Below, piece after piece: positions 1-64,000 of a DNA stretch of 64,000 nucleotides. The notes below the pieces were generated by a model. That model was given only the letters and a program-made list of their open reading frames with translations, did no database searches and had not been told where the DNA came from. The translations under genes were made by a program, and so were the position numbers. Within the stretch, counting starts at the first letter, position 1; every line of letters starts with the position of its first letter. Source of the stretch: Desulfobacter postgatei 2ac9 (GTDB taxonomy: Bacteria > Desulfobacterota > Desulfobacteria > Desulfobacterales > Desulfobacteraceae); NCBI RefSeq assembly GCF_000233695.2, contig NZ_CM001488.1, forward strand, positions 584,049 through 648,048. Direction: 5' to 3'.

Positions 1-1326
1 AGAGAGGTAATTCCCGAGCGACGGATGCATGCTAAGGGTTCCGGAGCTTATGGAACTTTCACCGTAACCCACGACATCACCCAATACACCCGCGCCAAGA
101 TCTTTTCTGAGATCGGTAAAAAAACTCAATTGTTTGCACGCTTTTCCACCGTGGCCGGAGAACGGGGCGCTGCAGACGCAGAGCGTGATATTCGTGGTTT
201 TGCACTTAAATTTTACACCGAGGAAGGCAACTGGGATATGGTGGGGAATAATACACCGGTCTTCTTTTTACGCGATCCTCTCAAATTTCCAGACCTTAAC
301 CATGTCGTACATCGTGACCCTCGCACCAACCTCCGCAGTGCTAAAAACAACTGGGATTTTTGGACTTCCCTGCCCGAGGCATTGCATCAAGTGACAGTGG
401 TTATGAGTGATCGCGGAATTCCAGCAAGCTTCCGCAATATGCATGGATTCGGCAGTCATACATTCAGCTTTATTAACGCTAAAAACGAGCGTTACTGGTG
501 CAAATTTCATTTCCGCACCCAACAGGGCATCAAAAACCTAACCGATAAGGAAGCTGAAGCAGTAATCGGGAAATGTCGTGAAAGCAATCAACGCGACCTA
601 TACTACAGTATTGAGAATGGAGAATTCCCGCGCTGGACCATGTTTGTCCAGATTATGACCGAAGAAGAGGCCACCAAGCTTCCTTACAATCCTTTTGATT
701 TGACGAAAGTCTGGTACAAAAAGGATTTCCCGCTAATTGAGGTCGGTTTTTTTGAGCTTAACAAAAACCCGGAGAATTATTTTGCTGAAGTCGAACAATC
801 GGCTTTCAATCCAGCCAGTGTGGTTCCGGGGATTAGCTTCTCGCCAGATAAGATGCTTCAGGGCAGACTTTTTTCCTATGGAGATACTCAACGTTACCGG
901 TTAGGTGTCAATCACCATCTCATCCCGGTAAACAAAGCCCGTTGTCCCTTCCATAGTTACCACCGCGACGGTCAAATGCGGGTGGACGGCAATTATGGTT
1001 CAACCCTTGGCTACGAGCCAAACAGCTATGGTGAATGGCAAGAACAGCCAGACTTCTCCGAGCCGCCTCTGGCATTGAGCGGTGCAGCAACTCACTGGAA
1101 CGCACGCGAGGATGACAGTGATTACTATACCCAGCCCGGAAAGCTTTTTCGTTTGATGAGTAATGAGCAACAGGAGGTTCTGTTTGGCAACACTGCCCGT
1201 GCAATGGACGATGCCCCGGAGATGATTAAAATCCGTCATATCGGCAACTGTTTGAAGGCCGATCCGGCCTACGGAGAAGGAGTGGCCAAGGCACTGGGCA
1301 TTTCGTTGGACAAAGTTCCAAAATAG
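1..1326 (+). CDS. katA: Monofunctional heme catalase, 5' end cut by window edge
   Basis: Decomposes hydrogen peroxide to water and oxygen in the cytoplasm. The reading frame is open from base 1, and the residues before the first visible Met (REVIPERR) match the family, so the true start lies outside the window. Visible are the distal-heme His segment [10 protein letters not shown], the heme-pocket Asn in [13 protein letters not shown] and the proximal Tyr ligand in [12 protein letters not shown]. About 441 residues are present; small-subunit catalases usually have about 480-500, so only the N-terminal arm is missing. It stands alone, 252 bases before a gene on the other strand. An oxygen-defence role in an anaerobe is inferred. 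The family is certain; the gene symbol is by similarity only. Confidence 0.95.
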
Positions 1327-1385
1327 ATAAAATAGGGGACAATCCACGATTTTCTAATTGTATCTTCTTTCAAACTATCCATATA

Positions 1386-1414
1386 GGGTGGGCAAAAGCG
1401 CAGCGTTGCCCACC
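1386..1414. repeat. REP-like palindrome, GGTGGGCAA arms
   Basis: A 9-bp perfect stem (GGTGGGCAA at 1387-1395 with TTGCCCACC at 1406-1414) encloses a 10-base loop. Short GTGGGCAA palindromes of this kind are typical of dispersed intergenic REP-type elements. It lies between catalase and a convergent hydrolase, so it could also act as a terminator, but no T-tract follows on either strand. Confidence 0.5.
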
Positions 1415-1476
1415 ATTGTATGTATAATATTTTGTGCCTGAACGATAAATCAGATGGGCTTCAAGTTTATGGACAA

Positions 1477-1507
1477 CGGGTGGGCACAAAAAAAACGTTC
1501 CCACCCG
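1477..1507. repeat. Second, diverged GGGTGGG palindrome
   Basis: CGGGTGGG (1477-1484) pairs with CCCACCCG (1500-1507) around a 15-base A-rich loop. It lies about 60 bases from the first GGTGGGC palindrome and shares its core, so the two may be a degenerate pair of the same repeat family. It could also help end transcription of the two convergent genes. Confidence 0.4.
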
Positions 1508-1578
1508 ACTGCGCTCCTGATTAATGAAGAAAACTAAACAATAAACAGGTATAACGATTTATTATGGCTCATGTCTGC

Positions 1579-2376
1579 CTACAAGTCCGGTGGAAGGAGA
1601 AAATTTTTCAGGCTGTTTAAATACATATCAAACCCCTTAATAAAAATATCGTTGTGATTTGCGCCGGGAATCATCAAAAGGTCTTTGTCGGCAGACGGGC
1701 AAAGGTTATAAAGCACTTCTCCTTGTGAAAAGTCGATAATATGGTCAAACTGTGCATGAATAATTAAAAGCGGTTTGTTCCAATGCTTGATTTTATCGGC
1801 ATTGCCGAATCCTTGTGATTCCTGAAAACCGATCATGTCAGGATCAAGCCCAAGGGTTTTCAAAAGCGGGGCTGCATGGGCAAATCCGCTTTCGATGATC
1901 AGCCTGTCAATGCTGTCCTGGCGGGTGGCAGCCAACTCCAGAGCCGATGCACTCCCAAGGGAACGGCCCATAACAGTAAGAGAACCTGTGAAATTGAGAT
2001 TTTTAAGTTCGTTAACGACAAAATCCAGAATTGTGTGGCAGTCCAGAAGCATTGAAAAGACCGTGGGCGAGCCTGAGGATTTACCGTATCCCCGGTAATC
2101 CACCACCAGGAAGTTGATGCCCATACGGTTGAAAATGGGGCCAAGATCATCATAGTCGGATACGATCTCGCCATTGCCGTGAAAGAAAAGGATGTTGGGA
2201 AATGACCGATCTGCGAGGTGAAAGGCCGCTCCGACTTCAATATCCTGATCAACCGGAATAAAATGCTCCTTTTCGGAAACTGCCTTTTTCGAAGTATCAC
2301 GCCTTGGGTGAAACAAAAATTGAAGCACCTGGGGCTGATCCAGGGCCGCGTATGGATTGGTATGACTTTTTTTCAT
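1579..2376 (-). CDS. Alpha/beta hydrolase
   Basis: Probable serine esterase/hydrolase of the alpha/beta fold; the substrate is unknown. Visible are the oxyanion-hole region FFHGNGE, a YRGYGKS turn, the nucleophile elbow GRSLGS, a candidate acid Asp in HAQFDH and the catalytic His in GANHND. There is no signal peptide, so it is likely cytoplasmic. A start 45 bases upstream is possible, but AAGGAG sits six bases before the ATG at 2376, so I use that one (265 residues). It is convergent with catalase and divergent from the HD-hydrolase remnant. The fold is secure; the specificity is not. Confidence 0.85.
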   Translation of the reverse strand: MKKSHTNPYAALDQPQVLQFLFHPRRDTSKKAVSEKEHFIPVDQDIEVGAAFHLADRSFPNILFFHGNGEIVSDYDDLGPIFNRMGINFLVVDYRGYGKSSGSPTVFSMLLDCHTILDFVVNELKNLNFTGSLTVMGRSLGSASALELAATRQDSIDRLIIESGFAHAAPLLKTLGLDPDMIGFQESQGFGNADKIKHWNKPLLIIHAQFDHIIDFSQGEVLYNLCPSADKDLLMIPGANHNDIFIKGFDMYLNSLKNFLLPPDL

Positions 2377-2577
2377 TGGATTCTCCTTGTCTGTCTCTTT
2401 TGCAGGGTTTCGTCTTAACATTATTTAAACCTGACTTTTGCTTAACTTAACCGAAAAAATGGCCTAAGACAATTATTGGGGTGCGACCTCGATCGTTTCA
2501 GGGGCTTGTTAGGCGAATGAAGGTTATGCTAAGTATTTGCTGTATTCAAAAAGAATTCACCATAAAGAGGAGATCTG

Positions 2578-2866
2578 ATGAGCAGTCAAATACCTACACG
2601 TGACGCAGCCTTGGCGCTTCTAAAAAAATACAACACGAGTCAGAGCCTTATCAAACACGCATTTGCCGTCAAAGAGCGTTATGGACATGAAAGCCAAATC
2701 GGTCAAGAAAAAGTGGAAAGACAAAAGTTTTGCGGCGGGCGTTGATCGATCAATTATCCAGAAAGGCGCGGATATGTTGGGGGTTGAATTGGGCGACCTG
2801 ATTAGGGATACGATCATGGGAATGCGTGAGGTTGCCGTTGAGATAGGGTTGAAAGGAGACGACTAA
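2578..2866 (+). pseudogene. HD-domain hydrolase remnant, core deleted and frameshifted
   Basis: An ATG at 2578 behind AGAGGAG begins about 30 residues typical of the N-terminus of HD-type phosphohydrolases (RDAALALLKKYN, then IKHAFAV). Near 2670 the matching frame shifts. From there frame +2 reads the typical C-terminus of the same family (VKKKWKDKSFAAGVDRS, then KGADMLGVEL) to a stop at 2866. The middle, including the His-Asp metal-binding signature, is missing; family members have about 180 residues. The intact start signal and two collinear ends point to one internal deletion with a frame change. The family assignment is from memory of its sequences; decay is the simplest reading. Confidence 0.7.
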
Positions 2867-2940
2867 TATGGAGTGCAAGCAAGATAAAGCCGGGGAAAGG
2901 GAGCTATTATTGACTCTTGATGGAGATTTTAACAGCTGAA

Positions 2941-3210
2941 ATGACCCGAATTTAAATTTTTCAAACTCATGAAATCAATGGAACGACATCATGTCGCGAT
3001 TGCCATGTTGGGTACGGATGTGGTTACCATTAAGCCGGGGCGCCGGAAACTTTTGCTCCGGGCTTGGGCAGGAGGAAATGAGACCGTTTGGCAGCAGTCA
3101 GTACTTAATTGTTGGCCGAACATATCCTCGGCAGGCGCTGAACCTGCGGTCAAAAGCAGAGATAAGCGCCGTTAAATACAGGAAAATAAAATTCGTCATA
3201 TGAGGGAGCG
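2941..3210 (+). other. Structured leader upstream of the purine operon
   Basis: No convincing gene lies between the HD remnant and guaD. The 3' half can fold: GCCGA (3115-3119) pairs with TCGGC (3128-3132); GGCGCT (3134-3139) pairs with AGCGCC (3165-3170), enclosing CTGC (3044-offset copy at 3144-3147) paired with GCAG (3156-3159) around GGTCAAAA. A GC-rich partial dyad lies near 3033-3064. The position suggests an operon 5' UTR. I do not recognise a purine, molybdenum-cofactor or other known riboswitch consensus. Overlapping short open frames here have no family resemblance. Confidence 0.35.
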
Positions 3211-4485
3211 GTGAATTTGACAGCATTATATAAAGGCCATTTTATCGACACGCCCACACCGGGGCAGTTCAGGGTAAGAAAAGATGCTATCGCCATCGTT
3301 GAGGATGGCAAGCTCCTCTCCCTGGAGAGGGAGGTACCGGCTCAGTTTTCGTCTCTTCCTGTAAAGGACTCGGGAGCGGGGGTGGTTATTCCTTCTTTTA
3401 TTGATCTCCATGTCCATGCGCCCCAGCATATGCAGATGGGGGTGGGGCTGACTCTCGGACTGCTCGATTGGCTGGAAAATCATACGTTTCCCCGGGAGTC
3501 CCGCTTTGCCGACGAAGCGTATGCCCGGTCGCTTTATCCCTTGTTTGCCGCCGAACTGCTGCGGCAGGGCAGCCTCCGGTCTGTGGTTTACGGTACGGTT
3601 CATTTGGAATCGACCCTGATTCTGGCGCAAGCCCTGGAAAAGGCCGGACTGATTGCTTTTGTGGGCAAGGTCAACATGGATCGGAATGCGCCCGATGATC
3701 TTAAGGAGACCTCCGAAGCCTCCTTCAAAGGCAGTGAGGAATTCTGCCGGAGATTGGCGGGTCAGGGCAGGGTCCGGCCCATAGTTACCCCTCGTTTTGC
3801 GCCGAGCTGCACGAAAAAGCTCATGAAAGAGTTGGGCCGGCTCTCTCAACGGTTGAATCTGCCGGTCCAGTCTCATCTTGCCGAAACCCTCACCGAAGCG
3901 CAATGGGTCTCCCAGCTCTTCCCGGAAAGTCGCAGCTATACCGATGTGTATAATGACTGCGGCCTCCTGGGACCGGCGAGTTTGATGGCCCACGCCATCT
4001 TCTTAAATGATGAGGAGATCAATCTGATCATGGAGCGGGAATCCACACTGGTTCACTGCCCCAGCGCCAATATCAATTTGGGCAGCGGCATCATGCCTCT
4101 GGGACGTTATTTGGACAGGGGTGTCAACCTGGGGCTGGGTTCCGATGTGGGCGCCGGGCACACCCTTGCCATGTATCGCTCGGTTGTTCAAGCGGTACAG
4201 GCTTCCACGCTGCTTCGGATTTTGCGGCCCGAAGAGAATCACAGAGCGGTAACCCTTTCGGAAGCCTTTTATTTGGCCACCATGGGAAATGGTAAATTTT
4301 TCACCCGCCAGGGATGGGTGCCTTGCGGTGCCTTTGAGCCGGGCATGAGTTTTGACGCCCTTGCCATTGATATGGGACTGCCTGAAGCGGTAGATTTGTC
4401 TCCCCTCAATCAATTGGAGCGGTTCCTTTACGCCGGAGACGACAGGCATATTAAAACAAGGATTTTAGCAGGTAGGCAATTATGA
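3211..4485 (+). CDS. guaD: Guanine deaminase
   Basis: Amidohydrolase converting guanine to xanthine and ammonia, which would feed the xanthine dehydrogenase encoded next. Zinc-site residues are visible: the HVH pair in FIDLHVHAPQ, His in QSHLAE, His in MAHAIF and the Asp in GLGSDVGAG. At 424 residues it matches the family. The start is GTG; a GGGAG element lies very close upstream, so initiation may be weak or coupled to the leader. The stop overlaps the next start by four bases (ATGA), indicating an operon. Other amidohydrolases such as the SsnA-type selenium-associated protein are possible, but the HAPQ and FPRE motifs favour GuaD. Confidence 0.88.
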   Translation: MNLTALYKGHFIDTPTPGQFRVRKDAIAIVEDGKLLSLEREVPAQFSSLPVKDSGAGVVIPSFIDLHVHAPQHMQMGVGLTLGLLDWLENHTFPRESRFADEAYARSLYPLFAAELLRQGSLRSVVYGTVHLESTLILAQALEKAGLIAFVGKVNMDRNAPDDLKETSEASFKGSEEFCRRLAGQGRVRPIVTPRFAPSCTKKLMKELGRLSQRLNLPVQSHLAETLTEAQWVSQLFPESRSYTDVYNDCGLLGPASLMAHAIFLNDEEINLIMERESTLVHCPSANINLGSGIMPLGRYLDRGVNLGLGSDVGAGHTLAMYRSVVQAVQASTLLRILRPEENHRAVTLSEAFYLATMGNGKFFTRQGWVPCGAFEPGMSFDALAIDMGLPEAVDLSPLNQLERFLYAGDDRHIKTRILAGRQL

Positions 4486-5918
4486 AAAAAAGCTGTCGAT
4501 TTATTTTAAATGACAAAGAGATGGACCTTTGCCTGTCGCAGGGCCGGTCGGTCCTGGATCTTCTGAGAAAAGATTTGGGACTGTACGGAACCAAAGAAGG
4601 CTGCCGGGAAGGTGAGTGCGGCGCCTGTACAGTGATACTGGGACGATTCCCCCTGGTTGGCTATCGGCCTATGCCTTCCTGTCTTATGCCGGCAGGACAG
4701 ATCAGCAACACCCATCTTGTGACCATAGAGGGACTTCAGGGGGAGAGACCCAATCGACTCCAGCAAGCCTTTATCAATCAGGGCGCGACCCAGTGCGGAT
4801 TTTGTACCCCCGGATTCATCCTCTCCCTCACCGGTTATCTTCTGGAGGGGAGGACCGTTACCCTCCAGGACGCTGTGGATGCCCTGGACGGCAATCTCTG
4901 CCGATGTACCGGCTACGGATCCATTCGCCGGGCCGTGGCGCAGATCGTTGAACCTTTGTTGGGTAAGGTTCCTTCCCTTCAGGGACTGATTGAACTGGAC
5001 CTGCTTCCTGCCTATTTTGCCACGATCCCTCAGAGACTTGCCAAGCTGAGAGGTAACTGCCTGGCTGATTCGCCGGATTTGACCTTTGAAGGGGGTGAAA
5101 AAGATCGGCTTCTTATTGCGGGGGGCACCGATCTGTATGTTCAACAGGGAGACGCCCTGAATAAGTCGAAACCCCGGTTCCTCATACCCGAATCCGAGCC
5201 TATCCGGGTAAAGGAAGGGATGATAGAAATCGCCGCATCAGCCTCCATGGAGCAGTTGCTGCGGGATCCTCACTTAATTGATCAATTTCCCGGGTGGCGT
5301 GAAAAGCTCATAGTCATGGCCTCCCATATTATACGGAATCGGGCCACTATAGGGGGCAATCTGGTCAATGCCTCACCCATTGCGGACTGTGCCGTTCTTC
5401 TGCTCGCCTTGGATGCCCAAATCCAATTGGTTTCGTCCAAAGGTTTCCGACGTCGACTGCCTCTAAGGGAGTTCTTTCTGGGCTATAAAGAGTTGGACCT
5501 CAACAGCGATGAGCTTGTGGAATCCCTCTTGGTGACAAAACAGGATGGCGCCCAATTATGGAACTACACCAAGGTGAGCAAGAGAAAACGTCTGGATATC
5601 GCCGGCTGCAACTCTGCGGCGGTTTTTACGGTTAATAACCAGGCATTGGCTTCTGTTGGTTTGGCTTTTGGCGGTGTGGCACCTATCCCCTTTACAGCCC
5701 GTCAGACCATGGCGTGGCTTAGGGAAAAACCCCTGACCAGGGAAACATTTCTGGGCTCCATGGAAGTCCTGCAGGAAGAGATCAGTCCCATAGACGATAT
5801 TCGGGGGAGTGCCGAGTATAAAAGGCGATTGGCTTGTGCCCTGATGGCGGATCACTATCTGCACTGTTTTTCCGATACCTGTTCCTACGGCGATTTTGTA
5901 AAAGGAGGGGTGCTATGA
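4482..5918 (+). CDS. xdhA: Xanthine dehydrogenase, 2Fe-2S/FAD subunit
   Basis: Electron-transfer subunit carrying two [2Fe-2S] clusters and FAD. Cluster motifs are GCREGECGACT (residues about 39-49), QCGFCTPGF and NLCRCTGYG; the FAD domain shows GGTDLYVQ and TIGGNLVNASPIAD. Fusion of the ferredoxin-like and FAD domains in one 478-residue chain is the usual bacterial XdhA layout. It overlaps guaD by four bases, and its TGA overlaps the next gene's ATG, so three genes are tightly coupled. The likely role is xanthine or hypoxanthine oxidation; related purine or nicotinate hydroxylases cannot be excluded from sequence alone. Confidence 0.9.
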   Translation: MKKSCRFILNDKEMDLCLSQGRSVLDLLRKDLGLYGTKEGCREGECGACTVILGRFPLVGYRPMPSCLMPAGQISNTHLVTIEGLQGERPNRLQQAFINQGATQCGFCTPGFILSLTGYLLEGRTVTLQDAVDALDGNLCRCTGYGSIRRAVAQIVEPLLGKVPSLQGLIELDLLPAYFATIPQRLAKLRGNCLADSPDLTFEGGEKDRLLIAGGTDLYVQQGDALNKSKPRFLIPESEPIRVKEGMIEIAASASMEQLLRDPHLIDQFPGWREKLIVMASHIIRNRATIGGNLVNASPIADCAVLLLALDAQIQLVSSKGFRRRLPLREFFLGYKELDLNSDELVESLLVTKQDGAQLWNYTKVSKRKRLDIAGCNSAAVFTVNNQALASVGLAFGGVAPIPFTARQTMAWLREKPLTRETFLGSMEVLQEEISPIDDIRGSAEYKRRLACALMADHYLHCFSDTCSYGDFVKGGVL

Positions 5919-8179
5919 TCAATCCTGATACCACCTATCATGTGATGGGGCTTACCCGCTATGTGGATGACAGGGATTTTCCCGCCCGTGGATTGCACTG
6001 TGTTGTCTTCTTCTCTCCCTTAGCCAGGGGAAAAATTCGGAATTTGGATATTTCCGCCGCCCGGAAGGTTCCGGGAGTGGCGTTCATCCTTACCGCAAAG
6101 GATATTCCCGGGGAAAATCAGATCGGCGGCATAATTCAGGACGAACTCCTCTTGGCCGAGGATGAGGTGACCTTTGCGGGTATGCCGGTGGCCGCGGTTT
6201 ATGCCTGGACTGAGGAGGCCGCCCGGGATGCGGTGGGATTTATTAAAATCGACATTGCCGAAGAAACCCCTGTTCTGAATCCCCGGGAGGCCTACAACCG
6301 GAATCAATTGATTGCCCCGGTACGATCCTTTACCCTGGGCGATGTGGAAGAGGGCATTGCGTCTGCAGTATATGTCGTCAAGGGAGAGGCCGAATCGGGC
6401 GCCCAGGAGCATTTTTACCTGGAGGGCCAGGGCACCGTAGCGACTCCCTCGGAGGAGGGCAATCTCCATCTGGCTTCCAGTACCCAGGCCCCCACTATGG
6501 TGCAGCGATGCGTTGCCAGGGTTTGCGGATTGCCCATGAACAGGATTGAAGTAGATGTTCGGCGACTGGGAGGAGGCTTTGGGGGCAAGGAGATCCAAGC
6601 CAATACCTGGGGCTGTTTTGCCGCCCTGGGGGCTCAAAAATCAGGTGTTCCATGCCGTATGGTTTTAAGACGTTCCGATGATATGCGGGCCACGGGCAAA
6701 CGGCATCCCTATAGCTCTGATTTTACCCTGGCCCTGGATGGGGCGGGAAAATTTTTGGCCTTCAAGGTTATCTATTATCAGAATGCCGGAGCGGCGGCCG
6801 ACTTGTCCACTTCTGTTTTGGAAAGAACCCTCTTCCACGCCACCGCATCCTATTATGTACCCAACGTACATGCCACAGCAGCTTCCTGCCGCACCAATAT
6901 AACCCCTAACACCGCCTTCCGGGGATTCGGCGCTCCCCAGGCCATGTTCGTCTTTGAAGCAGCCATCCGGGAGGCATCCCGAATAAGCGGGATCTGCGTA
7001 GAAACACTGCAGCGCAAAAATCTGATTAAAACGGGAGATTGTTTTGCCTATGGCATGGCGGCGGAAAATGCCCGGGCCGAGCGCTGTTGGGACAAGGCAT
7101 ATGCGCATTATGACCTTGAGAAACGGATGCGTGTCATTGACGACGCCCGAAGGAAAGAGAAGAATTCTTCCGGTCAAGTCTCCCGCTACGGCAGAGGGTA
7201 TGCCCTGATGCCCGTATGTTTCGGCATAAGCTTTACCACCATATTTTTAAACCAGGCCCGGGCGCATATCCACGTTTACACGGACGGTAGCGTGGGCGTA
7301 AGTACGGGGGCTGTGGAAATGGGGCAGGGGGTAAACCACAAAATCCGCGAAATCGTCGCCGACAGCCTGGGGATCGCTCCTGAGCGGGTTAAGCTCGAAT
7401 CCACCAATACCACGCGCGTTTCCAATACCAGTCCCACCGCTGCCAGCAGCGGAACCGACCTGAATGGGGCGGCCGCCCTGATGGCCTGTGAGATGATAAA
7501 AGAGCGCCTCTTTAAATTTATGGCCGATGAATATCAATGTGTATGGGAGGATTTTTCACTTAGAGACGGCCGGTTATATAGAGAGGAGAAAGTCTGTGGG
7601 CTCGGTTGGGAGGATTTGGTGATGCAAGCCTATGGTTCTCGGGTGCAGTTAAGCGCCGAAGCCCACTATTCCACGCCGGACCTTCACTTTGATACATCTG
7701 TCGAGAAGGGTCGTCCCTTTGCCTACCATACTTACGGAACAGCCTATTTTGAGGCCGAAGTGGACCGCTTACTGGGAACCTACACGATAGAAAAGGCCTA
7801 TGTGGTGCATGACCTTGGGCGATCTATAAATCCCCTCATTGATCTTGGCCAGGTTGAAGGCGGCATGGTTCAGGGGATTGGATGGGTGACCATGGAAGAG
7901 ATGCGTTACAGCGAGGCGGGCAGACCCCTTACGGCCACTGCGGGAACTTATAAAATGCCTGATATCTCTTCCGCCCCTTTGGATATGAAAGTAAAATTTT
8001 TGGAGGATGCACATAACGACAGAGCCGTTAAGGGTTCCAAGGCCGTGGGGGAGCCTCCCTTTATGTACGGAATCGGGGCTTTTTTTGCCATAAAGATGGC
8101 CGCCGGTAGTGAGAACGCTTCCTATTGCGCGCCCATTACGCCCGAGCGTTTGTTTATGGAATTGAGGGAAGGGGTATAG
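5915..8179 (+). CDS. xdhB: Xanthine dehydrogenase, molybdopterin subunit
   Basis: Catalytic subunit that hydroxylates the purine at a molybdenum centre. Cofactor and active-site segments are visible: GGGFGGKE, FRGFGAPQ, the GQG segment VEMGQGVNHK, and the catalytic Glu in AVGEPPF. I start at the ATG at 5915, which follows AAAGGAGGGG and overlaps the preceding stop (754 residues). A longer in-frame extension would run deep into xdhA. No cofactor-maturation gene such as xdhC follows, so it must be elsewhere. The substrate call rests on the neighbouring guanine deaminase. Confidence 0.9.
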   Translation: MINPDTTYHVMGLTRYVDDRDFPARGLHCVVFFSPLARGKIRNLDISAARKVPGVAFILTAKDIPGENQIGGIIQDELLLAEDEVTFAGMPVAAVYAWTEEAARDAVGFIKIDIAEETPVLNPREAYNRNQLIAPVRSFTLGDVEEGIASAVYVVKGEAESGAQEHFYLEGQGTVATPSEEGNLHLASSTQAPTMVQRCVARVCGLPMNRIEVDVRRLGGGFGGKEIQANTWGCFAALGAQKSGVPCRMVLRRSDDMRATGKRHPYSSDFTLALDGAGKFLAFKVIYYQNAGAAADLSTSVLERTLFHATASYYVPNVHATAASCRTNITPNTAFRGFGAPQAMFVFEAAIREASRISGICVETLQRKNLIKTGDCFAYGMAAENARAERCWDKAYAHYDLEKRMRVIDDARRKEKNSSGQVSRYGRGYALMPVCFGISFTTIFLNQARAHIHVYTDGSVGVSTGAVEMGQGVNHKIREIVADSLGIAPERVKLESTNTTRVSNTSPTAASSGTDLNGAAALMACEMIKERLFKFMADEYQCVWEDFSLRDGRLYREEKVCGLGWEDLVMQAYGSRVQLSAEAHYSTPDLHFDTSVEKGRPFAYHTYGTAYFEAEVDRLLGTYTIEKAYVVHDLGRSINPLIDLGQVEGGMVQGIGWVTMEEMRYSEAGRPLTATAGTYKMPDISSAPLDMKVKFLEDAHNDRAVKGSKAVGEPPFMYGIGAFFAIKMAAGSENASYCAPITPERLFMELREGV

Positions 8180-8231
8180 GGTTAGGTTCTTATGATCATT
8201 TTGCTTCAACAATATTGTCTGTCCAGGTGCC

Positions 8232-9515
8232 ATGGACAAAAAAGAGCGAAAAGAGATCATCAAGGGGTTTGGCCGACTGATCAAGCGGTATAAGGATATC
8301 TACATCCCGGGACCGGATGTGGGGACCAATGACCAGGACATGAAAATTTTCGCCATTGAAAACGGGATTGATAACGTGGTTTCCAAGCCGGCGGACATGG
8401 GCGGGAACCGGATTGACGAACTGGGCGCAGCCGCCAGGGGGGTAGTTGCGGCGTTCAATGCCCTGGTAGAGCATCTTCCCCGCCTCAGGGAACTGCCCCA
8501 GTTTAAAACCATGGAGATCCCCCCTGTCGGGGAACTGGATGTACTCATCCAGGGCTTCGGGGCCGTAGGGGCAAATACCGCAAGGCTCTTCCATGAGAAC
8601 ACCCGCAACTACCGGCCCAGGATAAAGGGCATCAGCGACGCCACAGGCTATCTGCTCAATCCGGACGGTCTGCCCTGGTCCCAATTGTTCAGTATGTGGA
8701 AAACCCTGGGGAACGTTGCCGGGGCGTATTACCACGAACGGATCATGCACGGTTCTCATCCGGTGGGCTCTAAAACCGTCTTTTCCAACAACCCGGACAA
8801 CCTGCTCACCGAGTCGGCCTTCTGCCTGATTCCGGCCTCACCCGTGTTTAATTATCTGGACGTTTCCCCTATAACCTCCCCCTCCATGACCTGCGACCGG
8901 ATGGGAAAATGGCAAATGATTGTGGAAGGGGCCAACACCTATTCCCCGGATCCGGCCCGGAAAGCCCAGCGTCGACGGATGGAGCGTCATGTTTTTCGGG
9001 ACAGGGGGATACTCATTGCTACCGATTACCTGGTCAATGCAGGAGGGGTCATCTATGCGGCCCATGAACGGATTATTCCCGCCAATATGAAAGAACTCAT
9101 CCAGGGGTTGTGCCGGGACGGGGAGAGCCTGCCCTGTGAAGTGGCGGAAAAGATATCGGTACGGCGGATTGCATCAAAAGAAAAATCCAAAACCGCCAGG
9201 GATGTTATGGCTCCGGCACCCGTCATCGGCCTGAACAAGCAGATAACAGATGCCGCCGAACTTCTGGTGGAGAGCCATGTATCTATTGTTACGGTAGTCT
9301 CGGAAAAGGGTCGGCCCATCGGCATCGTGACCAATTGGGACATCACCCGGGCCACAGCCCTGAAACTGCCCATGGATGCCCCGTTGACAAAAATTATGAC
9401 CACATTTCGGGGGATATCCTGGCCAGGAAAACCTTGTTCCGCCTGCTTCAGACAGAAGGCTGAAGACTGGGGATCAATCGTCCGGGCGCTATCTAAAATG
9501 CTGCAAATCGGCTGA
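8232..9515 (+). pseudogene. Truncated Glu/Leu dehydrogenase-CBS protein, N-terminus lost
   Basis: The reading begins inside a Glu/Leu/Phe/Val dehydrogenase just after where the catalytic-lysine segment would be. It continues through YIPGPDVGTND, the NAD-binding QGFGAVGANTA and LVNAGGVIYAA, then a CBS domain (TARDVMAPAPV to IGIVTNWDITRA). The roughly 100 N-terminal residues with the substrate and catalytic lysines are absent, and no good ribosome site precedes the ATG. After about 9400 the frame loses family resemblance, while another frame reads DILARKTLFRLLQTEG to a stop at 9463, resembling a CBS-protein tail. Loss of both ends suggests a dead gene. Its 3' end overlaps the convergent radical SAM gene. 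Confidence 0.6.
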
Positions 9516-10407
9516 TCCCCGCGTCTTTAGCCTCTTTGACAGCTTTGTTGAATTCAGTCACAGAGACACGCCTTGCTAATTCTTTCACGTGGAGCGCCTT
9601 CCCACAAGGGCGATATTGATCCATGATGTTGACATAGGTGTTTTTTGAGACATGGTTGGCAATAAATGACATCACCTCCCCGGTCCCGGCCATCCCGGAG
9701 GGCATGACCAGGTGTCTGAGCAGTAACCCTCGTGTGGCAATACCGTTTTCATCAAGCTGCAGATCGCCAACCTGTCGATGCATTTCGATAACGGCTTTTG
9801 CGGCTATTTGGGGATAATCCGGCGCATTGCAGGTTTGTTCGGCAATAGCCGGATCCCAAAATTTAAAATCCGGCATATAAATATCGATCACTCCCTCCAG
9901 CAGTTTTAACGTTTCCACCTTGTCGTATCCGCTGGAATTATATACCAGGGGTATCCTTAATCCCCCGTCAATCGCCATATCAAGGGCAGACAAAATCTGT
10001 GGCACCACATGGGTGGGGGTCACAAAATTAATGTTATGGCAACCGTTATTCTGCAGGATCAACATCATGCCGGCCAACTGCCCGAGTCCACACTCCTCTC
10101 CGTTTCCCTCGTGACTGATATCGTAATTCTGGCAAAAATTACATTTCAAGTTACAGTGGGTGAAAAAAATGGTGCCGGAGCCAAAAGCCCCGACCAATGG
10201 GGGTTCTTCCCCAAAGTGGGGATTAAAACTGGAAACAACCGCTTCTTCACCGGTAGAGCACTCACCCAACTCCCCGGAAAGACGGTCGACCTTACACGCT
10301 CTAGGACAAAGCTCACAGGATTTTAACAGATGTCGCGCTTTATTGATTTTATCCCGGAGCAGTCCTTTCTCTTTGGTCTCAATATAGGCTGGTTGAAAGG
10401 CTGCCAT
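9493..10407 (-). CDS. Radical SAM protein, PflX/AmmeMemoRadiSam-like
   Basis: Probable [4Fe-4S]/S-adenosylmethionine radical enzyme of the COG1313 type, related to pyruvate formate-lyase activating proteins. The cluster-binding CxxxCxxC is in THCNLKCNFCQNY at about residues 83-95. An N-terminal cysteine pair, CELCPRAC, is characteristic of this subgroup. Other visible segments are VTPTHVVPQI and IYMPDFKFWD. AAAGGAG precedes the ATG at a normal distance (304 residues). The substrate is unknown; the adjacent amino-acid dehydrogenase is divergent and may be unrelated. Confidence 0.85.
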   Translation of the reverse strand: MAAFQPAYIETKEKGLLRDKINKARHLLKSCELCPRACKVDRLSGELGECSTGEEAVVSSFNPHFGEEPPLVGAFGSGTIFFTHCNLKCNFCQNYDISHEGNGEECGLGQLAGMMLILQNNGCHNINFVTPTHVVPQILSALDMAIDGGLRIPLVYNSSGYDKVETLKLLEGVIDIYMPDFKFWDPAIAEQTCNAPDYPQIAAKAVIEMHRQVGDLQLDENGIATRGLLLRHLVMPSGMAGTGEVMSFIANHVSKNTYVNIMDQYRPCGKALHVKELARRVSVTEFNKAVKEAKDAGISRFAAF

Positions 10408-10576
10408 TGCATGCTCCTTTACCTTCTGGTGTCAATATATGAACTCGTAAAGTCATCTATAGAAAACTATTTATCATGTCAAGGCTGATCTGGCATCGAA
10501 ACCCCAACCGGGCACAGTCCCGACATGTTGCTCGTCGTGCCCATTCGGGCTATATTTCAGGTTCTTGATAATCGTT

Positions 10577-10605
10577 TTGTTCTTTGTTATTCTTAATTTT
10601 ATAGA
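10577..10605 (+). promoter_or_regulatory. Candidate sigma-70 promoter for the amino-acid dehydrogenase
   Basis: TTGTTC (10577-10582) and TATAGA (10600-10605) are separated by 17 bases, about 57 bases upstream of the GTG start. A short AAAGGAT/ATCCTTT hairpin follows directly in the leader. No factor-specific site is recognised. Confidence 0.4.
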
Positions 10606-10661
10606 AAAGGATATTTCCATCCTTTGAATACTATTCCGATCACAGAGGAGGCAAGACTGCT

Positions 10662-11774
10662 GTGGAAGACATTTTTGCATTGGGTGACAGTTTAGGACCC
10701 GCTAAGGTTATTCATGTTTATCAGCCGCACCTTGGCCTTAAAGGGGTACTTGTGGTAGACAATGTCGCCACCGGCCCCTCCATTGGAGGACTGCGCATGG
10801 CGGCGGATGTAAGCACGGTCGAATGTGCCCGTCTGGCCAGGGCTATGACCTTGAAGAACGCGGCAGCGGGACTTCCCCATGGCGGGGGCAAGTCCGTGCT
10901 TTGCGGTGACCCGCAAATGGATCCGGGAAAAAAGGAACTGTTGATTCGTGCCTTTGCCCATGCCCTTCGTAATGAGAAGGATTATATTTTCGGTCCGGAT
11001 ATGGGCACCAATGAGGAATGCATGGCCTGGGTCAAGGATGAAATCGGCCGTTCCGTGGGGTTGCCCTTTGAGTTGGGCGGCATTCCTCTGGACGTGATCG
11101 GTGCCACCGGGTTCGGTGTTCAGCAGGCCATAGAGGTTGCGATCGAGTACTGCAATTTTTCCCTTGCCGGCGCGCGTCTTGTGATACAGGGTTTTGGCGC
11201 GGTGGGCAGCCATGCTGCCCGTTTTCTCTCACAAAAAGGCGTTATCCTGGTAGGGGTGGCCGATTCCAGGGCAACCATCCATGACCCGAACGGTATTGAT
11301 GTGGAGGAACTGGTCCGGATCAAGACGGGCGGAGGCTCGGTGTTGGACTATCCACGGGGTAAGAAACTTGAGAGCGAAGAGGTGATTGACCTTGACTGTG
11401 ACATCTGGGTGCCTGCCGCCCGACCCGACATCCTGAATAAGGACAACGTTCATCGCCTGAAAACAAAGTTGGTTGCGCAAGGGGCCAACATCCCGCTGAC
11501 CCCTGAAGCAGAGCAGTATCTGCATGCCAAGGGGGTGCTGAACCTGCCCGATTTCATCGCCAATGCCGGCGGCGTCATCTGCGCTGCGGTGGAATATCAC
11601 GGAGGATCCCAGGCAACAGCCATGGAAAACATCCGCGATAAAATCACCGCCAATACCCGCACTATGCTGGAGGAGGCCAAACAAAAGAACATCCTCCCCA
11701 GGGAAGCTGCTTTGCATCTGGCTCAACGCAGGGTAATGAAGGCGATGGCGCTGAAGCGCTGGGGGATTTTTTAA
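10662..11774 (+). CDS. Glu/Leu/Phe/Val dehydrogenase
   Basis: Cytoplasmic NAD(P)-dependent amino-acid dehydrogenase catalysing reversible oxidative deamination. Intact family landmarks are visible: GGLRMAADVSTVE, the catalytic-lysine segment GLPHGGGKSVL, FGPDMGTNEE, the Rossmann loop QGFGAVGSHAA and FIANAGGVICAA. At 370 residues it is nearer leucine/phenylalanine/valine dehydrogenases than the about 420-450 residue glutamate enzymes, so I do not name the substrate. Translation starts at GTG with GAGGAG upstream. It is a complete homologue of the truncated gene at 8232-9515, separated only by the radical SAM gene. Confidence 0.9.
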   Translation: MEDIFALGDSLGPAKVIHVYQPHLGLKGVLVVDNVATGPSIGGLRMAADVSTVECARLARAMTLKNAAAGLPHGGGKSVLCGDPQMDPGKKELLIRAFAHALRNEKDYIFGPDMGTNEECMAWVKDEIGRSVGLPFELGGIPLDVIGATGFGVQQAIEVAIEYCNFSLAGARLVIQGFGAVGSHAARFLSQKGVILVGVADSRATIHDPNGIDVEELVRIKTGGGSVLDYPRGKKLESEEVIDLDCDIWVPAARPDILNKDNVHRLKTKLVAQGANIPLTPEAEQYLHAKGVLNLPDFIANAGGVICAAVEYHGGSQATAMENIRDKITANTRTMLEEAKQKNILPREAALHLAQRRVMKAMALKRWGIF

Positions 11775-11808
11775 TATCATAGCCTGTGGTATTAAGACAG
11801 GAGATAAG

Positions 11809-12246
11809 GTGGCTGAAATAGAACTTGTTACCACTGAACAAATTACAGAAAAAATTTATCTTATCCGAGGCGTTCAGGTGATGTTAGACCGGGATCTTGC
11901 AGCCCTTTATAGAGTTGAAACAAAGCGCTTAAAACAGGCTGTCAGAAGAAATATGAACCGTTTTCCCAATGATTTTATGTTTGAATTGTCAAAAGAGGAA
12001 TTTGCAGATTTAAGGTCACGGATTGCAACCCCCACTTTTGATCAGAGGCGTTTAAGATATCCGCCTATGGTATTCACGGAACAAGGTGTTGCCATGCTTT
12101 CCAGTGTATTGCGAAGTGACCGGGCAATTCAGGTAAACATCCAGATCATGCGCACTTTTACGAAAATGCGAAATATGATCTCTGAAAATCAAAAATTACG
12201 CAAAGCCCTGGAGGAACTGAAGCAGCAGACAGATGAAGATTTTTGA
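11809..12246 (+). CDS. ORF6N-domain protein with frameshifted tail
   Basis: The ORF6N domain is DNA-binding and common in phage antirepressors and in chromosomal genes of unknown role. Visible are the opening motif YLIRGVQVMLDRDLAALY, NMNRFPNDFMF and VFTEQGVAMLSSVL. The start is GTG behind ACAGGAG. The chain stops at 145 residues after KQQTDEDF. Skipping one T in each of two T-runs (around 12240 and 12253-12259) restores FEVVF, VLDELLAND and NQPKRKI, close to the usual end of this family. So the gene has either decayed by homopolymer slippage or contains read errors. Function without the tail is possible. Confidence 0.75.
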   Translation: MAEIELVTTEQITEKIYLIRGVQVMLDRDLAALYRVETKRLKQAVRRNMNRFPNDFMFELSKEEFADLRSRIATPTFDQRRLRYPPMVFTEQGVAMLSSVLRSDRAIQVNIQIMRTFTKMRNMISENQKLRKALEELKQQTDEDF

Positions 12247-12355
12247 GGTGGTGTTTTTTTGTTTTGGATGAGTTGCTGGCGAATGATAACCAGCCGAAAC
12301 GAAAAATATGATTTTAAAACCTCTTTTGAACAAAACCACTTTTTCAGGGGAAATC

Positions 12356-13135
12356 ATGAAGGATGACAAATTCAAAAAGTATCGATACTTTCTCAAAGAT
12401 AGTATTCGTAAAACAATTCCTTTCAAATTTACCGACCAAAACCTGGGCGTTCCAGTCCCTCCCATTGAAAAACCATATTCTGAGGGCGCAATATTAATAG
12501 ATCTTCCTGGTCCTGATGAATGGAATAGGATTTCCCAGACAGATCTCACGCATGCCATAGGCAACAGAAAGAGTCATCGGGTTTATTTGAATCAAAGCCT
12601 GACATTAGAAGAGCTGGCTTACCTGTTGTGGTGTACCCAGGGTGTCAGGGGAAAAAGATTTCACGGACATGCATACAGGAATGTGCCGTCCGCCGGCTGT
12701 CGTCATGCTATTGAAACTTATCTTGCCGTTTTTAATGTGGATGACATTGAGCCAGGCGTTTACAGATATTTACCCCTTTCCCATCAACTCGTATTTGAAT
12801 TCAAGGATGACCTGCTGTCAGAAAAAATGATCATTGCTTCCCTTAACCAGTCCTATCCGGGCAAATCGGCTGTTACGTTCATCTGGTCTGCCATACCGTA
12901 TAGAATGGAATGGCGGTATGGTTTGGCAGCGCATAAGGTCATTGCTCTGGATGCAGGCCATGTTTGCCAGAATCTATACCTTGCCTGTGAAACGATTGAT
13001 GCCGGGACCTGTGCGATTGCCGCTTACGATCAGGAAGAATTAGATGAACTGCTCGGTCTTGATGGTGAAGAAGAGTTTGCGATATACCTTGCCCCTGTGG
13101 GAAAGGTAAAAAAAAATCATCAGAATTATGTATAA
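12356..13135 (+). CDS. SagB/ThcOx-type nitroreductase-fold dehydrogenase
   Basis: FMN-dependent oxidoreductase of the SagB family. Members oxidise azolines in peptide natural products, but many stand-alone copies have unknown substrates. Visible are the flavin-phosphate segment GNRKSHRVY, LAYLLWCTQGVRG, RNVPSAGCRHAIETY and the C-terminal GHVCQNLYLAC. I choose the ATG at 12356 because AGGGG lies six bases upstream; a longer start at 12308 has no such site. That gives 259 residues. No cyclodehydratase, precursor peptide or transporter is nearby, so natural-product work is not supported here. Confidence 0.85.
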   Translation: MKDDKFKKYRYFLKDSIRKTIPFKFTDQNLGVPVPPIEKPYSEGAILIDLPGPDEWNRISQTDLTHAIGNRKSHRVYLNQSLTLEELAYLLWCTQGVRGKRFHGHAYRNVPSAGCRHAIETYLAVFNVDDIEPGVYRYLPLSHQLVFEFKDDLLSEKMIIASLNQSYPGKSAVTFIWSAIPYRMEWRYGLAAHKVIALDAGHVCQNLYLACETIDAGTCAIAAYDQEELDELLGLDGEEEFAIYLAPVGKVKKNHQNYV

Positions 13136-13282
13136 AGTATTACCGATTTTTACCGATACTAAATGGTTGACGAAAACATCGGGGTTGAGATACAAAGGCA
13201 TAAAAACCAATTGGAAAAAAGTTTTAAACATCTCAAGCACGGGAAAGCAACCCTGGAGAGCCGGCCGAGGTCAAAGGGCATT

Positions 13283-13309
13283 TCAAGACTTATCAGCATC
13301 AGCCGATAG
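13283..13309 (+). promoter_or_regulatory. Sigma-28 (FliA) promoter of flaG
   Basis: TCAAGACT (13283-13290), an 11-base spacer and GCCGATAG (13302-13309) closely fit the flagellar sigma-28 consensus (TAAAGTTT-N11-GCCGATAA), with the exact spacing. It lies about 30 bases before flaG. fliA itself is at 23944-24690. The rest of the 203-base gap after the nitroreductase gene holds nothing I can name. Confidence 0.7.
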
Positions 13310-13338
13310 GAATTGTTTACCTTAGGAAGGTAAAAAAT

Positions 13339-13770
13339 ATGAATGTAACAGGAAGTTCAATAACCAATACAGATAGACCTGAACCCGGCATTCGGGGTCA
13401 GGAAGCTACTGCCAAGACAGTAAGTGCAAACAGTAATACGCTGTCCGAATTAAAGCAGAGTACATCTTCTTCGGCAAATATTAAGCGCGCTGAAAGCCGG
13501 ACTTCTGAACAAAAGAGTGAAACTTCCGGCAATCAGGCCAAACTGACCAGAAAAGATGTCGAAGAGATGGTCGAAGCCCTTGAAGCGTTCGCCAACACTG
13601 TTCAGACCAGGCTGAATTTTACCATCGACGACGGCACCGAGGATGTGGTGGTCAAAATTATGGACAAAGAAACCGATGAAGTGATCAAGCAGTTCCCTGC
13701 AGAAGAACTTCTTGAGCTTCGTGAAAAAATGCAGGACTTAAGCGGCCTTCTTTTCAGTACGAATGTTTAA
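13339..13770 (+). CDS. flaG: Flagellar protein FlaG
   Basis: FlaG-family protein (143 residues), thought to influence filament length or assembly. The first about 70 residues are polar and low-complexity. The conserved C-terminal domain shows LNFTIDDGTEDVVVKIMD and QFPAEELLELREKM. It is the only flagellar gene of this block on the plus strand, and it has its own sigma-28 promoter, as expected for a late gene. It is convergent with fliW, ten bases apart. No flagellin gene is in the window. Confidence 0.92.
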   Translation: MNVTGSSITNTDRPEPGIRGQEATAKTVSANSNTLSELKQSTSSSANIKRAESRTSEQKSETSGNQAKLTRKDVEEMVEALEAFANTVQTRLNFTIDDGTEDVVVKIMDKETDEVIKQFPAEELLELREKMQDLSGLLFSTNV

Positions 13771-13780
13771 TTTGATTTTT

Positions 13781-14206
13781 TTATTTCAAAAGCGGTTGCT
13801 GGTGTGAGTAGGGACTGCCCTGGAGGATCAGTTGCATCCCTTCTTTTCGTTCATTGTTAATCACAATGGGCGCCATAAAATTCGCCGTCATATCTTCAGG
13901 CTTGCCCTGGGGAATAGTGATAATAACAAAACAGGATAGCTCTTCCTTTCCAAATTCCCATTTAATCGTCTTATCAAAATCCTTAACAGAGAGTGTGTAC
14001 TCTGGATAGAAACGAAGGGGGTCCATGATCACAAAGCCCAGATTCGGGTCATCCACGCATTGAAACAGATAAAAAGGAGAGGTTTCCTTTTTTTCAAGAA
14101 CAACATATCGTTTCTGCTGCCTGAATCCGGGGATACCCTCCGGCATATTGATGATTTTATCATCATCAATATTCACTTCACCCAATTGCCTTGTATTAAT
14201 CTTCAT
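13781..14206 (-). CDS. fliW: Flagellar assembly factor FliW
   Basis: FliW binds flagellin and CsrA and so links filament assembly to CsrA-mediated repression of flagellin translation (established in Bacillus and Campylobacter). Visible are the N-terminal TRQLGEVNIDDDKIINMPEG, GFVIMDPLRFYPEY and the C-terminal NFMAPIVINNE, typical of the 130-150 residue family (141 here). It starts seven bases after the csrA stop, with AAAAGG just upstream; the two probably form one operon. Confidence 0.93.
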   Translation of the reverse strand: MKINTRQLGEVNIDDDKIINMPEGIPGFRQQKRYVVLEKKETSPFYLFQCVDDPNLGFVIMDPLRFYPEYTLSVKDFDKTIKWEFGKEELSCFVIITIPQGKPEDMTANFMAPIVINNERKEGMQLILQGSPYSHQQPLLK

Positions 14207-14212
14207 TACCTT

Positions 14213-14464
14213 TTATTCAGACTCCTTGTCCTTATTACCTATCAGTTTGGCTGCCTTTGCAATATCAATATTATCTGTTGTCCCCTGGGAGGAAAGGATA
14301 TTCTCCTTTTGAATGGCGTCAAATACCTCCTGTCGCAGGACCGATATTTCCCGGGGCGCATCAATACCTAACCGAATGCTGTTTTTGCCGGTTTCAACCA
14401 CCTTTACGATGATATCATTAGCAATGACGATACTCTCACCAACTTTTCGTGTTAGAATAAGCAT
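14213..14464 (-). CDS. csrA: Carbon storage/translational regulator CsrA
   Basis: Small RNA-binding dimeric translational regulator. The canonical start MLILTRKVGESIVI, the core IRLGIDAPREISVLRQEVF and an extended C-terminal tail are visible (83 residues; about 61-80 is usual). Paired with fliW it likely controls flagellin or hook-protein translation. No clear ribosome site precedes the ATG. The upstream sequence appears to be the scar of a deleted flgL, which may have removed or changed the original initiation context. Confidence 0.95.
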   Translation of the reverse strand: MLILTRKVGESIVIANDIIVKVVETGKNSIRLGIDAPREISVLRQEVFDAIQKENILSSQGTTDNIDIAKAAKLIGNKDKESE

Positions 14465-14626
14465 AGGCTTAACAAATAATCCATCAGGCTGACATTAATA
14501 TTTTTAGCCGTTGAATTCAAAAAGGACTTACAGACCGCCCCAATTGACTCTTAAATTCATCGCCGAACGTACCATTGTTATAATCATATGCAACGTCAGA
14601 GTCAACCTTTGTTCCCGCAGGTCGTG
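14465..14626 (-). pseudogene. Probable flgK/flgL deletion scar
   Basis: In related genomes flgK and flgL (hook-filament junction proteins) usually sit between flgN and csrA. Here only 162 bases remain. One frame, continuing past the flgN stop, reads DSDVAYDYNNGTFGDEFK, similar in character to the C-terminal part of FlgK. A different frame reads NINVSLMDYL just before csrA, like the conserved C-terminus of FlgL. Neither has a start. I infer one or more deletions that left the tails. The protein resemblance is short and by eye. Confidence 0.45.
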
Positions 14627-15130
14627 CTACACCTGGGCCATGAACAGACAGCTGTTCTTTTTTCCCTGGGTCACCATCCCCTTGCCGGTGTATCGGGCCT
14701 GAGCAGGGTTGTTTCCGATTAGCGCCATAATGTTATCCACAACAGACAGATGCTTTTTAACCTGAACGCGATTGGATTTTATAAAATGGGCCACGATCTC
14801 TTTTTCTTTATCAATGGTTCGTTTGAGCTGTCTTATCTCGATTTTGTTTTTGTTGGGCAGCGGCAGAGCATGTACCAGTGCGCCCAGGGAAAAGGTATCC
14901 GTTTTTTTATCCATGCCGGGAAAATGATTTTGGCAGGCAACAAGAATATTGTTTCGCAATTCTTCGATTTTGCCGATAAGATCTTTTTTTGCTCTGGTTG
15001 TTTCCCATATCATGCCAATGTCAACGGTTCCGATAGCCTTTTTTTCAGCCTTTAATACCAGGTTCAGCTGCTGGTAGCAGGCAAGTTTTTCCTTAAGCAG
15101 CGTTTGGATACTATCGGCAGCTTTTTTCAT
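14627..15130 (-). CDS. flgN: FlgN-type export chaperone
   Basis: FlgN is the cytoplasmic chaperone for FlgK and FlgL. The 167-residue chain is helical and charged, with the family's C-terminal segment ARYTGKGMVTQGKKNS. Position after flgJ-like and before csrA supports the call more than any single motif. AAGGAG precedes the ATG. A sigma-54 promoter lies about 120 bases upstream. Its two client genes appear deleted just downstream, which is odd unless copies exist elsewhere. Confidence 0.75.
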   Translation of the reverse strand: MKKAADSIQTLLKEKLACYQQLNLVLKAEKKAIGTVDIGMIWETTRAKKDLIGKIEELRNNILVACQNHFPGMDKKTDTFSLGALVHALPLPNKNKIEIRQLKRTIDKEKEIVAHFIKSNRVQVKKHLSVVDNIMALIGNNPAQARYTGKGMVTQGKKNSCLFMAQV

Positions 15131-15245
15131 ATCCCTTCTCCTTATCTTGTTTCTATCAACTACGATATTGAATAGTTAAGAATATTTTCAATCCGTAAAA
15201 CAAGGAAATATTTTCCGTTTTTCGTTTTGTGCGGATTTAAAAAAA

Positions 15246-15261
15246 AGCAACTATTATGCCA
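15246..15261 (-). promoter_or_regulatory. Sigma-54 promoter of the flgN-csrA-fliW operon
   Basis: On the minus strand TGGCAT, five bases, TTGCT: a -24/-12 element with the invariant GG and GC correctly spaced. The surrounding bases are nearly the same as those of the promoter before fliK (44886-44901). A leader of about 105 bases reaches flgN. Confidence 0.75.
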
Positions 15262-15295
15262 TGATCCAATACAATCAAAATGTTTCAACAGGCTG

Positions 15296-15604
15296 TCAAA
15301 CTGAGTCCTGAAGCTGCTGGTATAAAAATTCTTTGAAGCCGGTCACACGACGACCCTGGGATAAATTTTGCGTAAGAAACTGGTCATGTAGGGACTGGTA
15401 GACGTCAGAGGCATTGCTTTCGGGGAAAAGACTGTCTCCGGGCAGGGTGTCCCGCATACGCTGCATCAAGGTATTGAGCATTAAAGCCTCAAACCCCTGG
15501 CAGGCTTTTTCAAGATCTTTTTCACGCTCGATCTGCCGGGTCGTATTGGTCGTATCCTGGGTATCTGTAACAGGCGTCATAACCCCAGGCATTTGAATAG
15601 CCAT
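15296..15604 (-). CDS. flgJ: Rod-binding protein, FlgJ N-terminal domain only
   Basis: Short FlgJ-like protein (102 residues) that would cap the growing rod. Conserved features are EKACQGFEALMLNTLMQRMR and the later FKEFLYQQLQ. The muramidase domain found in gammaproteobacterial FlgJ is absent, as is common in deltaproteobacteria; another enzyme must open the peptidoglycan. It follows flgI by 21 bases with GAGGGG before the ATG, and ends the flgF-to-flgJ operon. Confidence 0.85.
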   Translation of the reverse strand: MAIQMPGVMTPVTDTQDTTNTTRQIEREKDLEKACQGFEALMLNTLMQRMRDTLPGDSLFPESNASDVYQSLHDQFLTQNLSQGRRVTGFKEFLYQQLQDSV

Positions 15605-15625
15605 AATTTTTCCCCTCTAATAAGT

Positions 15626-16651
15626 CTAAAGTATCTCCAGACTGGCCTGTAGCGCCCCGGCCGCCTTAATACTTTCCAGAATACTGATCAGGTCCCTGGG
15701 CTGGACCCCTAAAGAGTTCAGTCCATTAACCAGTTCTCCGATGGTGGAGGTGCCGGGTAGTTCCATAATATACTGGGGGTTTTGTCCCTGGATCGTCACG
15801 TTCAGATCTCCATGGGCCACGGCCACATTTGAAATGGTCACCTCACTGCCGATAACCACCGTACCGGTTTTTTCATTGATCACAACCTTGGCAACGGTAT
15901 CCGGAACCACAGAGAGCCCTTCCACATCGGCAATAAACTCGGCTACATGTTCCTGCTGCATGGATTCGGGCACGTTCAGACGGATGGAACCGGCATCAAT
16001 AATCTTTGCAATCCCTTCCCCTAAAGCGGCATTGATGGTATCGCCCACCCGCCGGGCCGTGGTGAAATCCGGCCGGAACAGGGATAACGTCAATTGTTCT
16101 TTTCCTTCCAGACGAAATGGGATCTCGCGCTCCACTGTGGCCCCGTTGATAATCCGGGCCGTGAGAAGATGACTGCTCCGGTCGTTCACACCGGCGGGTA
16201 TCGCAAGACTTACTGCACCCTGGGCAATGGCATAAACGTTACCGTTAACCCCTTTCATGGGCATCATTAAAAGGGTTCCGCCCTTAAGGCTTGTGGCATC
16301 ACCTAACGACGAAACCGTGATGTCGATGCGGTCCCCGATCCGGGCAAAGGGCGGAATATTTGCCGTGGCCATGACGGCGGCCACATTCTTGACCTTGATC
16401 TGGTTTTTGTTAAAATGAAGATTCATTTTTTTAAGCATATTGGTCAAAGATTGGCGGGTGAATAGAATATTGTTCTTATCTCCTGTGCCGTTAAGCCCCA
16501 CCACCAGACCGTATCCGGTGAGCTGATTGGAACGGACCCCCTGGATGGCGGCCATGTCCTTGATTCGGGTGGCCATGGCGGGCTCTGAGAGGGAAAGCAG
16601 ACACAGCACGGCCCCTATACCGATGGTTATTTTTTTCAACAGATTGTTCAT
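15626..16651 (-). CDS. flgI: Flagellar P-ring protein FlgI
   Basis: Periplasmic P-ring subunit around the rod. After a signal peptide (KKITIGIGAVLCLLSLSEPAMA) come RIKDMAAIQGVRSNQL and GYGLVVGLNGTGD, hallmarks of FlgI. I start at the ATG at 16651, preceded by AAAGGAG, giving 341 residues. A TTG eight codons upstream is possible but would overlap that ribosome site. It follows flgH closely and belongs to the flgF-flgJ operon. Confidence 0.95.
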   Translation of the reverse strand: MNNLLKKITIGIGAVLCLLSLSEPAMATRIKDMAAIQGVRSNQLTGYGLVVGLNGTGDKNNILFTRQSLTNMLKKMNLHFNKNQIKVKNVAAVMATANIPPFARIGDRIDITVSSLGDATSLKGGTLLMMPMKGVNGNVYAIAQGAVSLAIPAGVNDRSSHLLTARIINGATVEREIPFRLEGKEQLTLSLFRPDFTTARRVGDTINAALGEGIAKIIDAGSIRLNVPESMQQEHVAEFIADVEGLSVVPDTVAKVVINEKTGTVVIGSEVTISNVAVAHGDLNVTIQGQNPQYIMELPGTSTIGELVNGLNSLGVQPRDLISILESIKAAGALQASLEIL

Positions 16652-16678
16652 GATGCCCACTCCTTTATCCCCCAAGGC

Positions 16679-17407
16679 TTACCAGGGCCAAATATTATCA
16701 ATTATCCGCGTACCCCAGCCCGGTTTCTGTTTGTCGGCCAGGGCCCCTCTGCCGTAGTACTCAATGCGAGAGTCCGCTAACGAGGTGGATTCCACCCGAT
16801 TGTCCGAATCAATGTCCTCGGGTCTGACAATTCCTGAGACCATGATGTACTGAACCTCATTATCCACTTTCATGGCCCTGCGTCCGAAAATGCTCAAGTT
16901 GCCGTTGGGCATTACCTCCGTAACCCGGGCCGCAATAGAGGCGGTTACCTGACCTGACCGGTCACTTGCGGCCTCCCCTTTGGTGGAATTTTCAAAACTG
17001 GTGTCAATGAGGTTGCCTCCATCAGAACCGCCGCCAAGATGCGTTACTTTTCCGAATGCATTCAATGTAGGCACTCCCACCGACATACTGGTTGTCCGCC
17101 CACCCTCGGAATTTACCTCCATTTCCGAAGAGGCGTTTTCGACAATATCCACGATCACCGTATCCCCGACATAAGCCGCCTTGGTGTCATCCAGCAGGAA
17201 TCTGTTCTGCGCCGTCCAAAGAGAGCCTTCCACAGGCTTTGCCATGGTGTATTCAGGTTGCACGGCAGGTGCAGGTATTGTGTCCTGGGGCACAACGCTT
17301 AAGGCCGACTCCCCGCGACCGGACATACAACCGGTAAACGTCCCTGCCATAAGCGTCAGCAACAATGCGACTCCCCCACGTATTATTTGTTTATGAATGG
17401 ACTGCAT
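16679..17407 (-). CDS. flgH: Flagellar L-ring lipoprotein FlgH
   Basis: Outer-membrane L-ring subunit. The N-terminal lipoprotein signal ends in the lipobox TFTGC at about residue 27. The ring domain shows SLWTAQNRFLLDDTKAAYVGD and VSGIVRPEDIDSDN. Length 242, normal. AGGAGG sits well before the ATG. It lies between flgA and flgI. Confidence 0.94.
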   Translation of the reverse strand: MQSIHKQIIRGGVALLLTLMAGTFTGCMSGRGESALSVVPQDTIPAPAVQPEYTMAKPVEGSLWTAQNRFLLDDTKAAYVGDTVIVDIVENASSEMEVNSEGGRTTSMSVGVPTLNAFGKVTHLGGGSDGGNLIDTSFENSTKGEAASDRSGQVTASIAARVTEVMPNGNLSIFGRRAMKVDNEVQYIMVSGIVRPEDIDSDNRVESTSLADSRIEYYGRGALADKQKPGWGTRIIDNIWPW

Positions 17408-17421
17408 ACCAAGCCTCCTGG

Positions 17422-18420
17422 CTAAAAAACGACTTCCACGGTGCCGTCTGCCCTAACAATGCCGCGCACCACTTTTCCCGATGTTAAATTTTGCACTGTC
17501 ACAGGCTGGCCCGGATAGCCGTCCTCCTTACTGATTCCTAACGTAACAATGGATAAACGATTTTTTTGGGCCACCAGTTTTACCACAGCGCCTTTTTCAA
17601 TGGACGGCGCCTGTTTGAATTCACCCCTGGTCACGCATTCTCCTTTGTCAATGGTCCGGGTTGTCACCATACCGTTGACCTGCTCAACCGAAGTCATTAC
17701 ATCCGGCTGCTGTCCGAATAGGTCCATGTCACGCAGGGTGACATCAGCCGGGGTAATGGTCTGTCCCCTTTCCAGGCGCGTTGCCGCTACAACGACAGGC
17801 TTCATCTGTGAGAGACGCCCTGTGACGGTCAATCGGTCTTGTTTGACGCCGTCCACCCAAACTTCGGCATGAACGGACAGGCGGCCATTGTCTGAAGGTG
17901 TATATCGTTTATCAAACACCAGGGATAAATTGCCCTTGGGATAGGGTTCAATCCCCCGGACACTGAAGGCCGTTAACTTGAATTTATCCTTTGGCAAAAA
18001 GCCGGATAAAAACTGTTCAAGCTCCTTTTCCACGTACGACGGGTCAAGGTCCTGACCGGCGCGTTTGACAAACACCCGTTTAGGCACCTGTATATTAATA
18101 TCATTGTCATTAAGGCCCATGGCGGTTATGGCGGCTGTAACCCTTTCACCTGAAAGCTGTTTCATCCGTCCGGCCCCGGGTGATTTCCCAAGATCAATGC
18201 GGGTCAGTTCTTCTTTGAAAAAATCAGGGGCTGTTATCTTTGCGATCTCTCCTAAATATATGACAGGGCTTATCACTTCTGCTGTCCGGGCAACCTCAAT
18301 AATAATTTTCCCCGGCGGGGTGGCCAAGACCGGCAGACTGAAAGCAAACATGCAGGCCAGACAGGACACTGCCATCAAAAATTTTTTATAAATCGTGGAG
18401 GTATTCATGGCGGTATCCAT
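17422..18420 (-). CDS. flgA: P-ring assembly chaperone FlgA
   Basis: Periplasmic chaperone needed for P-ring formation. There is a signal peptide (hydrophobic residues about 12-33 ending in VLATPP), then a long N-terminal region, then the C-terminal SAF-type domain: VVAATRLERGQTITPADVTLRDMD (shown in part) and SIVTLGISKEDGYPGQPV. At 332 residues it is longer than the about 220-residue enterobacterial form, as is usual in this phylum. The start at 18420 lacks a clear ribosome site; an ATG four codons in is equally likely. Confidence 0.88.
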   Translation of the reverse strand: MDTAMNTSTIYKKFLMAVSCLACMFAFSLPVLATPPGKIIIEVARTAEVISPVIYLGEIAKITAPDFFKEELTRIDLGKSPGAGRMKQLSGERVTAAITAMGLNDNDINIQVPKRVFVKRAGQDLDPSYVEKELEQFLSGFLPKDKFKLTAFSVRGIEPYPKGNLSLVFDKRYTPSDNGRLSVHAEVWVDGVKQDRLTVTGRLSQMKPVVVAATRLERGQTITPADVTLRDMDLFGQQPDVMTSVEQVNGMVTTRTIDKGECVTRGEFKQAPSIEKGAVVKLVAQKNRLSIVTLGISKEDGYPGQPVTVQNLTSGKVVRGIVRADGTVEVVF

Positions 18421-18431
18421 TCAATGTTTTT

Positions 18432-19214
18432 TTAAGATTTTAACTGGACCGCCGTTGCCAGCATACTATCGGCGGTGGTGATGGATTTTGAATTGGCCTC
18501 ATAGGTGCGCTGGCCTGAAATCAGACTGACCATCTCCTCTACAACATCTACGTTGGAACTTTCAATATAGTAGTTCAACACGGTTCCGGCCCCGTTTTCC
18601 CCCGGCGTATTTTCCTGGGGGGTGCCCGAACCTTCGGTTTCCCTGAACAGGTTGCCGCCTACGGCATATAGTCCGGCGGGATTCACAAAGGTGGTTACAA
18701 GCACCTGCTCTGTGGCCAGAATGGTATCATCGTCGGCAAATACGGTCAGGGTCCCGTCGTTGTCCAGGGTAATCGTAACAGCCTCCGAAGGGATGGATAT
18801 CTCGGGCTGAAGACGGTCCCCTGCCTGGGAGGTAACGTACCCCTCGCTGTCCAGGGAAAAATCCCCGGCCCGGGTATACATATCCTCGTCCCCGTGCAGG
18901 ACCCTGAAAAATCCCTCTCCCTGAATGGCAAAGTCCAGCTGATTATCAGTCTGGACATAATCTCCCTGGGTAAATATTTTTTGAACACCTGCCGTATTCA
19001 CGCCCATACCCACCTGAATTCCGGTAGGCACCTGTCCCCCGCCGGGGGTTGTCTGTCCTGCGACCCGCTGGGTCATATACATTAAATCCTCAAATGCTGC
19101 CCGGGATTTTTTAAACCCGGTGGTGGAAGAGTTGGCCAGGTTATTGGCGGTAACGCCAATCTGCGTATCCTGGGCCATCATTCCTGTAGCTGCCGACCAA
19201 AGTGCCCGTATCAT
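18432..19214 (-). CDS. flgG: Distal rod protein FlgG
   Basis: Distal rod subunit. Visible are the N-terminal MIRALWSAATGMMAQD with NNLANSSTTGFKKSRAAFED, the central QTDNQLDFAIQGEGFF and the C-terminal helix VEEMVSLISGQRTYEANSK. Length 260, exactly typical. It follows flgF by 12 bases in the same operon. Confidence 0.96.
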   Translation of the reverse strand: MIRALWSAATGMMAQDTQIGVTANNLANSSTTGFKKSRAAFEDLMYMTQRVAGQTTPGGGQVPTGIQVGMGVNTAGVQKIFTQGDYVQTDNQLDFAIQGEGFFRVLHGDEDMYTRAGDFSLDSEGYVTSQAGDRLQPEISIPSEAVTITLDNDGTLTVFADDDTILATEQVLVTTFVNPAGLYAVGGNLFRETEGSGTPQENTPGENGAGTVLNYYIESSNVDVVEEMVSLISGQRTYEANSKSITTADSMLATAVQLKS

Positions 19215-19226
19215 AAGTTTACTCCT

Positions 19227-19919
19227 TTATGTAAACAGCCCTACGTCATTTATTGCCTTTGAATCAATTTCATCAAATGTCTTCATGGACTTGGTGTAAG
19301 TTTCAAACATCCGCTGATAATCAATCATTTTAGCCATTTCTTCTACGACCTGAACATTGGCCTGCTCAAGGGAGCCGGCTTCAACCCTGACATTTTCAGG
19401 GGGAATTTCATCTGCTGTATCTCCGGTATAGACAAACAGATTATCTCCGGTTTTCTCAAGCCCTTTCATGTTTTCAAAGGAGACCACATCAAGGGTATCC
19501 AAAATTTCATTATTTAAAAAGATTTGCCCGTATTCATCAATATTTACACTTGTATTTGGGTCGACAGTATCAATGAAGATCGCCCCGCCCTGACCCATGA
19601 CAGGATTACCGCTTTTATCCACAAGAATGCCTTCGCTGCTCAAAGAAAAATTTCCGTTTCGCGTGTATTTTATGCCGTCCGGGGTTTCCACTTTGAAAAG
19701 GCCCTGGGGGCCTAAGGCCACATCCAGGGGATTATCGGTTTTTATAACATCACCCTGGGTAAAGTCCTGATCCACCCGGGCCTTGAATGCTTTATCAAAA
19801 CTGACGAAATCTTTTTTAAACCCAATGGTGGAGGCATTGGCCAGATTATTGGAGACGGCTTCAAGTTTTCTTTCCTGCCTTAACCCGCCCTGGGTCGGCC
19901 GCGTCATTTCAAGAATCAT
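19227..19919 (-). CDS. flgF: Proximal rod protein FlgF
   Basis: FlgF/FlgG-type rod protein, first gene of the rod and ring operon. It shows the shared rod motif NNLANASTIGFKKDFVSFD and the C-terminal VVEEMAKMIDYQRMFETY. Its N-terminus differs from FlgG (LRQERKLEAVSNN), supporting FlgF over a second FlgG. 230 residues. AAGGAG lies about 11 bases before the ATG, rather far. A perfect sigma-54 promoter lies about 80 bases upstream. Confidence 0.9.
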   Translation of the reverse strand: MILEMTRPTQGGLRQERKLEAVSNNLANASTIGFKKDFVSFDKAFKARVDQDFTQGDVIKTDNPLDVALGPQGLFKVETPDGIKYTRNGNFSLSSEGILVDKSGNPVMGQGGAIFIDTVDPNTSVNIDEYGQIFLNNEILDTLDVVSFENMKGLEKTGDNLFVYTGDTADEIPPENVRVEAGSLEQANVQVVEEMAKMIDYQRMFETYTKSMKTFDEIDSKAINDVGLFT

Positions 19920-19998
19920 AGGGCAGTTTACTCCTTTGCATGGTTTGCCGGTGTTTCTACGGCATTGATTGGTTTAATCGCACCTTATCCACACCCCA

Positions 19999-20014
19999 TG
20001 CAAATGGAGTGCCA
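19999..20014 (-). promoter_or_regulatory. Sigma-54 promoter of the flgF operon
   Basis: On the minus strand TGGCAC, five bases, TTGCA: a perfect -24/-12 match. It sits about 80 bases before flgF and should drive flgF-flgG-flgA-flgH-flgI-flgJ. The rest of the 345-base gap down to 20264 is AT-rich and holds nothing I can name. Confidence 0.8.
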
Positions 20015-20264
20015 TATTTCTTTTCAATTAATTATAGACTCTGAACAACGCTCTTTTCAGGAAAAATTATTTTTTAAAGCTTATAATTAAAGGGAAACAA
20101 GTTGATTTTAAAAATAATGTGCCAAAAGGCCGACACCTGAGGCAGCCGGATTTGACGCACCCAGAAATTTTTTCCCACTGTTTTGGGAGTATAAAATGGC
20201 CTGTCATAAATGCAATCGGCTTATTGACAGTAAAAAGCTTGAACAATAATGATTCTGGACGACA

Positions 20265-20549
20265 TCAGGATTTTTTTTCGGGCTTTTTAGCATTGGCCCC
20301 ATAAACAAAAGCAAGAAGTTCGGCCACCGCCACATATATTTCAGGCGGAATTTCCTGGCTGATGTCAAGGGATGCCAGAACCTCCACCAGGTCAGGATCG
20401 TCCTTTACCGGAACGCCATGGGCCAGTGCCAGGGCAATGATATTTTCAGCCACCTTGCCCTGGCCCTTAGCGGTGACCTCCGGAGCTCCGTCCTTAAGCC
20501 TGTCATATTTCAGGGCAACTGCTTTTTTTCTTTTGTCTTTAGGTGTCAT
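20265..20549 (-). CDS. FhlB-like protein (FlhB cytoplasmic-domain paralogue)
   Basis: A 94-residue soluble relative of the FlhB C-terminal domain, known in other bacteria as FhlB or YlqH. It shows AVALKYDRLKDGAPEVTAKG and AENIIALALAHGVPV, parallel to FlhB in this window (VALQYDREKMVAPTVVAKG and AENIKKIAQENDVPI). The NPTH autocleavage site of full FlhB is absent. It probably modulates export-substrate switching. The ATG at 20549 follows the upstream stop directly; a TTG at 20555 overlaps that stop. No strong ribosome site, so translation is likely coupled. Confidence 0.8.
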   Translation of the reverse strand: MTPKDKRKKAVALKYDRLKDGAPEVTAKGQGKVAENIIALALAHGVPVKDDPDLVEVLASLDISQEIPPEIYVAVAELLAFVYGANAKKPEKKS

Positions 20550-20551
20550 GG

Positions 20552-21484
20552 TCAAACCACAATATTGAGACCCGGAATCTGATCGGGTGTTTTCATGGAA
20601 AGCATTAAACTGGTCGGGGCAATTTGTTCCGGTCGGGCCACTTGGCAGTCGATATTTCCTGCCTGATATCCGATTCCTGCCAGACGCTGTCTCAACTCTG
20701 AAATTCTTGGGGCAAGGTAATCACAGCTTGCCTGATTTTCCAATAAAAATCGGCCGGCAATGGTTTTATCCAGAATGGAAAAATCTGCCCGTAAGGGGCC
20801 AAGGGCGGTCATGTTCAATAAAAAGGAAATACTGAGCATCTTTTTTTCTGTATCTGCTGTGCCTCTCTTTCCCATGTCTATCATGAGCTGGCCGAAATCA
20901 AAACCACCTTCCCGCCAGACAGGAAAGGGCATCAGAAATCGTACGCCATCCTGACTTTGCCCACTATCCCCTGATTTGACATTTAACTGGGCAAAATTAT
21001 CCAACGCCTCTGAAATATGTTTCAATACAGAGGCTTTTGCCGGATCACCTTCTGTGCCGGCAAGGGATAAAGAGGCAGCTTTTAAGTCCTGGGTCGCCAA
21101 TTGTTTGATCTCATGCGCAACCGTTTTTTTATCCCCGGCCTTTTCAAGAGCGGTTGCGAGTTTCTTTTCAAAGCCTAAGCCCATATTTTTTATTACTTTG
21201 GACAGGAACTGATCATCCCGGACATCGGATTTCAGGGAAAGTTCCATAAGGATATCACTCAGAATCGGTTCCTGGGTCTGGCTGAGCGCACTCAATCCCT
21301 GGAAAATTTTTGCCAGTGAAAAAGATTGGGAAAAGGTCCTCTGAAAGGAGTTATCCGCCTCTGGACGTGGGTTTGAATCCGGGACAATCTGGCCGGGCTT
21401 TAAATTCATGATACCTGACAGTTTGGAGTGTTCCTGGCTGCTGCCGCTAAGTATCAGGGACGTAAGGGGATGGCTGGGAATCAT
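20552..21484 (-). CDS. FliK-like hook-length control protein (second copy)
   Basis: 310-residue protein. The N-terminal half has no recognisable domain and is rich in Ser, Gln and Lys. The C-terminal about 110 residues (LLNMTALGPLRADFSILD, then FLLENQASCDYLAPRISEL) have the form of the FliK C-terminal domain, which contacts FlhB. It overlaps its neighbour upstream by ATGA and abuts the FhlB-like gene downstream, which suits a partner pair: a FliK-like and an FlhB-like protein. The canonical long FliK is at 42835-44835. The assignment is by pattern only. Confidence 0.6.
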   Translation of the reverse strand: MIPSHPLTSLILSGSSQEHSKLSGIMNLKPGQIVPDSNPRPEADNSFQRTFSQSFSLAKIFQGLSALSQTQEPILSDILMELSLKSDVRDDQFLSKVIKNMGLGFEKKLATALEKAGDKKTVAHEIKQLATQDLKAASLSLAGTEGDPAKASVLKHISEALDNFAQLNVKSGDSGQSQDGVRFLMPFPVWREGGFDFGQLMIDMGKRGTADTEKKMLSISFLLNMTALGPLRADFSILDKTIAGRFLLENQASCDYLAPRISELRQRLAGIGYQAGNIDCQVARPEQIAPTSLMLSMKTPDQIPGLNIVV

Positions 21485-22080
21485 CTGGACTTCTCCATTG
21501 CAATAAACTTTTCTTTGAGGTCAATGACAAGCGAAACCTCCCTTCTGGGTATGGAAAGCCTTTCTGCAATGGTGTCAACATCCATCTTCTGATAATAAAG
21601 ATCTATGATCCGCTGCTGTTGATCAAGGAGATCGGTCTCTTTGTGAAAAAAAGCAGATCCTCCCTTGGGCAGGGCATTCAGCAGGGACTTATGCTGATTT
21701 TCAAGCTGGCTGTATAGGGTGTTGGCCCGGGATAAAAGCAGATTGATGCTGATGATTTTTGAATCCAGGGACTGATCAAGTTTCCGGGTCAGTGTCTGTT
21801 TTTCCTGTACCAGCCGCTCAAACTCCATGGCCGCACTCTTTGACGCTTCCAAAATAGGTTCGATAATCTCAGACGCTTCCGTCAGAACCTCCCTGGCCAT
21901 AACCTGGGCTTTTTCACGGGTCTGGGCGGCAATGTCGCCAAGGTCAGTTCCCTGTATCGGCTTGGGATTGCGTTGAAGCCGGTTGGCCCGTCGGATAAAG
22001 AGAAGCAGCAGAAAGATTAAGAACAGATCAATGATAAGTGAAAGTAAAACAAGCAATTCGGTGGGGACCTTTAGCATCAT
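21481..22080 (-). CDS. Membrane-anchored coiled-coil protein, DUF2802-like
   Basis: 199 residues. One N-terminal membrane helix (LLVLLSLIIDLFLIFLLLLF, about residues 8-27) is followed by basic residues, a long charged segment likely to form a coiled coil, and a short C-terminal helix-turn-helix-like end (DVDTIAERLSIPRREVSLV), as in DUF2802 proteins found next to flagellar and chemotaxis genes. The function is not established. It overlaps both neighbours by four bases, so it belongs to the fliA-linked operon. Confidence 0.6.
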   Translation of the reverse strand: MMLKVPTELLVLLSLIIDLFLIFLLLLFIRRANRLQRNPKPIQGTDLGDIAAQTREKAQVMAREVLTEASEIIEPILEASKSAAMEFERLVQEKQTLTRKLDQSLDSKIISINLLLSRANTLYSQLENQHKSLLNALPKGGSAFFHKETDLLDQQQRIIDLYYQKMDVDTIAERLSIPRREVSLVIDLKEKFIAMEKSR

Positions 22081-22373
22081 ACCGTGATATCTAAAAGTCG
22101 GCCCGATCCATCGGGGTCCGGCGGCAGGTCATCTTTGGAAGGCTGTTTTTTTGCACGTTTGGCTTTAAGCACCTCTTGTCGCTTTTCTTTTTCCTGTTTC
22201 AAAGAGAGTGTTTCTTCGCTTTCCTGAACAGTTGTATTTTCCACCACCTGGTGATTTTGATGTTGTATGGCTGCCTGGTCAGGATCCGGTTTTGGGGACT
22301 GAATCTGCTGGGCCAAATCCTGGGCAATACCGGATTGCTGAAAAATCTGGTTATGTCCATGAACTGTGGTCAT
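22077..22373 (-). CDS. Small polar protein of unknown function
   Basis: 98 residues, very polar (Gln, Lys, Asp, Glu rich) with no membrane segment or known motif. A basic stretch, KRQEVLKAKRAKKQPSKDD, precedes a short hydrophobic end. It overlaps the next gene by four bases and follows the FliL-like gene by 12, so it is translated with a flagellar operon. I do not recognise a family and assign no function. The overlaps are the main evidence that it is real. Confidence 0.6.
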   Translation of the reverse strand: MTTVHGHNQIFQQSGIAQDLAQQIQSPKPDPDQAAIQHQNHQVVENTTVQESEETLSLKQEKEKRQEVLKAKRAKKQPSKDDLPPDPDGSGRLLDITV

Positions 22374-22385
22374 TTGTTTCCAGTG

Positions 22386-23855
22386 TTAAGTTGCTTTAAA
22401 AGATTTAAAACTAATCTTTTCAATATATTGGGGCGGCAACACCTTTTTCAATGAGGCCTCCACACCCGATAGCAGATCAGCTTCCGTCACATCATTGTTT
22501 TTTTCCGACACCAGCCGGGTCTGGATAGCGCCGTAAATTAAGTCCCGGTAAAAGGCAAGATTACTGTTTATTTCATCATAAGCCCTTTGATCTGAATAAT
22601 CAATAGAGACATCTGCATACACATAGGTCATGGTCCGGCTTTGATCTGAGGCAAGAATGATAAAATCTGTTAACAAAATTGTTCCTGGCCTGCGGCTGTG
22701 CGCGGGAGCCGCTATCTTTGCAGGAAAATTAGCCTGGCCGTCCCGGATAAGATCAATTTCGGTCAAGGAGGCGGTCTGTTTTTTCGGCAGTGGCACAGGC
22801 GCACTTGAAAAAAACAGAAAATAACTTAATGGAACGGATATGCCCATGAACAGCAGGACAGAAGCGGCAGCAAGCATCACCTTTGACTTGAGAAAGGCTT
22901 TGATCCGCCCGCCTTTTTTCGACGGTCCTGCTGGGACAGGTCTATTTTCGCCGGAAATTTCAGCACCTTCGATGCCTTCCAGAACCACCTGATCCGAGTC
23001 GGATTCCAGGTTATCAAACGCATCATCGAGCTGGTCCTCCATATCAGGCGCATCGTCTTCTCCCCCAATATCGCCGAGTAGATCTTCATCCTCCTGATCT
23101 GCGGCCATGAGAAGAGTATTGATGTCGTCCTGAGATATGAGGATATCCTCATCTCCATCCAGCAACCCATCCTGCTCATCTGACTGCTGGAGAAGGGCAT
23201 CAATATCTTCCTGCGTTACGTCATCATCCGCGCCGCGACCATCTATTGCAGACATCAGGTCTATCCTGTACGGCAGATTATCCTCTCGATCGTCCCCGGC
23301 ATCCGCTTCCGGAACCTCCTGGGCCGGCAGGCCGGCCTCAATCAGCGCATCCATGGCGTCCTGGGTGATTATACAATCGGTCACCTCTGCAGCCTGGCTT
23401 TCATCTATGGGTTCATCAAAGGGGTCTTTTTCCTGGCCCAAGGCTTCCGTGGCCGGGGTGTCGTTAACGATCACAGACTCGGTCGTTTTCTCCGCCACTT
23501 CGTCCTGGTTTGATTGCGCTTCTAAATCCTCAGGTTCAGACTCGGATGGATCATTCCCCTGGGTATCGCCACTGATTGCACCCTGAATATCTTCCAGTGA
23601 GATCAATTCGTCATCGTCATCTGAATCAGACTCCTTAGAATCATTCATGAATTGGTCAATATCATCCTGGGATAATTCACCGCCATCGTCTTCAAGATTG
23701 TCATCGTCATCCAGAAGCGGCCCGTTGAGCAGACTGTCTATATCATCTTGGGACAACTCGCCGGCATCGTCATCTCCGGAAGAGATATCCAGCAGTTTAT
23801 CAATATCATCCTGGGAAATTAGATCATCTTCTTTTTCCAAAATCGGGTCTGACAT
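22386..23855 (-). CDS. FliL-like membrane protein with seven FliM-type N-terminal motifs
   Basis: 489 residues. The first about 310 are strongly acidic and cytoplasmic and carry seven copies of a motif like LSQDDIDSLL: at about residues 12-22, 34-43, 61-70, 84-94, 162-172, 213-222 and 239-249. FliM in this window begins MSEILSQDEVDSLLDGL, the conserved FliM N-terminal (CheY-binding) type of sequence. A basic stretch and one membrane helix (about 327-349) follow. The last about 120 residues resemble the periplasmic domain of FliL (TILLTDFIILASD, MTYVYADVSIDY, VLPPQYIEKISF). A separate ordinary FliL is at 41932-42603. A role at the C-ring/stator boundary is inferred. Confidence 0.75.
   Translation of the reverse strand: MSDPILEKEDDLISQDDIDKLLDISSGDDDAGELSQDDIDSLLNGPLLDDDDNLEDDGGELSQDDIDQFMNDSKESDSDDDDELISLEDIQGAISGDTQGNDPSESEPEDLEAQSNQDEVAEKTTESVIVNDTPATEALGQEKDPFDEPIDESQAAEVTDCIITQDAMDALIEAGLPAQEVPEADAGDDREDNLPYRIDLMSAIDGRGADDDVTQEDIDALLQQSDEQDGLLDGDEDILISQDDINTLLMAADQEDEDLLGDIGGEDDAPDMEDQLDDAFDNLESDSDQVVLEGIEGAEISGENRPVPAGPSKKGGRIKAFLKSKVMLAAASVLLFMGISVPLSYFLFFSSAPVPLPKKQTASLTEIDLIRDGQANFPAKIAAPAHSRRPGTILLTDFIILASDQSRTMTYVYADVSIDYSDQRAYDEINSNLAFYRDLIYGAIQTRLVSEKNNDVTEADLLSGVEASLKKVLPPQYIEKISFKSFKAT
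23109..23822 (-). repeat. Seven coding repeats of a FliM-like N-terminal peptide
   Basis: Coding repeats within the FliL-like gene. Copies 1, 2, 3, 6 and 7 keep the (S/T)Q(D/E)DI(D/N) core; copies 4 (LISLEDIQGAI) and 5 (IITQDAMDALI) are diverged. The first four are about 20-27 residues apart; then come gaps of about 70 and 50 residues. The repetition is of short motifs in acidic linkers, not a perfect DNA repeat. Confidence 0.75.
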
Positions 23856-23917
23856 AACTGCCCCCTAAAATTCAAAACAGATGGATTCTTATTGATTGTC
23901 TTAATTGATTGAAATAA

Positions 23918-23933
23918 AGCAAATACCAGGCCA
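23918..23933 (-). promoter_or_regulatory. Weak sigma-54 promoter before the FliL-like gene
   Basis: TGGCCT, five bases, TTGCT on the minus strand keeps the GG/GC spacing but departs from consensus at two -24 positions. It lies in the 88-base gap between fliA and the FliL-like gene, about 65 bases before its ATG. Confidence 0.45.
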
Positions 23934-23943
23934 TTTTTATTGA

Positions 23944-24690
23944 TTATTTCCCATAACTATCCAGGCTTGCGTGCAGTTTCACCAGAACAGCCGTATGGAT
24001 TTGACATATCCTGGATTCCGTCAAAGACAAAACCTCTCCAATTTCTTTCAAGGTCAGTTCGTCATAATAGTAAAGAGAGATAACAATCTGCTCTTTTTCC
24101 GTTAATTTTTTGATGGCCTTCACCAGAACGGATTTCAATTCTGCTCGGTAAAAGTCGTTTTCGGGATTTTCGTCATCTCTGAGTCCGGCCTGAAAACGGG
24201 TCTGGTAAGAAATATCATTTGTTTTCGTCTTGATGAAATCATCCAGGCTGAGGACAGCAGCCCCATGGATATCGGTCAGCATATTCTGGTAAGTTTCCAG
24301 ATCGACACCCAACGCCTCACTGATTTCATCGTCATCGGCCGGCCGCCCCTTTTCATCCTCAATGGTTTTTGCAGCCCGGGCGATATTCTGGATTTTTTTT
24401 CGCATGGACCTTGAATAGGTGTCCATGCTGCGCAATTCATCCAGAATGGCCCCTTTAATACGATACCGGGCATAGGTCTCAAGGCTGACATGTTTGCCTG
24501 GATCAAATTTATCCACCGCATCAATGAGGCCCAGGGAACCTGCTGACATCAGTTCGTCAAAAAGCACACTGGCGGGCAGACGCATGGCAAACCGGGAGGC
24601 AATGTACCGGACCAGATAAGCGTAATTGACAATACTCTCCTGTCGCCAGGTTTCCCACGCCGCTTGATTTTTTTTAAGGGGGTATTTCAT
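23944..24690 (-). CDS. fliA: Flagellar sigma factor FliA (sigma-28)
   Basis: Alternative sigma factor for late flagellar genes. Region 2 is visible (YIASRFAMRLPASVLFDEL, then AGSLGLIDAVDKFDP and YARYRIKGAILDELR), and region 4 with a helix-turn-helix (LTEKEQIVISLYYYDELTLK, then IGEVLSLTESRICQIH). Length 248, typical. The nearest Shine-Dalgarno sequence, AAGGAA, lies about 14 bases before the ATG, so initiation may be weak. It follows flhG by 41 bases in the usual flhA-flhF-flhG-fliA order. A matching promoter lies before flaG. Confidence 0.95.
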   Translation of the reverse strand: MKYPLKKNQAAWETWRQESIVNYAYLVRYIASRFAMRLPASVLFDELMSAGSLGLIDAVDKFDPGKHVSLETYARYRIKGAILDELRSMDTYSRSMRKKIQNIARAAKTIEDEKGRPADDDEISEALGVDLETYQNMLTDIHGAAVLSLDDFIKTKTNDISYQTRFQAGLRDDENPENDFYRAELKSVLVKAIKKLTEKEQIVISLYYYDELTLKEIGEVLSLTESRICQIHTAVLVKLHASLDSYGK

Positions 24691-24731
24691 GGAACCGTTA
24701 TTATTTCCTTTTATAAAATGACGATCATCGC

Positions 24732-25625
24732 TTATTGGGCCGCTTCAAACACCCGGTTCATAAAAAAGGTCAGGTTTCCCTGGTTCTGGTTCGTCCTGTC
24801 GTCATTGAGCAGATTCTTTGCAAGATCAGCGATGGCATCGGCTGCAGGACTGTGTTTTACCATATCTAAAAGGATGCTGCGGTTTCGAACGGCCTTTTGC
24901 AGAGCCGGATCAAAAGGGACATGTCCACAGTATTCAAGAACCACATTTTTTAAAAATTTATCCAGGGCGTTGCTTAAAGATCCGTAAACTTTTTTGGCCC
25001 CGGTTCGGTTCTCCGCCATGTTCACCACCAGTTTGAAATACTTTATCCCATAATTTTGAGACATGACCTTCATCAGGGCATAGGCATCGGTGATTGAGGT
25101 GGGTTCCGTGGTTGCCACCACCAGGCACTGGTCTGCAGATGCGTTAAAATAGAGCACATTGGATGAAATACCGGCGCCTGTATCCAGCAAAATAATATCT
25201 GCCATGTTGGAAAAAGCCTCAAACTCCGACAGCAGGGTCAATTTCTCACCTTCACTGAAATGGGTCAAATCGGCAAACCCGGATCCCCCCGGGAGAATAC
25301 CGATGCCATGATTCGTTGTTACCATCACCTGGGATAATGTTTTTTCCCCGGATATCAGATGGCGGATGTTATATTTGTGTCTTAGGTTAAATACGATGTC
25401 AATATTGGCCAGGCCCACATCCGTATCTATGATCACCACCCGTTTGCCGAGTCGTGTCATGGCCACGGCCAGATTTCCCACAATATTGGTTTTACCCACC
25501 CCGCCTTTACCGCTGGTCACCGCAATGACCCTGGGGTATGAATTGCCATTGGAAGCCCCGTTCCGTTCCCGTCTTTGCATCGCACTTGTCCTGGCTATCT
25601 GCCGCAGTCCTTTTGCTTGATCCAC
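24732..25625 (-). CDS. flhG: Flagellar number regulator FlhG (MinD-like ATPase)
   Basis: ParA/MinD-family ATPase that limits flagellar number and antagonises FlhF. The deviant Walker A motif is TSGKGGVGKTN (about residues 36-46); Walker B is IILLDTGAGI. The N-terminal DQAKGLRQIA matches the FlhF-activating helix of FlhG, and a C-terminal amphipathic segment is likely for membrane binding. The start is GTG with AAAGGAG upstream and directly abuts the flhF stop. 297 residues. Confidence 0.93.
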   Translation of the reverse strand: MDQAKGLRQIARTSAMQRRERNGASNGNSYPRVIAVTSGKGGVGKTNIVGNLAVAMTRLGKRVVIIDTDVGLANIDIVFNLRHKYNIRHLISGEKTLSQVMVTTNHGIGILPGGSGFADLTHFSEGEKLTLLSEFEAFSNMADIILLDTGAGISSNVLYFNASADQCLVVATTEPTSITDAYALMKVMSQNYGIKYFKLVVNMAENRTGAKKVYGSLSNALDKFLKNVVLEYCGHVPFDPALQKAVRNRSILLDMVKHSPAADAIADLAKNLLNDDRTNQNQGNLTFFMNRVFEAAQ

Positions 25626-26729
25626 CTAATCTCCTTTGGGCTCTTTTTTCAGAATTATCTTCAAAAGCTCATGGCGGTCCGGGATAATCAAATCCTCGGG
25701 CACCTTCTGGCCGTTGGTCACCAATGAAACCGGCAAGTCATAGCTTGCCGCCTGGTCAAGGATTTTCCCGCATCTTTTTGTCTCATCAGTTTTTGTAAAC
25801 ACATAGGTGTCTGGATTAAATACGGAAAAAGCAGATGCCGCTTCTTTCATATTAATCAATTCAGAGGTAACACTCAAGGTTAAATGAACACTGATCTGGA
25901 AATCATTTCTGACCAGTTCAAGGATTTCGTCAATTTTTTCCTTATCGTAATGGCTGTGTCCGGCCGTATCAATAAGCACCAGATCCATGGATTTCATCCG
26001 GTCCAGGGCGCATGCCAGATCCTGGCGTGAAAAGGCAGGCATACAGGGCAGCCCCATGATGCCGGCATACGCTTTGAGCTGCTCAAAGGCCCCGATCCTG
26101 TAATTGTCTATGGAGACTAAGCCCACCTTCATTTTCCGGGTAAAACTTAAACAGGCCGCCAGTTTGGCAATGGTGGTGGTTTTTCCCACACCGGTCGGCC
26201 CCACAAAGGCCGCCACCTGGGGGAGCCCCGAAGCGTTATGCCGTGTGAAAAAATCCTTGGTGCGAAATTGATCCAGGCAAAGGCCCATAACGCTCTTTTT
26301 CAACTGCTTCATTTGTGTTGCCGTATCAAGGGTTTTATCCAAATCTAAGGCAGCTTTTTGAACAAGATCTGCCGCCAGGCGTTCGCTGACGCCGCAGCGA
26401 AGCAGGGATGCCAGCACACCTACGGACTCAAAATGGTTGCACAGAATGGAGGATACCCCGGAACCAAAACCGGCTACAGAAAGGATGTCTTTTATTTGCG
26501 CAAGATCTGACTTAAGGGCTTTCACATCCTGGACAAGAGGGGATTCAGGTTTGTTGTCACCGGTCGAAGGGATTGCGGCCTCAACCTCGAACATGGTCTT
26601 TGCGTAGGGATCTCTTGGGGATTTGGGCACCTTTCGGGTGGAAAGAATCATGGCATCGGGCCCAAGTTCCTCCTTGATCCCGGCAAGGGCGGTCTGGATA
26701 TTCGGTGCCCTGAAAATTTTTTTATCCAT
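25626..26729 (-). CDS. flhF: Flagellar SRP-like GTPase FlhF
   Basis: GTPase that sets the site of polar flagellum assembly. The B domain begins KIFRAPNIQTALAGIKEELG. The NG domain shows the P-loop GPTGVGKTTTIAKLA and downstream nucleotide motifs DTAGHSHYD and TKTDET. 367 residues, within range. It overlaps flhA upstream by eight bases. Confidence 0.95.
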   Translation of the reverse strand: MDKKIFRAPNIQTALAGIKEELGPDAMILSTRKVPKSPRDPYAKTMFEVEAAIPSTGDNKPESPLVQDVKALKSDLAQIKDILSVAGFGSGVSSILCNHFESVGVLASLLRCGVSERLAADLVQKAALDLDKTLDTATQMKQLKKSVMGLCLDQFRTKDFFTRHNASGLPQVAAFVGPTGVGKTTTIAKLAACLSFTRKMKVGLVSIDNYRIGAFEQLKAYAGIMGLPCMPAFSRQDLACALDRMKSMDLVLIDTAGHSHYDKEKIDEILELVRNDFQISVHLTLSVTSELINMKEAASAFSVFNPDTYVFTKTDETKRCGKILDQAASYDLPVSLVTNGQKVPEDLIIPDRHELLKIILKKEPKGD

Positions 26730-28830
26730 TCTTTAAGGTCACCTTTCCGACAGCCTGCAGGTTAATATCATCCACGATCTCTGCGTGGGATACCACAAAA
26801 ACGTTGGGAAGAGAGGGCTCAATCAGACGACGAACGTGACGGCGCAATGTGGGCGAGGTCATGAGCACAGGCTGGGTATTCAGTGTGATGAGTTTTTCCA
26901 CCTGTTTGGATACGGCACCGACAAATTCCGTTATCAGGACAGGCTCTAAAGCCAGGTAAGTCCCGTGGTCGGTCCGCTTGATATTTTTTGTTAGAATTTC
27001 TTCAAGCCTGCGGTCCAATGTCATGACTTGCAATTTTTTACCGGGCTGCAGGTAAGGCGCCAGCATACCTTTGGCAACCCGCTGGCGCACATATTCGGTT
27101 AACAGATCCGGGTCCTTGCCCGCCGGGGCAAAATCTGCCAGGGTTTCCACAATGGTCAACAGATCCCGAATGGAGACACGTTCCCGCAAAAGATTCTGGA
27201 GCACCTTCTGGACAGCGCCGACACTTAAAAGATTGGGCACCAGTTCCTCCACAACCTTGGGACTGGTTTTGGCCAGGTTATCCAGAAGATGCTGGACATC
27301 TTGTCGGCTAAGCAGATTGTGGGCATTGTTTCTGATGATTTCCGTCAAATGGGTGGCAATAACCGTGGAGTTGTCCACCACAGTGTATCCGGAAAATTTG
27401 GCCTCCTCTTCCCTGGACATGGGTATCCACAGGGCCGGCAGATTAAAGGCCGGTTCAACCGTATCAATCCCGTCAATTTTTTTAGCCGCACCACCGGGAT
27501 CCATGGCCAGATAGTGATTGACCATAAGCTCTGCACCGGCAGTCTCAACGCCCTTAATCATAAGGCGGTACTGGGCCGGGCTTAAATTCAGATTATCCCG
27601 GATATGGATAGGCGGAACAATGATACCCATCTCCGTGGCAAACTGCCGGCGGATGGCCTTGATCCGTCCCAGAAGCGTACCGTCCTGCTGCTTGTCCACC
27701 AGGGGAATAAGGCCATATCCCACTTCCAGTTCCATGGTATCCAGACGCAGCAGATGATCCACATCCTCGGGTTTTCCGGGTGTCTCTTCCTGGGCCTGGG
27801 TCTGGGCCTTTTCAATGGCCTGCTGTTTTTCTTCCTCTTTTTTTCCCTCTTGTCCTAAAAAATACCAGGCAATGGTTCCCATGGTAATTCCTAAAGTCAT
27901 AAAGGGGATAGTGGGAAGGCCCGGGATAACGCCTATGAGAAAAACAACCACAGCCCCCACCATTACCGGGGTGGTACTGGAAAACAGATGCTTGGCAAAA
28001 GCCTGTCCCATCTTGCTGTCTGCGCCGGAACGGGATACCAGAAGACCTGAGGCAGCAGAAATCAAAAGCGCCGGAATCTGGGAGACAAGGCCGTCACCCA
28101 CGGTGAGCAGGGTGTAATTGGTCAAAGCCTCCCCAAGCGGCATCCCCTGCTGCACCACACCGATAAGAAAGCCTGCGCCGATATTAATCAAAGTGATCAC
28201 AATGCCGGCAATGGCGTCGCCACGGACAAATTTGGAGGCACCGTCCATGGCGCCATGAAATTCCGATTCCCTGGCAATGGCAGCCCTTCGCTCGCCGGCT
28301 TCTATTTCGTCGATCATGCCGGCATTGAGGTCCGCATCAATGGCCATCTGTTTGCCGGGCATGGCATCCAGGGTAAAACGGGCGGCCACCTCTGCAATAC
28401 GACCGGCACCCTTGGTGATTACCATGAAATTGATGAGTACCAGAATAATGAAAATAATTAGACCCACCACATAGTTGCCGCCCACCACAAAGGCACCGAA
28501 TGACATGATGATCGCCCCGGCTGCCTCCGGGCCTTCGCTGCCGTGCAAAAGAATCAGCCGTGTGGATGCCACGTTCAACGAGAGCCTGAAAAGGGTGAGC
28601 ATCAGAAGCAGGGAAGGAAAGATACTGAAGTCCAGTGGTTTCTGGGTATACATGGTGGTGATCAGTACCACCACGGCAAGGGAGATATTCAGGGCCAGAA
28701 AGAAATCAAGGATAATGGGATGCAAGGGCAGAATCATCGCCATGAGAATGCCGATAAAGGCCAGAACCATCAGGATATCTGATGACTCTTTCTTCATTGT
28801 GGCCATGATACCGACGTTTTCTGCGGCCAT
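26722..28830 (-). CDS. flhA: Flagellar export-gate protein FlhA
   Basis: Inner-membrane export-gate ring with about eight membrane helices in the first half (from ILMVLAFIGILMAMILPLH) and a cytoplasmic C-terminal domain that docks substrate-chaperone complexes. The conserved FHIPEP-type loop reads GKQMAIDADLNAGMIDEIEA; the C-terminal segment shows PVLMTSPTLRRHVRRLIEP. Length 702. AAGGAGG lies ideally before the ATG. flhB is 73 bases upstream. Confidence 0.96.
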   Translation of the reverse strand: MAAENVGIMATMKKESSDILMVLAFIGILMAMILPLHPIILDFFLALNISLAVVVLITTMYTQKPLDFSIFPSLLLMLTLFRLSLNVASTRLILLHGSEGPEAAGAIIMSFGAFVVGGNYVVGLIIFIILVLINFMVITKGAGRIAEVAARFTLDAMPGKQMAIDADLNAGMIDEIEAGERRAAIARESEFHGAMDGASKFVRGDAIAGIVITLINIGAGFLIGVVQQGMPLGEALTNYTLLTVGDGLVSQIPALLISAASGLLVSRSGADSKMGQAFAKHLFSSTTPVMVGAVVVFLIGVIPGLPTIPFMTLGITMGTIAWYFLGQEGKKEEEKQQAIEKAQTQAQEETPGKPEDVDHLLRLDTMELEVGYGLIPLVDKQQDGTLLGRIKAIRRQFATEMGIIVPPIHIRDNLNLSPAQYRLMIKGVETAGAELMVNHYLAMDPGGAAKKIDGIDTVEPAFNLPALWIPMSREEEAKFSGYTVVDNSTVIATHLTEIIRNNAHNLLSRQDVQHLLDNLAKTSPKVVEELVPNLLSVGAVQKVLQNLLRERVSIRDLLTIVETLADFAPAGKDPDLLTEYVRQRVAKGMLAPYLQPGKKLQVMTLDRRLEEILTKNIKRTDHGTYLALEPVLITEFVGAVSKQVEKLITLNTQPVLMTSPTLRRHVRRLIEPSLPNVFVVSHAEIVDDINLQAVGKVTLKNG

Positions 28831-28903
28831 TTATCCTCCTTACTTCTTACTGCTTATTGATGGATACTTGACATCTTGTGCCAAAAATTTGACTGCCTGG
28901 TGT

Positions 28904-29971
28904 CTAACTGTTCTTAAGTCCGTAAACGTAAGCGAGCAGTTCAGCTACAGTCTGGTAATATTCAAAGGGAACCTGCCCTCCAATATCGACTGATTTATAC
29001 AAATTCTGGGCCAAAGGCTTATCTTCCACGATGGGGACATCATTTTCCTGGGCAATTTTTTTGATATTTTCAGCCACGGCCCCGGCGCCTTTGGCCACGA
29101 CGGTCGGGGCAACCATCTTTTCTCTGTCATACTGCAATGCCACAGCAAGGTGCGTCGGGTTGGTCACAACGACATCTGCCTTGGGTACGGCAGCCATCAT
29201 GCGTTTTCTGGCCGCAGCCATCTGGAGTTGGCGAATCCTGGATTTAACCGCCGGATCACCTTCTGTCTGTTTGTGTTCATCCTTGACCTCTTTTTTGGTC
29301 ATTTTTTGCTCTTCTAAAAATTTCCATTTCTGGAACGCATAGTCCAGGATGGCAACCAGAGTCATTACAAGACAAACTTTTATGAAAATCCAGAAGGATT
29401 TAATAAGAAGAAATAAAAGAATCTGGGCTGTGGAATTATCGTACAGGGTAAGCACTTTTGAAAGTTCACCCTTTGTGGCCAGATAGCAGACCAGTGAAAT
29501 AACGGCAATCTTAACCAGTGATTTCACAAATTCGATTACAGCCCGGGAAGAAAATTTTTGTTTAAACCCGTTAATGGGATTCAGCTTGCTCAGTTTCGGC
29601 TCTATGGCTTTCCAGGATACATGGAACCCGACCTGGGCGAGATTGGACACAAGTGCCACGACGCAGACTGCTGCAAATACGGGCAGACACATAAAAAACA
29701 TCTTTTTGGCATGATAAATCAGCAGCGCGGTCAAGTCTGCCGGGTTCAGTTCAGGTACCCGTTCAAAGATAAAATTATAATGAAATACCTCCACGCAGTT
29801 CTGGTAGAAAAAAAATCCCGTGGTATATAAAGCCATAACACCGCCCAACAAGACAAATACCGAAGGGATTTCCATACTTTTGGCAACCTGCCCTTCCTCT
29901 CTTGCCTTGTCGAGCTTTCGTGACGACGCGTCTTCGGTCTTCTCGCCGCCACCCTCCGGATCTTCTGCCAT
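28904..29971 (-). CDS. flhB: Flagellar export switch protein FlhB
   Basis: Export-gate component that switches substrate class after autocleavage. Start AEDPEGGGEKTEDASSRKLD is typical; four membrane helices lie between about residues 30 and 210; the cleavage site VVTNPTHLAVAL is intact. 355 residues. A GGAGG site precedes the ATG, and it follows fliR by three bases. FliK, at 42835, would trigger the switch. Confidence 0.96.
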   Translation of the reverse strand: MAEDPEGGGEKTEDASSRKLDKAREEGQVAKSMEIPSVFVLLGGVMALYTTGFFFYQNCVEVFHYNFIFERVPELNPADLTALLIYHAKKMFFMCLPVFAAVCVVALVSNLAQVGFHVSWKAIEPKLSKLNPINGFKQKFSSRAVIEFVKSLVKIAVISLVCYLATKGELSKVLTLYDNSTAQILLFLLIKSFWIFIKVCLVMTLVAILDYAFQKWKFLEEQKMTKKEVKDEHKQTEGDPAVKSRIRQLQMAAARKRMMAAVPKADVVVTNPTHLAVALQYDREKMVAPTVVAKGAGAVAENIKKIAQENDVPIVEDKPLAQNLYKSVDIGGQVPFEYYQTVAELLAYVYGLKNS

Positions 29972-29974
29972 ATT

Positions 29975-30763
29975 TTATCCTCCGCCCATATAAAACAATA
30001 AAGCCAGAAACAGTTTTCTGCAGGGTTCAATGTAGTCCCGGCTGACAATGGCGATGATGGGCAAGGTCATGGCAAAAAAGATCAGACCCACTACGATCTT
30101 TACCGGGAACGCCACAATCATGACATTGGTCTGGGGTGAAAATTTTGCAACCAGTCCGAAGCCGGTATTGACAAAAGTTAAAACGGCTATTACCGGAGCG
30201 CTGATTTTAACGGCATCCACAAACAGCCCGGCTGCCACATCCATAACCCGGGGGGGGATGGCCGCATGCATGACAAACCCGCCCACAGGAACCAGTTCAA
30301 AACTGTCGATCATGGACATGATGATAATGTGGTGTCCGTTGAGTACAAGAAAAATGATCAGGCAGACCCAGTAGCCGATCTGGTCCATGATGGACACATT
30401 CTCACCGCTTTGGGGATCCATGACATTGATCATGGAAAAACCGACCTGAAAGCCGATGAGTTCGCCGGCCATCTGGACCCCTGCAAAAAAGATTCTCAGG
30501 CAAAGCCCCAGGGTAAAGCCCACCAGGATCTCTGCCCCCAGCATCAAGCCAAAGGTGGGGATATCCCTTGGGAACCGGGCGGGATCCACAGGCACCACCG
30601 TATAAAACAACAGGGCTAAAACCAAGGCCAGTCCTATTTTCAACTGGTTGGGAAACGCAGATGAGCTGAAAATAGGGAACAAAAATAAAAATACCGATAC
30701 CCGTGCCAAAACCAGCATAAAGGTTCTGAAACGAATGGGGTCAATGAGATCAAGCAGTTCCAC
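29975..30763 (-). CDS. fliR: Flagellar export-gate protein FliR
   Basis: Integral membrane subunit of the FliPQR pore. It has several hydrophobic helices and the conserved segments GAEILVGFTLGLCLR, ELIGFQVGFSMINVMDP and NTGFGLVAKFSPQTNVM. 262 residues, typical. The start appears to be GTG with AAGGG upstream. It is separated from fliQ by an 8.3-kb signalling island and is 33 bases from the receiver-TPR gene. Confidence 0.93.
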   Translation of the reverse strand: MELLDLIDPIRFRTFMLVLARVSVFLFLFPIFSSSAFPNQLKIGLALVLALLFYTVVPVDPARFPRDIPTFGLMLGAEILVGFTLGLCLRIFFAGVQMAGELIGFQVGFSMINVMDPQSGENVSIMDQIGYWVCLIIFLVLNGHHIIIMSMIDSFELVPVGGFVMHAAIPPRVMDVAAGLFVDAVKISAPVIAVLTFVNTGFGLVAKFSPQTNVMIVAFPVKIVVGLIFFAMTLPIIAIVSRDYIEPCRKLFLALLFYMGGG

Positions 30764-30796
30764 AGGCGGCCCTTTCTTACCCCAGCGTTGCAGAAG

Positions 30797-31993
30797 TCAT
30801 GGGGCTTCCCTAAATAGTCCAAATTTGGGGTCAATTTTCTTCAAATACGCCATGCCCCGCTTGGCCGGTTCATAATTAGGATTTATCTTCAGAGCTTTCA
30901 TGATATATTTATTTGCCAGCAGGAATTTTTCTTTTTTTAAAAAAATGATTCCAAGATAATAGAGAAAAAGATGATTTTGGGGAAGTTTATTGATGCAACG
31001 ACTTAAAAGGCTAAGAGTACTTTTACGAGCCCCTTTCTGCCATAATTTTACGCAACAGATATAAAAAACCTGCGCCGTATCATTAATGGGATCTAAAATT
31101 TTTAAAATTTTATAAGCCTCGTCCAAATAACCCATCCCTAAGTAAAGATTTGCTATATTAATTAGATCGAGATACGTGGGTTTTGACTTTAAAATATCAT
31201 TTACAAGTTCGAATGCCATTCTAATTTTTCCCTGTAAAAGATATTCCCTAGCCAGATTGATTGACCGACTAATATTCAGGGGATTGCGTTCCTGTGCCAT
31301 CTTAAAATTTTTCAATGATTCTTTAGAGTCACCCTGTTTTGAGTAGATTTTGCCCAACAGATCGTAGGCCTTGCTGTTTTTTTCTTTGGACAAGGATTTC
31401 TTTAAAACCTGTTTGGCCTGATCATATTTTTCTAAATGGTATAAACTTTCCCCGGTCAGAATGGAAGCCTTTGCAGACAGATCCCTTTTGCTTAACTGAA
31501 CTCCTAAATTTAAAACCTCCATGTAATTATTATTTAGTTTGTTATGGATCATTTTTTTTAGCATTTTTTTTTCATATGTCAAATGCTTAAAATTATTCAA
31601 GCAATTTAATAGGTTGTTTATCACGTCCGTTTCTTTAAATGGAATAGTCATAAATATGTCCGCATCTTCTTCTATCGCATATATCTGTCGTAATTCTACT
31701 GACCAATATTTAGATAGCAGCATAAACGGCAACATGAAAAGCTCGGGGTCATTCTTTATCTTTTTCAGCAGTTCTATACCATTGATAATCGGCATATCCC
31801 AATCTGAAATAATGAACTCTACTTTGTTTTCATGGCTTTGAATAATCCTGAGTGCTTCATGTCCATTCCGGGCAAACAAATAGTTATGGAAGTCATTGTT
31901 TTTTAAAATTTGCTTTATTGATGATTTAATAATTGAATGGTAACTGACAACTAAAAAATGTGTATTTAAATCATTTATATGACTTTTCTGCAT
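30797..31993 (-). CDS. Degenerate receiver-TPR protein
   Basis: 398 residues: an N-terminal receiver-like domain (about 1-130) and then tandem TPR-like helical repeats (about 165-390). The phospho-acceptor Asp is kept in IISDWDMPIINGIELL. However, the acidic pair near the start is replaced (LVVSYHSII for the usual VDD type) and the conserved Lys before Pro-Phe is Ile in FMTIPF. It is probably a protein-interaction module that does not undergo normal phosphorylation. It is the last gene of the island and leads into fliR. No close family is recognised. Confidence 0.75.
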   Translation of the reverse strand: MQKSHINDLNTHFLVVSYHSIIKSSIKQILKNNDFHNYLFARNGHEALRIIQSHENKVEFIISDWDMPIINGIELLKKIKNDPELFMLPFMLLSKYWSVELRQIYAIEEDADIFMTIPFKETDVINNLLNCLNNFKHLTYEKKMLKKMIHNKLNNNYMEVLNLGVQLSKRDLSAKASILTGESLYHLEKYDQAKQVLKKSLSKEKNSKAYDLLGKIYSKQGDSKESLKNFKMAQERNPLNISRSINLAREYLLQGKIRMAFELVNDILKSKPTYLDLINIANLYLGMGYLDEAYKILKILDPINDTAQVFYICCVKLWQKGARKSTLSLLSRCINKLPQNHLFLYYLGIIFLKKEKFLLANKYIMKALKINPNYEPAKRGMAYLKKIDPKFGLFREAP

Positions 31994-32169
31994 GCGTACA
32001 CGGGTCCTTTATTTCTTTTAAAAATAGATGCTTGATCATAACCTCGGCCACGAGGGGGGTAAGGGGTGCAAACCGATAGGGTGCAGTCTATGTCTATAAA
32101 ATTACACCGCAAGGAATGCGCCCCAGTTTCTTATAATGTTGACCCAGTGGCCATACCAGAACTTGAGCC

Positions 32170-33300
32170 TCAGTTTTTATGTGATTTATCAATTATTGGA
32201 AGATACACATGGAACGAACTTCCTTTTCCCAACAGGCTTTCCACTTTAATGCCGCCCCCATGATTTTTCAAAATATCGTGGGTGATGCTCAGGCCTAAAC
32301 CTGAGCCTTTTCCTTTTTCTCTAGTTGAATAAAAGGTTTTAAATATCTGTTCCAACGTCTTTTCATCCATGCCGCACCCTGTGTCTTTCATGGAAAACTT
32401 AATACAGTCGCGGGTTTTGATGTCCAGGCATTTCATTGACGTGGTATCGAGTTTAACCTTTTCAAGGCTCACTTCAATTATGCCTCCCTCATTTCCCATT
32501 GCATGCATTGCATTGATCCCAAGATTCACAATGACCTGTTGAATTTGAACCGGATGAGCAAGGATCGTATCATTGCCGTTGTTAATTTTTTCTCTGATTC
32601 TAATTTTTCTTGGTAAAAGAATTTGCAAAAACTCCAATGTTTTTTTAACCAGGAATTGAATTTGTACGTACTCGGGCTTTTCATTGGTTTGTTGAATATA
32701 TGAAAGGATCAGATTTGAAAGATTTTCACCGTGTTCACTAATTTTGCGTATCTTCGTCAAACTTTTTGAAAGAGGATCTTTCGAGGAGAGATAAAAGCCG
32801 GACAGATCAACATACCCGTTGATAGTCATAAGCAAATTATTTAAGTCATGCACGATGGCGCTGGAAAGCGTTCCTATGGTTGCCATTTTTTGAGCCTGCA
32901 TAAGCTGGTATTCGACATTGTGTGTTTTTAGTTTTTTCTTGCTGTTTTGCGCTGCTTTTTCAACTATATTGCAGAGGTGATCTTTTTTTACCGGTTTTTG
33001 AAGGTATGCAAAAAGGTTATATGTGAATCCTTCTGATGCAGATTTAAAGTTTGGGAATGCCGATATTAAAATAGTGGTGCAAAACGGTTGTGTTTTATTA
33101 ATATATTTAACCAATTCCATGCCGTTATGTGATTCAAGAAGCCTGTCGATAACTGCAACATGAAACTGATTTGCATTAAGGATTGCTTTTGCATCAATCA
33201 GGTGCCCTGCTTTTATGACATCGTGTCCGGCATCTGTAAGTATCGTTGCAAAAGAAAATCTTATGTTTTCTTCATCATCAACTATCAGTACTTTTGTCAT
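32170..33300 (-). CDS. Receiver-histidine kinase hybrid
   Basis: 376 residues in the order receiver (about 1-120), histidine-phosphotransfer region and HATPase. The receiver has VDDEEN, the acceptor Asp in VAVIDRLLES and the Lys in LQKPV. The H-box is AIVHDLNNLLMTING; the ATP-lid motifs are QVIVNLGINAMHAMG, DTGCGMDE and GSGLGLSI. With an N-terminal receiver it likely takes phosphate from another kinase. A perfect sigma-54 promoter lies about 170 bases upstream, right after the NtrC-type regulator gene, which probably activates it. Confidence 0.9.
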   Translation of the reverse strand: MTKVLIVDDEENIRFSFATILTDAGHDVIKAGHLIDAKAILNANQFHVAVIDRLLESHNGMELVKYINKTQPFCTTILISAFPNFKSASEGFTYNLFAYLQKPVKKDHLCNIVEKAAQNSKKKLKTHNVEYQLMQAQKMATIGTLSSAIVHDLNNLLMTINGYVDLSGFYLSSKDPLSKSLTKIRKISEHGENLSNLILSYIQQTNEKPEYVQIQFLVKKTLEFLQILLPRKIRIREKINNGNDTILAHPVQIQQVIVNLGINAMHAMGNEGGIIEVSLEKVKLDTTSMKCLDIKTRDCIKFSMKDTGCGMDEKTLEQIFKTFYSTREKGKGSGLGLSITHDILKNHGGGIKVESLLGKGSSFHVYLPIIDKSHKN

Positions 33301-33469
33301 GTTAAATCCTTCTTACCATTGTCGTTTTTTGTCCGGGCATTTGTTAATGCCTGTGCCCTGTAACGCAGTGGAGATAATTGAAAAAAAGAGGCCTGGTCAT
33401 GAACACTCAAACCCCTTTTATGCAATAATCGGGTTACTCGATGAATTTTATTCGTACAAATAGGGTTAA

Positions 33470-33485
33470 AGCAATTTGTGTGCCA
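33470..33485 (-). promoter_or_regulatory. Sigma-54 promoter of the receiver-kinase gene
   Basis: On the minus strand TGGCAC, five bases, TTGCT: a perfect -24/-12 element. It lies in the 334-base gap between the NtrC-type gene and the receiver-kinase gene, implying a leader of about 155 bases. Other than this and the upstream dyads the gap holds no gene. Confidence 0.75.
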
Positions 33486-33596
33486 ATACAAACAAGATGT
33501 ATGGAGTTTAATTTAGCTCTATCTGTTCTATCAGATAGTTACAATGAAAGACAATTCAATGGTGGGTACTTAAGAGGGGTTCTATCGGATGTCTTT

Positions 33597-33635
33597 GGCA
33601 CAAAGTGTGCCGGGTACAAAGTGTGTCGGCACACT
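33597..33635 (-). promoter_or_regulatory. Tandem dyads, likely enhancer site for the NtrC-type regulator
   Basis: Two dyads: GGCACA-AAG-TGTGCC (33597-33611) and AGTGTG-TCGG-CACACT (33620-33635). A direct repeat, ACAAAGTGTG(C/T)CGG, recurs with a 16-base period. They lie about 115-165 bases upstream of the sigma-54 promoter, a normal enhancer distance, next to the 3' end of the regulator gene. The regulator as binder is inferred. Confidence 0.5.
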
Positions 33636-35362
33636 CATTTCGTTGGGTCTAAAATCTTGTATTCTTTGATTTTTCGGTAGATGGTTCTACGGCCTATTCC
33701 AAGCAGGCGGGCGGCCTGGGATTTGTTCCAATAGGCTTTTTCTAAAGCATTCAGGATGTCATCTTTATTCACAGACTTTTTTCCTGAGCAAACCGGTTTT
33801 TGAGTTCCTGAATACTCTTTTATTTCCACAGGCAAATGATCGAACAGCATGGTTTGCCCCTGACATAAAACAAACCCATGTTCCATGGTATGTTCAAGTT
33901 CTCTTATGTTTCCCGGCCAGGGATAATTCATAAATGCAGTAACCACTTCATTGGACAGTCCATTAATCTGTTTTTTGAACCGTGTGTTAAATATCCCTAA
34001 AAAATGGTTTATCAGAAGAGGGATGTCCTCGCGCCTTTCACTAAGTGAAGGAACCGGGATATCCACAACCTTGATCCGGTAATACAGGTCTTCCCTGAAC
34101 GCTCCGGTTTTTATCTTTTCTTTCAGATTGCAGTTTGTAGCGGCTATGACACGGACATCAATTTTCATCGGAGTTGAATCACCCACCCGTTCAATTTCTT
34201 TTTCTTGGATCACTCTTAAAAGTTTAAGCTGGATCAAAGGAGAAACATCACCTATTTCATCCAGAAAAAGGGTGCCCTGGTCTGCCATCTGGAACCGGCC
34301 TTCCCTGTTTTTAACGGCACCTGTAAATGCGCCTTTAACATGGCCGAACAATTCGCTTTCAAGAAGATTTTCAGAAAGGGCACTGCAATTGACTTTTACA
34401 AAGGGTTTTCCTTTACGCGTACTGTTATGGTGAATGGCATCGGCAATCAGTTCTTTGCCTGTCCCGGTTTTACCGGTAATCAAAACCGTGCTGTCTGTAT
34501 CTGAAAGATTTTCAAGGAGGGCATAAATTTTTTGCATCCTGTGACTTTTTCCGATGATCCGGTGAAATTGGTTCCGCTCTTTTAACTCACGTTCAAGATT
34601 GGTAAGCCTTGTAATATCCCTGACAACAAGGACGGCGCCAAGAGACTTGATGTCGTTATGCCTGAGAGGAGACCCTGTTAAAAGCACTATCTGCCCTGGT
34701 TTGTCAGGATGCCTACATTCAATTCGAAACTCATTGATTGTTTTTTGGGTTTTCAAAGTCTTTTTTAAAACATTGATGCATGACCTGCTGCATCTTGTTT
34801 GAATTTCTCCAAAATTTTTCCCGGTAATATCTTTGACAGGAAACCTGCAGAGATCTTTGACAGCCTCATTGGCCTCAATTACCCGCAAGGCTTTATCCAC
34901 CGTGACAACGCCATCTTTCAGACTTCTGAAGATGGCCTCCATATTATGACGAATTCTTAAATTATCCTCTTCCATCTGTATTTTAGTGTCTAAGAGTTTT
35001 TTATGTTGAAGACCATGACTGGTTATGCGTAAAAGGGTCTCTTTGCGAATGGGTTTGGGAATATAATCAAAGGCCCCAAGGCGGACAGCATCTGTTGACG
35101 TCTGAATATTGGGCTCACCCGTTATCATGATAACCGGGCAGTGTAATTTCCTGGTTTTTATTTCATGGAGAAAATCAATCCCTGAATGGCTCCCAAGGAT
35201 AATATCAGAAATTATCAGGTCAAGTTCTTTGTCTGAAATGATTTTAAGCGCTGAATCATAGTCTATGGCTGTCATCACATCATAGCCCTGATCAGCAAGG
35301 ATCATTTCAAAGCCGAAACGAATATTTTCTTCATCATCAATGATAAGAATCTTTGGTTTCAT
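33635..35362 (-). CDS. Sigma-54-dependent response regulator with PAS domain
   Basis: NtrC-family activator, about 575 residues: receiver (IDDEENIRFG; acceptor Asp in DLIISDIILG), PAS domain (about 140-255), AAA+ domain with Walker A TGKTGTGKEL, the sigma-54-contacting loop GAFTGA and Walker B LFLDEIGD, and a Fis-type helix-turn-helix at the end (AARLLGIGRRTIYRKIKEY). I choose the ATG at 35362, with AAAGGAAAT just before it. It overlaps the kinase stop by ATGA, so kinase and regulator are translationally coupled partners. Confidence 0.93.
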   Translation of the reverse strand: MKPKILIIDDEENIRFGFEMILADQGYDVMTAIDYDSALKIISDKELDLIISDIILGSHSGIDFLHEIKTRKLHCPVIMITGEPNIQTSTDAVRLGAFDYIPKPIRKETLLRITSHGLQHKKLLDTKIQMEEDNLRIRHNMEAIFRSLKDGVVTVDKALRVIEANEAVKDLCRFPVKDITGKNFGEIQTRCSRSCINVLKKTLKTQKTINEFRIECRHPDKPGQIVLLTGSPLRHNDIKSLGAVLVVRDITRLTNLERELKERNQFHRIIGKSHRMQKIYALLENLSDTDSTVLITGKTGTGKELIADAIHHNSTRKGKPFVKVNCSALSENLLESELFGHVKGAFTGAVKNREGRFQMADQGTLFLDEIGDVSPLIQLKLLRVIQEKEIERVGDSTPMKIDVRVIAATNCNLKEKIKTGAFREDLYYRIKVVDIPVPSLSERREDIPLLINHFLGIFNTRFKKQINGLSNEVVTAFMNYPWPGNIRELEHTMEHGFVLCQGQTMLFDHLPVEIKEYSGTQKPVCSGKKSVNKDDILNALEKAYWNKSQAARLLGIGRRTIYRKIKEYKILDPTK

Positions 35363-38300
35363 ATTTCCTTTTTTGATTGCCACCCGTTATTCACCGGCAG
35401 ATTGACCATGGCTTTTGTATATTCACCTTCCCTGCTTTCAAACCAGAGGTTCCCCCCATGATTTTTGATAATTCCATGGCTGATGGAAAGCCCCAGCCCT
35501 GTCCCCTCACCTTGGGGCTTTGTGGAAAAAAAGGGGTCAGCTACTTTATCGACAAGCTTCTTGGGAATTCCCAGGCCTCTGTCATAAAATATTAAACGCA
35601 CATACTTTTCTTTCCCTGATTCAATAATTTCGCCATTGATTTCGAGTATTTTGTTCTCATGTGGATTTTTATATTTTTTATTTAAAGCATACCGTGCATT
35701 ACTGATAATATTTAAAAAAACCTGCTGGATTTCCTGACGGCGCATTTTAATTAGAGGCATATCAGAGGGGATATTTACAGACAAATGTATACCATCCTTT
35801 AAGAGCTGTCTTTCCACAAGTTCAAGTGTCAAAGTAAGAATATCATTAATCTGGGCTGGACTGTGTTCTTCCTTTTTGTCCCTTGCAAATAAAAGCAGAT
35901 TTTTTACAATGTTTCCGATTCGTTCTCCTTCATGGACAATTCGTTCCGGAATCTTTTTATCCCCGCCAAGTTCATGGAATTTATCAATAAGGATCTCAGC
36001 AATATTGATGATACCGGTAACAGGATTATTGATCTCATGCGCAACTCCGGCAGCCAGTTCACCCAGGGAAGCAAGATGACCTGCTCGCATGGCCTCGGCC
36101 TGCAGGCGGTTTTTTTCAGTAATATCCCTCATAACAATAACTGATTTCATTTTTTCGTCTGATTCCTGAAAAGGGGAGAAAACAATATCATATCGTTTTT
36201 GATCCGTAAAATTTGTTTCCAGGTGCTGAATACGATTCTCACTCAAAGATTCTTGCAGAAGGCAGAATTCACAAGGTTCATCCATCTGAAAAAAATTTTT
36301 ATAACATTTTTTGCCTTGCAACTCTCCAAACACATCTTTGGAAACATTGTTCTGGAATTCGATGGTATAGTCCTTATTAATAACATGCACGCTGTCTCCA
36401 ACACCATTTAATACGCTTTGAAGTTTGTTACGTTCGCTTTGCAGATTTTTTTTAATATTCCTGTGTTTTTCAGAGGCGCGTATTGCCATGATACCATATG
36501 CCAGGTCATTTGCGATTTCCTTTAAAAGTGCTGCCTTTTTAGCAGAAAACGCCTTCTTTTCAGAGGCATAAATGCTCAAAGCGCCAAAAATATGATGTTC
36601 GAAACTCAGCGGCAGGGCAATGTTTGAGCGAAAACCCCTCTTTCCCGCTCGTTTTCTCCAGGGGGAAAAATTAGGATCAGAAGATATTTGTTGACTGACA
36701 GCAGGGGTGTTCTCGCGAATTGCTCTGCCTATTGGGCTTCGGCCCAATTCTGTATCGTCCCATCTAACATTCAAGTTGTCAAGATAGCCTTCCCCACATC
36801 CATATTGAGCTGACGGAATTATGAGTTTTTCTTTGCCCTGGCCAGCAAAACCGATCCAGGCATAACGGTAATTTCCTTTTTCAACAATAATCCGGCAGAT
36901 ACTATTAATCATATCAGATTCATTTTTAGCATGAACTATAATTTTATTACACTCGCTGTGCAAGTTCAATGTGCTGTTAATTTGGGCAATTTTCTTTTGT
37001 GTCTTGTGCTGCTGACAGGCCTCGGCCAAGATTTGGCAGATACCATTAATAAGGTTTTGTTCCTCTTTCAAAAAAGGTGTTTCATCAAAAACAGATTCTT
37101 TTAAATAGAAAACCTCGATTTCGCCCTCTTTTTGATTAGAAAAAATAATATCAGAGGAAATTTTCCAGGGGGTTTTTTTAAATTTTTCTGAAATATATTC
37201 TTTTTTTCCAAAACGCAACCTGCAGCATGTTGATTCAGGATACTGAAAACTGGGTGGTATAAATCGCACAACATCTTCAAAAATCTGATCAAGTGTTTTG
37301 CTAAGGCGTATGGAGTTGGATATTTTATACATACAGTCAAGTTCTTTTAGACGTTCGCCAAGTTCATACATGAACTTTTTGTTTTGGTTAACAGCTATTT
37401 TCTCTGTTGTAATATCTCTTGCAATACCACCAATCTGGACAGGATCACCCGCGTCATTATAAACAACAGTTTTTTTATCATTGAGCCATCGGATCTTGCC
37501 GTCATCTCTAATAATCCGGTATTGACTCTCAACTTTTCCATTTTTTAACAAATGCTCGGCTTCCCATGATATTTTTTCACGGTCTTCAGGGTGAACCATT
37601 TCAATCCAGAATTCCGGGTTTGCATAAAGCTTCGACAGCGCTCTGCCATAGACAGATTCAGCAGCAGGGTTAAGGTAGAGGAGCTGTCCATCAAGATCAG
37701 CAGCCCAGGCAACATCATTTAGTGAGTTAAGTAATCTTTTAAATCGGTCATCACTTTCCTTTAATTGCAGCTCACGCTGCACCTGATCGGTAATGTCTTG
37801 CACCGTACCGATCATCTTTTCCCAAACACCGTTTTTATTAAGGAAGATCTTACCAAAGCTTTGTACATGTCGAACATCACCGTTTGAATGCACTATTCTG
37901 TATTCGTAACCTTCATCCATCTCTTTATTCCGAATCTTGTCAATTTGTTCCCGGATATAGGCTTTGTCTTCGGGATGAACAACGTCTATGAAATCGTCAA
38001 GGGATAACTTCATTTTCTGTGGGTCCAGGCCAACTATTCGGTAAGCCTCATGGGAAAGTTGAATCTCATCCGTTATGATATCCCACTCCCAACTTCCCAA
38101 GTGCGCGATGCGTTGAGCTTCAGCAAAATTGGCCTCACTTTTACGCAAAGCCTCTTCTGCTGATTTTTGTTCGTGGATGTCACGGGTGCAGCCAACCATT
38201 CGAACAGGATTGCCGATTTCATCAAAGATAGCCTTGCCGCGGGAGTTAAGGTCAAATCTTTTCTCGTTTTCTTGTAACGCCGTTAAAGATTCTAACTCGT

Positions 38301-38823
38301 TCAGCCGGGTATATCCTAGTTGGGCGGTCATTTGCGCAAATTTGAATAGGAAAGAGAGGATCGCTCGGAACTTTTTCTCTGTGCAAATCGGAATTCCCCT
38401 GAAAGCTTTAATGTACTCTGTCTCGTCAAATCCAAATTTTTGTGCCTGCTCTCTGAAAAATTGCTCTTTGGTTTTATCCGGGGGTTCCAAAAAAACCTGC
38501 CCTGAAAATACATTGGCAACATGTTCCCCTGCTATGATAATCTGAGACGATGCATAAACCAATCCACGCGGACACGTATGGATCACAAAAGGCGCAGCCG
38601 TATACAGATTTTTTCTGATCTTTGTATTGCTCTTGATACACTCTTTTAGGGTCTGTGGATGCTGCCTGTAAAAATCCGTACATATCCTTTGCCCCCCCGA
38701 GCTGGTTAGGACCTCCCCATCCATGTCGATGATGGCAGAGTGAACAGAGGTGATTATGTACAATTCATCGGTTAACTCTTGCAGTTTGTCTATGTCAACC
38801 AGTTCTTTCAAGCTGTATTTCAT
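35359..38823 (-). CDS. PocR/PAS/GAF sensor histidine kinase
   Basis: About 1154 residues. In order: an N-terminal PocR domain (about 1-170, with a TCPRGLVYASSQI segment), a shortened PAS remnant, two PAS_3-type domains, two GAF-like domains, another PAS with a cysteine pair (EPCEFC), then HisKA (AAGVAHEINNPVTGIINIA) and HATPase (FLNIISNARYAL, GEGTGLGLSIS). No membrane helix is evident, so it senses a cytoplasmic signal; PocR domains bind small hydrocarbon derivatives in known cases. The start at 38823 follows AAGGAAAC. It is coupled to the downstream NtrC-type gene. The ligand is unknown. Confidence 0.88.
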   Translation of the reverse strand: MKYSLKELVDIDKLQELTDELYIITSVHSAIIDMDGEVLTSSGGQRICTDFYRQHPQTLKECIKSNTKIRKNLYTAAPFVIHTCPRGLVYASSQIIIAGEHVANVFSGQVFLEPPDKTKEQFFREQAQKFGFDETEYIKAFRGIPICTEKKFRAILSFLFKFAQMTAQLGYTRLNELESLTALQENEKRFDLNSRGKAIFDEIGNPVRMVGCTRDIHEQKSAEEALRKSEANFAEAQRIAHLGSWEWDIITDEIQLSHEAYRIVGLDPQKMKLSLDDFIDVVHPEDKAYIREQIDKIRNKEMDEGYEYRIVHSNGDVRHVQSFGKIFLNKNGVWEKMIGTVQDITDQVQRELQLKESDDRFKRLLNSLNDVAWAADLDGQLLYLNPAAESVYGRALSKLYANPEFWIEMVHPEDREKISWEAEHLLKNGKVESQYRIIRDDGKIRWLNDKKTVVYNDAGDPVQIGGIARDITTEKIAVNQNKKFMYELGERLKELDCMYKISNSIRLSKTLDQIFEDVVRFIPPSFQYPESTCCRLRFGKKEYISEKFKKTPWKISSDIIFSNQKEGEIEVFYLKESVFDETPFLKEEQNLINGICQILAEACQQHKTQKKIAQINSTLNLHSECNKIIVHAKNESDMINSICRIIVEKGNYRYAWIGFAGQGKEKLIIPSAQYGCGEGYLDNLNVRWDDTELGRSPIGRAIRENTPAVSQQISSDPNFSPWRKRAGKRGFRSNIALPLSFEHHIFGALSIYASEKKAFSAKKAALLKEIANDLAYGIMAIRASEKHRNIKKNLQSERNKLQSVLNGVGDSVHVINKDYTIEFQNNVSKDVFGELQGKKCYKNFFQMDEPCEFCLLQESLSENRIQHLETNFTDQKRYDIVFSPFQESDEKMKSVIVMRDITEKNRLQAEAMRAGHLASLGELAAGVAHEINNPVTGIINIAEILIDKFHELGGDKKIPERIVHEGERIGNIVKNLLLFARDKKEEHSPAQINDILTLTLELVERQLLKDGIHLSVNIPSDMPLIKMRRQEIQQVFLNIISNARYALNKKYKNPHENKILEINGEIIESGKEKYVRLIFYDRGLGIPKKLVDKVADPFFSTKPQGEGTGLGLSISHGIIKNHGGNLWFESREGEYTKAMVNLPVNNGWQSKKEI

Positions 38824-38997
38824 TGTTTCCTTGTTTACCACTCGCTGTTAGATTTTTTTGAATTTGACTGCCAAACAATCCTTCATTAAAATCAGGCCAC
38901 TTTTTTCCGGAAGCTTTTCAAAGATGGTTCTGGCTGGCATAATTTGAGGAAAAATACGGCTGCTCATATGTTTTGTAGAAGGATTGAAAAAAATATT

Positions 38998-39025
38998 ATT
39001 GTATGTAAAATGGACTCGATGTCAA
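38998..39025 (-). promoter_or_regulatory. Sigma-70 promoter of the kinase-regulator operon
   Basis: On the minus strand TTGACA (39025-39020), 16 bases, TACAAT (39003-38998). It lies about 165 bases before the PocR kinase start and after fliQ, so the island can be transcribed independently of the flagellar operon. Confidence 0.55.
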
Positions 39026-39115
39026 GATCAATACACTACTGATTAGCTTGCCGAGCAAAATTCCGAGCAATAAAAATGAAGCAAAATAGCCTTTTTTAGA
39101 CACCTCAGGTTTAGA

Positions 39116-39385
39116 TCACCGGATATACATGGGTATATTGGTAATGATATTGCTCGTAAAAGAGATTAGTTTTTCCATCATCCACGGCGCAGCAAATAAA
39201 AGCCCGATAAAAACGGCAAGGATTTTGGGTACAAAGGTAAGGGTCATCTCCTGGATCTGGGTAACAGCCTGGAACACACTGATGATAAGACCTGCAATCA
39301 GGCCCAAACCCAGCATGGGCAGGGACAAAAGAATGGTCAGGATAATGGCCTGTTTGGCAAATTCTATAACAAATTCAGGGGTCAT
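39116..39385 (-). CDS. fliQ: Flagellar export-gate protein FliQ
   Basis: Small two-helix membrane subunit of the FliPQR pore. Visible are the start MTPEFVIEFAKQAIILTILL and the inter-helix segment SVFQAVTQIQEMTLTFVPKI. 89 residues from the ATG at 39385, with GGAG eight bases upstream; a TTG four codons earlier is less likely. It is the last gene of the fliL-M-N-O-P-Q run. Confidence 0.95.
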   Translation of the reverse strand: MTPEFVIEFAKQAIILTILLSLPMLGLGLIAGLIISVFQAVTQIQEMTLTFVPKILAVFIGLLFAAPWMMEKLISFTSNIITNIPMYIR

Positions 39386-39386
39386 T

Positions 39387-40163
39387 TTACACTCCAAAAC
39401 TTTTTATCATTGAGCCTGCAATCAAATGCCAGCCGTCCACAAGGACAAAAAGCATCAGCTTGAAAGGCAGGGAAATCATAACCGGGGGCAGCATCATCAT
39501 GCCCATGGCCAGCAGCACCGAGGCGACGACCATATCAATGACAAGAAAGGGAACGTACAAAATAAAGCCTACGATAAATGCTGTTTTAAGCTCGGAAATC
39601 ACATAGGCCGGAATCAGTGCCAGAAGTGACACATCATCTCTGGTTTCAGGCTTTTTCATTCCGGCCTCTTTGACAAACAGGGCAATGTCGGCTTCCCTGG
39701 TGTTGAGCAGCAAAAATTTCCGTATGGGCTTCTGCGCCTCGTCAAAGGCCGTTTCATAGGAAATTTCACGTTCAAGATAGGGATTTAAGGCTTTGTCATA
39801 CACTTCCAGCGCCACGGGTTTTATAATAAAAAAAGTCATAAATAGTGAAAGCCCTATGATCACCTGGTTGGGCGGGCTTGACTGGGTGCCGATGGCCTGG
39901 CGCAGGAAGTGAAATACCACCACCAGACGGGTAAACGGGGTCATCAGGATCAAAATGGCCGGAGCCAGGGCAATAATGGTTAAAAGGGCAATGATTTCAA
40001 GGACGACCGCCACCTCTTCGGGTTCCTGGGCTGTGCCGACACTCAGTTCCAGGGAAGGAATAGGGAAGGTGACGGCACCTGCGGTATCAGCAACGCCTGT
40101 GATCATGATGGTTGCAAGCAGAATCAACCCTGCCCACCCGATCAAGCGACCATGTCTGATCAT
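39387..40163 (-). CDS. fliP: Flagellar export-gate protein FliP
   Basis: Core pore subunit. A cleavable N-terminal signal is likely (to about residue 30, ADTAGA). Then come membrane segments and the conserved ILMTPFTRLVVVFHFLRQAI, IGLSLFMTFFI and MMMLPPVMISLPFKLMLFVL. 258 residues. It overlaps fliO by four bases. Confidence 0.96.
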   Translation of the reverse strand: MIRHGRLIGWAGLILLATIMITGVADTAGAVTFPIPSLELSVGTAQEPEEVAVVLEIIALLTIIALAPAILILMTPFTRLVVVFHFLRQAIGTQSSPPNQVIIGLSLFMTFFIIKPVALEVYDKALNPYLEREISYETAFDEAQKPIRKFLLLNTREADIALFVKEAGMKKPETRDDVSLLALIPAYVISELKTAFIVGFILYVPFLVIDMVVASVLLAMGMMMLPPVMISLPFKLMLFVLVDGWHLIAGSMIKSFGV

Positions 40164-40582
40164 GATCTCTCTCCTTTCCCGGAATCGGGACGGGAATTGG
40201 AAGAATTATTTTCCAAGGGCATATTGTGACCACTGCTCTCTTTCATCAAACTTTTTTTGAGCAGCGTCTGAAATCCTGTGGTCTTTTCCGAAGGTGCCAA
40301 TACGGTTTTTTGGACCTCGCGAAAACGGGCCAAAGACGATATGCCGGCGGGCGAAACCCCGATAAGAACCGATTCATCCTGAACAGATACCAGTACCAGT
40401 TTTTCCTTGGGGGATAAATGATGGACGGATAAAACCTTTATCAGTTCCGCTGAATCTCGCGCGCCGAACCGGCCTGAAACCCTGCGAACAAGATAAAGGG
40501 CCAGTAGAAAAAAAGCCAGAACAGCAAACAGCATGCCGAAACTTTTGGCAAATTCCACCCACATATCGGTATGCGTATTCAC
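40160..40582 (-). CDS. fliO: Flagellar assembly protein FliO
   Basis: Single-pass protein assisting FliP assembly. One membrane helix (GMLFAVLAFFLLALYLVRR, about residues 15-33) precedes a FliO domain (IKVLSVHHLSPKEKLVLVSV and VLIGVSPAGISSLARF) and a disordered polar tail. 140 residues. It overlaps fliN upstream and fliP downstream by four bases each. FliO is poorly conserved, so position carries part of the weight. Confidence 0.88.
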   Translation of the reverse strand: MNTHTDMWVEFAKSFGMLFAVLAFFLLALYLVRRVSGRFGARDSAELIKVLSVHHLSPKEKLVLVSVQDESVLIGVSPAGISSLARFREVQKTVLAPSEKTTGFQTLLKKSLMKESSGHNMPLENNSSNSRPDSGKGERS

Positions 40583-40923
40583 TGATCTTCCGAGGCCAGG
40601 GATTTGACACGGTCAATGGGCGTGATGACGTCGGTGAGACGAACCCCGAATTTCTCATTGACCACCACAACTTCTCCCCGGGCAATGAGCTTACGGTTGA
40701 TATATACCTCCAGGGGTTCACCGGCAAGTTTGTTCAACTCAATAATGGATCCCTGGGCCAGCTGTAGGAGATCATTGACCAGCATTTTGGTTTTGCCCAG
40801 TTCCACGGAAAGCTCCAAAGGGATATCCAGGATAAAATCCAGTTCCCTTGCGCCATGCTCCTCGTCATGCCTGGATTCTTCTTCCAGATAATCATCATTT
40901 GTCGTGCCGTTTTTATCAACCAT
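40579..40923 (-). CDS. fliN: Flagellar switch protein FliN
   Basis: C-ring subunit. The SpoA domain shows LDIPLELSVELGKTKMLVND (written over residues about 31-52 as FILDIPLELSVELGKT), LLQLAQGSIIELNKLAGEP and VVVNEKFGVRLTDVI. A short acidic N-terminal extension precedes it. 114 residues. It lies two bases after fliM and overlaps fliO. Confidence 0.95.
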   Translation of the reverse strand: MVDKNGTTNDDYLEEESRHDEEHGARELDFILDIPLELSVELGKTKMLVNDLLQLAQGSIIELNKLAGEPLEVYINRKLIARGEVVVVNEKFGVRLTDVITPIDRVKSLASEDQ

Positions 40924-40925
40924 CT

Positions 40926-41924
40926 TTACCTCTTACAGTCGGTTACAATTTTATCTTTAATCTTAAATGCCTGAAAACCCCGCTGAACACCAATGAATCC
41001 TGTCAGTTTCACAAGCCCTCCCACAAAGCAGGGTAATGGGTCGGATGCGTCGTTATCCAGTTGGATGACGTCACCGGGCTGCATATACAAGAGCCGTTCA
41101 CCGGTGATCTCTGTTTTACCCAGAAGAATTCTTAAATCCACCTGGGAATTGAGGATCACCTCTTCAATCATCCGCCGCCAGTTGTAGTCGATTTCTTCAA
41201 TTTCCGTCTGGACACCGGATGACAGTTTGTTGCGCATGGGTTCGATCATGGAATAGGGATAGCAGACCACAAGATTCCCTGCGGCCTGCTCCAGTTCGAT
41301 TTCAAACCGGGTAACGATGACAAGGTCTGTGGGCAGTACAATGGCCGTGAACTGGGGGTTCATTTCCGAACGGATCAGGGATGCTTTGACCAGCTCTATG
41401 GGGGCCCAGGAGGCCTCAATGTTTTTGAGAACCGCCAGGACTGCCTTTTTAATCATCACCTCTTCAATGCGGGTAAATTCGCGGCCCTCCACCCTTGCTT
41501 TTCCCAATGCTTCTCCACCAAAAAAAGTATCAATGAGGTTATAAACCAGCTGGCTTTCAAACACCACCAGACCATGTCCCCTTAACGGCTCCATCCTGAA
41601 TACGTGAAGACTTGTGGGCACAGGAAGGCTGCGGACGAATTCAGAAAACTTCAGGGTGTCAAAGGGATTGGCAGACACATCCACATTGGTCTGGAGCAGT
41701 GAAGACAATGTGGCCCGAACTTCCCTGGAGAGACGTTCATTAATAACGTCAAAGGTAGGCATTCTTGCCCTGACCACCTTGTCCTGGCTGGTGAAATCAT
41801 AGGCAACAACACCTTCAATCGCCTCCTCATCAATTTCCGGAATATCGGTCTCAGTGTCTACTTCTCCGGAATCCAGTCCGTCTAGTAGACTGTCAACCTC
41901 GTCCTGGGATAGAATTTCACTCAT
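40926..41924 (-). CDS. fliM: Flagellar switch protein FliM
   Basis: C-ring switch protein that binds phosphorylated CheY. The N-terminal CheY-binding motif is MSEILSQDEVDSLLDGL. The middle domain shows LSREVRATLSSLLQTNVD and FRMEPLRGHGLVVFESQ, and a C-terminal SpoA domain follows. 332 residues. The N-terminal motif is the same type repeated seven times in the FliL-like protein at 22386-23855. Confidence 0.96.
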   Translation of the reverse strand: MSEILSQDEVDSLLDGLDSGEVDTETDIPEIDEEAIEGVVAYDFTSQDKVVRARMPTFDVINERLSREVRATLSSLLQTNVDVSANPFDTLKFSEFVRSLPVPTSLHVFRMEPLRGHGLVVFESQLVYNLIDTFFGGEALGKARVEGREFTRIEEVMIKKAVLAVLKNIEASWAPIELVKASLIRSEMNPQFTAIVLPTDLVIVTRFEIELEQAAGNLVVCYPYSMIEPMRNKLSSGVQTEIEEIDYNWRRMIEEVILNSQVDLRILLGKTEITGERLLYMQPGDVIQLDNDASDPLPCFVGGLVKLTGFIGVQRGFQAFKIKDKIVTDCKR

Positions 41925-41931
41925 GGCACCA

Positions 41932-42603
41932 TCACTGCATTATAAAATTGGTAAAATAAATTTGCCTTATGGCAACTTTGGGAAAAATCTGATTAATTCG
42001 GTCGAGAAGTGCAAATTTCAGTTTAAGTTTGCCATGGGGGCTTCGCAGATCCATCCAGCTCATCTGCCGCATCTGGCTTTCAATTATTTTTCTTATCCTG
42101 GGCTCCATGGTATAGACCTGCCTTCGAAACTCGGGATCTATCATTTCAAGGGCGATGCCCATGGATATGTAATGCATGTTTGAATCTTGTTTTAAAAGAA
42201 TTTGTTCAAAGGGTTCCAGCTGCACAATATCCTCAAATATCGCTTTGTTCTGGTCTTTCAGGGCCGCCTGAATGCTTTCCTCAGTCACGACATTTTCAGC
42301 AACCGGCTGTTCAGGGACCTCTTTTGTCTTACCGCCAAATAAAAAAAAGAACACACCGGCACCAATCCCGCCCAATAAAAGGAGAAACGACAGGAGAATA
42401 ATGATCAGTTTTTTCTTTCCTGACAGCAGTCTGCCGATCAATCCCTTTTTGACAGGTCCTTCTTCTGAAACCCCGCCACCATTGTTTATGGATTCGGTCA
42501 GTTCATCGCCTTCGAGTTCTTCCAGCAGATCTTCAGCCACAACACCTCCCAAAATAGTCTGGTCCTTCATTTGCCGAGCTGGTCTTTGCAGGCTGCATTG
42601 CAA
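41932..42603 (-). CDS. fliL: Flagellar basal-body protein FliL
   Basis: Stator-associated single-pass protein. An acidic cytoplasmic N-terminus, one membrane helix (LIIILLSFLLLLGGIGAGVF, about residues 66-85) and a periplasmic stomatin-like domain with HYISMGIALEMIDPEFRRQV and the end QIYFTNFIMQ are visible. 223 residues. The start is uncertain: ATG at 42603 has AAGGG upstream and only a short leader from the sigma-54 promoter; ATG at 42570 has no clear ribosome site. Confidence 0.9.
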   Translation of the reverse strand: MQCSLQRPARQMKDQTILGGVVAEDLLEELEGDELTESINNGGGVSEEGPVKKGLIGRLLSGKKKLIIILLSFLLLLGGIGAGVFFFLFGGKTKEVPEQPVAENVVTEESIQAALKDQNKAIFEDIVQLEPFEQILLKQDSNMHYISMGIALEMIDPEFRRQVYTMEPRIRKIIESQMRQMSWMDLRSPHGKLKLKFALLDRINQIFPKVAIRQIYFTNFIMQ

Positions 42604-42636
42604 ATACCCTTAATATATCAGGCTATAAGAAGTGAC

Positions 42637-42652
42637 AGCAAGCCTTATGCCA
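42637..42652 (-). promoter_or_regulatory. Sigma-54 promoter of the fliL operon
   Basis: On the minus strand TGGCAT, five bases, TTGCT, the same class as those before fliK and flgN. It lies about 35 bases before fliL and should drive fliL-M-N-O-P-Q. Confidence 0.7.
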
Positions 42653-42779
42653 GCCTGCATGGGTTTTACCTGGATAGAAGGGAAACAAAAAATTTATGGT
42701 AAAGATTATAGGAAAGAAGAAAGATTTGCAAAATTATTTATTTGAGTATCGTTCAAACACGATATAAAAAAACGTCACT

Positions 42780-42821
42780 TTGACCGTGGATCTGTCAATC
42801 TTTTGACAGATCCACGGTCAA
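42780..42821 (-). terminator. Perfect 19-bp hairpin between fliK and fliL
   Basis: Arms at 42780-42798 and 42803-42821 are perfectly complementary (TTGACCGTGGATCTGTCAA type) around a TCTT loop, 14 bases after the fliK stop. On the minus strand a run of seven T follows about eight bases past the stem, so it can end fliK transcription, making fliL depend on its own promoter. The T-run is further off than usual. Confidence 0.65.
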
Positions 42822-42834
42822 GAGGGCAGGGGGA

Positions 42835-44835
42835 TTATGCAACAAAATGCAGCGAACCCCTGTTATTTATAGCCGCGGTATGATCCGTTAAATGATCTGC
42901 CGCCTCTTCCTGGGCATCGTCACCGGACCCGCGCTTTGTCTGCTTTTTTCCGGCTGACTGCCCCTGGGCCCGGGCATCGGCCATGGACTGCTGGAAATCG
43001 CTGCTCATATCAACTTCAAAGCTCTCAAGGCTGATACCGGAGGAAGAGAGCATGGTTTTGATTTCATTAACATTGGCTGCCAGAATATCTTTTGCTGACT
43101 GGTGTTCAGTAATCACGCTGATCTTTATGCCGTTCCCATTATGGTCAATGCTCATGTAGACCCGGCCTAATTCAGGGGGTTTTAGTTGCATCCGGATGGT
43201 GTCGTCTCCGGTATTGATTGATCGGACAATGCTTTTTCCCACCTGCCGGGTGACAAAGTCAGGCAGTGTGGAAAAGGCCTGCTCGGTGCGTTGTGTACCC
43301 GAAGTTCCCACACTCCCTGTCGTGGTTGATTTTTCCACGCCAAAAACAAGGGCATGGGCTTCTGAATTTTTGGACATTGTATCCCCTGACTGGGAATTTG
43401 TGGAGGCGGTCATCTTTTCCAGAGCAGCTGCATCGGCCTGGGTTGCCGTGGTGGAAATCTGTGATGCCGATTCCTTGCTTGTTCCTGCGGTGTCAGAAAA
43501 ACTGTTGGCGATTTTAAATGCATCATCAGAATCGGTTTTTCCTGTTTGAAGGTTACCGGAGGCACTATTTCCAACCGCAGAGGCCTCGGCAGCCGTTTTT
43601 GCACTCACCTCACGCCTGTTGATCTGATCCATGAACTGAACCTGGAACCGCTCCTCAATTTCTTTGACCATGGCGTCGGAACTTTCGCTAAGCGTTATGC
43701 TATAATCGACAGCTCCCTCACGCTCTTCTTGAAAATTCAGTCCGGAAAAAAATTGGTTAAGCAATCCGTGTCGGCCGGACCGGGTTGCGAGGGCATCAAA
43801 AGAATCGGTTGTAAATGTGTCTGATAATGATTGTTCAGTCTGGTTTGCCTGATTCTCTTCCAACAGGTTACGCTTCTGGGCAAAGGCATCAATTATCGTG
43901 GCCAGGGTCAACGGCTCGTCAGATGTTTCAATGAAAGAATCCAGATCAAGCTGTTGCAAAAGGGTGGTATAGGCATCGTCTTCATCTTTTGTCTGATAGG
44001 TCACGCCGGATTCACCGGCGGTATCCAGAAGTTGCTCAAGCTGTTCAATAAACGTATCAAAATCAAATCCACGGGTCCCTTCGGAGGCTTGATCCATGAT
44101 TGATGTCATTTCCTGATCATCCATGCCCATCATTGACAAAAGGGATTTGATATAGGGCAGATCAGAGGTGGGCATGAGCGTCTCTGCCGGGGTGATCTCT
44201 TCAGCTTCGGCAAGGGGCAGGTCAAACAGATCATCCATGAAACCGGCCACGGAGATCAGGCCGCCCCCCTCTTCAAGGCTCAGGGTCAGATCCGACAGCA
44301 TTTCCTCAACAGATGCCTGATCAAAACCAGCCTGAACAAGCAGATCGCCAAGGGCGTCAAGCCCCTCTTCATCCAGGGACAGATTGTCCAGATCGTAATT
44401 GGAAATGGATAAAAGCAGACTTTTTAATTCCGTAAGAAAGTCAGAACCCCCGCCATGTTCCAGGGCATCTTCAAGGTCTGAAACCTTTTGTTTAGTTGTT
44501 CGGACAGCAAAACGAGATTTTTCCACCGTGGATATTTCAGTGTTCTGTTCTTCGGTGGACAAGTTGGGCTTTTGCGCAGTGGTAAGCGGTGAGGCCTGCG
44601 TCTGAACACTGTTATCCTCTGAACGCCTGACATGGGTCTCTTGCTCAACGGTGTTTATCTCTCTTGAGCGTTCCATGCCTGAGTCCCGTTGCATGGCCTT
44701 GTCCAGCTGCCCCTGAAATGCAGAGACCGCAGCACCACTGTCTGTGGAAACAGTGCCGGTAGCGGTTGCACCCATGAGGGCGTCTGAAGAACGTCCTGTC
44801 AGTAACGCATTGATGTCTGAAACATTGGATAACAT
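42835..44835 (-). CDS. fliK: Flagellar hook-length control protein FliK
   Basis: Secreted molecular ruler of 666 residues. The long N-terminal and central region is acidic and low-complexity, rich in Ser, Thr, Asp and Glu. The C-terminal domain (TIRMQLKPPELGRVYMSIDH, then ITEHQSAKDILAANVNEIKT) is the FliK switch domain that acts on FlhB. AAAGG precedes the ATG, and a sigma-54 promoter lies about 50 bases upstream. A shorter FliK-like protein at 20552-21484 may share the task. Confidence 0.9.
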   Translation of the reverse strand: MLSNVSDINALLTGRSSDALMGATATGTVSTDSGAAVSAFQGQLDKAMQRDSGMERSREINTVEQETHVRRSEDNSVQTQASPLTTAQKPNLSTEEQNTEISTVEKSRFAVRTTKQKVSDLEDALEHGGGSDFLTELKSLLLSISNYDLDNLSLDEEGLDALGDLLVQAGFDQASVEEMLSDLTLSLEEGGGLISVAGFMDDLFDLPLAEAEEITPAETLMPTSDLPYIKSLLSMMGMDDQEMTSIMDQASEGTRGFDFDTFIEQLEQLLDTAGESGVTYQTKDEDDAYTTLLQQLDLDSFIETSDEPLTLATIIDAFAQKRNLLEENQANQTEQSLSDTFTTDSFDALATRSGRHGLLNQFFSGLNFQEEREGAVDYSITLSESSDAMVKEIEERFQVQFMDQINRREVSAKTAAEASAVGNSASGNLQTGKTDSDDAFKIANSFSDTAGTSKESASQISTTATQADAAALEKMTASTNSQSGDTMSKNSEAHALVFGVEKSTTTGSVGTSGTQRTEQAFSTLPDFVTRQVGKSIVRSINTGDDTIRMQLKPPELGRVYMSIDHNGNGIKISVITEHQSAKDILAANVNEIKTMLSSSGISLESFEVDMSSDFQQSMADARAQGQSAGKKQTKRGSGDDAQEEAADHLTDHTAAINNRGSLHFVA

Positions 44836-44885
44836 GAGTCACCTTTAATTTAATGGCCTTTTTCATGAGTTTTACCATCAAAAAA

Positions 44886-44901
44886 AGCAACCATCATGCC
44901 A
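44886..44901 (-). promoter_or_regulatory. Sigma-54 promoter of fliK
   Basis: On the minus strand TGGCAT, five bases, TTGCT, preceded and followed by bases nearly identical to the flgN promoter (15246-15261). It lies about 50 bases before fliK. Confidence 0.75.
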
Positions 44902-45048
44902 ACCAATTGAATATTGATTAACATGTAATTTTTTCAATGTATTACGACAAGTTTGTCTGTGCATGAAATTGAAAGTGTTACAGTTGCCGGGGCAGGATTT
45001 TCCCATAAAAAAATCACAAGGGAAATAATTACCTGTTTTTTTTATATC

Positions 45049-45099
45049 TACCCCGGCGTACCAGGATATTGCGGCAGGCCATACGGTGGTGCCGGGGTA
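45049..45099. other. Dyad with 9-bp arms between trpB2 and fliK
   Basis: TACCCCGGC (45049-45057) pairs with GCCGGGGTA (45091-45099) around 33 bases, just after the trpB2 stop. A T-tract is lacking on the trpB2 strand, so a terminator role is only possible. The remainder of the 283-base gap holds the fliK promoter and nothing else I can name. Confidence 0.35.
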
Positions 45100-45118
45100 A
45101 AATTTTCAGGTACAGCGA

Positions 45119-46492
45119 TTAAATTTTTGGAACTGGATATCCGGTAATACTTATCCTTCTGGATTCCTTGACATCCTGGGCAGACATGACAATATCCTGG
45201 AGTTCCCCTGCCATGAATTTTGCATACCCGGCCAGGTCCATGAGCCCATGGCCTGACAGGTTGAATATAATGGTTTTTTCCTTTCCTTCTTCTTTTGCCT
45301 GTTTTGCACAGCGGATGGCACAGGCTACGGCATGGCATGTTTCAGGGGCTACAACCAGGCCTTCGGTGCGGGCAAACGTGAGGCCTGCCTCATAACATTC
45401 CAGCTGTTTGATGGCCATGGGGCTCATCAGTCCGGCTTCAACGGCATGGGACACCAGGGGCGCCATGCCGTGGTATCTTAAACCGCCGGCATGGATGGGG
45501 GCCGGGATGAATTTGTGCCCTAAAGAGTGCATGGGCAGCATGGGGGTCATCTGGGCCACATCCCCGAAGTCATAGGAAAACGGGGTTGCAGTCAGGGTGG
45601 GGCAGGAGGCGGGTTCCACGGGAATGATTTCAATATCCGCGCCGTTGATTTTATCCAGAACAAAGGGGAAGGCCAGCCCTGCAAAATTGGAACCGCCTCC
45701 GGCGCACCCGATCACGGTGTCCACCTTTTTTATTCCGAATTTGTCCAGCTGTTTTTTTGCTTCCAGTCCGATAATGGTCTGGTGGAGCATGACATGATTG
45801 AGCACTGATCCTAAAGCGTACCGGGTCTTTCCGGTTTTATCACTGACGGCAGCTTCAATGGCCTCTGAAATGGCAATGCCCAGGGATCCCGGCGTATCCG
45901 GCATTTTAGCCAGAATATCCCGGCCTACCTGGGTTTCATTTGACGGACTTGCAACACATTCTCCGCCCCAGGTCTCCATGAGTGACTTTCTGAAGGGCTT
46001 CTGGTCAAAACTGATCCTGACCATGAATACCTTGCACTCCATGCCCAGAAGGGCGCAGGAATAGGACAGGGCAGACCCCCACTGCCCGGCCCCGGTCTCC
46101 GTGGTCAACCGCTTGATGCCGAACTCCTTATTGTACCAGGCCTGGGCCACGGCAGTATTGGGTTTATGGCTGCCGGCCGGAGAAACGCTTTCATTTTTAT
46201 AAAAAATCTTTGCCGGTGTTCCCAGCGCCTTTTCCAGATGTATCGCCCGGTGCAACGGAGAGGGCCGCCACCGGTAAAGCAGATCCAGAATACCCTCTGG
46301 GATATCAATCCAGCGCTGTTGGGACATCTCCTGTTCGATCAGATTCATGGGAAACACGGCGGCCAGCATATCCGGGCTGATGGGTTTGCCGTCCTGTCCC
46401 AGGGGCGGATTGATGGTGCCCGGCAGGTCTGCTGCCAGGTTATACCATTGGCGGGGAATTTCATCCTCGTTTAAAAAAATTTTGGTGGGCAT
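45119..46492 (-). CDS. trpB2: Tryptophan synthase beta chain, TrpB2 type
   Basis: PLP enzyme that makes tryptophan from indole and serine. The pyridoxal Lys is in [14 protein letters not shown]; the phosphate-binding loop is [12 protein letters not shown]. The extended N-terminal region ([11 protein letters not shown]) and about 457 residues mark the TrpB2 class, which often acts without TrpA. I start at the ATG at 46492, with AAGGAG nine bases upstream, rather than seven codons earlier. No other trp gene is nearby, which fits indole salvage. Confidence 0.92.
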
Positions 46493-46536
46493 ATGATCCG
46501 GCTCCTTTTCCATTAAGGGTGTATATCAATTTGTCA

Positions 46537-46572
46537 GACGAGCTTGTTTCTTTTAAAAGAAACAAGCTCGTC
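46537..46572. repeat. Perfect 36-base palindrome
   Basis: Two 18-base arms (46537-46554 and 46555-46572) meet without a loop at TTTTAAAA. A T-rich run follows on the plus side (GTTTTTAT). It lies 45 bases upstream of trpB2 and 24 bases before a tiny plus-strand frame. It could be an attenuator-type hairpin, a protein-binding site or a mobile-element end. Confidence 0.7.
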
Positions 46573-46595
46573 GTTTTTATAAGGAGGAGCCAACT

Positions 46596-46661
46596 ATGTC
46601 AAGAAAAGATATTTCTATGCCGCCCCAGATCAGTTTCCAACTTCCTAAAATGACCGATTGA
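46596..46661 (+). CDS. Possible 21-residue protein with strong ribosome site
   Basis: ATG behind AAGGAGGAG at ideal distance encodes 21 residues (MSRKDISMPPQISF and then QLPKMTD) and stops before the convergent kinase gene. The ribosome site is among the best in the window, but such a short frame could be chance or the leftover 5' end of a deleted gene. No promoter is obvious; the 36-base palindrome lies directly upstream. No function is assigned. Confidence 0.3.
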   Translation: MSRKDISMPPQISFQLPKMTD

Positions 46662-46672
46662 ATAATTTTTGT

Positions 46673-48520
46673 CTATGAATTTTGTTTTACTGCCACAGGG
46701 ACAAAGAACCGAAACGTACTCCCCTGACCGTATTTGCTATTTACGGTAATGACACCATTGTTTGCTTTTACAATCCCCATAACAACAGGTAAATCCAGCC
46801 CTCTGCCTGCCGCTTTGGTCGAAAAAAACGGATCGAAAATTTTTTCGAGGTTCTGTTCCTCAATTCCACAACCAAAGTCTTCTATCTGCAGGCAGACATA
46901 TTCATTGCAGTCAGGTATCCAATCTACAGGGAAGCTATACTTTTGGGGTATTTCGTTGGCGAGGACGGTCTTCAAACTAAGATAGACAGTGCCTTCTTTT
47001 TGATAGGACTCTGCGGCATTGCTAACAAGGTTGATGACAAGTTGTTGAATCTGATTCACATTCCCATAGATCATGGGACCATGAGCCGGAAAATTTGCTT
47101 CCAGAACGATATTGCTTGACAATGAGGCCCGAAGAAGAGGCATGATCATATTGCAGACCTTGCCTATATCCATGTTCATTTTCCCAGAATTGTTTTTCCC
47201 AAGGTAGGTAAGCATCAACCCATTGACTTTGGAAGCCTTTTGAGCAAGTCGTATGGCTTTCATCAGATTGTCACGTGGGGATTTCTCCAACTCAATTAAC
47301 TTAAGACTCAGTTCCAGATTCCCCATGATCCCCATCAGGTAATTGTTGAAGTGGTGCGCAATCGCTGCCGCCATTCGGCTAAGGCTTTCCTGTTTTTTAA
47401 GGTGCCAATTTTGAATCTGCAGTTCTTCCATATTTTTTCGATCTGTAATATCCCGAACAACGGCAAGAATGTGAGGTTTTCCATTTTTATAGAAGATGTT
47501 TGAATTTACTTCAACGGGAAAGGTTTCACCTGATTTCTTGATATGAAATGTTTCAAAAACCAGATGCCCTTCTTTGCGCAATTTGTTTCTATAATCGGGT
47601 TTGGCATGCCCGTTAACATCAGGCTTGACGGTTATATCCGGTACCGAAAGATTCATCAACTCATCATAGGTATACCCATATCGTTTACAGGCTATGTCAT
47701 TAACTTCTACAAACGGTGCAAAACCCTCCTGTTTCACAGGATGGATAAATATTGCGTCATTGATGGAATTGAAAAAGGTCTTGATTCTTTTCGATTGTAC
47801 GACAAGTTTGTCCTTCGCCGATTTAGATTCGGTAATATCCATAACATTGCCGACGATTTTTTCAACTTTATCTCCTTTCCAAATAGGTTCGGCCACAGTT
47901 TTAATCCATTTTTTTTCCCCTGACGATTTCTGGAATTCAAATTCCAGGTCATAGCCAATCCCTTTCTTTTCACATTGATGGAAAGCCGACAATATTTTAG
48001 GTCGGTCTTCAGGATTATAGCATTCAAGACTTGCATTAATATGCTCAGACGAACCGGATTCATACTGAGTGGGTTCAAATCCATGCAGCCGATACAACTC
48101 TTTTGTCCAATACATCTTTTGGTCTTCTACATTCCACTCCCATCCACCTGTTTTTGCCAAGCGTTGAGCATTATCAAGCAGTTTTTGGCTGCGTTCTAAT
48201 TTATCAGATGTCCGTTTGCTTTCGGTAATATCAGTGATGATGTGAATAAACGTTGAGGGCTTTGCCGTAGAATCGAAAATCGGATCTACAATGACCTCAA
48301 ACCATCTCTCATTAATTTGGATCTCAATAGATTCTTGTTGCAGAGTTTGACGGGCTTTTATAAGAGGACACTCTTTAACCGGCTGGTCGGCACCATGCAC
48401 AATTTGCCAGCATTTTTTCCCGATTATCTCTAAATTGCTTCGATTGAATAAACGCTCGGCAGCATTGTTCGATTTTAAGATGCAGTGATCTTTATCAATA
48501 ATCCAAACGGCAGACTTCAT
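46673..48520 (-). CDS. PAS-domain sensor histidine kinase, probably N-terminally shortened
   Basis: 615 residues: three PAS domains (about 1-105, 110-230, 235-355), HisKA with AAAIAHHFNNYLMGIMGN and HATPase with LVSNAAESYQ and DFGCGIEEQNLEKIFDPFFS. The G2 box reads GRGLDLPVV where GRGLGL is usual, so ATP binding may be altered. The first PAS seems to begin before the Met: the codons upstream read IFNA, which suits a PAS start, then a stop occurs six codons up. No ribosome site is close. No membrane segment or regulator gene is adjacent. Confidence 0.82.
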   Translation of the reverse strand: MKSAVWIIDKDHCILKSNNAAERLFNRSNLEIIGKKCWQIVHGADQPVKECPLIKARQTLQQESIEIQINERWFEVIVDPIFDSTAKPSTFIHIITDITESKRTSDKLERSQKLLDNAQRLAKTGGWEWNVEDQKMYWTKELYRLHGFEPTQYESGSSEHINASLECYNPEDRPKILSAFHQCEKKGIGYDLEFEFQKSSGEKKWIKTVAEPIWKGDKVEKIVGNVMDITESKSAKDKLVVQSKRIKTFFNSINDAIFIHPVKQEGFAPFVEVNDIACKRYGYTYDELMNLSVPDITVKPDVNGHAKPDYRNKLRKEGHLVFETFHIKKSGETFPVEVNSNIFYKNGKPHILAVVRDITDRKNMEELQIQNWHLKKQESLSRMAAAIAHHFNNYLMGIMGNLELSLKLIELEKSPRDNLMKAIRLAQKASKVNGLMLTYLGKNNSGKMNMDIGKVCNMIMPLLRASLSSNIVLEANFPAHGPMIYGNVNQIQQLVINLVSNAAESYQKEGTVYLSLKTVLANEIPQKYSFPVDWIPDCNEYVCLQIEDFGCGIEEQNLEKIFDPFFSTKAAGRGLDLPVVMGIVKANNGVITVNSKYGQGSTFRFFVPVAVKQNS

Positions 48521-48605
48521 GGCGTTGAATATTCCTCATTTCACCACTTTCCCGGCGGTGTTTAATTCCATTATTTTTCCTGAATGAAGGTTGAGGTGGT
48601 TATTA

Positions 48606-49259
48606 TTACAGCTGAAGACCTAACTTTTCTTTGATGGTTTGGATACCCATCTTTTCAACAAAACGGGAGGTTCTGTTTTGGGCCGGGGCTGTTTCACAGT
48701 AAAGGTCGAGAAATTTTTGGCAAAGCGCAAGGGCTTTTTGGATGGAGAGCTCTTTGGCCAGCTCATCACCGATTCTGGGTTTCATGCCGGAATTACCGCC
48801 CACAAACATACGCCAGCCTGTGGGCGTACCGATGAATCCGATATCCCGGAGGCGGGATTCTGCGCAGCTAAAGGTGCAGCCGGAAATGCCCAGTTTGATT
48901 TTGGCCGGTGTTGGAATGGCGCCATATTTTTCCTCAAGGATTTGGGCAAGGCCCATGGCATCCTGCTTGGCAAATTTACACCAATCCGTCCCCGGACATG
49001 CCTGGACATAGTGTCCGCCGCTTCTGAACGGCATGGCGTCACACAGGGCATGAATCTTTTCCCTGCTGAGTCCGTAAAAGCCAATGCGCTGTCCCGAGGT
49101 CAGCTTTACCATCGGCACCTCGTAGGCCCGGACAAGTTCAGCCATTTTTTCCAGATCCCGGGCGCTGAGTTTTCCGGAAGGCGGTGTGATGCGGGCAGCA
49201 AAGGTTTTACCGTCCCGTTGCAGAAATACACCGGCGGGAAGATCTTTTTCTTGTGACAT
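48606..49259 (-). CDS. Assimilatory-type siroheme sulfite reductase, small form
   Basis: 217-residue nitrite/sulfite reductase-like protein, the compact form known from Desulfovibrio. The cluster and siroheme ligands are visible as ACPGTDWC and GISGCTFSCAESRLRDIG; the ferredoxin-like fold begins with GVFLQRDGKTFAARI. It would reduce sulfite at a coupled siroheme-[4Fe-4S] centre. It is a single gene with a candidate sigma-70 promoter about 65 bases upstream. The in vivo substrate is not certain. Confidence 0.85.
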   Translation of the reverse strand: MSQEKDLPAGVFLQRDGKTFAARITPPSGKLSARDLEKMAELVRAYEVPMVKLTSGQRIGFYGLSREKIHALCDAMPFRSGGHYVQACPGTDWCKFAKQDAMGLAQILEEKYGAIPTPAKIKLGISGCTFSCAESRLRDIGFIGTPTGWRMFVGGNSGMKPRIGDELAKELSIQKALALCQKFLDLYCETAPAQNRTSRFVEKMGIQTIKEKLGLQL

Positions 49260-49322
49260 ATCTGGTCTCCAGGGGTTTTGTTACAGCTTGCAGGCTGTTG
49301 GTTTCGGCAAAACATTCGAGGG

Positions 49323-49350
49323 AATATAATTCGATATGTATCAAATTCAA
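49323..49350 (-). promoter_or_regulatory. Candidate sigma-70 promoter of the sulfite reductase gene
   Basis: On the minus strand TTGAAT, 16 bases, TATATT, about 65 bases before the ATG at 49259. Confidence 0.4.
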
Positions 49351-49420
49351 GGGTCAAGTCTCTTTTGGTCTTGGTTTGTCGCAATTACCAAACAAGCTGT
49401 ATGTATATTTAAAACCGAAT

Positions 49421-50302
49421 TCAAGACACCCCTGCAACGATATCCCACAAAGCACGGACCCGGGGATTGGAAAGGTTTGTATTCCGTGTGCAAAGGGCTA
49501 TTTCATAAGGGGGCAGTTCCGGCATGTTGTCCAGTACAACAATATCCCGGTAAAGTTGGCTTTTTTCCAGAACCAGGCGTGGCACAAATCCGATACCGAA
49601 TCCCAGGTTGACCAGGGCGATAATGGCTTCATGGCCCGTGACCTGGGAGTAAATGCGCGGTAGCACGGAATTTTCCACAAACCACCGATCAATACGCTCC
49701 CGGCTTAAGCCTTTATCCGCAAGAATCAGGGGTATTTTTTCCCAGTTTGGCTCCTTTTTGCTGTTTCTTACCAGCACATCGGGATAATGCCCGGCCCCGA
49801 TAAAAACCAGGGGGCTGACCGCCATGTTTAAAAAACTGATCTGGGTTCCGGGTTTTTCCGGCAGGGCGGCAATGACTGCATCTGCATCCCGGTTCATCAG
49901 TCGATCTATCGCCTGGGCCGGGTCTCCTGTTTCAAGGTGAATCTGCACCCTTGGGTGCATGGCGCGATAGCGGGGAATAAATCTGGGCAGGATACTGTAT
50001 GCGGCGGTCACCGAGCAGTAAATTGAAAGCTGGCCGGACAGGATTGCATCCTTTGATAATTCTCCCTGGAGTCGTTCAAACCGGCCAAGCACATCTTCGG
50101 CATATTTTTTAAAGGCCTGTCCGGCATAGGTCAACTCCACACAGCGGTTGCTCCGGATAAAAAGCTGTTTTCCCACATCCGTTTCCAGACGCTGGATTAC
50201 CCGGGTCAGGGCTGACGGTGAAATATTGCATGCCTGGCTTGTCCGGGAGAAGTGTACAGAGCCGGCCAGGTGGTGGAATAATTCAAGGGTGCGGATATCC
50301 AT
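49421..50302 (-). CDS. ilvY: LysR-type regulator IlvY
   Basis: Activator of ilvC, normally responsive to acetolactate-type substrates. The N-terminal winged helix-turn-helix reads MDIRTLELFHHLAGSVHFSR and SPSALTRVIQRLE, matching IlvY. The effector domain follows. I start at the ATG at 50302, in line with known IlvY proteins, giving 293 residues; a TTG six codons earlier is also open. It is divergent from ilvC, the standard arrangement. Confidence 0.93.
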   Translation of the reverse strand: MDIRTLELFHHLAGSVHFSRTSQACNISPSALTRVIQRLETDVGKQLFIRSNRCVELTYAGQAFKKYAEDVLGRFERLQGELSKDAILSGQLSIYCSVTAAYSILPRFIPRYRAMHPRVQIHLETGDPAQAIDRLMNRDADAVIAALPEKPGTQISFLNMAVSPLVFIGAGHYPDVLVRNSKKEPNWEKIPLILADKGLSRERIDRWFVENSVLPRIYSQVTGHEAIIALVNLGFGIGFVPRLVLEKSQLYRDIVVLDNMPELPPYEIALCTRNTNLSNPRVRALWDIVAGVS

Positions 50303-50369
50303 CTCTTGTTTTTGCCTCAATTATGGTGACGCATTGTCATATCAAATATTTTAAAAGTTTGTTTCGATG

Positions 50370-50400
50370 TTTGCAATACTAAATTGCAAATGATTCATTT
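50370..50400 (+). promoter_or_regulatory. IlvY operator dyads in the ilvY-ilvC gap
   Basis: A perfect dyad TTTGCAAT-ACTAA-ATTGCAAA (50370-50390) overlaps a second, AAATGA-T-TCATTT (50388-50400). It has the T-N11-A form of LysR sites and lies between the divergent genes. Binding by IlvY is inferred. Confidence 0.6.
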
Positions 50401-50527
50401 GACGCAACGATAGTTTTAAGCCATTTTATTCACAACATTTACCTGTTGTTTGGACGAGAAGTTGCCCATCTTCGGCGTCGCAGATGAGTGACTTGTCGTT
50501 CAGAAACTAAAATTAAGGAGACAATAT

Positions 50528-52000
50528 ATGGGCATCAACTATTTCAACACTCTGCCATTGCGGCTGCAACTTGAAGAACTCTCCCAGTGCCGCTTCATGG
50601 ACCCTTCCGAATTTAACGGGGTTGAGGCACTCAAGGGGAAAAAAATTGTGATCGTGGGATGCGGGTCCCAGGGGCTGCACCAGGGCCTGAATTTAAGGGA
50701 CAGCGGCCTGGATGTCTCCTATGCATTAAGAGAAGCCGCCATTTCCGGGAAACGGCAATCCTGGAAAAATGCCACGGAGAACGGCTTTGCCGTGGGTACC
50801 TATGAACAGATGCTGCCGACGGCAGATCTGGTCATCAACCTGACCCCGGACAAACAGCACTCCAATGTCATTGAATCCGTCATGCCTTTGATGAAAAAGG
50901 ATGCCTGCCTTTCCTATTCCCACGGGTTTAATATTGTTGAAGAGGGCATGCAGATCAGAAAAGACCTCACTGTTATCATGGTGGCTCCCAAATCCCCGGG
51001 AACCGAAGTAAGGGAAGAGTACAAAAGAGGCTTTGGCGTGCCCACCCTGATTGCCGTACACCGGGAAAACGATCCCAGAGGGGAGGGCCTTGAACTTGCC
51101 AAAGCTTATGCGGCCGGCACAGGCGGTCACAAGGCCGGTGTTTTGCAGTCCTCATTTGTGGCTGAGGTAAAATCGGATCTCATGGGCGAGCAGACCATTT
51201 TATGCGGGGTTCTGCAAACCGGCGCGCTGCTGTGCTATGACAAGATGATTGACAGCGGCATGGATGAAGGATACGCATCCAAACTGGTTCAGTATGGCTG
51301 GGAAACCGTGACCGAAGCCCTGAAACACGGCGGCATCACCAACATGATGGACAGGCTGTCCAATCCGGCTAAAATCAAGGCCTTTGAATTAAGCCAGCAG
51401 CTCAAGGCGCTCTGGACACCTTTGTACAACAAGCACATGGACGACATCATGACAGGTACGTTTTCAAAAACCATGATGGAAGACTGGGCCAATGATGACG
51501 CCAATCTGCTCAAATGGCGGGCCCAGACCCAGGATACGGCCTTTGAAAAATCAACGTCCCAGGAGGCAGACATCCCGGAGCAGGAATATTTTGACAACGG
51601 CATTCTCATGGTGGCCATGATCAAGGCTGGCGTGGAACTGGCTTTTGATACCATGGTGTCAGCCGGCATTATTGCCGAATCCGCCTATTACGAATCCCTG
51701 CATGAGGTGCCCCTGATCTCTAACCTCATTGCCAGGAAAAAACTGTATGAAATGAACGTGGTGATTTCAGATACTGCCGAATATGGCTGCTATCTGTTTT
51801 CCCATACCGCGGTGCCCCTGCTTAAAGATTTCATGGCAGGCCTTGATACTGATGTGATCGGCAAGGGCCTGGCGCTTGAAGACAACAGCGTGGACAACAT
51901 CCGCCTGATCCAGGTTAATGATGCCATCCGTAACCATCCTGTGGAAATAGTGGGTAAAAAACTGCGTGGATATATGGGGGCCATGAAAGCTCTGCGCTAA
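50528..52000 (+). CDS. ilvC: Ketol-acid reductoisomerase, class II
   Basis: Second common step of valine and isoleucine synthesis: isomerisation and NADPH reduction of acetolactate or acetohydroxybutyrate. The Rossmann loop is [18 protein letters not shown]; the metal-binding acidic residues lie in the later helical domains. 490 residues, the long class II form as in enterobacteria rather than the about 330-residue class I. AAGGAG precedes the ATG. It is divergent from ilvY and followed by strong hairpins. Confidence 0.97.
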
Positions 52001-52076
52001 CCAGTGTCCTTTTAACAAATAGCTTTTTTGTCCAATTTCCGGTTAAATGAACCGGACACGCCGGTTATTTGTAACG

Positions 52077-52127
52077 TTCACGGCGGCTGAGCCGCCGTGA
52101 ATCGCGGTGCTGACTTCGCGATTTTTT
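52077..52127 (+). terminator. Double hairpin terminator after ilvC
   Basis: First stem: TTCACGGCGGC (52077-52087) with GCCGCCGTGAA (52091-52101), loop TGA. Second stem: AATCGCG (52100-52106) with CGCGATT (52117-52123), followed by T residues. The second is a rho-independent type end for ilvC. Confidence 0.75.
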
Positions 52128-52156
52128 AAAGAAGATGATATGCTTTTAAGAAAAAA

Positions 52157-53533
52157 ATGATGACGAGTAAAAACGACAAATATATCGGTAGATACAAGAT
52201 CAACGCATTTCTCGGCAGTGGCACCATGGGCCGGATTTATCGCGTCACCATCCCGGTGCTTGAAAAAACGGCTGCTTTAAAATTGTTCACCCCCAGCCGG
52301 GCCTTGATTGAAAAGGTCGGTTTAACATGCCTCAGAGAGCAGTTTATTCATGAGGCAGCGGTGATTGCAAATATCCGGCATCCCAATGTGGTGGGCATCT
52401 GGAGTCTTGAAGAGAGAGCAAATGAATTGTTTTACCTGATGGAATATTACTGCCGGAATCTAGGACAACTCATTGGAGAATCCTATTGGGCAGACAGGCC
52501 CTCCAGAAAGGTGTCCGTTGACAAAGCCTGCCATTACCTGACCCAGATTGTTGAAGGGCTTTGCCGCCTGCACGAGGCGGATATCATTCACCGGGATATA
52601 AAACCCTTTAATATCATGATTGCAGATACGGGAACGGTGAAGATTGTTGATTTTGGTCTTTCCAAACGCAGGGGTGAAAAACAATTTTTTTGTGCAGAAA
52701 AACTTACCATCGGCACACCGTTTTATAGTGCTCCGGAACAGATTGATTCTCCTGAAACCGTGGATCAAAGAGCAGACCTGTATTCTGCCGGGGTGATCCT
52801 TTACCGGATGGTAACAGGTCATCTGCCCGATAAAAATCCAGCCCAGCCCAGTGAATTAAATCCGCAATTGGATGGCAACTGTGACCGGTTCATTCTCAAG
52901 GCCATTGCCCCTCATCCGGATGACCGGTTTCAGACAGCGGAGGCAATGTCGGATGGATTAAAGGCGTTTTCCGTACAATATAAGAATGCCAGACAGGGAG
53001 AATGTTTTGCGCCGGATGAAATTTTTCAGGAAAAAAAAACGGCTCCCCGGATCAAACCCACGCTCCCCATCAGATCCGAATCGTCCAGAATACTTGCAAA
53101 GGACGCCGGCAAGGTTTTCAATCTGGATGATTTAAACCAGCCATTGGTCTTTGTTGAAAATGCGTTTCAAAAAATAAGTGATACCACGGTGATAGACCAT
53201 GCCACCAATCTGGTCTGGCAGCAATCGGGTTCGCGCTATCCCATGATGTGGGATCAGGCCCAACGTTATATTCAACTGCTGTCCGAATCCGGATTCGGCG
53301 GACGTCAAAATTGGCGAATGCCCACCATCAACGAGATACTGTCACTGGTTAACCCAAAGCATGATGACGATTTTTGCATGGAACACGTATTTTCACCCGA
53401 TCAAAAGTGGCTCTGGAGCAGTGATACCCGTTCAAAAAGAGCTGTCTGGACCGTGGATGCTCAAATGGGATTTGTAAACTGCAGCGATCTTTTTGATTAT
53501 AATTTTGTCAAAGGGGTCTGTTCTGTAAAATAA
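52157..53533 (+). CDS. Ser/Thr protein kinase with C-terminal DUF1566 domain
   Basis: 458 residues. Kinase domain about 10-270: glycine loop LGSGTMGRIYRV, ATP-binding Lys in AALKLF, catalytic loop IIHRDIKPFNIM, DFG motif VDFGLSK and APE motif SAPEQ. After a linker, the last about 130 residues form a DUF1566 (Lcl-type) domain: VIDHATNLVWQQSG, AQRYIQLL, GGRQNWRMPTINEILSLV. There is no membrane helix. The fusion suggests phosphorylation linked to a ligand- or glycan-type binding domain; the target is unknown. A terminator separates it from ilvC. Confidence 0.88.
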   Translation: MMTSKNDKYIGRYKINAFLGSGTMGRIYRVTIPVLEKTAALKLFTPSRALIEKVGLTCLREQFIHEAAVIANIRHPNVVGIWSLEERANELFYLMEYYCRNLGQLIGESYWADRPSRKVSVDKACHYLTQIVEGLCRLHEADIIHRDIKPFNIMIADTGTVKIVDFGLSKRRGEKQFFCAEKLTIGTPFYSAPEQIDSPETVDQRADLYSAGVILYRMVTGHLPDKNPAQPSELNPQLDGNCDRFILKAIAPHPDDRFQTAEAMSDGLKAFSVQYKNARQGECFAPDEIFQEKKTAPRIKPTLPIRSESSRILAKDAGKVFNLDDLNQPLVFVENAFQKISDTTVIDHATNLVWQQSGSRYPMMWDQAQRYIQLLSESGFGGRQNWRMPTINEILSLVNPKHDDDFCMEHVFSPDQKWLWSSDTRSKRAVWTVDAQMGFVNCSDLFDYNFVKGVCSVK

Positions 53534-53546
53534 AGAAAAGAGGCAC

Positions 53547-54287
53547 TTATTTTTTTATGTCCGGATCTACTGCCTGGGCGTATTTAAACGGCAGGCCTGC
53601 GGCCAGTATTTTCCGGGCGGCTGTTTGATTGTCATAGTCTATATACCGGATGTCCAGACAATATTTTTCCGTATCCCAGATCACATATTTGGCTCTTGGG
53701 TCGCCGTCACGGGGCTGGCCGACACTGCCGACATTCACCATATATTTTTTATTTTTGTCAAGCTGAGTCAACCCCGGATTCAATGGTTGAACCTGAATGT
53801 CGCGATCTTCAGGGAAAACAAGGCTTAATCTGTGGGTATGCCCTAAAAAACAGATGGATTCTTTTATCTGCCCAAACGCATGGCGCAATTCAGAGTTGGG
53901 GATTTGGTGAAGATAATGCCGAACGGAATCCGGCCAGAACCCATGGACAAAAAAAGCCTGATACTGAGAAAGATTGACGGGTAATCCCTTTAAATAGTCA
54001 ATAGATGATGGTGACAATTTGGACAGGGTGGCATCCAGCGATTTTTTTGTATCCCCGATATACCATTTATACACTTTTTCATTGATACAGGCCAGTTCAT
54101 GATTGCCAAGAATAGATGGTATCCTGCTTGCGATTATCTGCTGGATAACCGCCTCGCTATCAGCGCCGTATCCGATATTATCGCCCAGGGAAATAATTTT
54201 ATTGATCGCCTGAAGTTCCATATCTTTAAGCACGGTTTTAAATGCTTCTATATTACCATGAATGTCTGAAATGACGGCGATTCGCAT
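53547..54287 (-). CDS. Metallophosphoesterase
   Basis: Calcineurin-like phosphoesterase of 246 residues. Metal-ligand motifs in order: ISDIHGNIEAF, LGDNIGYGADS, LGNHELAC, FVHGF and LGHTHR. The small size resembles bacterial phosphodiesterases of the YfcE/diadenosine-phosphatase type. It is convergent with the Ser/Thr kinase, 13 bases apart, so it could be its functional opposite, but that is speculation. Confidence 0.88.
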   Translation of the reverse strand: MRIAVISDIHGNIEAFKTVLKDMELQAINKIISLGDNIGYGADSEAVIQQIIASRIPSILGNHELACINEKVYKWYIGDTKKSLDATLSKLSPSSIDYLKGLPVNLSQYQAFFVHGFWPDSVRHYLHQIPNSELRHAFGQIKESICFLGHTHRLSLVFPEDRDIQVQPLNPGLTQLDKNKKYMVNVGSVGQPRDGDPRAKYVIWDTEKYCLDIRYIDYDNQTAARKILAAGLPFKYAQAVDPDIKK

Positions 54288-54677
54288 ATTGTTCCCATGT
54301 TTGTTTTAATCAAAAATAAATTTAGCATGATGGATGAATTTTAACAACATTACTGTTTTTTGTGTTTTATTCGGATGTCTCTTTTTAAACGGTTGTTTGT
54401 TGAAACTACAATTTCAAAAAGGGCTTGTATTTAAATATTATGCTTGCTATCCTGTTGTTACTCTTCATCGTAGCTATCTGAATATGCACCAATAATTGTT
54501 GTACTTGAATAACAACTGCCCTTCTCTCTTAATAGTGCTGACCTGGTAGCCTTAGGTGGAATCAGGAGAAAAAATAATCAAATTAAAAGCAAGAGCATCC
54601 CTTGGGCTGGTTAATGCTTCTTTCCAGTGTAAAGAGGCTATTTATGAATTTTTCACTTTAACCTGATGGAGGTATTT
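54288..54677. other. 390-base gap without a gene
   Basis: AT-rich sequence between the divergent phosphoesterase and cytochrome peroxidase genes. It should hold both promoters, but I see no strong sigma-70 pair. A GG-N10-GC match at about 54605-54617 has a poor -12 box and is not called. Confidence 0.5.
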
Positions 54678-55829
54678 ATGAAAAAAGGATTGTTTTATTT
54701 GTTTTTAATGGTTGTATTGGCAATCGTACCAACGCTTCTTATGGCTCAAGAGCTTAGCCCTATAGAGCAACTCGGCAAGGCTCTTTTTTTTGACGAAAAT
54801 CTTTCCGTTAACGGAAAGATGTCCTGTGCAAGCTGTCACGCTCCTGAAACTGGGTTTACCGGACCTGATTCACTTATCAATGCAGGCCCAGCGGTTTATA
54901 ATGGGACGATTCATACCCGGGCGGGTAACCGGAAACCCCCGACAGCTGCTTATGGCGGCGAGAGTCCTGTATTGGACTATCACGACGCTGATGAGGCATG
55001 GGTCGGCGGTATGTTCTGGGACGGAAGAGCTTCAGGATGGGTACTCGGTGATCCTTTAGCCGAGCAGGCCATGGGGCCATTCCTGAATCCTGTAGAGCAA
55101 GCTGCTCCCAATATGTTACTTATTGTGCTTAAGGTGGCCATTTCGGACTATGCCGGGCTTTTCGAAGAAGTATGGGGGCCTGGAACTCTCGATTTTAAAT
55201 ATATAAAACAGAATACTTACGATGTTTATGTGATGATCGCTCAATCCATCGCTGCTTATGAAAGATCCGAGGAGGTGAATCCTTTCACCTCAAAATTCGA
55301 TTATTATCTGAAAGGCCAAGTAGAGCTTACAGCCCAAGAGCAACGGGGGCTTTCGCTTTTTAATGACGACAAGAAGGGCAACTGCGCTGCTTGTCATCCT
55401 AGCAGCGGCGACAAACCATTGTTTACTGATTTTACATACGATAATCTTGGAGTACCTAAAAAACCTGAGAATCCTTTCTATTCTCAGCCGAAAAAAATCA
55501 ATCCGGATGGCGAGGACTGGGTTGATTTGGGGCTTGGGGGATTTCTTGGTGATTCCGATCAGAATGGAAAGCAGAAAGTCCCCACCCTTCGAAATGTGGA
55601 TAAGAGGCCGGAGGAAGGTTTTGTTAAAGCATATGCACACAACGGTTTTTTTAAATCTTTAGAAGAGATTGTCCATTTTTACAACACAAGAGATGTTAAC
55701 GCGTGGCCGGACCCGGAAGTCGAGGTGCATGTCAACACCGATGAACTGGGAGATTTAGGTCTGACTCCAGAGGAAGAGGCCGATATTGTTGCGTTTCTAA
55801 GAACGCTATCAGACGGATACACACCCTGA
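54678..55829 (+). CDS. Di-heme cytochrome c peroxidase
   Basis: Periplasmic peroxidase reducing hydrogen peroxide with electrons from cytochromes (CcpA/MauG family). Signal peptide: MKKGLFYLFLMVVLAIVPTL then cleavage after MAQ. Two heme c sites: CASCH near residue 50 and CAACH near residue 235. 383 residues from the ATG at 54678, which follows GGAGG; an ATG four codons earlier overlaps that site. With catalase it gives peroxide defence in two compartments. A strong terminator follows. Confidence 0.92.
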   Translation: MKKGLFYLFLMVVLAIVPTLLMAQELSPIEQLGKALFFDENLSVNGKMSCASCHAPETGFTGPDSLINAGPAVYNGTIHTRAGNRKPPTAAYGGESPVLDYHDADEAWVGGMFWDGRASGWVLGDPLAEQAMGPFLNPVEQAAPNMLLIVLKVAISDYAGLFEEVWGPGTLDFKYIKQNTYDVYVMIAQSIAAYERSEEVNPFTSKFDYYLKGQVELTAQEQRGLSLFNDDKKGNCAACHPSSGDKPLFTDFTYDNLGVPKKPENPFYSQPKKINPDGEDWVDLGLGGFLGDSDQNGKQKVPTLRNVDKRPEEGFVKAYAHNGFFKSLEEIVHFYNTRDVNAWPDPEVEVHVNTDELGDLGLTPEEEADIVAFLRTLSDGYTP

Positions 55830-55886
55830 AAATTAACCTTTGAGAGAGGGCTGTAGGGGTAAATTGACCAAAACAGCCGATTTACG

Positions 55887-55917
55887 AAAGACAGGATTTC
55901 CACATCCTGTCTTTTTT
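55887..55917 (+). terminator. Rho-independent terminator after cytochrome peroxidase
   Basis: AAAGACAGGAT (55887-55897) pairs with ATCCTGTCTTT (55904-55914) around six bases and runs into six T in all. It fits the end of the plus-strand gene. Confidence 0.85.
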
Positions 55918-55936
55918 CATTTGGCTCTGTTTTCCT

Positions 55937-56305
55937 TTAATTGATTTTCAACATCGAATCATATGCAGTGGTCTTATGTCGCATCCATGCAATTACAGCA
56001 GCTTGAGCTCTCTTATTAATAGGAATAAGCTGGGTCCTATCAACGGTTCCGCTGCCCACAGGGGTTGCGTGGGTGGTTATGATTTTTCCAAGGCGTTGGG
56101 CCTCTTTTTCATACCTGGGGTGGAAATTCAAAAACTTGATGATTTGATCATTAAATTTTTGTGTATAGGCGTTTTGCTTGGCCTCTCTTCGTGCCAGTTC
56201 CCGCTTTCGCTCATTGGCATAGACTGGCGTTGCCCTCTTATCCGCCACTTCCTGTTTTGCGGCCCGGATATTGTCAGCGGGAGCCCAGATCCCTTTTGAA
56301 ATCAT
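55937..56305 (-). CDS. DUF2293-type protein, shortened at both ends
   Basis: 122 residues matching the DUF2293 region: ISKGIWAPADNIRAAKQEVA, FNDQIIKFLNFHPRYEKEA, THATPVGSGTVDRTQLIPI and AVIAWMRHKTTAYDSM. As I recall the family, an upstream domain precedes this and a basic tail (IPRVKGKRREVR-like) follows; both are absent, and the chain ends MLKIN. It may be a decayed gene or a short variant. The function of the family is unknown, though its end suggests nucleic-acid contact. Confidence 0.6.
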   Translation of the reverse strand: MISKGIWAPADNIRAAKQEVADKRATPVYANERKRELARREAKQNAYTQKFNDQIIKFLNFHPRYEKEAQRLGKIITTHATPVGSGTVDRTQLIPINKRAQAAVIAWMRHKTTAYDSMLKIN

Positions 56306-56386
56306 CCGTCTGCGGTATTGTGCCTTAACTCATTTAAGTCCATGGAAAAATTGTTTTTAATTTGGGTAATCAACCATCCTTGAATG

Positions 56387-56722
56387 TTAATACGAAGCTT
56401 CATTGCTTTTACACCCGGCTTCTTCTTCATCTAATTGACGGGCATACTCAGCGATCTTCTCCAATTGTGTTATAATCTGGTTTAAAGACCCGATTACGGC
56501 TTCTTCGCCGTGATCCAATGACATCCGACGAGTGATTTGTTCTAAAAGCTTGTCATACCCCTTGATGCCGCCACCCATTGACTCTGAATTTTTGGCGTGG
56601 ATTGCAAGGTCAATAACCGTGGACACTTCGTCCTTATTCATCCGGTCGGGATAAGTGGCTTTTTGCGTTATCTTTAAATCGTTAAAAAAGGCCATGATAT
56701 TGGGGTAAAAATCGTCTTGCAT
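56387..56722 (-). CDS. Hypothetical helical protein
   Basis: 111 residues, acidic and probably all-helical: FYPNIMAFFNDLKITQKAT, KDEVSTVIDLAIHAKNSES, IGSLNQIITQLEKIAEYARQ. No membrane segment or motif is recognised. AGGAGAATT precedes the ATG. It follows the SEC-C remnant and precedes the DUF2293 gene on the same strand, which may form a short operon. No function is assigned. Confidence 0.6.
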   Translation of the reverse strand: MQDDFYPNIMAFFNDLKITQKATYPDRMNKDEVSTVIDLAIHAKNSESMGGGIKGYDKLLEQITRRMSLDHGEEAVIGSLNQIITQLEKIAEYARQLDEEEAGCKSNEASY

Positions 56723-56766
56723 CGTTAATTCTCCTGTGCAATGGGTGTTATATCAATAATTTTTCC

Positions 56767-56928
56767 TTACCCGCAGCATTTTTTATACTTTTTCCCGCTT
56801 CCGCATGGGCAAGGGTCATTGCGGGCGATTTTTGTTTCGACGTTCGTTTGCTTTGTCGGATTTAATAAAATTTGCAAATCCGTAATATTCTATAGCTTAC
56901 CCGGCGCCAAATCAATTGAAAAGCTCAT
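56767..56928 (-). pseudogene. SEC-C motif protein remnant
   Basis: The minus strand reads a perfect zinc-binding SEC-C tail, [19 protein letters not shown], ending at 56767. Going upstream the frame hits TAG after about 40 residues. An in-frame ATG lies 13 codons before that stop (56928). It looks like the 3' end of a gene whose body is gone. Reading through the amber codon is conceivable but unsupported. Confidence 0.6.
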
Positions 56929-57067
56929 TGATGTTCTTTAAATATTGCTGTCACTTCTTTTAATATTTATTCGGTCTGCCCCGAAACAGCAGGCGGCTTC
57001 TTCTCTGTACCTGATTTTCTTGTTTTTATACCGCTAAAGTTTTTTGAGTGTAACCCTTTGGGTCAGT

Positions 57068-57175
57068 TTTCTGATTTATATTGACATGAATATGGTACGA
57101 ACAGGCGTCGTCTCCCATCCATCAGAATGGCGATGGAGCGGTTACAATGAAATGCAACATCCCAAAATTTTTTAG
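57068..57175 (+). mobile_element. Remnant of a REP-associated (Y1) transposase
   Basis: The plus strand reads IYIDMNMVRTGVV and SHPSEWRWSGYNEMQHPK to a stop at 57175. This is the conserved central-to-C-terminal segment of RAYT/IS200-like transposases (LNPVRA...HP..W.WSSY). Only about 35 residues remain; the catalytic HUH and Tyr parts are absent. The gap 56929-57240 around it holds nothing else. REP-like palindromes at 1386-1507 may be related. Confidence 0.6.
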
Positions 57176-57240
57176 ACTTATTAATGTTGGATATATATCT
57201 TGGAATTTTGGAGCGGTTGTATTTGAGGATAGATGAAAAT

Positions 57241-57275
57241 GAAAAAGCCCCTGAGTAATAATCTACTCAGGGGCT
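57241..57275 (-). terminator. Rho-independent terminator of the cold-shock gene
   Basis: A 12-bp perfect stem (57246-57257 with 57264-57275, six-base loop) is followed on the minus strand by TTTTTC, 28 bases after the cold-shock stop. Confidence 0.88.
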
Positions 57276-57302
57276 AAAATGTCACAAAGATAAAATGGTA
57301 TT

Positions 57303-57506
57303 TTAAATCACAGTCACATTTGCAGCTGATGGTCCTTTGGGACCGTCTTCAATGTCGAATGATACGTGATCACCTTCATTGAGAACTTTAAAGCCGGATG
57401 CATTGATGCCTGAATGATGCACAAACACATCTTTGCCGCCACCTGCATGTTCAATAAATCCAAAACCTTTTGACTCGCTAAACCATTTTACTATACCGTT
57501 TGACAT
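57303..57506 (-). CDS. Cold-shock protein, CspA family
   Basis: 67-residue single-stranded nucleic-acid-binding beta barrel and RNA chaperone. RNP1 is KGFGFIEH and RNP2 is [28 protein letters not shown] opens in the standard way. AGGAGAAT precedes the ATG. A sigma-70 promoter gives a leader of about 118 bases, a length typical of cold-shock genes with regulated 5' UTRs, and a strong terminator follows. Confidence 0.95.
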
Positions 57507-57630
57507 ATAAGTATTCTCCTAAACAAAAATAAAAATAAATCGTCTCGATCTTAAAGAATAATCACTGATTTCTCGGGGAAAATATCTAAGGAAGAAACTC
57601 AAGCACTTTAAAGTAGTGCAATAGTTGAGG

Positions 57631-57658
57631 AGTATACAGTAATCGGTGAGTATGTCAA
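57631..57658 (-). promoter_or_regulatory. Sigma-70 promoter of the cold-shock gene
   Basis: On the minus strand TTGACA (57658-57653), 16 bases, TATACT (57636-57631): near consensus. The long leader contains a small GCACT/AGTGC dyad near 57603-57619. Confidence 0.7.
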
Positions 57659-57676
57659 GGGAATTAAATTTTTGTC

Positions 57677-57959
57677 TCACAGTACGGTCCAGGTTTTCCA
57701 GGGTGAAAACTCCGGCTGGTTGACCAGGCTTGAATTCACCACCACCCGGATACCCTGGATGGTCAGGGATCTCTCGGCAATGGGCGTGGCTGCCAGCAGG
57801 AGATAACGTTTCTCTTCCAGGGCTCTGTTCATCTGCCCCAGCACAGAGGCCTGCAATGCCGGGAAAATCTTTTACCTTGCGGGGCAGCATTGAAAGACCG
57901 TTTTCCAAATGGCGGGTCATCACAAGGTGTTTCTGCGTATCGTTAAAGATGTTTGCCAC
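57677..57959 (-). pseudogene. Frameshifted helicase-like fragment (HrpB-like)
   Basis: From an ATG at 57959 about 33 residues read in one frame (ending LPRKVKDFP). The continuation is in another frame: ALQASVLGQMNRALEEKRY, LLLAATPIAERSLTIQGIR, VVVNSSLVNQPEFSPW, to a stop at 57677. ATxIAExSLTIxGIRxVVxS matches the motif V region of DEAH helicases such as HrpB. The frame left open from the ATG is a composite that runs on to 57519 with no family resemblance. The helicase assignment is tentative. Confidence 0.4.
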
Positions 57960-58020
57960 TTGTATCTGTTTTTGTTTTCAGATACAAGAAAACCTTAAAT
58001 TCTAAACATAAGGATCGCCC

Positions 58021-58488
58021 ATGACCCGGACAAGAAAACAGAATATTATCCCCAAAGAGCAGGCCGTTTTCTGGATGGACAACGACGGCACCTGGCACAA
58101 TGAACACGGGAAACTGGAACACCCCAAAATTATAAAATATTTCAATCAATCCATCCAAAAAGACGACCAGGGATATTTTTTACGCCAGAATATAACTAAT
58201 GATGTTGAAGAAAAGGTCTATTTCCCTTATGAAGAGACGGCTGTTTTTGTGGTGGAGCTTGTCAAAAAAAACGCCGGCATTGAATTGACCTTAAATACCC
58301 TTGACACCATTGCCCTTGAGCCTGAAGCCCTTTACATAAAAGCGGACGCCCTGTTTATGGAAACCGACACCCATCTGATCAAATTCACCCAGAATTCCCT
58401 GGCAAAGATGACCGCTTTTTTAACAGACACTCCCCAGGGTCTGGCATTGAAACTTGGCCAGACACAGACCGTTATCCGTGAAAAATAA
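58021..58488 (+). CDS. DUF1285-like protein
   Basis: 155 residues. The opening, AVFWMDNDGTWHNEHGKLEH with PKIIKYFNQSI, has the pattern of DUF1285 proteins (aromatic, Asp-Gly-x-Trp, then a helix with Ile and Phe), followed by ETAVFVVELVKKNAGIELTL. No signal peptide or membrane helix. The function is unknown. It precedes the phytochelatin-synthase-like gene by 16 bases, so the two are probably co-transcribed. The domain call is by eye. Confidence 0.55.
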   Translation: MTRTRKQNIIPKEQAVFWMDNDGTWHNEHGKLEHPKIIKYFNQSIQKDDQGYFLRQNITNDVEEKVYFPYEETAVFVVELVKKNAGIELTLNTLDTIALEPEALYIKADALFMETDTHLIKFTQNSLAKMTAFLTDTPQGLALKLGQTQTVIREK

Positions 58489-58504
58489 ATCAGCCTTTTG
58501 GGGT

Positions 58505-59269
58505 ATGATGATGAATCTTTTCAGATTTTGCATCGTCCGCACTTACCTGGCCATCAGGTATTTTTTTCACTGGATCACGCGCACGGGCAGTTTTGCTCCG
58601 GGCCAGGCAAGGCATATCACTCCGTCCCCAGGACTGTCCAAAGGGCCAGGCCTTCCGGCTGCCCTGTTTCGCCACCATGTCAAACAATACCATGAATCTT
58701 CGTGTTCCGTGGCGTCGGTGGTCTGTGTGGTCAATGTGTTAAGGGAGCGGTACGAATCCCCCGGTCCGACGATTACCCAGCAGGCCATTCTGGAAAAAGT
58801 GAGAACAGCCCACTGGAAAGAGCGCATGGAACCGGGCGGATACGAGGGACGGCGGGGGTTGCCGCTGGCGGTTCTTTCGGCTGTGGTGAAAGACAGTCTT
58901 GTGGCCTATAGTATCCCCTTTAAAAAGGTTGAAATGATCCGGGGTTCCTTAAACCAGCGCAGGGCCAGGGTAAGGCAGCAGATTCTTGGGCACCTTAAAA
59001 AATTTCAATTTTTCAATAGTTGTCTGATTATTGCCCATTTTGACCAGGGTGCGTTTATAAAGGAATTGAACATTCCCCATATTTCGCCTGTGGGAGGCTT
59101 TGATCCGTCAACCGGTTTTGTCACCATCCTGGATGTTGACCCGGACCAGAAGTTTTCCTACCGCATCCCCTTCAATACCTTTTACAAAGGTATCTCCACC
59201 CCATACGCCGGGGTGTTCAGGCCTTTTGGGTATGACCGGGGAGGGGTTGTTGTCATTCATCTGAATTAA
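58505..59269 (+). CDS. Phytochelatin-synthase-like cysteine peptidase
   Basis: 254 residues. A short hydrophobic or amphipathic N-terminus (about 1-25) may anchor it. Candidate catalytic residues of the PCS fold are Cys in HESSCSVASVVCVVN, His in NIPHISPVGGFDP and Asp in VTILDVDPD. Bacterial PCS-like enzymes mostly cleave glutathione rather than polymerise it, so hydrolase or transpeptidase activity on a thiol peptide is the best guess. Three ATGs in a row at 58505-58513 make the start uncertain. Its stop interleaves with the convergent acyltransferase stop (TTAA). Confidence 0.75.
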   Translation: MMMNLFRFCIVRTYLAIRYFFHWITRTGSFAPGQARHITPSPGLSKGPGLPAALFRHHVKQYHESSCSVASVVCVVNVLRERYESPGPTITQQAILEKVRTAHWKERMEPGGYEGRRGLPLAVLSAVVKDSLVAYSIPFKKVEMIRGSLNQRRARVRQQILGHLKKFQFFNSCLIIAHFDQGAFIKELNIPHISPVGGFDPSTGFVTILDVDPDQKFSYRIPFNTFYKGISTPYAGVFRPFGYDRGGVVVIHLN

Positions 59270-59913
59270 GGGTGGAGGCCCGGCAGCATAAGCGTTTCAA
59301 GCCGTTCGCGCAGGACGTCAAAATCCTCATTTTTTTCCCCGTAGATATGGATGGGATCTAAAAAACGCAGCCGGACTTTGGCAAAGGGCTTGGGTATCAT
59401 GAAGCGGTCCCAGGAATTAAAAAACCATGCCTGATGCGAATCGATAAAAAAAGGGACCAGCAGGGCATTGGTCTGCAATGCCATTTTTATGATGCCCGGT
59501 TTGACCTTGCCCATGGGGCCGGTGGGACCGTCCAGGATATGCGCGCCAAAGCCATAGGTATTGAGGTGCACAATCATTGCTGCCATGGCCTCTTTGCCCC
59601 CCTTTGAGGATGAGCCTCTTGGTGTGCGCCATCCGCTACGCCGGGCCACGGCGGAAATAAGGTCCCCGTCCCGGCTTCTGGAAATCATCAGCCCCGGATT
59701 ATACCGGGCATATTTTTTAAAATGCCGGATGGCCGAAAAAAACTGTTGGTGCCAGGTTACCAGAATTACCGGCTGATTTCCATTGAGCATGCTCTGCCAG
59801 CTCTTTTCATTTTCAATTTTTAACCTGAAGGTCGCGGTATAAAGACGTATGAAATAATATAAAAAGCAGATAAAGGGACGGGTATAAATAATAAATTTTA
59901 ATTGTTTGATCAT
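59266..59913 (-). CDS. DUF374 lysophospholipid-acyltransferase-like protein
   Basis: 215-residue LPLAT-superfamily protein. The acyltransferase-like box is ILVTWHQQFFSA; downstream are MISRSRDGDLISAVARRSGW, RGSSSKGGKEA and ILDGPTGPMGKVKPG, characteristic of DUF374. An N-terminal hydrophobic stretch suggests membrane association. It is likely to act on lipids or lipid A-type acceptors, but the substrate is unproven. Confidence 0.85.
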   Translation of the reverse strand: MIKQLKFIIYTRPFICFLYYFIRLYTATFRLKIENEKSWQSMLNGNQPVILVTWHQQFFSAIRHFKKYARYNPGLMISRSRDGDLISAVARRSGWRTPRGSSSKGGKEAMAAMIVHLNTYGFGAHILDGPTGPMGKVKPGIIKMALQTNALLVPFFIDSHQAWFFNSWDRFMIPKPFAKVRLRFLDPIHIYGEKNEDFDVLRERLETLMLPGLHP

Positions 59914-60015
59914 TTTAAAGGTTCCATGGGAGAGTCATGACCGTGAAGCTATCAGACAGGGGTAAAAAAGCAAGGAGAAAAGGGTGCGGTAAATTCTTTA
60001 ATTTTGATTAGGGAC

Positions 60016-63000
60016 TCAATAGATCATTTTATCTTTTTCCGAAGAATAAAAAATTGTGTTTAAGGGCATCTCTTTCAGCTTCATTTTGCGCAGGATATCT
60101 TGCTCTGTTTCTTCAATGGTGGAAAAACCCTGGGTCGAACACCCCTCATGAAACATTTCTCCCCATGAGTTCAGATAAATAATTGTATAATCTGTTGTTT
60201 TTTCTTGTTTCGACGGCGCATAAAAATTGGTCGAGACAAACAGTCCAACAACCTTGTCGGCCATCAACAGTTGATCAAAGCTGACAGGGTTTTCCAATAG
60301 CGGACTGAAAAAATTATGCATGGCCTTATAAAGATTCCGGATTGCATTAAAGGTTACACAGGTTGGATTCGGAACTAAATTGATGACGCGATCCTCACGG
60401 TAAAGCCGGTTGTAAATCAACCATGCACCTATCGCCTCAATCGTCTTTGCTTTAATTAAAATATCTTCCAGATATTGGTGCCCGTTTCTCTCCTTGTTTA
60501 GCAACTGCCACATGCCCCTATTCTTCCCATCTTTTATATGCTGCAGGTACAAGTGTTGATAGTAACGGTCATTTTGAGGTAAGAAAAGCATCTTTTCGAT
60601 TCTACCGGGTTGTTTTACAAATTCAATAAACACCTTTCTCCCCAGCACGGTTCGGTCCTCAGGGCTAAGCCTTGAGCGGCTGAGAGCTTGACCGGAAAGC
60701 GTATCCATTATTTTTTTATATGTTTTGATCATATAGTCGTTGATACTCTTTGAAAGAGTTGCGACTTCGCCGTATTTCCAATCTTTGAAGCAACCCAATT
60801 TGAAAATGTCATATTTGGTCACACCCCATTGATGGATGCAGTGTTCAAGAAGTATTTTCCTGAGGCCAAAGATGGTATCATCAATTTGGGCTTGTTCTGA
60901 AATGCCCAGCTTTAGAAAAAAGCAGCGCAGCAACAGCGCAACCGAATCTGGATCGCCAACCGTTTGAAAATAGTCACGCAGATGTTCTAACAGGATAAAA
61001 TATGCATCATTCTGGGCAAGTTTTAGTTGGGCTCCCGAATTCATCCATTCATCTTTATACTCATTGCACAGCAGTTTTTTCCCCTTATACGCATAAACAT
61101 ATTTTTCAAGAAGCGCCATTTTGATGACGGATTTATAGGGGCTTTTCAAGCTTTTAAACATCTGCCATAAAGATGCGCCCAAATATTCACCCGGGGAGAT
61201 GGCATTGACATCTCCCAAATCGATATATTTAGAGGTATTGGAACAAATGATCACGCTGTTGCTGATCCCGCTGTAGCAATTCATACATATGGCGCTGGGC
61301 ACAACCGCCCACAGCGCTATTTTTCCTGCAACATGCAGCATTGTCCTGTAAAATTCTTCTTTTAAAAGATTTGATTGCGCCGTACCCGAGCTTTCATGGG
61401 TTGTCTCGCCAAAATCATTGTTTTTTGCCCTTTGCACATCAACGATGAAAAATGTAACTTGGGTATGAAACTGATCCAAGGCCATTTTTTCCAGAATTTC
61501 CAGTTTCTTTTTCAATAACGCGATATCCAGGAAGCTCAAGTTGGCTTCATTGATGCAGACCCAGTAATCAATATCGGAGCCTGATTCCTGTGCAATGGAC
61601 CCGACACTTCCGATTGTAAAAAGGCTTTCTATCGCATACTCCCGGCATCCTCCAACCGTTATTTTTTTTTTGCTGTCAATGTATTTGCTTAAGATTTCAA
61701 GGATTTCAGGGTTTGTCATATAATTCCAGATCCCACAAGGTGTCTGGGGGTCTATGGTCGGCATTCCGGGCAGAACAATGTTTTCATCAAGCAGCAATGG
61801 GATCAGTTGAAACAAATCCGTCTGATCTTTATTAAAAAGATCAAGGGCTGTGAGTATGGAAAGCTGATTTTGTTTTAAAAATTTTTTCTCTCCATAATGA
61901 ATAAACTCACAGAAAATCTGCATATTCATTTCCGCCACAATTGATTTTCTCATGGGCGGCAGATTCTCAACAGAAAGTTGATATTTCCTGGCGTTGAAAT
62001 TCAGGGCGTCCGCTCTGTAGTGAACGGATCCTTTTGGCGGAAATTGACAGAACCGGGCATTGGTGCCTGAAAAATCGACCTGATCAATGACGGCATTCAT
62101 AAATGAGACAGCGGAAATGGTGGAATAGGAAAAGCACGATCCGGAAAGGTCGGCCAGGTTAAATGATACTTTTGAAATCGTGGCTTCTATAAAGGGCGCC
62201 TCTTTCAGACAGGCATGACTGAAGTCGCAATTATACATGGCAGTATGTTGAAAACTGCAGTTTGTAAAAACGGCGGATGCTGCATTCACGTTAATAAAAA
62301 CGGCATGGTCAAAATTGACCTCTTTAAACCGTGCCTGACGCATATCAACATTATGGAAAACCGTCTTCTTGAAAAACGTGTTGGAAAAAGAGGTTTTGGA
62401 AAAGTCACTGTTATCAATGATGGATTTATTAAAAAAGAGAGAAGTCAGCGAGAAGTCACAAGAGGACAAATTCACACTGGTGAAGACCTGATCTTCAAGA
62501 TATACGGTTATTGAGTTTTCGTTATGTTTGAGTTTCTCTATCCTGTTTTGCATTAAAGTTAACGATGCACGCGACATCTCGCTGATCTTTTTATTCACCA
62601 ATTGGATTACAGGATCAAACTCCGTTTCAATACTTTTCTTTTCCTGTGCCAGAATCTGTTTTGTTTTTTCGATAAACGATTTTATTGCCGTTCTGTCGAC
62701 AGCTTTATCATCGGTTGCATATTTGACAAATATTTTAACGATCCGTTCCGGCCGTTTTTTGATCATTCCAAAAATACAAGCCAGATTTGCTCCGAAATTT
62801 AAATTTACATATTGATTTTGATTCAGCGCAATGTCCTGAATAATAAAGAAAGAAAATTTGGACAACTCGGATATGTCACTATGGATCAATGGTATCAGGG
62901 ACGGATATTTATTGCGCATCATTTTCAATAACGTATGCGGTGCAAACTTTCCCGATACAACAAGGGCTTTAAAGGCATGAAGCGCTTCTCTTTTACTCCG

Positions 63001-63879
63001 TTGATAAAAAAGACGCAGGATCGGATCGGCAAGCTCTTTATAGGTCCCCACCGAAGATTCTTCAACAATATTGTAAACGGCAATCCGATTTTCTTCACTT
63101 TCCTCTCTATCCAGAATATCGATCAACAAATCAGGAGAAATTTTTGTGACCATCATGGCAAGCGCCTTCAGCCCGATTACTCTTGTTTCTGGAAATTGGG
63201 AGCGTATCTCATTGGAAAGGATCTGTTCAGGATCTCTTAATTCAGAATTAATATTATTTAAAAATGGGTCTACATCCCTTTGCCGGTCAAACAGACCGGC
63301 AAAGAATTTAACAACACAGTCCCGTTGTTGAATCGAGTTCAATATCCGCTTAAACATAAATCCGAACTTCAACCTGATGCCTGGCGAAGATTGAATATAT
63401 TCATCCACAAAAGCCAGGCGTTCGGGTTCAGGGACCGTGAAAATCAGTTTTTCCATGTCATCAATGCTGACAAGCCCCTGACAAAGGGCCTTGAATGCAA
63501 AGTAGGCACCTTTACCTTTAATCCCCAGCAATGTTTTTATAAAGAAACTCAGTTGATCAAATGCCATATCGGGTTGAATCGCGGCATATATCCTGGCACA
63601 CAGGGACAAGCTTTTTTTCATGCCCGTTGCATATTGGTTTTTATCCAAAGCATCTGCTAAAAGTTCGCCGATATTTATTTGAATGGCTTCAAGACTTTTT
63701 TGAGCATGGCTTCTCACGGATGCATAATACGAAGTCAAACCGGTAAGCACCGGCAAGATGGCAATTTCCGGATCTAATTTGCCGGCATTTTTGACGATCA
63801 AGACCTTTTCCTGCCGTGATAATTTTTCCCAGTGGGATTCAAATAAATGATAATCAAAATTATCAATCGCCAAATTCAT
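60016..63879 (-). CDS. cyaA: Class I adenylate cyclase with large N-terminal and pentapeptide-repeat regions
   Basis: 1287 residues. About 1-440: helical, HEAT-like repeats. About 460-610: pentapeptide repeats (for example AVFINVNAASAVFTNCSF and CDFSHACLKEAPF). About 690-1285: class I adenylate cyclase, with the nucleotidyltransferase motif GSVGSIAQESGSDIDYW and later TQVTFFIVDV. It would make cyclic AMP. Enterobacterial CyaA has about 850 residues and lacks the first two regions. Its ATG overlaps the lipA stop (ATGA). Confidence 0.85.
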   Translation of the reverse strand: MNLAIDNFDYHLFESHWEKLSRQEKVLIVKNAGKLDPEIAILPVLTGLTSYYASVRSHAQKSLEAIQINIGELLADALDKNQYATGMKKSLSLCARIYAAIQPDMAFDQLSFFIKTLLGIKGKGAYFAFKALCQGLVSIDDMEKLIFTVPEPERLAFVDEYIQSSPGIRLKFGFMFKRILNSIQQRDCVVKFFAGLFDRQRDVDPFLNNINSELRDPEQILSNEIRSQFPETRVIGLKALAMMVTKISPDLLIDILDREESEENRIAVYNIVEESSVGTYKELADPILRLFYQRSKREALHAFKALVVSGKFAPHTLLKMMRNKYPSLIPLIHSDISELSKFSFFIIQDIALNQNQYVNLNFGANLACIFGMIKKRPERIVKIFVKYATDDKAVDRTAIKSFIEKTKQILAQEKKSIETEFDPVIQLVNKKISEMSRASLTLMQNRIEKLKHNENSITVYLEDQVFTSVNLSSCDFSLTSLFFNKSIIDNSDFSKTSFSNTFFKKTVFHNVDMRQARFKEVNFDHAVFINVNAASAVFTNCSFQHTAMYNCDFSHACLKEAPFIEATISKVSFNLADLSGSCFSYSTISAVSFMNAVIDQVDFSGTNARFCQFPPKGSVHYRADALNFNARKYQLSVENLPPMRKSIVAEMNMQIFCEFIHYGEKKFLKQNQLSILTALDLFNKDQTDLFQLIPLLLDENIVLPGMPTIDPQTPCGIWNYMTNPEILEILSKYIDSKKKITVGGCREYAIESLFTIGSVGSIAQESGSDIDYWVCINEANLSFLDIALLKKKLEILEKMALDQFHTQVTFFIVDVQRAKNNDFGETTHESSGTAQSNLLKEEFYRTMLHVAGKIALWAVVPSAICMNCYSGISNSVIICSNTSKYIDLGDVNAISPGEYLGASLWQMFKSLKSPYKSVIKMALLEKYVYAYKGKKLLCNEYKDEWMNSGAQLKLAQNDAYFILLEHLRDYFQTVGDPDSVALLLRCFFLKLGISEQAQIDDTIFGLRKILLEHCIHQWGVTKYDIFKLGCFKDWKYGEVATLSKSINDYMIKTYKKIMDTLSGQALSRSRLSPEDRTVLGRKVFIEFVKQPGRIEKMLFLPQNDRYYQHLYLQHIKDGKNRGMWQLLNKERNGHQYLEDILIKAKTIEAIGAWLIYNRLYREDRVINLVPNPTCVTFNAIRNLYKAMHNFFSPLLENPVSFDQLLMADKVVGLFVSTNFYAPSKQEKTTDYTIIYLNSWGEMFHEGCSTQGFSTIEETEQDILRKMKLKEMPLNTIFYSSEKDKMIY

Positions 63880-64000
63880 AATTTATCACGACATATATTT
63901 GTCTCGGGTGTTTCGAATAACTCTCTGGCCTTGTAGGAACTTCTGACAAAGGGGCCGGAAGCCACCTGTTTAAATCCGATCTCCCGGGCCATGCGGTCAA
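63876..64000 (-). CDS. lipA: Lipoyl synthase, C-terminal end only
   Basis: The minus strand reads DRMAREIGFKQVASGPFVRS then SYKARELFETPE and ends at 63876. The phrase GF..VASGP.VRSSY is the conserved C-terminus of the radical SAM enzyme LipA, which inserts sulfur into octanoyl groups. The rest lies beyond the right edge. The stop overlaps the adenylate cyclase start by four bases. Confidence 0.88.
   Translation of the reverse strand, partial: DRMAREIGFKQVASGPFVRSSYKARELFETPETNICRDKL

Follow-up and report, generated by a model that had tools for sequence, protein, structure and literature searches.

The N-terminal motif of the flagellar protein FliM is described as the CheY-binding site (sections of PMC6946799 and PMC7355467), and FlhG has been reported to contact the same N-terminus (an excerpt of PMC12826062), a binding that is also stated in a passage of PMC11620751. 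In Bacillus subtilis, according to the same excerpt of PMC12826062, FlhG is said to bind FliY and not FliM, hence the motif alone may not suffice. FliL has been described elsewhere as forming arcs or rings round MotB (part of PMC12222027). FipA, known from gammaproteobacteria, is a DUF2802 protein encoded after flhA-flhF-flhG-fliA, which helps FlhF to reach the pole and has the conserved residues G110, E126 and L129 (passages of PMC11620751). The genus Desulfobacter is reported to swim with a single polar flagellum, some strains being immobile (part of PMC8069399). In the open-licence PMC literature we found no description of a protein in which an array of FliM-type motifs is combined with FliL.

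Such a protein is encoded in the window, i.e. the whole analysed stretch of 64,000 nucleotides from Desulfobacter postgatei 2ac9. Its architecture (a FliM-type array, a membrane helix and a FliL domain) is secure, and the protein is a FliL-domain paralog, hereafter FliL2, carrying a novel kind of cytoplasmic part. The open reading frame proposed in an earlier note on this DNA was confirmed at 22386..23855 with a length of 489 aa, and is composed of the following parts:

22386..23855, minus strand: FliL2-array gene (P0001), ORF of 489 aa with an ATG start
22902..23855, minus strand: cytoplasmic region, residues 1-318, acidic and, judging from composition and low pLDDT, probably disordered; basic residues precede the membrane helix
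23790..23819, minus strand: motif 1, ISQDDIDKLL, residues 13-22 (FliM-peptide score; model helix 15-22)
23727..23756, minus strand: motif 2, LSQDDIDSLL, residues 34-43 (FliM-peptide score; model helix 36-43)
23646..23675, minus strand: motif 3, LSQDDIDQFM, residues 61-70 (FliM-peptide score; model helix 63-73; genus identity 0.57, the lowest)
23574..23603, minus strand: degenerate motif, ISLEDIQGAI, residues 85-94 (score 12; without a model helix; genus identity 0.85)
23340..23369, minus strand: motif 5, ITQDAMDALI, residues 163-172 (FliM-peptide score; model helix 165-173)
23190..23219, minus strand: motif 6, VTQEDIDALL, residues 213-222 (FliM-peptide score; model helix 215-223)
23109..23138, minus strand: motif 7, ISQDDINTLL, residues 240-249 (FliM-peptide score; model helix 242-250)
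22812..22880, minus strand: predicted membrane helix, residues ~326-348 (helix 2-24 in the model of the C-terminal segment, where pLDDT is low)
22392..22685, minus strand: periplasmic FliL domain, residues ~391-488 (profile-profile, PDB profile and fold matches)

The earlier note had counted seven FliM-type peptides, of which six are clear, whereas the seventh (ISLEDIQGAI) is degenerate and its score of 12 is at the level of chance on its own, yet it shows a genus identity of 0.85. When residues 1-316 were scored with BLOSUM62 against the window's FliM peptide LSQDEVDSLL and compared with 3000 shuffles, the six motif matches obtained scores of 42, 36, 32, 32, 29 and 27. The seven best scores, the last of which (21) does not correspond to a motif, total 219, versus a mean of 99 and a maximum of 145 for the shuffles, and none of the 3000 shuffles reached the fifth-best score. 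A lone match in a shuffle may score up to 35, therefore the excess over chance resides in the count of good matches and not in each individual match. A consensus regular expression, composed after the motif was known, reported 7 copies in the array, compared to 0.005 expected from composition shuffles. BLOSUM62 was used because a weight matrix derived from just 8 distinct FliM peptides proved overly narrow; at the matrix cut-off corresponding to the seventh real score, the best match in 3289 of 5000 shuffles equalled or exceeded the threshold.

Among the other ORFs of the window with at least 120 codons, only FliM (46) and one chance match at 13025 (26) scored 24 or more. When the DNA of the genome was scanned for sequences encoding Q[DE][DE]I[DN], there were 14 matches, 5 inside the array and 9 outside, and among the latter there was no full motif in a long frame: three (L153, L161, L164) exhibit SQ[DE][DE]I[DN] with the paired hydrophobic end absent, and one (L159), lying in a frame of 27 aa, is motif-like without SQ. 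When the window protein was aligned with four of its 16 genus orthologs, picked for few repeats, identity to the window protein was 0.86 in the motif columns, with motif 3 at only 0.57, versus 0.59 in the linkers and 0.92 in the FliL domain. A generic acidic repeat, part of what the earlier note had named as refuting its interpretation, or a low-complexity artefact is ruled out by the shuffle scores, the genome pattern search and the stronger conservation of motifs than of linkers. Modelled with AlphaFold2 from its single sequence, the full-length protein reaches a mean pLDDT of only 46.9; this poor model places, with low confidence, a short helix at each of the six clear motifs and none at ISLEDIQGAI, with further helices at the motif-free positions 201-204 and 273-284.

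For the C-terminal part, Pfam by itself is weak: the whole window protein has no match at E<=1, including the FliM (PF02154) and SPOA (PF01052) domains, and the C-terminal part alone matches PF03748 with 14.7 bits (E 0.045), below the gathering cut-off of 24.6 bits. The same Pfam family was found at E<=0.1 in 6 of 16 FliL2 segments (best E 4.8e-8), and the ortholog in G037 lies above the cut-off with 32 bits. The hhalign comparison of 16 orthologous FliL2 segments with 14 FliL proteins confidently identified their relationship (probability 97.9, E 5.7e-13), and the FliL2 profile retrieved known FliL structures from the PDB (7sgn, E 2e-4; 9hmf, E 0.014) as well as the window's own normal FliL (E 3.2e-8). 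A 24-row AlphaFold2 model of the C-terminal segment has pLDDT of 74-95 in the blocks of the domain and below 50 in the linker. Foldseek searches with the domain model reported FliL for all of the top 11 PDB matches (TM normalized to the target 0.61-0.82), 7 of which are at E<=0.001. Any domain other than FliL is thus rejected by profile and fold, and the assignment made in the earlier note holds, as does its single membrane helix ahead of the C-terminal domain. By analogy with FliL elsewhere, FliL2 probably sits at the flagellar motor.

The gene is not adjacent to fliM; the FliL gene in that position is 41932-42603, whose PF03748 score of 62.8 bits bears out the claim that a normal FliL is present besides the array protein. 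The window FliM begins with MSEILSQDEVDSLLDGL, the same kind of sequence as the array motifs, as previously noticed. A ~306-aa lipoprotein-like protein outside the window (G000:C1:1850083-1850373(+), L002:1006-1923) also contains a FliL domain above the Pfam cut-off; it has relatives in G008, G010, G022 and G024, and in G010 and G024 it is the sole FliL match.

The array gene is located within a flagellar cluster, with FliR, FlhB, FlhA, FlhF, FlhG and then FliA encoded upstream, and the 98-aa protein, the 199-aa membrane protein, a FliK-like protein, an FlhB-tail protein and FlgF/G/A/H/I downstream. The relevant neighbours are:

25626..26729, minus strand: flhF, SRP-type GTPase (SRP54 GTPase domain; TIGR03499 above cut-off)
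24732..25625, minus strand: flhG, MinD-like ATPase and proposed ligand, two genes upstream of the array gene (best PDB relative FleN, E 1.4e-53)
23944..24690, minus strand: ORF directly upstream of the array gene, which we take to be fliA (sigma 28); position conserved across loci
22077..22373, minus strand: small protein of 98 aa, conserved across loci and encoded between FliL2 and the 199-aa gene
21481..22080, minus strand: 199-aa membrane protein resembling DUF2802/DUF6115 and possibly FipA-like (38 of 40 loci have a relative)
41932..42603, minus strand: normal FliL (PF03748, 62.8 bits)
40926..41924, minus strand: FliM (Pfam), with one N-terminal motif at 41883-41912

Two FliK-like proteins occur in this one cluster (42835-44835(-), 666 aa, and 20552-21484(-), 310 aa). 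Regions were read in 40 of the 51 FliL2-positive genomes, 11 being left out. If only ORFs with a match to window proteins are counted, flhG, fliA and FliL2 are consecutive in 37 of these 40. The three exceptions are due to an undetected FliA (L175), a gene split over frames (L190) and a contig end (L195). In such a large flagellar operon the proximity of flhG to the array gene is weak evidence for a ligand. Relatives of the 98-aa protein often begin with MTTIxxxNxVVQQ; at E<=1e-3 BLAST detected them at 15 of the 40 loci, every one of them array-bearing, with weaker probable relatives also at the motif-less loci L177 and L182.

The 199-aa protein possesses an N-terminal membrane helix, and its C-terminal end matches both DUF2802 and DUF6115 (each at E<=0.1 in 18 of 18 aligned family members, best E 1.5e-7 and 1.4e-9, respectively). 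An uncounted inspection by eye revealed the G/E/L residues of FipA at spacings of 16 and 3 residues in several members, with K in place of G in the window copy. The 199-aa protein may thus correspond to FipA, here outside the gammaproteobacteria; however, the window copy scores 14.7 bits against a DUF2802 cut-off of 33.5 and fits DUF6115 better, so the likeness to FipA is a lead only. If the 199-aa protein is FipA-like, FliL2 falls inside a module for polar number and placement of flagella.

P0001 itself matched 25 of 40 genomes, its own included; it was not found in any of the 10 genomes that have no PF03748 match. In the order sample of 193 genomes (own included) the FliL2 profile matched 51, the weakest of which may be plain FliL, with FliM found in 112 and CheA in 137; in the phylum sample of 296 genomes FliL2 matches numbered 38 (own included), and among the 18 of these loci that were read, motifs were present only in L063, a locus from the same order. 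Motifs were present at 29 of the 40 loci read in the order and absent from 11, those in L185 and L190 being visible only in other reading frames (with one clear motif in L190). The FliL2 frame of these two loci appears shifted, possibly through assembly errors. By regular expression the shortest arrays (L103, L104) have one motif and the longest (L201) about 17, and the number of motifs varies between arrays while the linkers drift.

A tree was built from 40 FliL2 domains (the window and 39 loci, L190 being left out) and 3 FliL rows as the outgroup; in it the 28 array-labelled rows form one clade with 99/99 support, whose sole further member is L185 (29 rows in total, i.e. the window and 28 loci); this tree has 22 weak inner branches out of 40 and three long rows, and a long outgroup row was flagged as meeting the FliL2 group. 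L185, the only row of the clade labelled motif-less, carries motifs in the shifted frame, hence one origin suffices for all arrays, and no loss of motifs was seen inside the clade by the tree and the other-frame reading of L185. The clade spans 15 family codes, over which the linkers diverged and the motifs were retained. This pattern, together with the identity of 0.86 in motif columns versus 0.59 in linkers within the genus, makes it very improbable that the cytoplasmic part is an acidic spacer that damps the motor, with motifs multiplied by tandem duplication and of little function, although a FliL N-terminal region can regulate the motor negatively (part of PMC10127578) and motif copy number varies widely.

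The identity of the ligand was approached by comparing FliM-positive with CheA-positive genomes of the order, in order to distinguish CheY from FlhG. CheA had no match in 19 of the 112 FliM genomes, and most of these 19 are drafts; CheW was also undetected in 18 of these 19 (G427 has CheW), and FlhF was above the cut-off in 16 and not in the other 3. The FliM N-terminus was readable in 18 of the 19 (loci L148, L149 and L238-L253; in G400 FliM runs off the contig), and each of the 18 retains the motif, which in G333 has T-K instead of S-Q; 17 of these 18 genomes also lack detectable CheW. Among the CheA-positive comparators 23 were fetched and 21 were readable (L257 and L259 are in the wrong frame), with the motif in 21 of 21. 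Thus the FliM motif does not follow CheA, and its retention suggests a role besides CheY binding, which is perhaps the binding of FlhG. The loss of chemotaxis genes may be recent; FliM and FliL2 are both absent from G498, whose genus code is that of G461. Without CheA another kinase could phosphorylate a CheY-like protein. Arrays occur in three of the 19 genomes (G461, G026, G400), all three without detectable CheA and CheW, and G394 is CheA-negative with a motif-less FliL2.

These data bear on the proposal, essentially that of the earlier note and rather unlikely in our estimate, that the array is an antenna or buffer which keeps phosphorylated CheY close to the C-ring and stators, and tunes the sensitivity of switching or acts as a decoy for FliM. 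The motif resembles the CheY-binding FliM peptide (sections of PMC6946799 and PMC7355467), and of the 29 genomes with an array at one of the 40 loci read, 26 have CheA. However, CheA is equally common where FliL2 is motif-less (10 of 11), i.e. it is absent from 3 of 29 array loci versus 1 of 11 motif-less loci, so that no link between the array and chemotaxis genes was seen, and the three array genomes without detectable CheA or CheW speak against this proposal. In PDB searches the window FliM N-terminus found a single match, the FliM peptide of 4iga (E 0.55), which we take to be a CheY complex, whereas residues 1-50 of the array protein retrieved no FliM peptide at E<=10 and no flagellar match. 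The claim of the earlier note that the motif points to CheY is therefore unsupported as stated: arrays exist where CheA and CheW are undetected, the FliM motif is kept in 18 of 18 CheA-negative genomes, and the same N-terminus is the reported contact of FlhG (an excerpt of PMC12826062), a ligand which that note did not mention and whose gene lies two genes upstream. The array and FliM data from CheA-negative genomes weaken CheY as the sole ligand, which is doubtful, without thereby proving FlhG; CheY as one ligand is possible.

FlhF and FlhG are also present at the 11 of 40 loci where FliL2 is motif-less, hence FlhG does not need the array. The FleQ domain PF06490, considered as a marker of an FlhG-FleQ branch, was set aside as ambiguous, with weak best matches in 10 of 12 genomes (E 9e-4 to 5e-7). 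Within the order the consensus of the array is SQDDIDxLL (191 copies) versus SQEEVDSLLxGL for FliM (28 of 30 FliM loci), both sets being chosen by regular expression, and this difference could reflect another affinity or another ligand. Copies inside one array also vary in sequence, which would fit differing preferences if the motifs form a shared docking platform for several proteins (FlhG, phosphorylated CheY, perhaps others), where competition couples number control to signalling, or if they serve a third partner. The report that a single FliM motif region binds both CheY and FlhG (in the excerpts cited above) favours this explanation, which is nonetheless the least specific one and has only putative partners, and we regard it as a possible but less likely alternative to a dock for FlhG.

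Ranked by likelihood, a dock for FlhG comes first, followed by a platform for shared or additional partners, the antenna for phosphorylated CheY and a mostly non-binding spacer. We tentatively favour, as the likeliest working explanation, that the FliL2 array is a motor-anchored, multivalent dock for FlhG, with FlhG inferred as the main ligand. The FliL domain would hold FliL2 in the membrane at the flagellar motor, and the flexible acidic tether would display several copies of the FliM N-terminal helix toward the cytoplasm, where their main ligand would be FlhG, a MinD-like protein that regulates how many flagella are made. By recruiting FliL2, a motor would trap FlhG at the pole, raise its concentration there and restrain FlhF at that site. 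The array may keep FlhG from other partners or pass it to them, may thereby help to keep the cell at one polar flagellum, and a larger number of motifs would mean a greater capacity or avidity for FlhG. An extension of the FlhG dock, which we consider speculative and somewhat unlikely, is a counting device: since each assembled polar motor would offer many high-avidity sites, their occupancy by FlhG would report an existing flagellum, with the number of motifs setting the threshold. If true, this would be a physical answer to the question of how FlhG senses the number of flagella.

The array protein unites two well-known flagellar modules that were kept together in one clade over 15 family codes, and it provides a natural multivalent probe for what the FliM N-terminal motif binds. 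If that motif binds FlhG, counting of flagella by FlhG becomes directly testable.

Compared with FliL (PF03748; 7sgn from H. pylori and 9hmf from C. jejuni), the array protein shares the cytoplasmic N-terminus, one membrane helix, the periplasmic fold and a homologous profile, but differs in having ~318 mostly acidic residues with the motif array ahead of the membrane, in being a second gene besides the normal FliL, and in its sub-threshold Pfam score (14.7 versus 24.6 bits). With the N-terminal EIDAL motif of FliM it shares the ten-residue core, on which the model places short helices with low confidence; in contrast to FliM it has many copies instead of one, lacks FliM and SPOA domains, and mostly exhibits DDI where EEV stands in array-type FliM of this order. 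FliY of Bacillus, which combines EIDAL with CheC-like and SPOA domains, is likewise a flagellar protein besides FliM in which the EIDAL motif occurs, and the FliY of B. subtilis interacts with FlhG (excerpt of PMC12826062), but FliY is a protein of the C-ring, whereas the array protein belongs to FliL and is located in the membrane. The likeness to FipA, the polar partner of FlhF, concerns not the array protein but its 199-aa neighbour, which shares the N-terminal membrane helix, a possibly DUF2802-like end and the position after flhA-flhF-flhG-fliA (passage of PMC11620751), and differs in that the window copy falls under the DUF2802 cut-off and matches DUF6115 better.
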